Assembly: GCA_030698395.1 (NCBI GenBank)
Contig: JAUYKW010000007.1
Coordinates: 1 to 37,442 of the forward strand
Source: a bacterium
GTDB taxonomy: Bacteria; Patescibacteriota; Patescibacteriia; UBA9570
DNA length: 37,442 nucleotides
Reading direction: 5' to 3'
In this document: one piece after another, positions 1 through 37,442 of the stretch
Layout: every line of letters starts with the position of its first letter
Position numbering within the stretch: position 1 is the first letter of the stretch
Made by a program: the position numbers and the translations under genes
The notes under the pieces: generated by a model
What the model saw: the letters and a program-made list of their open reading frames with translations, nothing else
What the model was told of the DNA's origin: nothing
The model's database searches: none

Positions 1-919
1 TAATAACAACATCTCTTGGCCCTTGACCATCTGCAATTTCTTTTTCATTAGGAAAGCGCCGTGCTGCAAAAACCACGCCTACACCACCTTGACCAAGTTT
101 TTTTGTGAGAATATATTGTCGATTTTTTATTGTTATTTCAACTGGAGGATCTATATTTTCTCCTACTTCAATACTCCACAGAGCATCGACAACCTCTAGT
201 AAGTTTGTGTCTTCTTGATCTACAACCGTTTCAATACTGTCATCCCAAACATCGGCATATCCTTTTTCTTTTATATTTTCATAGAGTTGTTCTCTGACGA
301 TTTCTCCTACTTCTATACTACTTAGATTATCTCCTTCGATAAAGAATTGCTGACTTGGCTGATCAAATCCTAATTCATGTGCATCAAAAGCATCTGTATA
401 TAAAAATTGTATTTCTGGGAGTAAATGTTCTGCTACATGATCTGCGCCTGCAATAATTATTTGTTCTTTGAGTCTTTCTGCTTGTTCTTGAATTCCGGAT
501 AAATCTTCTATAGTTTGGGATACCTCTGCGATTCTGTTTTCATATTCATTTTGGTTGTTCGTATTTCTTTCTAGTGCTTCCATTACTTTATTGACAATTC
601 TTCTTATACTACTTGTCCATTGATGTATTTCTTTTCGAGCATCTTCAATAAAGCTATGATCATCTTCTAGTTTCTGCCTGTGTCCATTTAGTGTTCTTAA
701 TTTTTCTGCGATAGCTATTTGCAGTTCGTCTAAGAGTTTATGAGCTTGGTCTGCAGGATTAATTGTTTCGAGATCAGGATTTTCAGAGTAATCAGTTGCA
801 TCGTAAGTATCAAAAGCTGTGTCAGAAAAACGACTTCCATCCATTTGGACTCCGGCTCTATTTTCATCAGCCGGTTTTATTGGTTTTGGTTTAAGTTGTC
901 GTTCCGGACTTGTTGGCAT
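1..919 (-). CDS. Ser/Thr protein kinase-like protein, third tandem paralog (N-terminal part, runs off window edge)
   Basis: Open minus-strand frame from ATG at 919 to position 1, not in the ORF track. Translation begins MPTSPERQLKPKPIKPADENRAGVQMDGSRFSDTAFD, has a coiled-coil-like region, then the P-loop ILTKKLGQGGVGVVFAARRFP...VVI, colinear with the two downstream paralogs. Confidence 0.85.
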   Translation of the reverse strand, partial: MPTSPERQLKPKPIKPADENRAGVQMDGSRFSDTAFDTYDATDYSENPDLETINPADQAHKLLDELQIAIAEKLRTLNGHRQKLEDDHSFIEDARKEIHQWTSSIRRIVNKVMEALERNTNNQNEYENRIAEVSQTIEDLSGIQEQAERLKEQIIIAGADHVAEHLLPEIQFLYTDAFDAHELGFDQPSQQFFIEGDNLSSIEVGEIVREQLYENIKEKGYADVWDDSIETVVDQEDTNLLEVVDALWSIEVGENIDPPVEITIKNRQYILTKKLGQGGVGVVFAARRFPNEKEIADGQGPRDVVI

Positions 920-957
920 ATTACGTTTTTATTATTTGCTGTAGCCTCAGGAGAGTT

Positions 958-3669
958 CTATATGCCTGGTTGGTTGTTATCGTCGTCTTCTTGTGGATTA
1001 ATATCTGGTGCTATTGGTATATAATTTTCTAAGCGACTAGATGAACTGTCATCAAAAGGATCATTATTTGATTGCATTGATTCTAACAATAGATCTAAGG
1101 TTTTTTTATCATCTATATATTCAGGGTCGCCAAGATCAATTTCTTCAATGTCTTCACTTTTTTCATCAGGTGGCTCTGATGCATTAACAGTTATTGGTGG
1201 AGCTTCCGATTGAGGCTGGTTTCTTTCTGGACTTGATTCTCTTGGTGGGTTTTTAAGCGGAATATCTTTTGATTCGTCGGAATTTTCTTTGCCTTCAACT
1301 TCAAATTCATCCGCGACTTTTCCTCTTAAAATTGCACTAGTTAGGCGATTGCTATTCCGTTTTACTTCATTTGCTTTCGCGCGGAAGCTGTGAGCTTCTT
1401 GCGATTCGGACTCTAACTGGTAGGTTAATAAATTTCTTTCTTTAATCATAGTAGCAGCATCAAGTACATGGAGACGATCTTGTTCTTCCTCGCCTTGAAT
1501 AATATCATCAACTGATAAAGGTTTTGTGGCATTTTCGGAAATTAATCTGTTTGAAACATAATTTAATACTTGGATTTCCTTTTTTTGTTGAGGATCTAAT
1601 TTTTGATAATTGCCACCAATATTTTTTGCAATTATTGATAATATCTCACCAGCAGAATAATAATCCAGGGATGTTTTTATTTTCATCCAATATGCATTTT
1701 CTTCCTGAGTTGCTAATTCTGGATTATCATTGTTTCTTTCATGAATTCTATTTATTTCTCCTTGTATTACCATCAAAGTTGTCCAGGATTTTAGAAAAGG
1801 TGGCATGTAACTAAGTGTACCTGCAACACCAACGTCTCTTTTTAAATATTGTGGTTCTTCAGCAAACGATGCGCTTCGGCTAGTGTCTGATGGTATTCTA
1901 GTTTCTTCTTCAGCAACTACTTCTTCAGCAATTTTTTTATCTTCTGCAGTTAAAACATTATCTCCTGAGTTTCCTGAAGTTATTTCTCCATCAATATAGG
2001 AGATACCAAAATCAACAAGTTTAATTTTACCAGTTTTTGTAACCATGATATTGCCAGGTTTTAAATCTGAATGCATTACACCTCCTGAATGCGCATAATG
2101 GATAGCATTAAGAATTTGATAAGCATAATCCATGCCGGTTTCAAAACTTATTCCTCTTTCTAGTACTTCACTCAGCTCTGGGCCTGTGATTTTTTCTTGT
2201 GTCAAAAATAATGCTCTATCATCACCAGTTTTTAAAGCTACTTCACGTTTAGCAAAATTAATTTGACGTTGTAGGGAGTTAACTTTTTTCTGAGCTTCTC
2301 CATGTTTCTCATACCACCTTACTAGTTCTGCTTGAGCTTTAGATAATTGGTCGGCAAGTAGTGATTTGTCTTCTTCCGCTGCAACTTTTAATCCCTTATT
2401 TAAGTTAGTGATTTCCGCTATAATTGATTTTTTTTCTTCAAGGGGTGCAGATAATTCTGCTAGGGTAGCGTTAAGTTCTGCAACTATTGGTGCAATTTCT
2501 GCTTCCATTTGTTCTTGCGCAGCTTTTTGTTCTGGGCTAGTAACTTTAAGCATCGCACTATCAAGCATTACGGATACAGGTATTGAATCTAAATTATCTG
2601 GATAAGTTACACTTCCATTTTCATTGGTAAAGGGTTTTCTTCCCACAGCATCTAGAGCAGCAATTTCTCGATAAATATTTTTTGTATTCTCACCACCGTT
2701 CGTACTATAAACTTCATTATTGTTAAAAACTTTAGACATCTTTATAACTACTTCCATTGGTTCTTTACCAGCAGATTTTTCTTCGGGAGTTGGATATCTA
2801 GTACCATCCAGTACTATGCCAAATCCACCTTGACCAATTTTAGTGGTTAATAGAAATGTACGACCATTAACCTTTACTTCGTAAGGTGGCTCAATAGGGG
2901 ATCCAACTTCTAATTTCCAAAATTTCTCAACAATTGCTGGAATATCGGTATCAGTTTCCTGAAGAGCTTCATTTTCTGCATAATCAAGTAGGGAATTACT
3001 ATACTCTGGATCATATAAGGATCTTTCACTGCGTTCTTGTAGAGCGTCATATGATTTTATATCTCCTTGAAGAAAAAATTGTTGCTCGCTCTGCGAGAAC
3101 TCCTCGATATCACTAAGGTTGTGCTGTTGAAACGAGGTTTCATGAAGAGCTCTTATTTGAGGAAGTAGATTGGTAAGTCCATCTTCTGTTCCACGTTTAA
3201 CTTGACTACTCAGTTCTTTAACTTGATTTCTGCGTGTTTTAATATCTTCGATATTTCGAGTTAAGCGTTTTTTTTCACTATCTAGATAACTGTGTTTCTC
3301 ATATAGTTCCTGAGCTTTAATAAGTAACCGCTTTACTATGCCTAGTGCAACTTCACGATCACGTTCGGAATTTGCTTCATCATTTAAGATTGATTGGTGT
3401 TCATTTACCAACATTTTATATTTAGCATCTAGAGTGTTTTTAAGTTGGTCTAATCGATGCCATGCTTCTTCATGCGGTTGCATAGTAGAGTAATCAATTG
3501 CCGTAGTGGTATCTGGATTAGCTATAGCAAAATTTGATTCATCATCTAGTGTTGGGTCATCAAAAGCTGTGTCAGCAAAACGACTTCCATCCAAAGGAAC
3601 TCCAGCTATTTTATCGTTGGTTGGAGCTGGTTTTGCTAATCCAGGTCTTTTGTCTGGGTTGATTGGCAT
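958..3669 (-). CDS. Large Ser/Thr protein kinase-like protein with coiled-coil regions
   Basis: 903 aa; P-loop KIGQGGFGIV, VVIK lysine, catalytic loop MHSDLKPGNIM, DFG, then GTLSYMPPF; acidic C-terminal tail. Confidence 0.88.
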   Translation of the reverse strand: MPINPDKRPGLAKPAPTNDKIAGVPLDGSRFADTAFDDPTLDDESNFAIANPDTTTAIDYSTMQPHEEAWHRLDQLKNTLDAKYKMLVNEHQSILNDEANSERDREVALGIVKRLLIKAQELYEKHSYLDSEKKRLTRNIEDIKTRRNQVKELSSQVKRGTEDGLTNLLPQIRALHETSFQQHNLSDIEEFSQSEQQFFLQGDIKSYDALQERSERSLYDPEYSNSLLDYAENEALQETDTDIPAIVEKFWKLEVGSPIEPPYEVKVNGRTFLLTTKIGQGGFGIVLDGTRYPTPEEKSAGKEPMEVVIKMSKVFNNNEVYSTNGGENTKNIYREIAALDAVGRKPFTNENGSVTYPDNLDSIPVSVMLDSAMLKVTSPEQKAAQEQMEAEIAPIVAELNATLAELSAPLEEKKSIIAEITNLNKGLKVAAEEDKSLLADQLSKAQAELVRWYEKHGEAQKKVNSLQRQINFAKREVALKTGDDRALFLTQEKITGPELSEVLERGISFETGMDYAYQILNAIHYAHSGGVMHSDLKPGNIMVTKTGKIKLVDFGISYIDGEITSGNSGDNVLTAEDKKIAEEVVAEEETRIPSDTSRSASFAEEPQYLKRDVGVAGTLSYMPPFLKSWTTLMVIQGEINRIHERNNDNPELATQEENAYWMKIKTSLDYYSAGEILSIIAKNIGGNYQKLDPQQKKEIQVLNYVSNRLISENATKPLSVDDIIQGEEEQDRLHVLDAATMIKERNLLTYQLESESQEAHSFRAKANEVKRNSNRLTSAILRGKVADEFEVEGKENSDESKDIPLKNPPRESSPERNQPQSEAPPITVNASEPPDEKSEDIEEIDLGDPEYIDDKKTLDLLLESMQSNNDPFDDSSSSRLENYIPIAPDINPQEDDDNNQPGI

Positions 3670-3735
3670 ATTATGATGTTTTTATAATTTTTGATAAATA
3701 TTATTCAAAGTTTTGTGTTTCATTCATTTGTTGTG

Positions 3736-6321
3736 TTATTCTAATTGGCTCCGCATTGTTTCTTCAGCATTATAAGTATTTTCGTTTGTATATGGATCTT
3801 TTATTAGTTGTGGGTCTGTAAGTATGTTATCAAGAGTTGCTCCATTGTCAATTGCATCATTTCTTTCTTGCCCAGGTTTATTTTTAGAAGAAGCTTTGAT
3901 GTCCATCTTTTGAGATTCTTTACCATTTTTAAGATCTAATACTTCTTTAGCTAGTCGCATTTGTTTATTGTGAATTATATTTGCAGTAGCTCTATATTCT
4001 CGTACTTTTACCTTGGCTTCTTGGATTGTTGATTGTTGATTTCGGTTTCTAAGTATGGTCACAACATCCTCTAGGGTTAAGACATCTTTATTGTCCGGAA
4101 CATCAAAATCGGGAGCTTCTGCATTTTCTACCACTAAGCGGTTTGCAACATATGTTAGTACATCTAATTCAGCCTTTTGCTTTTCTGTAATAGCATCCCA
4201 TTTACTATTTAGTGCGTTTGAAAGCTCTCTTAGTATTAAGCCAGTTGCGTAATAATCCTGTTTAGTTTTTACGCGGGTTATATATTCATTCGTAAGTTGT
4301 TTAACTTTCTCTGGGTTTCCAGGATACATCTTGTTGAGACCTTTTATTTGATTATTGAGACTTTCAATTTTCGCAAGATTTAATAAGAATGGTGGCATGT
4401 AGGGCAGGGTACCGGTTATCTGAATAGATGAATATTCGTATTGAGGGTTTTGGGCGTATGCTTCTTTGTTGTTTGGATCTTCAAGTATTTGCGTATCATC
4501 CTCTGTTGAGTGCGTTGGAGAATCTTCAGTATATATAGTACTTAATAATCCAGTTGCATCTGGTAAAGCATTAGCTTGGAAATGGGCCATACCAAAATCG
4601 ACTATTTTTAATCTATTGTTTGCTCCTAGCATGATGTTGGCAGGTTTTAAATCAGTGTGACGAATGCCAGAATTATGAATGTAGGATAAAGCTGACACTA
4701 TTTGCTCTGCGTAATCCATGCCTGTTTCGAACTTGGGATATCTTGCTAATAATTCCTTTAATTCTGGGCCAGCTATCTTCTCTTGGGCTAGCAAGAATGC
4801 TCTTTTGTCTCCATGTTTTATTGTTATTTCTCTGCGCGTAGATAGTATTTGCCTTTTTAACGCAGCAATTTTATTGAATGCCTCAGTGTTGTTTTCTCTT
4901 AGTTTGATCAGTTGTTTTCTGATTTTATCAATTTTTTTTCCTAGCTTTAATTTTTCTTCTGGATCTACTGTCTTTTCATCTTCAAGCAATTTGGTTAATT
5001 CATTAATTAATCCTTGCCTTTCTTCTGATACTTCAGAGTACTCATTCATTAGGAGTTTATGTTGTGCAGTTAACCAAGCTAAGTTTTCTTCTGCTGCAGC
5101 ATGCTCCATGCTTTGATCTGGACTTGAAATTTTTGATACTTCAGCTTCTAACATTACAGATACTGGGATAGTACTCAAATCTTCAGGATAAACAACGTTG
5201 CCAGATTCATCTATAAATGGATCTCTGGATAATATTTGTAATGCAGCGAGTTCTTTATAAATGAACTTGGCGTCATTTTCATTTTTTTTGTATAAGTCAC
5301 CGTTATTAAAAACTTTAGTTAATTTTAAAACAATTTCTATTGGCTCTTTGCCTTGAGCAGCTTGTTCCGGAGTAGGGAAGCGAGTTCCGTCCATAACCAT
5401 GCCAAAGCTTCCTTGACCTATTTTTCTAGAAAATAAAAAAACTCTACCATTAATTTTTATTTCTAATGGCGGTTCTAATGCTGCACCAACTTCTAATTTC
5501 CAAAATTTTTCAATAATTGCGGGAATATTAATTGCAGATTCGTGAGCAGTTTCATTTTCAACATAGTCTAATAAAGTTCCGCTATATTCAGGATCTAATA
5601 GAGAGCGTTCTGCTCTTTCTGCTAGTTCTTCGCCAGATTTCATATCATCATGTAGAAAGAATCTTTGTTCAGTAGCTGTAAAATCATCAATTTCTTGTAG
5701 GCTATGTTCTTTAAAAGAATCTGTATGCAAATCTCTAATATTATCAAGCAGAACTGATATTTTGGGAGGACTTTTTTTTAAAATCTTGCTAATTTCATTT
5801 ATTCGTTGTCTACGTTGCTCAATATCTATTAAAGCATTTTTTAATTTTGATTCTTCTGTTTCTAATTGTGTACGTGCTCTATAGTATTCTTGAATTTTTA
5901 ATCGTGCACGTGTTAACCAACTTAATGCAGTTTTTCTGTCTTGTTCGATATTTTTAGCATTGTTTAGTAAGGATTGGTGTTCATTGAGTATATTTTTATA
6001 TCTATTATCGAGTTTGGTTTTCAACTCATCTAATCTATGCCAAGCTTCTTCAAGCGGTAACATTGTAGAATAATCAGTCGTCATGTGTGCATCAATATCA
6101 GATATGTTACTATCTGTTTCGGAATCATTACTAATAATTTCTGAGTCTATATGCGGTATAATGCCTGCGTCAGTTCCAAAATCATCTGGTTGGTATGGTT
6201 TTAGTTCATCATCGTCAAATGCTGTGTCAGCAAAACGACTTCCATCCATAGGAACTCCAGCTATCTTGTCTTCATCGAGAGCTGATTTTTTAATAGGTTG
6301 TTTATCGGGATTTATTGCCAT
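3736..6321 (-). CDS. Large Ser/Thr protein kinase-like protein with coiled-coil regions
   Basis: 861 aa; P-loop KIGQGSFGMV, IVLK lysine, RHTDLKPANIM, DFG, GTLPYMPPF; same architecture as 958..3669. Confidence 0.88.
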   Translation of the reverse strand: MAINPDKQPIKKSALDEDKIAGVPMDGSRFADTAFDDDELKPYQPDDFGTDAGIIPHIDSEIISNDSETDSNISDIDAHMTTDYSTMLPLEEAWHRLDELKTKLDNRYKNILNEHQSLLNNAKNIEQDRKTALSWLTRARLKIQEYYRARTQLETEESKLKNALIDIEQRRQRINEISKILKKSPPKISVLLDNIRDLHTDSFKEHSLQEIDDFTATEQRFFLHDDMKSGEELAERAERSLLDPEYSGTLLDYVENETAHESAINIPAIIEKFWKLEVGAALEPPLEIKINGRVFLFSRKIGQGSFGMVMDGTRFPTPEQAAQGKEPIEIVLKLTKVFNNGDLYKKNENDAKFIYKELAALQILSRDPFIDESGNVVYPEDLSTIPVSVMLEAEVSKISSPDQSMEHAAAEENLAWLTAQHKLLMNEYSEVSEERQGLINELTKLLEDEKTVDPEEKLKLGKKIDKIRKQLIKLRENNTEAFNKIAALKRQILSTRREITIKHGDKRAFLLAQEKIAGPELKELLARYPKFETGMDYAEQIVSALSYIHNSGIRHTDLKPANIMLGANNRLKIVDFGMAHFQANALPDATGLLSTIYTEDSPTHSTEDDTQILEDPNNKEAYAQNPQYEYSSIQITGTLPYMPPFLLNLAKIESLNNQIKGLNKMYPGNPEKVKQLTNEYITRVKTKQDYYATGLILRELSNALNSKWDAITEKQKAELDVLTYVANRLVVENAEAPDFDVPDNKDVLTLEDVVTILRNRNQQSTIQEAKVKVREYRATANIIHNKQMRLAKEVLDLKNGKESQKMDIKASSKNKPGQERNDAIDNGATLDNILTDPQLIKDPYTNENTYNAEETMRSQLE

Positions 6322-6344
6322 AATATATGGTTATTAACTATGTG

Positions 6345-6372
6345 ATTATAGCAAATTATACAGTTTTGTCAA
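6345..6372 (-). promoter_or_regulatory. Predicted sigma70 promoter of the kinase operon
   Basis: Minus strand TTGACA (6367-6372), 16 nt spacer, TATAAT (6345-6350), upstream of the start at 6321. Confidence 0.8.
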
Positions 6373-6387
6373 GGTGCATGCATTGAA

Positions 6388-6416
6388 TTGACAATTATTT
6401 GAACTACTAGTAATAT
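6388..6416 (+). promoter_or_regulatory. Predicted sigma70 promoter of the SUF operon
   Basis: TTGACA (6388-6393), 17 nt spacer, TAATAT (6411-6416), ATG at 6427. Confidence 0.75.
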
Positions 6417-6421
6417 ACTAG
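6407..6421. promoter_or_regulatory. Candidate operator palindrome overlapping the SUF operon -10
   Basis: CTAGTA-ATA-TACTAG: perfect 6-bp arms, 3-nt centre, directly upstream of the Rrf2-family regulator gene. Confidence 0.45.
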
Positions 6422-6426
6422 GAGTT

Positions 6427-6825
6427 ATGTTTGATGTATCAACAAAAGTCGATTATGCAATGCTAATAATAGTAGAACTTGCTAAAAGTGATAATCAAGA
6501 ATATTTGTCTTTGCAAGATATTGCAGATAGTCATGATATTTCTTCCAATTATTTATCACAACTAGCAATTCCTTTAAAAAAGGCAAATTTGATAATTAGT
6601 AAAGAGGGAAAATCTGGTGGATACAAGCTTGCAAGCTCTCCTGCAGAAATTACAATTCGTGACGTGGTAGAGGCAATTGAAGGGCCACTAACAATTGTAC
6701 GTTGCATGCATGAAGATGCTAAGTGTCCGGCTCAAGAAACATGCGCAACTCGTCCGGTATGGCATCGATTAAAAAAAGATATTTATAAATTATTAGATGA
6801 AAAAAGTATTCAAGATATTTTATGA
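6427..6825 (+). CDS. Rrf2/IscR-family transcriptional regulator
   Basis: MFDVSTKVDYAMLIIVELA...ISSNYLSQLAIPLKKANLIISKEGKSGGYKLA, three-Cys cluster motif CMHEDAKCPAQETC; first gene of the SUF operon. Confidence 0.92.
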   Translation: MFDVSTKVDYAMLIIVELAKSDNQEYLSLQDIADSHDISSNYLSQLAIPLKKANLIISKEGKSGGYKLASSPAEITIRDVVEAIEGPLTIVRCMHEDAKCPAQETCATRPVWHRLKKDIYKLLDEKSIQDIL

Positions 6826-7583
6826 AAAATAATATATTAGAAATTAAGGAATTAAAAGTTTCTATAGAAGATAAAGAAGTGTTGCATGGTATAAATTTAT
6901 CTGTTCCCGTAAGTGAGGTGCATGTTGTGATGGGACCAAATGGATCTGGAAAAACTACATTGGCTCAATCCTTAATGGGACATCCAAAATATATAGTGAA
7001 TTCTGGAGAGGCATTTTTTCATGGTCAAGACATTTTAAAATTGACTGCTGATAAAAGATCACAATTAGGAATCTTTTTAGCGTTTCAGTATCCAAAAGAA
7101 GTACCTGGCGTAAAGTTACTTTCTTATTTGCGGACAATTTATAATTCTAAGCAAAAAGCTCAGGATCCAAAGTTTAAAAGATTAACTATGTTTAAGTTTA
7201 AAGAGATGTTGAATGAGAAGATGGATTTGTTAAATATTGATTCTGCATTTATCGAGCGATATCTAAATTCTGGTTTTTCAGGCGGGGAAAAGAAGAAGTC
7301 AGAGATGTTACAAATGTTATTGCTTGAACCAGAAATTGCTATTCTGGATGAAACTGATTCTGGCCTAGATGTAGATGCATTAAAAACTGTTTGTAAAACT
7401 ATAAATGATGTTAAGAAAAAAACCGGCATGGGTGTGCTATTGATAACGCATTATAATAAGATTTTGGATTATCTAAATATGGATTATGCTCATGTGATGA
7501 TTGACGGAAAGATTGTGCAGTCTGGTGGTAAGGAATTTGCAGCAAAAGTTGAGGATCAAGGTTATGATTGGTTACGTAGTTAG
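6822..7583 (+). CDS. sufC: Fe-S cluster assembly ATPase SufC
   Basis: Walker A GPNGSGKTTL, signature SGGEKKK, Walker B AILDETDSGLD; ATGA overlap with the upstream gene. Confidence 0.96.
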   Translation: MKNNILEIKELKVSIEDKEVLHGINLSVPVSEVHVVMGPNGSGKTTLAQSLMGHPKYIVNSGEAFFHGQDILKLTADKRSQLGIFLAFQYPKEVPGVKLLSYLRTIYNSKQKAQDPKFKRLTMFKFKEMLNEKMDLLNIDSAFIERYLNSGFSGGEKKKSEMLQMLLLEPEIAILDETDSGLDVDALKTVCKTINDVKKKTGMGVLLITHYNKILDYLNMDYAHVMIDGKIVQSGGKEFAAKVEDQGYDWLRS

Positions 7584-7600
7584 TTGGATATTATAGATTA

Positions 7601-9040
7601 ATGGCAGTTCCTAAAAAAACCCACCAAACTACTTCTGAAATATTTTCGAATTTATCGAATGAGGTTTTTGATCATAAAAATTCTGATGCATACATAAAAA
7701 AAGCATCACGAGGTTTGAGTGAGGAACTGATTAGAAAAATTTCTGCAGTAAAAAATGAACCAGCATGGATGTTGGAAATTAGGCTGAAAGGGTTGCAGGA
7801 ATTTATGAGTAAAGAATTGCCATCTTGGGGACCAGACTTGTCTGCCTTAGATTTTGATGAAATTATTTATTACGCTATGCCAGGTGAGATTACAGAAGAA
7901 AATACAAAGTCATGGGATACTGTATCACCAGAAATTAAAAGTACATTTGAGAAATTAGGAATTCCAGAAGCAGAACGTAAAATGTTAGCAGGCGTTGGAG
8001 CTCAATACGAATCATCAGTGGTGTATCACAAATTAAAGAAGAAATGGGAAGATCAAGGTGTTGTTTTTGAGGATATGGATGTAGCTGTTCAAAAATATCC
8101 AGATTTGGTTAAAGAATACTTCATGACCAAGTGTGTACCGATAAATGATCATAAATTTGCTGCTTTGCATGCTGCTGTTTGGAGTGGTGGTACTTTTTTA
8201 TATGTTCCTAAGGGTGTTAAAGTGGACGCTCCAATGCAGGCATATTTCCGAATGAATGCACAAAATATGGGGCAGTTCGAACATACTTTGATAATTATCG
8301 AGGCAGGGGCAGATGCTCATTATATAGAGGGCTGTTCTGCTCCCAAGTATAATTCAAATTCTCTTCATGCTGGTTGTGTTGAAGTCTTCGTAAACGAGAA
8401 TGCCCGATTTAGATATTCTAGTGTAGAAAATTGGAGTAAGGATACATATAATTTGAATACAAAAAGGGCATTGATTGGTGAGCGAGGCAGAATTGAATGG
8501 GTTGGTGGAAATATGGGTAGCCAAGTAACTATGTTGTATCCATGTAGTATTTTGCAGGGGCGCGGGGCACATGCAGAACATTTGGGTATTGCTTTTGCAG
8601 GTGATGGACAAGTTCAGGATACTGGCGCGAAAGTTATTCATATTGCTCCGGAAACAACATCTTCTGTGTTAATGAAAAGTATCAGTAAGAATGGTGGTAA
8701 ATCTATATATCGGGGACAATTAATAATTGGTGCTAAAGCAAAAAAAGCTGTATCACGAGTTATTTGTGATGCGCTAATTTTAGATGACAAATCTAGTTCA
8801 GATACAATTCCTGATATGAATATCCATAATAGTGATGTTACCGTTGGTCACGAAGCTTCTGTAGGAAAGATTGGTGAAGAAGAAATATTTTATTTAATGT
8901 CGAGAGGACTAACTGAAGCTGAAGCACATGCGATGGTTGTAAATGGCTTTATTGAGCCAATTGTAAAAACATTACCTCTAGAGTATGCCGTTGAAATGAA
9001 TAGATTAATTGAGCTAGAGATGGAAGGATCGGTAGGATAA
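7601..9040 (+). CDS. sufB: Fe-S cluster assembly protein SufB
   Basis: 479 aa, SufB-like core, VTVGHEASVGKIGEEEIFYLMSRGL, SUF gene order. Confidence 0.96.
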   Translation: MAVPKKTHQTTSEIFSNLSNEVFDHKNSDAYIKKASRGLSEELIRKISAVKNEPAWMLEIRLKGLQEFMSKELPSWGPDLSALDFDEIIYYAMPGEITEENTKSWDTVSPEIKSTFEKLGIPEAERKMLAGVGAQYESSVVYHKLKKKWEDQGVVFEDMDVAVQKYPDLVKEYFMTKCVPINDHKFAALHAAVWSGGTFLYVPKGVKVDAPMQAYFRMNAQNMGQFEHTLIIIEAGADAHYIEGCSAPKYNSNSLHAGCVEVFVNENARFRYSSVENWSKDTYNLNTKRALIGERGRIEWVGGNMGSQVTMLYPCSILQGRGAHAEHLGIAFAGDGQVQDTGAKVIHIAPETTSSVLMKSISKNGGKSIYRGQLIIGAKAKKAVSRVICDALILDDKSSSDTIPDMNIHNSDVTVGHEASVGKIGEEEIFYLMSRGLTEAEAHAMVVNGFIEPIVKTLPLEYAVEMNRLIELEMEGSVG

Positions 9041-9045
9041 ATATT

Positions 9046-9825
9046 ATGAAAGAAATTAGAATTACAAAAAATCAAGACGAAGAAATCTTGCTAAACGATA
9101 CAGCTGATGAAATTAAGGTTGTTATTGAAAAAGGAGTTACTGCTAATATTATAGAAGCTGAATCGCATAAGCGAGTTGAAGTAGAAGTTATGGATGATGC
9201 AGTTGTTAATTATCATTTTGTATATAGTGGAACAGGTGATTTTTTCAAAGAAGCAACTTTGTTAGCTAATGCTCAAATTAATTGGCGTTCGGCAGTTATA
9301 GGTGGAAATAATAATCATGCTGTATCTACGTTACATCAAGGTGCTGGTTCTACTAGTACACATAATGGGATTTTTATTGGTAGAGAGAAAGACAAAATTG
9401 GATTAAATTATTGGAGCGAACACTCAGGCATGCATACTAATGGGAGTATTTTAGTACATGGCATTTTATTAGATTCTGCATATGCTGATTTTCTTGGCAA
9501 CATTAAAATTGCTGAGACTGGCATAGATACGGATGCATCATTAGTGGAGCGTACTTTATTACTAGGAGAAAAAGCTCGGAGTGATTCGGTTCCTCAATTA
9601 GAGATTAGTACAGATGATGTAAGGGCAGCACATAGTTCATCTGTAAGCAGGATAGATGATGAGCAACTATTTTATTTACAAAGTAGGGGAATTCCAAAAG
9701 ACCTAGGCAGACGTTTAATTATTGAGGGCTTCTTACAAGATGTAGTAAATTCCTTTATAATAGACAGGATGAAGAATGAAGTTGAAAAAATAATTGAAGA
9801 ACGCATTTCTTATGATGAATTATAA
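9046..9825 (+). CDS. sufD: SufD/SufB-family Fe-S assembly protein (short SufD)
   Basis: 259 aa, AAHSSSVSRIDDEQLFYLQSRGI motif; follows sufB. Confidence 0.9.
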   Translation: MKEIRITKNQDEEILLNDTADEIKVVIEKGVTANIIEAESHKRVEVEVMDDAVVNYHFVYSGTGDFFKEATLLANAQINWRSAVIGGNNNHAVSTLHQGAGSTSTHNGIFIGREKDKIGLNYWSEHSGMHTNGSILVHGILLDSAYADFLGNIKIAETGIDTDASLVERTLLLGEKARSDSVPQLEISTDDVRAAHSSSVSRIDDEQLFYLQSRGIPKDLGRRLIIEGFLQDVVNSFIIDRMKNEVEKIIEERISYDEL

Positions 9826-11014
9826 GCAGGATTTTCCATTGCTAGCCAAAAATCCAGTAGCTTATCTGGATAATGCTGCATCTACGCAAAAGCCCAAAGT
9901 TGTTATTGATGCGATTTCAAATTTTTATGAAACAAAGTATGCGAATGTTCATCGTGGGTTGTATCAGTTAAGTGAGCAAGCAACTCAGGCATATGAAGAT
10001 GCTAGAGAGGAAGTAAGAACTTTTATTGGCGCTGAAAAGCAAGAGGAGATTATTTTTACCAGTGGTACTACTGCTAGCATTAATTTAGTAGCAAATTCAT
10101 TGGGAGATCTGTTGTTAAAGGTAGGTGATGTTATTTTATTAAATCCAACGGATCATCATAGCAATATTATACCTTGGCAATTAGTAGCAAAACGAATTGG
10201 TGCTGAAATTCAGTGGTTTGATATCACTGCAGATGCAGAAATTGATTTAGAAACAGTTGGCGAGAAGATTACTCCAGAAGTTAAAATTATTGCAGTGGGG
10301 CATATTGCAAATGGATCAGGAATAATAAATCCAATAGCAGAAATAATTGAACATGCTCACAAGCATGACATTCCTGTGGTAGTAGATGCCGCTCAGAGTG
10401 TTCCGCATTTAGCTATAGATGTTCAGAAGTTAGATTGCGATTTTTTAGCTTTTTCTGGTCATAAATTATGTGGCCCAACTGGTAGTGGGGTGCTTTATGG
10501 CAAAGAAAAATGGTTAGAGCGCATGGAGCCTTGGCAAGGAGGAGGCGAAATGATGAGTGAGGTAAGCAGAACAGGGGCTACATGGGCAGAATTGCCAGCT
10601 AAGTTTGAAGCTGGTACGCCAAATATTGCCGGAGCGATTGGTTTGGCTGCAGCGATGAAATATCTAAATGGTATTGGCATGGATGTAATACATGATGCTA
10701 CAAATGAGATTTATAAATACCTAATGATTGAGTTACAGAATCTGGATTATATTACTGTTCTGGGTACATCTGATATGAGTAAGCGAAATAGCATAGCATC
10801 TTTTAAAATAGCAGGTGCACATCCACATGATATTGCTCAAATACTCGATGATAACCAGGTGGCAGTAAGAGCTGGCCATCACTGTGCTCAGCTTTTAATG
10901 GAATGTTGGAATGTAGTTGCTACTACAAGAGCGAGTGTTTACTTTTATAACGATAAAAATGATGTGGATTTATTAATTGCCGGATTACAAGAAGTAAATA
11001 AAATTTTCAAATAG
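9812..11014 (+). CDS. sufS: Cysteine desulfurase SufS
   Basis: PLP motif SGHKLCGPTGSGVLYG, RAGHHCAQ catalytic Cys. Likely start is MMNYKQDFP (9812/9815), overlapping the end of sufD, rather than the ORF-track start at 9794. Confidence 0.95.
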   Translation: MMNYKQDFPLLAKNPVAYLDNAASTQKPKVVIDAISNFYETKYANVHRGLYQLSEQATQAYEDAREEVRTFIGAEKQEEIIFTSGTTASINLVANSLGDLLLKVGDVILLNPTDHHSNIIPWQLVAKRIGAEIQWFDITADAEIDLETVGEKITPEVKIIAVGHIANGSGIINPIAEIIEHAHKHDIPVVVDAAQSVPHLAIDVQKLDCDFLAFSGHKLCGPTGSGVLYGKEKWLERMEPWQGGGEMMSEVSRTGATWAELPAKFEAGTPNIAGAIGLAAAMKYLNGIGMDVIHDATNEIYKYLMIELQNLDYITVLGTSDMSKRNSIASFKIAGAHPHDIAQILDDNQVAVRAGHHCAQLLMECWNVVATTRASVYFYNDKNDVDLLIAGLQEVNKIFK

Positions 11015-11015
11015 A

Positions 11016-11381
11016 ATGAGCTTATATCACGAAGAAATTCTTGAACATTTTAAAGATCCCCAAAATTTTGGTTTGCTTAAAGATGCAACACTTACTAAAA
11101 CCGCTACTAATCCTACATGTGGAGATAATTTTACGTTCACATTGCGGTTAGACAATGATAATAAAGTAGAGGCTGTGGGTTTTGAGGGAGAAGGTTGTGC
11201 TATTAGCACGGCATCAGCATCTTTGTTAACTGAAGAGTTAAAAGGGAAGACAGTTGAGGAAATTCAAAATTTAGATAAAGACTTCATAATGAAAATGTTA
11301 GGTCTTGAATTATCGCCCACACGTCTTAAGTGTGCATTATTGCCCTTAGAAGCATTAACTAAGCAAGAGCCAAGTAATTAA
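11016..11381 (+). CDS. sufU: SufU/IscU-like Fe-S scaffold protein
   Basis: NPTCGD, GEGCAIS and RLKCALLP cysteine motifs; last gene of the SUF operon. Confidence 0.93.
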   Translation: MSLYHEEILEHFKDPQNFGLLKDATLTKTATNPTCGDNFTFTLRLDNDNKVEAVGFEGEGCAISTASASLLTEELKGKTVEEIQNLDKDFIMKMLGLELSPTRLKCALLPLEALTKQEPSN

Positions 11382-11397
11382 TCTATTGGCATCTTCA

Positions 11398-11406
11398 TGT
11401 TATACT
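11398..11406 (+). promoter_or_regulatory. Extended -10 promoter
   Basis: TG-T-TATACT, 6 nt before ATG 11413; weak -35. Confidence 0.5.
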
Positions 11407-11412
11407 GAGCCT

Positions 11413-14247
11413 ATGAATTGGAAGTTTGCACCAATATTATTATTCGGCTTGTTATTGGTTTTTCCTGTAACAGCAGCTACCATTAATATTTCTGGTGATG
11501 GTTGCTTTGTTCGTGAGCAAGATGAAGTAAATTCTGAATACACTATTAGAATGCAGGCAACTACTTGCATATTGACTCTTAATAATACAGAAGTCACATC
11601 TAAACAAGTTACTGTTCTGATTGAAAATATCGATCCAGATTTTGTAACTGTGAATAAATATGATACAGATGATGGTCTAGTGAAAACAGATAATACGTTA
11701 CAATTTATTTACACTTTATCTACGGGAACTGAGGAGATTGAGATTACTCCTTGGCACGAATATGATGAGGAATATTACTTTGTCGCTATGTCTGATAATC
11801 AGGCCTTAGGCACAATCGATGTTAATCCGGTGTTTGAACAAATTTTGCGTCAGGTTAATGTTGTGAATCCAGTATTTTTTACCAATTCTGGTGATTTAGT
11901 TCATGGAAGTAGTACGGAATCTACTATGAGAGAAATGTACGATGCAGTATTTTTTGCATTAGAAGCAGTAGATTCACCAATGTATCCGATTGCTGGAAAT
12001 CATGATTTTGGACCCGGCCTTGATGTATTTGCAGATTATTTTGGTGTAGATGATTATAGCTTTGATTTTGCAAATACTCATTTTGCTGGTTTATCAACTT
12101 CTGGCTCCACTGCAAAGGGTGAAGTTACAGCAGATCAATTAGCTTGGTTGGAAACGGATCTTAGTGTTACAAGCAAAACACATTCAATTGCTTTTTTTCA
12201 TCATCCAATTGCAGTTCCAACTTGGGCAAATGTCAGTTCATTTTACTTAACTGAAGATGAGCGATTGCAATTAGCAGAAACTGTAGATAATGCTGGTGTA
12301 CATACAAGTATAGTTGGTCATGCACATGGATATGATTATCGCTTATTGTCAGCCTCTGATGCTTCTACAATTACTAATGGTTTCTACCAATTAATTACAG
12401 GTGGCGCTGGAGGTAGCTTGGCTCAACCCGATGGTGCTTATCATTTTATATTGATGCACGTAACAGCAGATGATGTGGTTCCGCTAGTTATAGATAAAAA
12501 TGATTTTGATACCATTGTTGAATACGATAATAATGATGGAACTAGTGAGATTGCTACAGCTGAAGTAACTAACGATGCCAGCGAAGATTTGCCATACCTG
12601 CGTTTGAAATTTAAATTAAATAGTGATTATGACTCATACGTACTTTATGATGAGGATGGAGTTTTTTATGATGATTTTTATTTTCATACATTTGATGATT
12701 ATACTGCTCTATACTTTGAAACTAATGCTCTAGCTAATTCTAATCATACTTATACTGTTGCGCCAGCAACTAATGTTCATGAAGATAGGATCAATACTGT
12801 GAGTTCGTCTGGGCAGGTATCTTATGATATTTATCCAGAAACCAGTAATACAGCAGTAGTGGGATTTGTAGCAGATCCTAAAAAAAGAACTACGCAGGTT
12901 ACCAATATTGATTGGGGATCTGCCGGCGAAAATTATTCACGTTCTTGGACTGAGACGCCAGAGTTAAAGAAGATTAGTACAACATATACAGTTGGTGATT
13001 TACCAAGTCGTCGTCTGTTTGAGATTAATGTTAATGGAAAGTATTTCACCAGAGCTGGAACTAATAGTACGGGAAGTTTGAACTTTGTATATACACCGAA
13101 CGTTGTAAGTAGAGATATTAGCATGACTATGCTTGATAATAAACTTGCGGAAGATGTTGTAATTGCACCATATAATTCAGGCTCGCCACATGTTCGAATA
13201 TTTGATCCGGCTGGTAAGACTTTAACTAGTTGGATGGGCATAAGTAAAAACAATAACGGTGCTCATAATATAATTCAGGCAAATATAAAGGGTAACGATG
13301 AAAGGGAAGTAGTACTTAGTTCTGGATTAGACAGCGGTGGATCAATGGAGGTGTATTATCGAGACGGTGATCATATAGCCAGCAAGAAACCTTATGGTTC
13401 TACTTATAATGCTGGAGTACTTGTAAAGTCAGGTGATTTAAATGGTAACGGATATGATGAGCTAGTTACTGTGCCTGAGCAGGGTAATGCCCTGTTAAAG
13501 ATTTATCGTTATAATAAAAAGAAAGGTAATTTGCGTAAGATAGCAGCAAAAAAAGTATTTGGTGATAATTTTTTAGGTGATGTTAGTATAGAAATATCAG
13601 ATTTAGACGCAGATGGTAAAGCTGAAATTTTAGTAACGGATTCTACCGCTAATACACCACTTCTAAAAGTATATAAACTAAGGAAAGGTAAAATCAGGTT
13701 AGTTGCTAGGACAAACATACCCACAGAGTATGGAGATGCTGTAATAGCTGCTGGTGATTTTAAAGCAAATGGAAATAAATTAATTGCTCTTTTTTTGCAA
13801 GCTACAAATGATAAGCCAGATAGATTGCAAATATATAAATTAACAGACAAAAACACATTACATCTAGTAACAAAGAGACAATTAGAGACGGGATTGACTG
13901 GAAATGTTAAAATGATTGCAGGTGATGTAGATAAGAGTGGACGGGATGCACTAATTATGACAGCTGATAATGCAACATACTTTCAAGGTTATCGTGTTAC
14001 TAAGAAAAATAAAGCAAATCGCTTATTTAATAAATATCCCTTTGGGGAATCTTATAGTGGAGGAATTAATATTGGGCTAGTTGATAGTCAAAGTGATTGG
14101 GATGCGGAAATCGTGACAACTCAGTTAGCAGAACCCACCAGAATAAAGGTATGGAACTACCATAAAAAAACGAGTGAATTACGAGAATTAAGTAGTTGGC
14201 TAGCCTATGATAATATTTTTTCCGGAGGAGCAAATTTAGCAAATTAA
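11413..14247 (+). CDS. Secreted calcineurin-like metallophosphoesterase with FG-GAP/VCBS-like repeats
   Basis: Signal peptide MNWKFAPILLFGLLLVFPVTAA; MSDNQ, SGDLVHG, GNHD, FFHHP, GHAHG; C-terminal repeats such as GDLNGNGYDELV, SDLDADGKAEILV, GDVDKSGRDALIM. Start moved from 11386 because the -10 box lies between. Confidence 0.88.
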   Translation: MNWKFAPILLFGLLLVFPVTAATINISGDGCFVREQDEVNSEYTIRMQATTCILTLNNTEVTSKQVTVLIENIDPDFVTVNKYDTDDGLVKTDNTLQFIYTLSTGTEEIEITPWHEYDEEYYFVAMSDNQALGTIDVNPVFEQILRQVNVVNPVFFTNSGDLVHGSSTESTMREMYDAVFFALEAVDSPMYPIAGNHDFGPGLDVFADYFGVDDYSFDFANTHFAGLSTSGSTAKGEVTADQLAWLETDLSVTSKTHSIAFFHHPIAVPTWANVSSFYLTEDERLQLAETVDNAGVHTSIVGHAHGYDYRLLSASDASTITNGFYQLITGGAGGSLAQPDGAYHFILMHVTADDVVPLVIDKNDFDTIVEYDNNDGTSEIATAEVTNDASEDLPYLRLKFKLNSDYDSYVLYDEDGVFYDDFYFHTFDDYTALYFETNALANSNHTYTVAPATNVHEDRINTVSSSGQVSYDIYPETSNTAVVGFVADPKKRTTQVTNIDWGSAGENYSRSWTETPELKKISTTYTVGDLPSRRLFEINVNGKYFTRAGTNSTGSLNFVYTPNVVSRDISMTMLDNKLAEDVVIAPYNSGSPHVRIFDPAGKTLTSWMGISKNNNGAHNIIQANIKGNDEREVVLSSGLDSGGSMEVYYRDGDHIASKKPYGSTYNAGVLVKSGDLNGNGYDELVTVPEQGNALLKIYRYNKKKGNLRKIAAKKVFGDNFLGDVSIEISDLDADGKAEILVTDSTANTPLLKVYKLRKGKIRLVARTNIPTEYGDAVIAAGDFKANGNKLIALFLQATNDKPDRLQIYKLTDKNTLHLVTKRQLETGLTGNVKMIAGDVDKSGRDALIMTADNATYFQGYRVTKKNKANRLFNKYPFGESYSGGINIGLVDSQSDWDAEIVTTQLAEPTRIKVWNYHKKTSELRELSSWLAYDNIFSGGANLAN

Positions 14248-14256
14248 AAAACATAT

Positions 14257-14691
14257 ATGTCAGAAAAAAAAGATCAACCAAATAATAAACAGCTCTGGAC
14301 AATAATGTTAGCAGTTTTGGGTATTGCTTTATTCATTTTCATTATGTATCTAGTAGCAAATATAGACACTACAGAGAGTGAAGAGATGATCGAGGATAAA
14401 GTTGAGGAAGTGGAACGTAAGCCTGTAACATCAGAACTTGTGATAATTCATAAGAATAGTACTGCTAAAGTTTCCTTATTTGATTTGCAAATAGAATTAG
14501 TACAACATGATGTAGCTGTGAACGATTCAATCAATTCTAAACTAAAAATTTCAACATTATCATCGGCTGAGCTGATTGATGAGCTGAGTTTTACATCTTT
14601 AGATGAAGGCCAAGATATTCCAGGATACAATATACAAATAGTTAGCACTACAGAGTTGGCAGCTCAAGTGTTGATTTCAAAGATAGATTAA
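14257..14691 (+). CDS. Hypothetical single-TM anchored protein
   Basis: 144 aa, N-terminal TM segment LWTIMLAVLGIALFIFIMYLVA. Confidence 0.65.
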   Translation: MSEKKDQPNNKQLWTIMLAVLGIALFIFIMYLVANIDTTESEEMIEDKVEEVERKPVTSELVIIHKNSTAKVSLFDLQIELVQHDVAVNDSINSKLKISTLSSAELIDELSFTSLDEGQDIPGYNIQIVSTTELAAQVLISKID

Positions 14692-14878
14692 GTTGTTAGT
14701 TGAATAAGGCAGCGAGTTTTGTGTTGTAATTACAGGACTAATGTGAATTGTAAATCTATAGTCTGTTGGTAGTTTTGGGAATAGTTTGTCTACTTGCGTC
14801 TAATAATAGGAGTGCTAACATTAGGGTACCAAGAAAGTTAATTTTATTCATATGTTTGATAATTTAGTAAATTAACTT

Positions 14879-15676
14879 ATGATTCCAGGTAATTTTTTAC
14901 AACTAGTATTTCCAAATTTGGAATCAGCTACTCATTGTTCCATAAATAGAATGGCTTATTTGTTGTTAGAAAAGAATTTTCCTAATATTAACTTACCGCA
15001 TTGGAAGAAAATAAATTATTTCGAAGGTCTTAGAGGAGTTGATGGACTATGGTTGAGGAGTAAACATATAACGTCGCGCTCAACTTTTAATCCAAACAAT
15101 TCTCAAGGTTCCGGAATAAAAGAAGTGGGATTTCAGTATGGTCAACTAGTTAAGGCATTGAAGAATGGAAAAAGTGAAGAAATTGCTAGGAGGTCTGCAT
15201 TTGTAGCGCATGTGATTACAGATGTTTGCACGCCTCCTCATCAGCATGGCAAGAAGATCCCAATTAATTTTCAGCGGTGGTTTTTATGGAAAGCAAAAAA
15301 TGATTGGCAAGATGATGCAAGTAATCATGCAATGTTCGAAGTGTCCTCTGCTTTTCGAATATTGTTTAAAAATGCGAAGTTAAAGTTAAACAAAAAAGTA
15401 GAATTTTCTAATCTGAGAGCTGGCAGAGAGAAAAAAATTAAACTCTTTCAAAAAAAGTTAATCAATCAAGTTGTTCGAATTGAAAAGCTAGGTTTATATC
15501 ATGAGTATAAAAAGAAAGGTTGGACAAGAAATATAGAAGAATCAATGACCAAGAAGCTTTTACCAGAAGTTGCTGTTTTGGTAGCGTCTGCCTGGTATAT
15601 GGCAATGGCAGAAAGTAAGCAGTTAGCTAGAACGAATTTGTCCGTTACTAGAAATAAGCCACTTATAGGTAGTTAG
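14879..15676 (+). CDS. Zinc-dependent phospholipase C / S1-P1 nuclease-like fold protein
   Basis: Metal-ligand-like motif AFVAHVITDVCTPPHQHG plus downstream NHAMFE; overall all-alpha pattern. Confidence 0.65.
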   Translation: MIPGNFLQLVFPNLESATHCSINRMAYLLLEKNFPNINLPHWKKINYFEGLRGVDGLWLRSKHITSRSTFNPNNSQGSGIKEVGFQYGQLVKALKNGKSEEIARRSAFVAHVITDVCTPPHQHGKKIPINFQRWFLWKAKNDWQDDASNHAMFEVSSAFRILFKNAKLKLNKKVEFSNLRAGREKKIKLFQKKLINQVVRIEKLGLYHEYKKKGWTRNIEESMTKKLLPEVAVLVASAWYMAMAESKQLARTNLSVTRNKPLIGS

Positions 15677-16885
15677 TTCTTGCAGACCCATTGGTCCGCG
15701 AGCATGTAATTTTTGTGTGGAGATGCCTACTTCGGCACCAAGGCCGAATTCGAATCCGTCCGTGAAAGCAGTTGACGTATTAACATATACAGCAGCGGCA
15801 TCAATAATTTTTGTGAACTTGCCAGCTTTTTTCTTGTTTGTTGTCATTATTGCTTCCGAATGTCCTGAAGTTTTCTCTTGAATGAAGTTTACAGCCTCAT
15901 CAAATCCATCTACAGTTTTTATTGATAGTTTCATTGCAAGAAATTCTTTGCCATAGTGTTGAGGTTTTGCTTGCTGGAGTAATTTTTCTGGATAAGTTTT
16001 TGCTAACACTTTATAACTAGCTGGATCAGCATAAATTATAACTTGGTGTTTCTGAATTTCTTTTGCAAATGTTGGTAGAAATTTATTCAGTGCTAATTTA
16101 TCTATTACTAAACAATCTAGAGCATTACACACCGTGCAACGACGTACTTTTGCATTGATACTTACTTGAACAGCTTTTTCCATATCTGCTGTTTTTTCTA
16201 TATAAGTATGACAAACGCCTGCTCCTGTTTCTATCACAGGAACACTAGCTTCATTTCTAACAAACTGAATGAGTTTATCGCTCCCTCTAGGGATTACAAT
16301 ATCTATGTAATCATGAGCATGTAAAAGTTGTTTTGTCAGATCTCGATTAAACGGATCTATAAGCTGTACACCTTCAGAATCTAGATTATTTTGTTTTAGT
16401 GATTGTTTGATATATTTTACTAATGCCAAGTTGCTGTTATAGGCATCTCTACTACCTTTTAGAATAATGGCGTTTCCAGATTTTAGACTGAGACTGAATA
16501 TTTCAATTGTTACATTTGGTCTTGCTTCATAAATTACTCCTAATACACCAATTGGTACTCTAACTTTTGAAACTGTAATGCCGGATGGACGTTTTTTCTT
16601 TTCTAGAACTTCTCCAATAGGATCCTTTAGTTTTACAACGGCTCGTAAGCTATCACAGATTGATTTTATTCTAGGTTCAGTTAGTTGCAAGCGATCAGTT
16701 AACGGGTAATTACTAGGAAGATCAGCGAAGTCTTTGTGATTAGCTTTTATTATTAAAGCTCTGTTGTTCCATAAGTTGTTTGCTAAATCAACTAAAACTT
16801 TATTCTTTTGTGATGTAGACAATTGATTAAACTCATACGAGGCATGTCGTGCTTTGCTTAATTGTTTTTGGAGGTTTTTATTCAT
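15623..16885 (-). CDS. proA: Glutamate-5-semialdehyde dehydrogenase (gamma-glutamyl phosphate reductase)
   Basis: GVIYEARPNVTIEIFSLSLKSGNAIILKGS, catalytic-Cys region RRCTVCNALDCLVID, FGLGAEVGISTQKLHARGPMGLQELTTYKW. Start set to MNKNLQ. Confidence 0.96.
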   Translation of the reverse strand: MNKNLQKQLSKARHASYEFNQLSTSQKNKVLVDLANNLWNNRALIIKANHKDFADLPSNYPLTDRLQLTEPRIKSICDSLRAVVKLKDPIGEVLEKKKRPSGITVSKVRVPIGVLGVIYEARPNVTIEIFSLSLKSGNAIILKGSRDAYNSNLALVKYIKQSLKQNNLDSEGVQLIDPFNRDLTKQLLHAHDYIDIVIPRGSDKLIQFVRNEASVPVIETGAGVCHTYIEKTADMEKAVQVSINAKVRRCTVCNALDCLVIDKLALNKFLPTFAKEIQKHQVIIYADPASYKVLAKTYPEKLLQQAKPQHYGKEFLAMKLSIKTVDGFDEAVNFIQEKTSGHSEAIMTTNKKKAGKFTKIIDAAAVYVNTSTAFTDGFEFGLGAEVGISTQKLHARGPMGLQELTTYKWLISSNGQIRSS

Positions 16886-17688
16886 TGTATTTCTGATAAT
16901 TCTTTTGCTCTTTGAAACGCTGTGGCCATTGCTTTTGTCCAAGCTGCTTGGAGCTCTGATTTTGGAAGCGATTCAATTGCGGCTTCTGTAGTGCCACCTT
17001 TTGAAGTTACTTGTTGTCTGAGAGTTGCGGGTAATTCTGGAGTTTCATGCAATAGTTCTCCCGTACCTCTAATAGTTTGTTCAATTAATAATGTAGCTTG
17101 TTTTTCATCAAAGCCTAATTCTTGGGCAGCGTTCATTAGTTGTTCCGCAAATAAGAAAACATACGCTGGCCCGGATCCGCTTACGGCCGTTGCTTTATCA
17201 ATCATTAAATCTGAATCAACATGCATTTGTTTTCCAAATGATATTAATAATCGCTCTACAAATTCTCTTTCATCAGTTGTTACTTCCTCGGTTGCTGTCC
17301 ATACAGTCATGCCCATGCCTATTCTTGCAGGAGTATTTGGCATTGTTCTAACTATTTTTGTACTTCCTAAACTTTGCTTAATTTTGACCATGCTTATTCC
17401 AGCCATAACAGATATGATCAACTTATTTTTCGCTTGATTATTCAAGGCACTTGCTACAGATAAGAAATCTTGTGGTTTAATTGCCAGCATAATAATGTCA
17501 GCATTTTCTGCTAAGTTAGCAGCAAGCGGAATGGCTTTTATCCTGAATTCTTTTTGTAATTTAGTGGCATTATTTGGATTGCGATCTGCTACTATTACGT
17601 TATCTGGATTCGTTAATGAAATTGAACCCTCTATTAATATAGAACCAATTGTACCACCACCGATTATTAATATTTTTGGGAGCTCCAT
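16882..17688 (-). CDS. proC: Pyrroline-5-carboxylate reductase
   Basis: IGGGTIGSILIEG Rossmann motif, VRTMPNTPARIGMGMT, AVSGSGPAYVFLFAEQ, VTSKGGTTEAAI. Confidence 0.96.
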   Translation of the reverse strand: MELPKILIIGGGTIGSILIEGSISLTNPDNVIVADRNPNNATKLQKEFRIKAIPLAANLAENADIIMLAIKPQDFLSVASALNNQAKNKLIISVMAGISMVKIKQSLGSTKIVRTMPNTPARIGMGMTVWTATEEVTTDEREFVERLLISFGKQMHVDSDLMIDKATAVSGSGPAYVFLFAEQLMNAAQELGFDEKQATLLIEQTIRGTGELLHETPELPATLRQQVTSKGGTTEAAIESLPKSELQAAWTKAMATAFQRAKELSEIQ

Positions 17689-18786
17689 TTAAACGTATAG
17701 TAATTTAAGTTTATTAGCATGTACTACAGGTTTTTCTATTTTAGTTTTCTTTTTTATCTTGCTAGATAATTCCTCAGAATCATATCCAACCATACCACAT
17801 GCTACAATTTGGCCTTTTTCATTTTCTATACTTATAATATCGCCTTTGCGAAATCTACCTTCAATTTGTGTTATTCCTACACCTAATAAACTCTTTCTTT
17901 CTTTGATGGCTTTTTCAGCACCTTCGTCTATTATAACTGAGCCATAATTGTTGCGAGCAGATAAGAACCATCTAATTTTTGCTTGCTCAGACTGTGATGG
18001 AACCATTGGTGGAATAAATACAGTTCCAGGTGGGGTTTCATCCATTAATAAGCTATATACTTTTAGATCCATTCCATTTGCTATGACAGTTTGAATACCT
18101 GCGTACCATGCAAGTCGCGCTGCTTCGATTTTTGCATACATGCCACCAATTCCTTCTTTGCTTGTTTCATTATTTATTAATCGTAATAAAACATCAGGAT
18201 CTTTTACTGTATGAAATTTTTTCGCTGTTTTATCTTTGAATGGATTTTTATCATAAACTCCACTAGTATCTGTCATTAAAACCAATCGATCAGCGTCAAG
18301 TGCTATTGATACAACTGCAGCAAGGCCATCGTTTCCTCCGGCTGATAATTCTAATGTGGTTATTACATCATTTCCATTAATAAGTGGAACAATACGCTCT
18401 TCTAACATGTGATTCAGTACTGCGGTTGTATTGTAATATCTATTTAATTCAGAAAATGTATTACGAGTTAATAGTGCTTGGCTGATTGTAATACCAAGCT
18501 GATCAAATGCTTCGATGAAAGCATGTACGATATATGGTTGTCCAACCGCAGCATATAATTGACGGCGGGCAATTTTAGTATATTTTGATTTTTCTTCTGG
18601 AGTAAGTTGAACATGATTTTTGCCTTCACTCGCAGCGCCGGAACAAACAACAACAATATCATTATCCTCGTGAATTTTTTTTATCTCGGTAGCTAGAGCT
18701 AAAATCCAAGCTTGATCTAATTTACTCTTACCATTTAAGAGCACACTTGAACCTAGTTTAATAACTACGCGTTTTCGATCACTCAT
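17689..18786 (-). CDS. proB: Glutamate 5-kinase with PUA domain
   Basis: VIKLGSSVLL, VVVCSGAASEG, GNDGLAAVVSIALDADRLVLMTDTSGVYDKNP, GIGGMYAKIEAARLAWYAGIQTVIANG. Start MSDRKRV at 18786, since the ORF-track N-terminus lies within the promoter. Confidence 0.95.
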   Translation of the reverse strand: MSDRKRVVIKLGSSVLLNGKSKLDQAWILALATEIKKIHEDNDIVVVCSGAASEGKNHVQLTPEEKSKYTKIARRQLYAAVGQPYIVHAFIEAFDQLGITISQALLTRNTFSELNRYYNTTAVLNHMLEERIVPLINGNDVITTLELSAGGNDGLAAVVSIALDADRLVLMTDTSGVYDKNPFKDKTAKKFHTVKDPDVLLRLINNETSKEGIGGMYAKIEAARLAWYAGIQTVIANGMDLKVYSLLMDETPPGTVFIPPMVPSQSEQAKIRWFLSARNNYGSVIIDEGAEKAIKERKSLLGVGITQIEGRFRKGDIISIENEKGQIVACGMVGYDSEELSSKIKKKTKIEKPVVHANKLKLLYV

Positions 18787-18793
18787 GACCCAA

Positions 18794-18822
18794 ATCATAG
18801 TGATTTTTATATTTATTGTCAA
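18794..18822 (-). promoter_or_regulatory. Predicted sigma70 promoter of proBCA
   Basis: Minus strand TTGACA (18817-18822), 17 nt spacer, TATGAT (18794-18799), 7 nt to ATG at 18786. Confidence 0.78.
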
Positions 18823-18840
18823 TGTGATATTATATGTTTT

Positions 18841-20037
18841 ATGATAATTTCACACGGGCCACTCGGATACGGGGTAGCATATCTTGCACGGCGGTTTTGG
18901 CTAAAAATAAAACTAACTAAAAAGCAAGAAAGAATTATTTACATAGTTGGATTTATTGCTGGCATTTTTCCAGATATTGATTTATTTTTTTATTATTTCG
19001 TAAGTGCGTCATTTTCACATCGACAGTTTATATCACACAGTATCTTGCCATATCTAGCGATACTAATAGTTGGTCTAATAATTCTAAAGCTTTCCAAGAA
19101 AAAGTTTGTAGGTGTAATAATAATTACTACTGGACTAGGTACTCTTAGTCATTTATTAATAGATTCTGTTTTAGGATTAACAGCATTGTTAACACCGATA
19201 AGTAATAAATTATTTGGTTTGGTTTTGTTTGATTGGTTTCAAACTAGTATATTCATGCACTTTTCATTAGTTACAATGTTTGTGATAGAAATTTTGATAA
19301 TTATGGCAGCTGGCTATACGTTTATAAAAAACAAAAAACAATATTTGTATATTTGTGCAACAACCTTTGCGATTTTAATAATTGTACCAGTTTATGTAAA
19401 TTTTCATGTCTTCAGACCAAATGGCTTATTTTATTATGCTGATTACGATGATGATGGAATTCTTAATTCTAACGATTTAAATATTGATGGTGATGGATTC
19501 GACAATATTGTAGATATTGATATTGATGGTGATGGTGAGGATAATAGTTTGGATATTTATCGCGAAACATTTGAAGCAGAGGGATCATTATATGATTATA
19601 CAGAAGGGATATTTGCCGAGATTCCGTTAAGATTAGGATTCGTTACAACTGAAAAATTAATCGAAAGAATGTTTGCCAACGTTGGAATATTCTTTGGTAA
19701 TGAAATGACCACTGACTATGAGCTTAATTCAATAGGTTATATTGGCAATCCAAGTAAGAATGAATTTACTGAGAATATTGATAATTGGAAGAATTGGCTA
19801 TCTCATTTAAACAGAATGATGCCAGCAGATACTTATTTAAATGAATTTGATATTTTATTTTTTGAGTCAGAGCATGTAGGAATATTTACCCGAGTTGATG
19901 GCGAGGATCGCGTGTTGGAAGCCGATGGTATCCATTTTCATACATCTCAAATACCATTAGAAAAAGTTATTAAGCGAGAAGGCGATATTGTTAGCGTAGG
20001 AAGATTATTGCCTAAGCCTATTGATAAACAGTATTAA
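18841..20037 (+). CDS. DUF457/YdjM-like membrane-bound metal-dependent hydrolase fused to Asp-rich calcium-binding repeats and an NlpC/P60-like C-terminal domain
   Basis: MIISHGPLGYG..., GFIAGIFPDIDLFFYYF, FSHRQFISHSILPY, LSHLLIDS; DYDDDGILNSNDLNIDGDGFDNIVDIDIDGDGEDNSLD; C-terminal FDILFFESEHVGIFT. Confidence 0.75.
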   Translation: MIISHGPLGYGVAYLARRFWLKIKLTKKQERIIYIVGFIAGIFPDIDLFFYYFVSASFSHRQFISHSILPYLAILIVGLIILKLSKKKFVGVIIITTGLGTLSHLLIDSVLGLTALLTPISNKLFGLVLFDWFQTSIFMHFSLVTMFVIEILIIMAAGYTFIKNKKQYLYICATTFAILIIVPVYVNFHVFRPNGLFYYADYDDDGILNSNDLNIDGDGFDNIVDIDIDGDGEDNSLDIYRETFEAEGSLYDYTEGIFAEIPLRLGFVTTEKLIERMFANVGIFFGNEMTTDYELNSIGYIGNPSKNEFTENIDNWKNWLSHLNRMMPADTYLNEFDILFFESEHVGIFTRVDGEDRVLEADGIHFHTSQIPLEKVIKREGDIVSVGRLLPKPIDKQY

Positions 20038-20041
20038 ATTA

Positions 20042-20500
20042 CTAATTCAAAAGAAGCCAAAGGAGAGCTGTTATCACAATTCCAAATATTGTTCCCACAA
20101 ATGCTTCAGTAGGAGTGTGTCCTAAACGAGTAACGATTTTGTCATGTTCAATATCATCATTATCTTTGACGTGTTCCTTTATGAGTTGTTTAAGGATCGC
20201 ACCATGATTTCCTAAATGCCAGCGAATACCAACTGCATCTCGAACCATAATTAGATACAGTATAACGCTAATAGCAAACTCGAAAGATGTCAGTCCAAAA
20301 GTTAGGCCACTAACAATAATTAAAGATGCAAATAAGGCGGAGTGTGAAGATGGCATTCCTCCATAACGATTGAGCGATGCAACTGTAATTTTTTTTCTTT
20401 TACCTTGAACAATTTCAATTGTCACTTTGGTAAGCTGTGTTATAATCAACGCAGTTAACGGAATAAATAGGATTTGTCCTGAATGTAATATCTCAATCAT
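20042..20500 (-). CDS. Divergent PAP2 (DUF212) family membrane protein
   Basis: GGMPSSHSALFASL, VRDAVGIRWHLGNHG, RLGHTPTEAFVG. Confidence 0.92.
   Translation of the reverse strand: MIEILHSGQILFIPLTALIITQLTKVTIEIVQGKRKKITVASLNRYGGMPSSHSALFASLIIVSGLTFGLTSFEFAISVILYLIMVRDAVGIRWHLGNHGAILKQLIKEHVKDNDDIEHDKIVTRLGHTPTEAFVGTIFGIVITALLWLLLN
20419..20446 (+). promoter_or_regulatory. Predicted promoter of uppP inside the divergent PAP2 gene
   Basis: TTGTCA (20419-20424), 16 nt spacer, extended -10 TG-T-TATAAT (20441-20446). Confidence 0.6.
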
Positions 20501-21269
20501 GGAATATATTTATACAATTATTTTAGGTGTTGTCCAAGGGATAACAGAGTTTGCACCAGTGTCATCATCTGGTCATCTAGTGCTATTACATGAATGGTTC
20601 AAATTAGATTTAAGCTCGGAGTTAGTGTTTGATGTGGCTTTACACGCTGGTACATTATTCGCTATTATCGTGTTCTTCACCAAAGATATTATACACTATA
20701 TTAAACATTCTCCTAAATTATTATGGTTGTTTGTTTTAAGTAGTATACCTGCAGCAATAGTTGGTTTTTTCCTTGAGGACATTATAGATGAGAAGCTAAG
20801 ATCTGTATGGGTAGTAGTAATTATGTTGGTATTGGTGGCTATTATATTTCTTGTCGTAGAGAGGAAAGCAAGGCAAAGAATTGTTTTAGATAAAATTGGG
20901 TGGAAACAAGCATTAACAATAGGATTTGCTCAAATGTTATCTCTTATTCCTGGAACTTCTAGATCTGGTATAACGATTAGTACTGGTATGGCCCTGGGAT
21001 TAAGTAGGGTTGATGCCACGAGATTTTCTTTTTTAATGGCGATTCCAATATTTCTTGGCGTAACTGGAAAGAAGGGGATCGATCTCATACAACAACCAGT
21101 TTCTAAACATGAAATGTTCTTGATATTGATTGGTTTCGTAATATCTTTCGTTGTTGGTATGGTTGTGATTAGATATTTGCTGGTATTTTTTAAGCGTTAC
21201 TCTTTGCGGCCATTTGCTTGGTATAGAATTGTTTTAGCTGTAGTTGTCACAATCGTATTTATTTTATAA
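20499..21269 (+). CDS. uppP: Undecaprenyl-diphosphatase (UppP/BacA)
   Basis: GVVQGITEFAPVSSSGHLVLL and SLIPGTSRSGITISTGMALGLSR. Start MEYIYTII at 20499. Confidence 0.96.
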   Translation: MEYIYTIILGVVQGITEFAPVSSSGHLVLLHEWFKLDLSSELVFDVALHAGTLFAIIVFFTKDIIHYIKHSPKLLWLFVLSSIPAAIVGFFLEDIIDEKLRSVWVVVIMLVLVAIIFLVVERKARQRIVLDKIGWKQALTIGFAQMLSLIPGTSRSGITISTGMALGLSRVDATRFSFLMAIPIFLGVTGKKGIDLIQQPVSKHEMFLILIGFVISFVVGMVVIRYLLVFFKRYSLRPFAWYRIVLAVVVTIVFIL

Positions 21270-21278
21270 AATAGCAGA

Positions 21279-22322
21279 ATGTATATTGTAATTCGCGCTG
21301 GTGGAGTTGGCACAAGATTGTGGCCAGTATCTAGAACAGCTAAACCCAAACAACTTCACGCATTAACAGGCACTGATACTTTATTACAGATGTCTATTGA
21401 TAGAGTGCTAGATATGGAAGCGCCAGATCATATTTATGTATCTTGTAGTAAAACAACAGAAAAGAATCTTAAAGAAGAATTAGTTGGAATTCCAGATGAG
21501 AATGTCATCATTGAGCCGGCCTTGCGGGATACAACTGCTGCTGTTGGTTTAGAAACGATTATTATAGCTAAGAAGGATCCAACAGCCGTGATTGCAAGTT
21601 TGGGATCAGATCATGTAATAACTGATAAGGCTGAATTTCAGAGAATATTGAAATTAGCTGAAAAGGTTATAAATGATAAGCCAGATCATATTTTATGTAT
21701 TGGTATAGCGCCAGATGCGCCAGATACTGGTTATGGATATATAGAGCTGGGTGCGGAAACTGAAGCGGAAGTTTATGAGGTTAAATCGTTTAAAGAAAAA
21801 CCAGACCAAGATACAGCACAGGAATTTGTTCATGCTGGAAATTACTTGTGGAATGCCAATATGTTTGTGTGGCGAGCAGACACGGTATTGGATTTGTTTA
21901 AAGAGCATCAGCCAGAAATGTATAAACAATTAATGAGCATTCAAGATGATCCGTCATCTTTGGAAACAGAATATCCAAAATTAGAAAAAGTGGCTATTGA
22001 TTATGCAATTATTGAAAAAACGTCAAAAATTCTAGCTGTGCCTGGTAAATTTGGCTGGAATGACATTGGTGATTGGTCACGTCTAAAGGATGAGCTAAGT
22101 AATTCTAACGAGAGTCATGTAAATGCAGAACATTTAGATATAGATAGTCAGAATATTTTAATTCATTCAAATACAGACAGATTAATAGCAACTATTGGTT
22201 TAAAAGATATTATTATTGTAGATACAGATGATGCATTGTTAGTGTGTGATAAATCACAGAGTCAGGAAGTAAAGAAGATAGTTGAGGAGCTAAAAAAGGG
22301 TAATAAAAAACACTTGCTATGA
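21279..22322 (+). CDS. Mannose-1-phosphate guanylyltransferase
   Basis: RAGGVGTRLWPVSRTAKPKQLHAL, SLGSDHVI, GYGYIELG, VKSFKEKPD, GKFGWNDIGDW. Confidence 0.92.
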   Translation: MYIVIRAGGVGTRLWPVSRTAKPKQLHALTGTDTLLQMSIDRVLDMEAPDHIYVSCSKTTEKNLKEELVGIPDENVIIEPALRDTTAAVGLETIIIAKKDPTAVIASLGSDHVITDKAEFQRILKLAEKVINDKPDHILCIGIAPDAPDTGYGYIELGAETEAEVYEVKSFKEKPDQDTAQEFVHAGNYLWNANMFVWRADTVLDLFKEHQPEMYKQLMSIQDDPSSLETEYPKLEKVAIDYAIIEKTSKILAVPGKFGWNDIGDWSRLKDELSNSNESHVNAEHLDIDSQNILIHSNTDRLIATIGLKDIIIVDTDDALLVCDKSQSQEVKKIVEELKKGNKKHLL

Positions 22323-23338
22323 AAATATTAACGTGGTTAGGTGTGGGCTTGCTCTTATTTTTAGCAGTATCATTTGGTTTGTATATGTTGCAAGTAGGGA
22401 AGGTTATTGAATTGTCAGAGCCAGTAACAGTTGAAATTGAAGATAATAGTGGCACAGAGGGAGCTTTGGTGGCTTTATGGGATGCAGGAGTATTACCATC
22501 AAAATGGGGCTTTATTGCTCATTTATTACTCACTGGCCAACGAACAGATATTAAGTCTGGAACATATGAATTTAGTGATTCCGTAACTCTCGATTCAGTA
22601 TTGGGTATAATTACGCAAAATAAAACACAAAAAGATGAATTAGAAATCACTATTCTTGAAGGTTGGACAAATGAGGATATTGCTACTTATTTAAGCGAAG
22701 CTGGCGTAGTTGATTATGAGGAATTCATTAAAATTGGAGAAACTAAACACACTCAAACTATATTGCCAGATAATAAATATGATTTCTTAATTGGCAAGCC
22801 CTTGAGTGTTGGCTTGCAAGGTTTTTTATTTCCTGATACATATCGTATATTTGAAGGCGAAACAGAGATCGGCATAGTAGAAAAGATGCTGGATAATTTC
22901 AAATCAAAATTCACACCAGAAATGATAGAAGATGTTGCGAAGTTAGGTAAAACTAATTATGAGATAGTAACATTGGCAAGTATTGTAGAAAAAGAGGTTT
23001 ATGACTTTGAGGATAAACAAAAAGTTGCTGGAATTTTTTGGAAGCGAATGGATAATGGAATGAGAATACAATCTGATGCTACGATTAATTATATTACGAA
23101 AAAAAATACCACTACTCCTAATGCAGCGGATTTGAATGCAGAATCAGCATACAATACCTATCGAAATGATGGTTTACCGCCAACACCAATTAATAATCCT
23201 GGTATTGATACGATCAAAGCTGTAATATATCCAATTTCAACAGAATATTGGTATTTTCTTACAACTCCAGATGGAAAGGTGTTATACTCAAAAACATACG
23301 AAGAACATTTAGAAAAAAGATCACAGTACTATGATTAA
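22319..23338 (+). CDS. mltG: Endolytic transglycosylase MltG
   Basis: LEGWTNEDIATYL, GFLFPDTYRI, ASIVEKEVYD, IQSDATINY, NTYRNDGLPPTPINNPG. Confidence 0.95.
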   Translation: MKILTWLGVGLLLFLAVSFGLYMLQVGKVIELSEPVTVEIEDNSGTEGALVALWDAGVLPSKWGFIAHLLLTGQRTDIKSGTYEFSDSVTLDSVLGIITQNKTQKDELEITILEGWTNEDIATYLSEAGVVDYEEFIKIGETKHTQTILPDNKYDFLIGKPLSVGLQGFLFPDTYRIFEGETEIGIVEKMLDNFKSKFTPEMIEDVAKLGKTNYEIVTLASIVEKEVYDFEDKQKVAGIFWKRMDNGMRIQSDATINYITKKNTTTPNAADLNAESAYNTYRNDGLPPTPINNPGIDTIKAVIYPISTEYWYFLTTPDGKVLYSKTYEEHLEKRSQYYD

Positions 23339-24017
23339 TAAAAAAACAGTTGTTTTATCCTTAGGAGGTTCATTGATAGTTCCAGATGCAATAGATGAGA
23401 AATTTTTAAAGAATTTTACTAATTTAATATTAAGGTTGAGCAAAAATTATAGATTTGTGATATTTACTGGCGGTGGTTCTGTTGCTAGATCTTATCAGCA
23501 ATCTCTAGCCAAGATAAATTCTGGTGCAGAAAAGGATGCTAAGGATTGGGTAGGAATACAAGCATCTATATTAAATGCCGAGTTGTTAAAGCAAAGTTTG
23601 GGTAATAATGCGCATACAAAAATTATTACAGATCCACGAGTGAAATTAAGGTGGACAAAGAATGTCTGGGTAGGAGCTGGATGGAAGCCGGGACGATCTA
23701 CGGATTATGATGCTGTAAGAATTGCTTTAGAAAATGGCATTTCTAGTGTAATCAATTTATCTAATATTGATTATGTTTATACTAAAGATCCTAATAAATA
23801 TAAAAATGCTGAGAAGATTACAGATATTACTTGGTCTGAATTTAGAAAAATCATTGGAAGAAAATGGGATCCAGGTTTGAACGTTCCTTTTGATCCCGTA
23901 GCTGCCGGCTTGGCTCAAAAGTATTCTATTCACGTTAAAATAATTAATGGCAAGAATTTAACTAATGTTGAAAATGCCATTAAGAATAAGAAAATTAAAG
24001 GAACATCTATTTCATAA
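23331..24017 (+). CDS. pyrH: UMP kinase (archaeal-type amino-acid kinase family)
   Basis: VVLSLGGSLIVP, VIFTGGGSVARSYQQ, WKPGRSTDYDAVRIA, NLSNIDYVYTKDPNK, WDPGLNVPFDPVAAGLAQ. Confidence 0.88.
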   Translation: MINKKTVVLSLGGSLIVPDAIDEKFLKNFTNLILRLSKNYRFVIFTGGGSVARSYQQSLAKINSGAEKDAKDWVGIQASILNAELLKQSLGNNAHTKIITDPRVKLRWTKNVWVGAGWKPGRSTDYDAVRIALENGISSVINLSNIDYVYTKDPNKYKNAEKITDITWSEFRKIIGRKWDPGLNVPFDPVAAGLAQKYSIHVKIINGKNLTNVENAIKNKKIKGTSIS

Positions 24018-24028
24018 TATATACAATT

Positions 24029-24499
24029 ATGTTAGTACAAGATCATATACGAAGACACATTATAACAATTTCTCAGAACGCAACTTTTCGGGAGGCACTA
24101 ACAATTATGATAAATAATAAAACTAACGGTTTGATAGTGGTTGATAATAAAAATAAGCCAGTTGGTTATATTGATTCTTTTAGTTTAGTTCAAGAAAGTA
24201 TTCCAGCGTACTTGAAAGACAATGTTACCCTTGCACAGTTTGAGCCTGCAGGAGTTTTTAAGAAGGCCATTGAAAAAGTGGATCATCATAAAGTTAGAGA
24301 CATGATGGAGGATTTACATGGCGTACAGATAAAAGAAGATGATCCGATTATTCTTGCGGCTGCGCTAGCCTCTAAAAATAATTTACGTTACATTCCCGTA
24401 GTTGATGACGATGGGTATTTAGTGGGATTAGTTTCTAGGACAGATGTAAAGAGGGCGATGGCGGAACTTTTAGGCATTAAGGATGATGCTCAAGCCTGA
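24029..24499 (+). CDS. CBS-domain protein
   Basis: Paired CBS motifs NKTNGLIVVDNKNKPVGYIDSF and NLRYIPVVDDDGYLVGLVSRTDVKRAM. Confidence 0.9.
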   Translation: MLVQDHIRRHIITISQNATFREALTIMINNKTNGLIVVDNKNKPVGYIDSFSLVQESIPAYLKDNVTLAQFEPAGVFKKAIEKVDHHKVRDMMEDLHGVQIKEDDPIILAAALASKNNLRYIPVVDDDGYLVGLVSRTDVKRAMAELLGIKDDAQA

Positions 24500-24504
24500 T
24501 CTAT

Positions 24505-25764
24505 ATGTTCTATATTGCAATTGTAATTTTTTTAGTAGTATATGCGCTTATAGTTTCTGAGCGCGTACATCGAACCAGCGTTGCGTTAGTTGGAGCTGTT
24601 TTAATGGTTATCTTAGGAGTATTGCATCAGGAACATGCTTTTTCAGCGATTGATTTCAATACAATTGGCTTGCTGTTAGGCATGATGATAATTGTGCTAA
24701 TAACTAAGCAAACAGGATTATTTGAGTATGTGGCGATAAAAGCTGCCAAAGTCTCCAAAGGCGATCCTGTAAAAATACTTATCACATTAAGTTTAATTAC
24801 AGCTCTTTTTTCTGCGTTGCTCGATAATGTAACTACTGTATTGCTGATCGTGCCAGTAACTTTTGTTATTGCAAATAATTTGAAGATTAATCCAATTCCT
24901 TTTTTGATAGCTGAAATTGTACTTTCTAATATTGGAGGTGCAGCAACATTAATTGGTGATCCACCAAATATATTGATTGGTTCCGCAGCGGGATTAACAT
25001 TTCTGGATTTCTTGATTAACTTGGCGCCAATATCAATGATTCTGTCTGTTGTTATGGTGATCTTTTTTAGATTTATTTATCGGCATAAATTAAAAACAAC
25101 AAAGAAATTACAGGAGAATATTATGAAGTTTGATGCACGCTCAACAATAAAAGATGTGCCATTATTGAAAAAATCTCTGTTTGTATTAGGCGTTACGATC
25201 TTTGGTTTTTTGATCCATGGTTTTGTTGGCTTAGAACCGGCTACAATTGCGTTGTTTGGTGCATCGTTATTATTAATAATTAGTAAAATTAATCCAGAAA
25301 AAATTCTGGAACAAGTAGAGTGGACGACGATACTGTTTTTTATCGGATTGTTCATTTTAGTTGCCGGAATCGAAGAAGTAGGAGCAATAGAATATTTAGC
25401 AAATTCAGTTCTAGATTTAACTGCCGGGTCTCCAGTCGCTGCTACGCTAGTTATTTTGTGGGGTTCAGCAATATTTTCAGCGGTGGTAGATAATATTCCG
25501 TTTGTTGCCACAATGATACCTTTAGTTCAGGAATTAGGTGCTTCTGGGATGGATGTGACTAATCTGTGGTGGGCACTAGCCTTAGGCGCTGATTTGGGCG
25601 GAAATGGAACGTTGGTAGGGGCTTCAGCAAACTTAGTGGCAGCTGGATTAGCAGAAAAGGCTGGTTATAAGCTTGGCTTCAAAGAATTTCTAAAAATTGG
25701 CATGGTATCCATGTTTATTACTATGTTGATTACCACAGTTTATGTATTTATTAGGTATATTTAA
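24505..25764 (+). CDS. ArsB/NhaD (SLC13/IT superfamily) permease
   Basis: 419 aa polytopic; NIGGAATLIGDPPNILIGSAAGLTFLDF and ALGADLGGNGTLVGASANLVAAGLAEKAG pseudo-repeat motifs. Confidence 0.9.
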   Translation: MFYIAIVIFLVVYALIVSERVHRTSVALVGAVLMVILGVLHQEHAFSAIDFNTIGLLLGMMIIVLITKQTGLFEYVAIKAAKVSKGDPVKILITLSLITALFSALLDNVTTVLLIVPVTFVIANNLKINPIPFLIAEIVLSNIGGAATLIGDPPNILIGSAAGLTFLDFLINLAPISMILSVVMVIFFRFIYRHKLKTTKKLQENIMKFDARSTIKDVPLLKKSLFVLGVTIFGFLIHGFVGLEPATIALFGASLLLIISKINPEKILEQVEWTTILFFIGLFILVAGIEEVGAIEYLANSVLDLTAGSPVAATLVILWGSAIFSAVVDNIPFVATMIPLVQELGASGMDVTNLWWALALGADLGGNGTLVGASANLVAAGLAEKAGYKLGFKEFLKIGMVSMFITMLITTVYVFIRYI

Positions 25765-25784
25765 TACTTTTCCACATACTGAAT

Positions 25785-25813
25785 TTGACCTTAGTCATAT
25801 TTGCTTGTAATCT
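25785..25813 (+). promoter_or_regulatory. Predicted promoter of rplJ-rplL
   Basis: TTGACC (25785-25790), 17 nt spacer, TAATCT (25808-25813). Confidence 0.5.
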
Positions 25814-25819
25814 AGTTAT

Positions 25820-25915
25820 TGCTGTCGTAGACCATAGGCAACAATAAGACCTATGTAGATAGTTAATAAAGTTGATTAATTCAACACTTGTCTACGGCGT
25901 AATCCGTATTTTTTT
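25820..25915 (+). promoter_or_regulatory. Ribosomal protein L10 leader
   Basis: GTCGTAGAC (25824-25832) pairs with GTCTACGGC (25890-25898); internal CATAGG/CCTATG and GTTGA/TCAAC hairpins; immediately upstream of rplJ. Confidence 0.8.
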
Positions 25916-26428
25916 ATGGCAAAATCAAGACAACAAAAAGAAGATAGTTTAAAAAATATTGATGACTTATTAGATAATAAGGGAGTCGTTTTTTTTAACT
26001 ACAATGGTTTAAAAGTTGTTGAGGTTGAGGAATTACGAAGCAATCTTCGTGAAGAATCGGGTTCAATGACAGTAGCAAAAAGAAATTTGTTACAGTTATC
26101 ATTAAAAAACAAAGGAATCGAATTGGATGGTAATCCAATTGATGGTCCGATTGCTATTGCAATAGCTGATGATGAGGTTGCTCCAGCAAAAATAGTAGCA
26201 AATTTTAAAAAGAAACATGAGCAAGTTGAGTTTTATGGTGGACTTCTTGAAGGTTCTTTCATGGATAATGCACAGGTATCAAATCTAGCTTCACTTCCTA
26301 GCAAGCAAGAATTGCTAGCAAAAGCGGTTGGTTCAATCGGTGCTCCATTATCAGGATTTGTAAATGTACTTGCTGGTAACATAAGAGGATTAACTAATGC
26401 GTTAAACGCAATTAAAGATAATAAATAA
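25916..26428 (+). CDS. rplJ: 50S ribosomal protein L10
   Basis: [47 protein letters not shown]...; followed by L7/L12. Confidence 0.96.
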
Positions 26429-26439
26429 TTTATAAAATT

Positions 26440-26856
26440 ATGGCTGACGAAGAAAAGACAGAAGAAAAAAAAGAGGTAGAGGTTCCAGAAAAGTTCAAAA
26501 CTCTAGTTGAGCAAGTTGAACAAATGTCTGTATTAGACCTGGCAGAGTTAGTAAAGGTTTTAGAAGATAAATTTGGTGTATCTGCTGCAGCTCCTATGGC
26601 AATGGCAATGGCTCCTGCTGGCGGTGAAACTGAAGCGGAAGAAAAAAGTAGCTTTGATGTTGAGCTATCTGAAGTTGGATCAAATAAAATTGCAGTGATT
26701 AAAGTAGTTAGAGCAGCTACAGAGCTTGGATTAAAAGAAGCTAAAGAAATTGTTGATGCAGCACCAAAGTTAGTTAAAGAAGCGTTAAAGAAAGAGGAAG
26801 CTGAAGCATTAAAAGCAAGCCTAGAAGAAGCTGGTGCTAAAGTTACTTTAAAATAA
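26440..26856 (+). CDS. rplL: 50S ribosomal protein L7/L12
   Basis: [53 protein letters not shown]. Confidence 0.98.
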
Positions 26857-26872
26857 ATTAGTTACAGAAATA

Positions 26873-26900
26873 AAAAACAGGGTTAGACCCCTGTTTTTTT
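26873..26900 (+). terminator. Intrinsic terminator after rplL
   Basis: AAAAACAGGG-TTAGA-CCCCTGTTTTTTT hairpin plus T-tract. Confidence 0.9.
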
Positions 26901-26915
26901 GTAGATAAGAATTAC

Positions 26916-29108
26916 TTATAGAGAAAACTTATATACACTGGTTCCTGCAAGAACAAAGACTTCATTATTATCTTCATCTACTGCTATGTCTTTAATACCT
27001 GAAAATTGATCAGAGGTATATTGTTGTTGCAATTCACCATTGTTATCAAGTAACACAACGTGTTGCGTTTCTGGATTTAAGATATAGAAAGGAGTTAAGA
27101 CATCATTTTTGATTAGTTTGGTAGCGCCAGATAAGCCGGGGCTGAAGTCTGCTACGGAAAATTCTGATTGAGTACCATTATCAAATTTCGTAATACTACC
27201 GTTTGATAGTAATACATAGATAGAGCTATCGATATCAAATGATACTGCTGTTGAAATATCAACTGTCTCAGTTATCCATTTTGACAAAGCTCCATAAGTA
27301 TCACCGCTACGGTTTGAGCGGTAAATCATATTAGTAGCTGCATCCAATATATATAATCTACTACCGAAAATATCTATATCATTTATTTTTAGCGATTCTT
27401 CTATTGTTGGTATAGCAACTGTGCTTATTTTCTCTAAAACGGGATTAAATTGAACAAAAGATTTATCCATTGTTACAGCTAGCGTTGTTGCTGCTGAATC
27501 ATTTTCTATTGATGCATATGCTCCATTTTCCTCGCTACCAGGAATAATCTCTGATGCTTGTGAGTTGCTTAGATTTAGGCGATAAACCGCTTCATCATTA
27601 CTGTTAAAACCGAAAATGTTGTCACCAATCTTTGTGATATAGTTCGGGGATGCACCTTCATTTGCTGATTTAAAGTCTCCAATCGGACTTAGATCATTAA
27701 TAACAATTACTTTATTTAGAGTATTGTTTAGCTCATTTATTCTACCTTGAAGAGATTCGCCTTTTTTAGTATAGATGTCACTATCTGTAGGTACGGTACT
27801 TAGTAGTTCGTTTGCATTATTAATAGCAGTTCTAGCACCTATTTCATCATTCATGATTTGCTTTGAATCTGCTTCTCCAACTAAATTCTCTACATCAGTT
27901 ATCGTATTTTCATATGCTACTAGTTGATCCTTTTTAAGTACTGAGCGATCTTTTGCAAATACACTAATTATGAAAAATAGTAAAACAAGTACAGCTAAGG
28001 CCAGAAAAATTTTGCGTGGTGTTGATAGTCTAGCGAGCCAACCTTTGGCACCGGATACAGATGTACCAACTCTTGATGTCATAGTTTTTTCACTGCGGAA
28101 TAATTTTGCTAATTTCTTTCCAACGTAAATTAGGCTGATTACAATTTGAGTACCAACATTCTTTAAGAAGTTCATGATCCAAACTAATATCGTTATAACT
28201 TTATTCTTTGATTTACCATAGTTAGGTGATTTTCTTTCACTTTCTGAGTCGTTTACTTTGTCTGGAGCGTTAGACATGCCACCAACTCTCTTTTTTATTG
28301 AGGGCCAGATAGAAGGCGTTAGTAATTCATCCGTGGTTCTTTCTTGGGTGATTAATTTGTTCATTGAATCCTCACGGTCAGAGAATTCACTTCTCTCAAT
28401 TTCATCGTCTATAACGTGTTGTTTTTCAGTAGTTGCAGACTCTTTTTTCATAGTCATGATTAGCGATGCGATGTTGGACAGGGTTGTATTGTCTGTTAAT
28501 ACTGTTTCAAATGCAATTGCAGCTTCACTTGGAGTATTTTCTTTAATCGTTCTTCTGATTTTCTCTAACGATAAATAATCTAATAAATTCGAAGTTGCAA
28601 ATAGCATACTTGATTTATCTTGACATTCACCACTGATAATATTTGTGAATAACTTTAATGGTTTTATTTCTTCGCTTTTGCTCTTTTGCAAAACATCGAT
28701 TATATCATCACCTTGAATTAAAAATGTTTCTACAGCACCTACATATGCTATGTGTACTTCTGTTCCCTTAACGATTCCTAGAATGCCATTTAATTTATAT
28801 ACCCATTCTTCACCGTATTGAGAAATGCCATCTTGAACAGCCTTATTTACTCGATGCAACGATCTCTCAAAAGCTGCTTCCACTTCAAAATCGCTGGATC
28901 TGTAATATGCATTTGTGAATGTAGAGTCTATAAGCTCTACTAGTTCTTCATAAAATGGTTGCGGATCTTCTAAATCAATTAATACAAAAATTCTCCCCAA
29001 ATTCTTTTCCTCCAAAGGTGTTGGAGTACTTAAATATATATGTATTGCATTTCGATCACTTTCATCGTGATCTATGAATAGTTCGCCAAAGCTTGGTTGA
29101 TATTTCAT
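26916..29108 (-). CDS. PP2C-like N-terminal domain, TM helix and extracellular beta-propeller-like domain
   Basis: N-terminus resembles a PPM core (ILGIVKGTEVHIAYVGAVETFLIQGDDIIDVLQ); TM helix RKIFLALAVLVLLFFIISVFA; C-terminal repeats such as LNLSNSQASEI, RSGDTYGALSKW, VDEDNNEVFVLAGTSVYKF. Confidence 0.6.
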   Translation of the reverse strand: MKYQPSFGELFIDHDESDRNAIHIYLSTPTPLEEKNLGRIFVLIDLEDPQPFYEELVELIDSTFTNAYYRSSDFEVEAAFERSLHRVNKAVQDGISQYGEEWVYKLNGILGIVKGTEVHIAYVGAVETFLIQGDDIIDVLQKSKSEEIKPLKLFTNIISGECQDKSSMLFATSNLLDYLSLEKIRRTIKENTPSEAAIAFETVLTDNTTLSNIASLIMTMKKESATTEKQHVIDDEIERSEFSDREDSMNKLITQERTTDELLTPSIWPSIKKRVGGMSNAPDKVNDSESERKSPNYGKSKNKVITILVWIMNFLKNVGTQIVISLIYVGKKLAKLFRSEKTMTSRVGTSVSGAKGWLARLSTPRKIFLALAVLVLLFFIISVFAKDRSVLKKDQLVAYENTITDVENLVGEADSKQIMNDEIGARTAINNANELLSTVPTDSDIYTKKGESLQGRINELNNTLNKVIVINDLSPIGDFKSANEGASPNYITKIGDNIFGFNSNDEAVYRLNLSNSQASEIIPGSEENGAYASIENDSAATTLAVTMDKSFVQFNPVLEKISTVAIPTIEESLKINDIDIFGSRLYILDAATNMIYRSNRSGDTYGALSKWITETVDISTAVSFDIDSSIYVLLSNGSITKFDNGTQSEFSVADFSPGLSGATKLIKNDVLTPFYILNPETQHVVLLDNNGELQQQYTSDQFSGIKDIAVDEDNNEVFVLAGTSVYKFSL

Positions 29109-29128
29109 AGGTAATATTATTTAGAATT

Positions 29129-29157
29129 ATTATACTGAAATATATCTAGAATTGCAA
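29129..29157 (-). promoter_or_regulatory. Predicted promoter of the PP2C-like gene
   Basis: Minus strand TTGCAA (29152-29157), 17 nt spacer, TATAAT (29129-29134). Confidence 0.65.
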
Positions 29158-29203
29158 GGTACATGTACATAAATCATTAATGCGCTATAATTACTTCTAT
29201 ATT

Positions 29204-29773
29204 ATGCTTGATCAACTATTTGGTTCAAGAACCCGAGTAAAACTATTAAGACTTTTTTTGACTAATTCTCAGGAAGAGTTTTATGTCCGCGAATTAACCC
29301 GTAAAATAGGGGAACACATCAATTCTGTGAGACGCGAGCTACTTCATTTAGAAAAATTAGGATTGCTTGTGGTTAGTGACAGACAACGAAAGAAGTACTA
29401 TTCAGTGAACACTAATTTTACACTTTATCCAGAACTGAAAGCGTTAATATTAAAATCGCGTTTAACCTTAGAAAAACGGTTTATAACTAAATTACAAGAA
29501 GCTGGCAGAATTCAACATTTATCATTAATGGGATATTTTGCTGATGATCTTGATAGTGAAACTGATGTTTTTATTATTGGAACATTACCCAAAAAACATT
29601 TAAATGCATTATTGGAAGAGTTTAATAAGCAATTTGGTAAAGAATTAAGATATACATTAATGAGTCCGAGTGAATATACGTATCGTAAAGATGTTACGGA
29701 TAAATTTTTATTTACTCTTTTAAGTAATCCCCAAATGGTTGTTGTGGATAAACTAAATATAGCTAAGCAATGA
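29204..29773 (+). CDS. Winged-HTH protein with nucleotidyltransferase-like C-terminal domain
   Basis: MLDQLFGSRTRVKLLRLFLTNSQEEFYVRELTRKIGEHINSVRRELLHLEKLGLL; C-terminal MNT-like pattern. Start moved from 29180 because TATAAT (29186-29191) is inside the ORF-track N-terminus. Confidence 0.75.
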   Translation: MLDQLFGSRTRVKLLRLFLTNSQEEFYVRELTRKIGEHINSVRRELLHLEKLGLLVVSDRQRKKYYSVNTNFTLYPELKALILKSRLTLEKRFITKLQEAGRIQHLSLMGYFADDLDSETDVFIIGTLPKKHLNALLEEFNKQFGKELRYTLMSPSEYTYRKDVTDKFLFTLLSNPQMVVVDKLNIAKQ

Positions 29774-31719
29774 GTAGGCGAATTTTTATTGGAATATTTT
29801 TAGTTTTTGCAAGCTTAGTGCCACTGAGTTCATTTGCTCAAGAAAAATCATGGCATTTTAATGAATGGCAGACCGATATTACGATTCATAGTGATGGATC
29901 TATTATGGTGGAAGAAACTACTGATGTTGAGTTTATTGGCTCTTTTAGTTGGGTAGCTAGACAGATAGCAAAACAAGGAAGGATGGAGGTTTCTGATGTT
30001 CAGGTTTATGACAATAAATATGATGAAGATGTTAGTTTAACTTCCACAGTAATAGATTTGTATTCTGAAACGGAGGTAAAGATTTATCATGATACTAAAG
30101 ATGATACTCGCAATTGGACCATTAGTTACATTGCAGATAATGTGATAACAAACTTTGATGATTACGATGAGTTGTACTGGAATGCAGTATCGGACGATAG
30201 AGATGTGCCAATTGATCATGTTGTTGCATACATTCATTTACCACTTGCTGTAGATACAGATGCAATTCAGCAAAGAATACTTTCTGGCTCTTACGGATCT
30301 AAAGATGAATTAGCAACTTTCGAGATTGTAGATGGAAAGACTTTAAAATATGAAGGTTGGGATATCGCAGCTTATGAAAATTTTACAATTGTTGCAGGTT
30401 TTCCCAAAGGATTGGTTCCTGATGTGCCAAGAGTTAGTTTGGAAACAGAAGATAGTGGTTTTTATGCCACTCTTCGGCAAGTAGGCGCTGTTACACAGGA
30501 ACAAGTATACGTTCCGTCAACTTTATATGTAGATGAAGACATTGTTGCAGGCGAATACAATTTGGAGGTTAGTAAATTTGGTTACGATCCAATAACAATA
30601 AACTTTCAAACTCCTGTTAGTGGAAATGTAGTGGTTCATCTTGATCTTAGAATGCAATGGTGGTACGGATTGTTAATTCTCTGTTTTATGTTGATCATTG
30701 GAATGTATTTTCTATCACCGATAATTCTATTTATCATCTTATTTCTGCGCTGGCACAGACACGGTAGGGATCCGTTTGGAAAGAAAGTTATTATTCCTCA
30801 ATATGAACCATTTAAGGATATTACGCCTGGAGTTATGGGTACATTATTGGATGAAAAGGCCGATTTAGAGGACATAACTTCAACCTTGATCGATTTAGCT
30901 GTGCGTGGATATATTAAGATTCATGAGGAAGGAAAAAAGAAATATCGCTTCACATTGTTAAAAAAAGCGTATAAAGAAGATAAACAATTAAAGGAATATG
31001 AACGTAAATTTTTAGAAGCAATTTTTTCTGGTGATAAAACAGATGTTAGTTTGGCTAGTTTAAAATATAAATTTAGTAAGGAAATACCTGCGCTAAGGAA
31101 ATCAATATATAAAGAAACAGTTGATGCGGGCTTATTTGAAAAAGATCCGGATAAAGTTAGAAAGAATTACAGAATTATAGGTACAGTATTACTTATTATT
31201 GGATTTTCTAGTGGGTTTATTTATTTCATTGGTTTACCGATAATTGTATATGGATTGATTTTTTTCATATTTAGTAAAGCTATGCCAAAACGTACACAAA
31301 CTGGCGTAGAAGCTGTAGAGTGGAGTAAAGGGTTTAAAATGTATCTTTATCATGCAGAGCGGTATCGTTTAGAACGAATGACGATTGAATTTTTTGAAAG
31401 GATGTTGCCTTATGCGATGGTCTTTGGTGTAGAGAAAGAATGGGCCAAGCAATTTGCAGAAATGTACACAGCAGCGCCAGATTGGTATGCATCAAACAAT
31501 TTTTCTGCTGGACAAACCTTTAATTTGGTTTCCTTTACTAGTGGTTTGAGCAGTACAATGATGCCAGCTGTTACTACAACTTTGACTGCTGTTCGCAGTT
31601 CAAGTTCTGGCTATTCTGGTAGTTCATCATTTGGTAGTGCTAGCTCTGGTTCTTCTGGATTTTCTGGTGGGGGATTCTCGGGTGGAGGATTTGGTGGTGG
31701 TGGTTCTAGCGCAGGATAA
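29770..31719 (+). CDS. DUF2207-family membrane protein
   Basis: Signal peptide; WHFNEWQTDITIHSDGSIMVEETTDVEFIGSFSWV; TM segments; C-terminal SGGGFSGGGFGGGGSSAG tail. Confidence 0.88.
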   Translation: MSRRIFIGIFLVFASLVPLSSFAQEKSWHFNEWQTDITIHSDGSIMVEETTDVEFIGSFSWVARQIAKQGRMEVSDVQVYDNKYDEDVSLTSTVIDLYSETEVKIYHDTKDDTRNWTISYIADNVITNFDDYDELYWNAVSDDRDVPIDHVVAYIHLPLAVDTDAIQQRILSGSYGSKDELATFEIVDGKTLKYEGWDIAAYENFTIVAGFPKGLVPDVPRVSLETEDSGFYATLRQVGAVTQEQVYVPSTLYVDEDIVAGEYNLEVSKFGYDPITINFQTPVSGNVVVHLDLRMQWWYGLLILCFMLIIGMYFLSPIILFIILFLRWHRHGRDPFGKKVIIPQYEPFKDITPGVMGTLLDEKADLEDITSTLIDLAVRGYIKIHEEGKKKYRFTLLKKAYKEDKQLKEYERKFLEAIFSGDKTDVSLASLKYKFSKEIPALRKSIYKETVDAGLFEKDPDKVRKNYRIIGTVLLIIGFSSGFIYFIGLPIIVYGLIFFIFSKAMPKRTQTGVEAVEWSKGFKMYLYHAERYRLERMTIEFFERMLPYAMVFGVEKEWAKQFAEMYTAAPDWYASNNFSAGQTFNLVSFTSGLSSTMMPAVTTTLTAVRSSSSGYSGSSSFGSASSGSSGFSGGGFSGGGFGGGGSSAG

Positions 31720-31723
31720 ACCA

Positions 31724-31732
31724 TGCTATAAT
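31724..31732 (+). promoter_or_regulatory. Extended -10 promoter of the slipin gene
   Basis: TG-C-TATAAT, ATG at 31765. Confidence 0.6.
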
Positions 31733-31764
31733 AGATTTGCTTAAAAATATTAACACTAATAATC

Positions 31765-32562
31765 ATGGAAATTATCGGAGCACTATTTACATTATTAATT
31801 TTTACATTCTTCGGAGGAATCGTACTATTTGTCATGTTTATAAGGCAAATTGATCAATATGAACGTGGTACGTTATTTACGATGGGTAGATTTTCCGGTG
31901 TAAGACAACCTGGTTGGAGGATAGTTATTCCTATTCTTCAGAAAATGCCTAAGGTAGATATTCGTGTAAAAGCGGTGGATGTACCAGATCAAGATGCAAT
32001 TACAAAAGACAATGTATCTGTGCGTGTGAATGCAGTTATTTATTATAAAGTTGATGATCCTGGTAAAGCAATACTTGAAGTTGAAAATTTTTATTATGCA
32101 ACATCCCAGTTAGCACAAACAACTATGCGTAATGTGGTAGGTGAAGTTACTTTAGATGAGTTATTGATTGATCGTGCTGACATTGCAAATAAAATTAAAG
32201 AAATTGTAGACATTGCAACAGATCCATGGGGAGTTGATGTGGTGAGTGTAGAGTTGAAACATATTGAATTGCCAGAAAATTTAAAACGTACAATGGCTAA
32301 GCAAGCAGAAGCAGAACGTGAAAAAAGAGCAACAATTATCAATTCTGAAGGTGAAGTTATTGCAGCAAAGAACTTGGCAGAAGCTGCTCATACAATTGCA
32401 GAGGCACCTGGAGCATTGCATCTTAGAACATTGAATAGTATTAATGATATATCTTCTGATCAGTCAAACACTGTAATTTTCGCTGTTCCAGTAGAAGTGT
32501 TGCGAGCGTTTGAGGGAGTGAATACAATATCTAAGGCAATGAGTAAAAATAAGGATAATTAA
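31765..32562 (+). CDS. Slipin / SPFH (Band 7) domain membrane protein
   Basis: QIDQYERGTLFTMGRFSGVRQPGWRIVIPILQKM, VDVPDQDAITKDNVSVRVNAVIYYKV, TMRNVVGEVTLDELL, KQAEAEREKRATIINSEGE. Confidence 0.95.
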   Translation: MEIIGALFTLLIFTFFGGIVLFVMFIRQIDQYERGTLFTMGRFSGVRQPGWRIVIPILQKMPKVDIRVKAVDVPDQDAITKDNVSVRVNAVIYYKVDDPGKAILEVENFYYATSQLAQTTMRNVVGEVTLDELLIDRADIANKIKEIVDIATDPWGVDVVSVELKHIELPENLKRTMAKQAEAEREKRATIINSEGEVIAAKNLAEAAHTIAEAPGALHLRTLNSINDISSDQSNTVIFAVPVEVLRAFEGVNTISKAMSKNKDN

Positions 32563-32565
32563 ACT

Positions 32566-32700
32566 ATGGAAGAGCAACAAAACAAACCACGAAAGAATAT
32601 TGATCATCATGTGAAGAAGTTCGTGATGTTTAATAATGTGATTGCAGTATTTACATTACTTATGGCAGTTACCTTGGTGTTTCTATATTTTAAGGGTTAG
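32566..32700 (+). CDS. Small single-TM protein (44 aa)
   Basis: MEEQQNKPRKNIDHHVKKFVMFNNVIAVFTLLMAVTLVFLYFKG; starts 3 nt after the slipin stop; below the ORF-track length cutoff. Confidence 0.7.
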   Translation: MEEQQNKPRKNIDHHVKKFVMFNNVIAVFTLLMAVTLVFLYFKG

Positions 32701-32715
32701 ATTGAAAATAGTATT

Positions 32716-33759
32716 ATGCGAAACACACTGATTTTGTTGACAGTATTAATGTTCGGTGTTGGTTGTGCATCTCTAAATTCAGATATCTCATCAGTGGCAA
32801 ACTTATCAGCGGATAGAACAATTCCAATCAGTCCTATCTTATATATTGAAGATGATTCTTTGTGGATGGCAGATGCTGTTGGTAATGATGCTGTAAATAT
32901 TTCTCAATCATCGGACGATCATTTTGCTCCAGTGTGGTTTCCGAATGAAGTAGAAGTTGCTTATGGAGTTGTAATTGATGATTACTATGAGTTATGGAAC
33001 CAAGATATTCAAACTGGTTCTTCAGAATTCTTAGTAGGTACAAAAGAGTTACCGCATGATTTACAGGTATCACCAAATAATCAGTATTTAATGTATTTTG
33101 AGGCTGATAACTTATACATGTTGGATATTGAGCAAAAAACTAGAACTAGATTATATGAAGGTGCAATTAGCGCAGATTGGTCTCCGGATGGAAAACAAAT
33201 AGTTTATTTAACATCGGATAATAGATTGCTTTTGCAAGATTTTAAACTCGATGAAGATTTATCAGAACCGTTATTACTACTAGAACAAGAAGTGGTATCA
33301 CCAATATTTATTGATACAGATTTAATTGCATATGAAACTGATTGGGATGGTGAGTATACGGTGTTGGCACTAGACTTGCGATCATTCGAAGCAGAGCCGA
33401 TTACTAGCTTACGTTTTTCTAGTTTACAACCTTCATCTAAATTACGGCTAGAGCCAAACGGCAGTAGGCTGATGTATATTAGGCAAGATGATGTTACTGA
33501 ATTGCCAAATGCATGGGTTTTTCATATGGAAAGCGATGCACCAAAGCTGATTTTAACAAATGTTTATAATGCTATTTGGTCTGCGGAAGAAAATATGATT
33601 TTCTATTTGGATTCAACGTTAATCAACAAGGATGAAATCCAAACCATGATTTACTCTGCAACCGATAATGGTTTGAGTAAGACAGAAATAATAACGGGTG
33701 CTCATTCTGTGGTTACTCCTGGTGCAAATGATAGTAACGAGTATAAGTTAGACTCATGA
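32716..33759 (+). CDS. PD40/TolB-like beta-propeller lipoprotein
   Basis: Lipobox-like MFGVGCAS; PVWFPNEVEVAYGV, DLQVSPNNQYLMYF, ADWSPDGKQIVYLTSD repeats. Confidence 0.8.
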   Translation: MRNTLILLTVLMFGVGCASLNSDISSVANLSADRTIPISPILYIEDDSLWMADAVGNDAVNISQSSDDHFAPVWFPNEVEVAYGVVIDDYYELWNQDIQTGSSEFLVGTKELPHDLQVSPNNQYLMYFEADNLYMLDIEQKTRTRLYEGAISADWSPDGKQIVYLTSDNRLLLQDFKLDEDLSEPLLLLEQEVVSPIFIDTDLIAYETDWDGEYTVLALDLRSFEAEPITSLRFSSLQPSSKLRLEPNGSRLMYIRQDDVTELPNAWVFHMESDAPKLILTNVYNAIWSAEENMIFYLDSTLINKDEIQTMIYSATDNGLSKTEIITGAHSVVTPGANDSNEYKLDS

Positions 33760-34517
33760 TTATTATTAAGCGCTTAACTCCTTATTGGAGTGCGATAATT
33801 ATTTTAACGCTGTTTCTTGTTGGTATCTATTATCCTACAAATTGGCAATGGATTATTGGATTATTATTTATTGTGCCTGTGTTAGAAGTATTAATAATGC
33901 GACAACGTCATTGGAGGCTGGATTATTTAGGCTTGAGCCTTGCTAGCATAATACTCTTGGTAAGTGCATATACCTTTATGCTTATTCAAGAATCATCATT
34001 GCTAATTTACGTAATAATTGGTGTTACAGTTATTTTACATTTTTTGTTTGTAAAAAATTTATCGGTTTTTCTATTTCAACCTGCTAAGTATATAGCATAT
34101 TCTTTAGAGCATATTTCGCAATATTCAAATGTGGTGGCATCTTTTTACTTGTACGTGAGTATATTTATTTTTCAAATTTTGGGATTGGGAAGATTGCGTT
34201 ATCTATTAGCAGCAGCAATGGTGGGAACAGCTATATTAGTATGGCAAACCTTCTGGATTCAAAAAGTTACATGGAAAAGAGGGGCGCTATATGCGTTTAT
34301 AATTACTTTAGTAATTGTGGAACTAATATGGGTATTTCATTTTTTACCTGCCAGTTTTTTTGTGAGCGGATTTTTATTAACTATTGGTTTGTATTTAATG
34401 TTGCATCTATCTAGACATTATCTTGCTGAAGCATTGACAAAAAAGCAGGTAGTTCGGTATATTCTTACCAGCTTAATTGCTGTAGTAGTTTTATTAGTGA
34501 CTGCCAAGTGGTTTTAA
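33756..34517 (+). CDS. Polytopic membrane protein, unknown function
   Basis: Multiple TM segments; ATGA overlap with the upstream gene. Confidence 0.7.
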   Translation: MIIIKRLTPYWSAIIILTLFLVGIYYPTNWQWIIGLLFIVPVLEVLIMRQRHWRLDYLGLSLASIILLVSAYTFMLIQESSLLIYVIIGVTVILHFLFVKNLSVFLFQPAKYIAYSLEHISQYSNVVASFYLYVSIFIFQILGLGRLRYLLAAAMVGTAILVWQTFWIQKVTWKRGALYAFIITLVIVELIWVFHFLPASFFVSGFLLTIGLYLMLHLSRHYLAEALTKKQVVRYILTSLIAVVVLLVTAKWF

Positions 34518-34520
34518 ATC

Positions 34521-35642
34521 ATGTCTTCATCTCAAACTCCAACTTCACCGACAGCTCGCGCAAAGCATAAAGAAATAAGGGCTGAAGCTAAAAGAAATAG
34601 CAGAATTAGTTATTTAACTGTAGCAATTGTTGTGATTGTACTGGGAAGTTGTGTTGGTTTTTTAGGTGGATTATTGGCAATTAGCTATCCTACAGATTGG
34701 CCTTTAGCTCAGAAAATTATTACAGCACAGCAATCATCTGTTCCGGAAGTTGTGTTTGTAGAAAGAGGTGATGCATCATCTGATACGAAGTTAATTGAAT
34801 TGTTGCAGGCACATCAAAGCAAAACAATTATTTCAATTTATCCAGGAGCAACTCAGAGTTATACTACTGATAATGAATTAGGGAAGGGAGCAATCATTAG
34901 TGCAGATGGTTGGTTGGTTACATTAACAGATGTTATAGGAAATCAGAATTCAATTAGTATTGTTTTGGATGATGGGCAAGTATTTGTGAGTGATAAGTTT
35001 GCTGAGGATCCATACAGTGGGATGACTTTTGTTAAAATAAAGGCCTCTCAATTACCGGTTGCTGATTTCAGAACAACAGATGTAGCCTTGGGAGAATCAA
35101 TAATGTTTTTTACAGGATCTGCATTGAATGGGGATTATGTAAAATTCGGTCATGTGGAAAATAATCATTTTAGTAATACCGTGGAATTAGTAACAAACAG
35201 ATCTAATTATTACTATTTGAGTGATATTGATGCTAATGAAAAATATTTAGGATCACCGGTTTTTGATGAAAGGGGATCTGTTATGGGTTTTTATGCTGGA
35301 GAACAATTAGTGATTCCAGCAAGTGTTGTATCTAGTGGTATTTATTCCGTATTTACTAATGATGAAGTTGAACGTCATCAATTAAGTTTTATTTATCAAC
35401 CTTTATATAGAATTATTGATCCAGACCGATCTTCTATGACAAAGGGTGCAAAAATTAGTAGTTTAGGTTATCAAGTAGGGGAGTTAGCTGTTGGTGATGT
35501 AATTTTAAAAGTAGATGGCGTTATAGTTGATGAAACGCATGACTTATCTGATTTATTGTCAGAAATTGAGATTGGGACTGTCGTGGAACTAAGAGTTGAG
35601 CGAGATGATAAAATGCTAGATGTAGAAATTGTAATTGAATAA
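34521..35642 (+). CDS. HtrA/DegP-like trypsin-fold protein with PDZ domain, catalytic triad apparently lost
   Basis: TM anchor; GKGAIISADGWLVTLTDVIG; SPVFDERGSVMGFYAGEQLVIPASVV; PDZ AKISSLGYQVGELAVGDVILKVDGVIVDETHDLSDLLSEIEIGTVVELRVERD. Confidence 0.75.
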   Translation: MSSSQTPTSPTARAKHKEIRAEAKRNSRISYLTVAIVVIVLGSCVGFLGGLLAISYPTDWPLAQKIITAQQSSVPEVVFVERGDASSDTKLIELLQAHQSKTIISIYPGATQSYTTDNELGKGAIISADGWLVTLTDVIGNQNSISIVLDDGQVFVSDKFAEDPYSGMTFVKIKASQLPVADFRTTDVALGESIMFFTGSALNGDYVKFGHVENNHFSNTVELVTNRSNYYYLSDIDANEKYLGSPVFDERGSVMGFYAGEQLVIPASVVSSGIYSVFTNDEVERHQLSFIYQPLYRIIDPDRSSMTKGAKISSLGYQVGELAVGDVILKVDGVIVDETHDLSDLLSEIEIGTVVELRVERDDKMLDVEIVIE

Positions 35643-35711
35643 ATAGTCGGTATTTTTCTGAGTTGCGGGGCTGATCCAGTCTGCGAATTAATAAGATATA
35701 TATCAACGTTT

Positions 35712-35732
35712 ACCACCGGGGTAAACCCGGGG
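35712..35732. repeat. REP-like palindrome
   Basis: ACCACCGGGGTAAACCCGGGG, shared with 36813-36836; CCGGG-GTAAA-CCCGG stem. Confidence 0.7.
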
Positions 35733-35749
35733 ATTCCAATTGATTATAT

Positions 35750-35778
35750 TTGACATTCTTTCCATTTTTTGCTATACT
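35750..35778 (+). promoter_or_regulatory. Predicted sigma70 promoter
   Basis: TTGACA (35750-35755), 17 nt spacer, TATACT (35773-35778), 8 nt to ATG 35787. Confidence 0.8.
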
Positions 35779-35786
35779 ATTGAAAT

Positions 35787-36677
35787 ATGAGTTACTTAAG
35801 CATCATCGCAAAGCATTGGTTATCCATATTATTTGTTACATTAATTTGTGCTGGCACCGCTGTTGGTTTATCTTTTTTACCTGCCCAGTATTATGAATCT
35901 GAGGTTCAAGTATTGATTGTTCAAGAGCAACAAGAGACTACAGATTCATATACATCTCAAAAAGCTGCTGAAAAATTAGGAAATACTTTGGTAAATGTAA
36001 TATATTCCTTTGATTTTTTGGATAGGGTAATTGCTACTGGATATGTGAATGAAGAGGTGTTTTCTGGTTCTGCTAAGGATAGAGAAAAGTTGTGGAAAGA
36101 TTTGGTAAAAGCTCAAGTTGTACCGGAGAGCTCTTTAATACGAATATTTGGATATGGTACTGATCCTGGCAAAGCGGAAAATGTTGCATTGGGTGTTTCA
36201 CAGGTGTTAACTACTAGTGCATCGTATTATCATGGATCTGGGGAAACGGTAAAAATAAAGCATATCAGTGGACCAATTACTTCTGTTAGACCAGTAAAAC
36301 CAAATATTCCTTTAAATGGTGTGGCTGCGGGCATTCTAGGTTTTATGCTAACTTATGGTTTTTTTGTTCTACGGAACGAATCTCAGCAAGTTAAAGTAGA
36401 AAATAAAGGAAAAAAGCAGTCTATTCCTCAACCTGCACAGCAAATAGTTGTGGAACAATCTGAACCTATTCAGCAAAATTTGCATGCAGAACAGCCTAGA
36501 ATAGATCATTATGAGGTTCCTGGTACAGCACCAGAAGTTGATCCTTATAAAGCGCCTGAATATAAGGTTTTAGATGAATATCCAGAGGAATTGTATAATT
36601 ATGGATCGACTTTGGAGGATGAGAATAAATCAGGTGATGACACAGCGGTAACCATGCCGGAACATTTTCGTGATTAA
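35787..36677 (+). CDS. Wzz/YveK-like chain-length determinant family protein
   Basis: MSYLSIIAKHWLSILFVTLICAGTAVGLSFLPAQYYESEVQVLIVQ; second TM PNIPLNGVAAGILGFMLTYGFFVL; coiled region between. Confidence 0.75.
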   Translation: MSYLSIIAKHWLSILFVTLICAGTAVGLSFLPAQYYESEVQVLIVQEQQETTDSYTSQKAAEKLGNTLVNVIYSFDFLDRVIATGYVNEEVFSGSAKDREKLWKDLVKAQVVPESSLIRIFGYGTDPGKAENVALGVSQVLTTSASYYHGSGETVKIKHISGPITSVRPVKPNIPLNGVAAGILGFMLTYGFFVLRNESQQVKVENKGKKQSIPQPAQQIVVEQSEPIQQNLHAEQPRIDHYEVPGTAPEVDPYKAPEYKVLDEYPEELYNYGSTLEDENKSGDDTAVTMPEHFRD

Positions 36678-36732
36678 AATCGATTTCAGAATTAACTAGA
36701 TTTTCCTGATAAATCACAATTTATATTAAAAT

Positions 36733-36753
36733 CCCTAATATTAGGGTTTTTTT
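36733..36753 (+). terminator. Intrinsic terminator
   Basis: CCCTAATATTAGGG followed by TTTTTTT. Confidence 0.8.
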
Positions 36754-36769
36754 GTTTTTAAATCAGGGA

Positions 36770-36793
36770 GACCCCGGCTTCATGCCGGTGGTC
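36770..36793. repeat. REP-like palindrome, inverted copy
   Basis: GACCCCGGCTTCATGCCGGTGGTC; outer arms are the reverse complement of 36813-36836. Confidence 0.7.
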
Positions 36794-36812
36794 GTCATGA
36801 TTAATATATATA

Positions 36813-36836
36813 GACCACCGGGGTAAACCCGGGGTC
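36813..36836. repeat. REP-like palindrome
   Basis: GACCACCGGGGTAAACCCGGGGTC; forms an inverted pair with 36770-36793. Confidence 0.7.
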
Positions 36837-37083
36837 TTCAAAAAGGATTGATTTACTAGTAATTAGACCTTGACAAGAATAGATCTATATGCTAGTATTC
36901 TTAGTTATTTTGATAAATTTACTGGAAACCCATTATGAACAAACAATCTATTGAACAGCAATAAGCAACCATGTACACTGTAGTGTCACTGATTTTTGTT
37001 GAAGCAATTATATAATGATTAACAATTTACCCATTAATAAGAAAACAACCTAGATATATACTTAAGTGTTACTGAGTCTACTG

Positions 37084-37251
37084 TTCTCCCGCTGGCCATG
37101 GGCTGTTCTAAAGCTAGGACATCCAATGGTCCGTGAGAATCCCAACACTCCGTTCAGTTGCTTCGCAACTGTCCGGACTGAAGGGACACGTGATACAACC
37201 AAGTATCACACACGGCGTACATTTTCAATGCAACATAGTAAAACATGTTGC
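37084..37251. other. Hairpin-dense non-coding region, candidate structured RNA (strand unknown)
   Basis: Four consecutive hairpins: 37084-37139, 37149-37177, 37190-37209 (GTGATAC/GTATCAC), 37230-37251 (GCAACAT/ATGTTGC). Confidence 0.45.
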
Positions 37252-37301
37252 TATATCAACTCTCTCAATAATATCTACTAGGTTATGCCTGGTTTAATAA
37301 C

Positions 37302-37376
37302 TCCGCTAGTTCGTTGTATTGCTGTTGAGACATGCCATGGCATGTCTTTACGACAATTTCACAACGAACTAGCGGA
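37302..37376. repeat. Nested long inverted repeat
   Basis: TCCGCTAGTTCGTTGT (37302-37317) / ACAACGAACTAGCGGA (37361-37376), perfect 16 bp, enclosing the 20-bp perfect palindrome AGACATGCCATGGCATGTCT (37328-37347). Confidence 0.85.
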
Positions 37377-37442
37377 ATAGAGTGAGTCCCGGCATTGAGC
37401 TGGGGTTGGTGGTGGCGGTTCGCTGTCGCCACTGGCTCCGGT

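Follow-up and report, generated by a model that had tools for sequence, protein, structure and literature searches.

What keeps a short N-terminal peptide almost unchanged in three neighbouring protein kinases, and is it found on anything other than kinases? The question arises in the window analysed here, which is the whole of contig C17 (37,442 nucleotides) of a 1.3 Mb genome (G000), whose size and relatives give the impression of a small-genome, CPR-like bacterium. Three paralogous minus-strand genes lie there, as a preliminary description had it, and their products (K1 to K3, Table 1) all carry AGVx[ML]DGSRF[AS]DTAFD within residues 21–37. The core of this “tag”, searched as a degenerate DNA pattern, occurs at just these three places across all 1.3 Mb; the reversed control pattern hits none.

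Table 1. Features of the kinase array and its products. Positions refer to the window unless a contig is named.
Feature	Position	Strand	Basis
K1, Hanks-type kinase, array gene 1, 861 aa	3736..6321	-	ORF; PF00069 E 1.1e-18
K2, Hanks-type kinase, 903 aa	958..3669	-	ORF; PF00069 E 5.2e-18; structure model and kinase-fold matches
K3, third kinase, 5' part, 306 aa, cut by contig end	2..919	-	ORF
Candidate remainder of K3	G000:C24 (L028) 3-1556	+	PF00069 E 4.7e-18
Promoter-like site TTGACA-16-TATAAT with TG extension, upstream of K1	6345..6372	-	12/12 consensus match
K1 tag AGVPMDGSRFADTAFD, residues 21-36	6214..6261	-	
K2 tag AGVPLDGSRFADTAFD, residues 22-37	3559..3606	-	modelled as disordered
K3 tag AGVQMDGSRFSDTAFD, residues 22-37	809..856	-	
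K2 N-terminal helical hairpin, residues 65-182	3124..3477	-	model; BLASTP of N-terminal halves
K2 coiled-coil hairpin, residues 379-481	2227..2535	-	model; alignment
K2 catalytic loop HSDLKPGN and DFG, residues 527-555	2005..2091	-	alignment

Another contig of the same genome, C24, starts with a 517-residue frame that resumes the kinase N-lobe at the K3 break after a gap of about 10 residues; judged from homology, this frame is probably the rest of K3, which would bring the protein to about 830 residues. The gene following the kinase part on C24 is a convergent SpoU methylase, so the array would consist of exactly three genes. No minus-strand terminator-like sites were found between the array genes, and the single strong promoter proposed upstream of K1 is borne out as sequence; a perfect σ70-type promoter without an internal terminator-like site makes a single K1–K3 operon likely. 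On the opposite side of the promoter region lies a divergent Rrf2–SUF operon, and within window positions 6322–6426 a TTGACA-17-TAATAT site faces Rrf2/SUF, divergent from the kinase promoter. These divergent promoters are a possible regulatory link between iron–sulfur stress and the kinases. The kinase arrays of two sister-genus genomes, G001 (C2, L034) and G002 (C45, L033), occupy an equivalent location, adjoining genes for a GspE-type ATPase and a DHH-type phosphoesterase, unlike the G000 array, which adjoins the SUF operon.

By their conserved motifs, K1–K3 are active-looking Hanks-type Ser/Thr kinases. PF00069 scores for K1, K2, and the C24 part of K3 are 66–68 bits against a cut-off of 31.7, with the match limited to the catalytic half of each. 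K2 has the motifs GQGGFG, VVIK, REIAAL, HSD, and DFG, with equivalents in K1 by alignment; the VAIK lysine of K3 lies inside the contig gap. All three are non-RD variants, the HRD arginine being replaced in HSD (K2), HTD (K1), and NKD (K3); this arginine marks RD kinases only, and membership of the superfamily is possible without it. None of the three reaches an NCBIfam equivalog cut-off: the PASTA kinase model NF033483 gives 63, 55, and 67 bits against a cut-off of 450, and Pfam scans of K1–K3 found no PASTA repeats. The anti-phage defence kinases PD-T4-6 and MAD6 were considered and rejected, as the matches span the catalytic core only and the neighbours are SUF genes and SpoU.

The structure model of K2 (mean pLDDT 68.6; alignment depth 11 sequences), whose fold matches are protein kinases, runs from a disordered head (residues 1–57) through a helical hairpin, the N-lobe, a coiled-coil insertion, and the C-lobe to a disordered tail. 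The tag lies within the head, which is below pLDDT 50. The helical hairpin has homologous counterparts in K1 and K3 (BLASTP of the N-terminal halves). In K1, K2, and the C24 part of K3, a coiled-coil hairpin of ~100 residues splits the kinase N-lobe between β4 and the hinge; in the alignment this insertion is absent from the sister-genus kinases. The N-lobe just before the hinge is an unusual place for the insertion of a coiled-coil hairpin.

The motif had been described as standing under separate constraint between N-terminal halves that otherwise diverge strongly. Such divergence is seen in K3, whose N-terminal half is 25–30% identical to those of K1 and K2 (BLASTP), but not between K1 and K2, which share 48% identity across the whole N-terminal half (BLASTP) and 43% overall. 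Even so, the tag is far more conserved than the sequence flanking it. The K1–K3 tags are also unusually similar at the codon level, and in four of seven array pairs the tag codons are more similar than codons elsewhere (Fisher p 0.0002–0.017). Such codon likeness points to gene conversion as a contributor to the similarity of tags within an array, and if only array members are considered, recent copying could explain that similarity. The tag might then be a mere relic of tandem duplication and gene conversion, with no function of its own, a reading that has to be weighed against the carriers found outside the array.

One further site in the genome was hit by a profile built from the K1–K3 heads (E 0.34): the start of a 561-residue protein on contig C14. 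Its head is IVGIPVSAQTEDRFGDTAFDE and its C-terminal part is a PP2C phosphatase (PF13672, E 4.8e-6, 26.7 bits against a cut-off of 24), with the metal-binding aspartates of the motifs DG, GD, SDG, and DD invariant in three aligned proteins; the fold matches of its model are PppA, tPphA, and PstP. An 828-residue coiled-coil protein on contig C6 starts with NAGLPLSGAERFEDTGDDN, so that in both non-kinase carriers the tag stands at the extreme N-terminus. The carriers in G000 are therefore five: K1–K3, the unlinked PP2C phosphatase, and the coiled-coil protein. Nearly the whole of G000 was covered by three approaches (a regular expression, profiles, and a ranked comparison of 1007 ORF heads), which agree on these five, and no other carrier was seen there; a second G000 PP2C, of 1853 residues, is without the tag. 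Circularity was lessened with leave-out profiles: with a kinase-only tag profile, the PP2C was the first non-kinase among 2553 ORFs (E 0.05); conversely, K1–K3 came out at ranks 3–5 (E 4e-4 to 0.013) when only the two non-kinase carriers had gone into the profile. With each kinase head as query, the heads of the PP2C and the 828-residue protein were the top two non-kinase heads among 1007. The motif thus does occur on non-kinase proteins, which the preliminary description had named as a point to check, and what it called a “multi-kinase system” does contain several tagged kinases; since a phosphatase is tagged too, “kinase–phosphatase system” describes it better.

BLASTP between the kinases and the non-kinase carriers found no similarity besides the tag, and both the PP2C and the 828-residue protein encode it with codons that differ from those of the kinases; the constraint therefore acts on the peptide. 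A DNA-level element, considered as a candidate, is ruled out by these other codons. Moreover, the non-kinase carriers are unlinked, and gene conversion cannot easily explain their tags. The relic reading, which draws on the codon likeness in four of the seven array pairs, is accordingly very unlikely and strongly disfavoured: the unlinked genes speak against it, as does the recurrence of kinase–PP2C sharing in G001 with another sequence.

Neither viral contigs nor nine further genomes of the order contain the G000 tag in its literal form. Absence of the motif outside the array had been named as grounds for abandoning the idea of a separate system; within G000 no such absence is found, while across genera it holds literally, an equivalent but different tag being found instead. 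The three tandem kinases of G002 have L[RK]VExQQTGGEELLSP in common, and the two tandem kinases of G001 have QQEG[IF]x...A[LF]. The G001 tag, in the form QxEG...RAxxAL, is carried by the two kinases, by an orthologous and syntenic PP2C with the head ...AAQSEGIEDAPADAVVRAEEALGVEVP, and by a 170-residue protein. The G001 PP2C has the same upstream neighbours as that of G000 (an O-methyltransferase, a DUF4349 protein, and a sigma factor) and aligns with it outside the heads at 30% identity; alone, it scores below the Pfam cut-off. The 170-residue protein was the one further G001 site found with a profile of the three other G001 heads (E 0.012). Neither it nor the 828-residue carrier of G000 has a family match, and no ortholog of the latter was found in nine genomes, where one weak match reached E 0.05.

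Elsewhere the pattern was not seen. No tagged PP2C was found in G002 (~90% complete), whose sole PP2C match is a different protein, of 1692 residues; the kinase and PP2C heads of G005 and G007 show no common tag, and searches of G003 detected no kinase and no PP2C. In several further regions of the class that hold kinase arrays, no comparable common head was seen in the parts inspected.

The different tags bear directly on what the peptide could do. In G000, the threonine of RFxDT is kept in 5/5 carriers in an acidic, pTxxD-like setting (DTAFD), as would suit a site that is autophosphorylated and then read by an FHA-type domain. The G001 tags, however, have no conserved serine or threonine, no threonine is conserved across the tags of the genera, and searches of ten genomes from the order, with positive controls, detected no FHA domain (PF00498, E ≤ 0.05). 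An FHA-read phosphosite is disfavoured for these reasons and seems to us highly improbable; autophosphorylation, one of the roles originally proposed for the peptide, finds no support as a general function.

Alternatively, the peptide could be merely the end of a common N-terminal domain, made of tag and helical hairpin and fused to the kinases, the PP2C, and the 828-residue protein, with helix oligomerisation as the function and the tag incidental. Long helices do follow the tag in K2 and in the PP2C, the two carriers modelled, and the PP2C resembles K2 in that its residues 1–43 are modelled as disordered (these disorder calls come from shallow alignments of 11 sequences for K2 and 3 for the PP2C). 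On the other hand, the helical regions of the kinases show no BLASTP similarity to those of the non-kinase carriers, and the G002 kinases carry their tag without the long hairpin. We regard this as the least probable of the explanations.

The heads were compared quantitatively by local alignment z scores over the first 60 residues, and the scores form blocks by genome. Of the 38 pairs in which one or both members are non-kinases, 12/12 within-genome pairs have z of 2.7–7.4, all above the 26/26 cross-genome pairs (maximum 1.5). The orthologous phosphatases, which match the kinases of their own genomes at z 2.7–8.4, illustrate this clearly: the G001 PP2C head matches the G001 kinases at z 6.7 and 2.7 and all G000 or G002 kinases at z ≤ 0.7, the G000 PP2C head shows the reverse pattern, matching G000 kinases and not those of other genomes, and the heads of the two orthologous PP2Cs match each other at only z 0.4. 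Three of the four non-kinase carriers (the G000 PP2C and the 828- and 170-residue proteins) were found or noticed via the tag and are thus ascertained; the G001 PP2C was found as a PP2C, which makes it the cleanest test, being identified without use of the tag. Its head is the best non-kinase for one G001 kinase and the second best for the other among 346 ORF heads (~390 kb); its tag is weaker, ranking sixth with a kinase-only profile (E 5.9). At the level of sequence, the sharing between kinases and PP2C in G001 is an independent replicate of the pattern in G000.

The gene for the 170-residue carrier of G001 introduces a further possibility, as it is encoded just upstream of a 1575-residue LysM protein: the tag could be an export or loading signal, read by a secretion or injection machine for delivery to the envelope or to another cell. 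The extreme N-terminal position and modelled disorder of the tag would suit such a signal, and kinases, phosphatases, and coiled-coil proteins are common cargo types. Conservation at the residue level within a genome, coupled with a complete change between sister genera, is however unlike a physico-chemical signal, and the PP2C genes of both G000 and G001 adjoin sigma-factor genes. Export is therefore unlikely in our view. As for the locus itself (G001:C14, L199 6605–11854, minus strand), the tagged 170-residue ORF ends in a TAG stop, after which the LysM frame continues in the same frame; the locus could hold two separate genes or a single one interrupted by an in-frame stop.

Our preferred reading of the N-terminal peptide, held with moderate confidence, is a docking (address) tag specific to each genome, which would gather the kinases and the opposing phosphatase on one common partner. 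The docking or localisation role suggested at the outset gains support from the tag on the PP2C and the coiled-coil protein and from the parallel tag of G001. In the three cytosolic kinases and the PP2C, a flexible head ahead of a helical region would expose this peptide to a common putative receptor in the cell; enzymes of both kinds, along with at least one coiled-coil accessory, would thereby be assembled together and work on shared substrates. What the analysis observed are the tags and their carriers, their N-terminal position and modelled disorder, the likeness of heads within genomes against their unlikeness between them, and the key catalytic residues; receptor, complex, and shared substrates, like the part played by gene conversion, are inferred. 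A single receptor reading several peptides would hold these alike within a genome, and drift of the receptor would change the whole set of tags, leaving sister genera with different tags on orthologous enzymes. More tentatively, and with some doubt, one may imagine a self-matching address system, in which a lineage-specific peptide on kinases, phosphatase, and accessory proteins is read by one receptor, the set switches between genera with the aid of gene conversion in the kinase array, and the phosphorylation circuits of related bacteria would be insulated from each other.

Bacteria usually have a single PP2C phosphatase, and how Ser/Thr kinases and PP2C find common targets is a long-standing question. 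If the docking reading is true, a peptide on both opposing enzymes that switches as a set would answer it in a way open to direct test, and would be a rare bacterial case of wiring by short linear motifs. Full-text searches in a PMC library yielded no description of this tag pattern. The nearest described principle is that of the effector-associated domains (EADs), small folded, mostly helical coupling adaptors that are shared with a core NTPase or GTPase component (Kaur et al. 2020, PMC7159879). As with EADs, one non-enzymatic terminal module is found on several otherwise different proteins of a genome, some encoded elsewhere; EAD copies are closest to lineage-specific copies, for which a coupling of components has been proposed (PMC7159879), and the tag copies on several proteins of one genome are likewise closest to each other. 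In contrast to EADs, the tag is a segment of 20–40 residues modelled as disordered and not a folded domain, the pair that would be coupled is a kinase and a phosphatase, and no core component was recognised among the carriers seen.

The nearest enzymes are PknB/PstP-type pairs. PknB/StkP kinases and PstP/Stp1-type PP2Cs likewise combine a kinase fold with its key motifs and an opposing PP2C in the genome; the tagged kinases differ in having no PASTA repeats, in their coiled-coil insertion in the N-lobe, and in the shared N-terminal tag, and here the kinase and PP2C genes are unlinked. Eukaryotic docking short linear motifs offer a parallel, as the proposed recruitment of kinase and phosphatase to a single binding surface would likewise depend on a short disordered peptide; here, the tag is on the enzymes themselves, in a bacterium, and the set changes between genera. 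The pattern also provides a search principle: the same head on different enzymes of the same genome may lead to further circuit members in uncultured small-genome bacteria.

The untagged PP2C-domain proteins of 1853 residues in G000 (C13, L152 10129–15690, minus strand) and 1692 residues in G002 (C64, L187 1623–6701, plus strand) are very large; both adjoin pheS/pheT-like genes and are conserved between genera. Finally, a 1380-residue protein (G145:C3:48969–50372, L074) has two kinase-domain matches in one chain.
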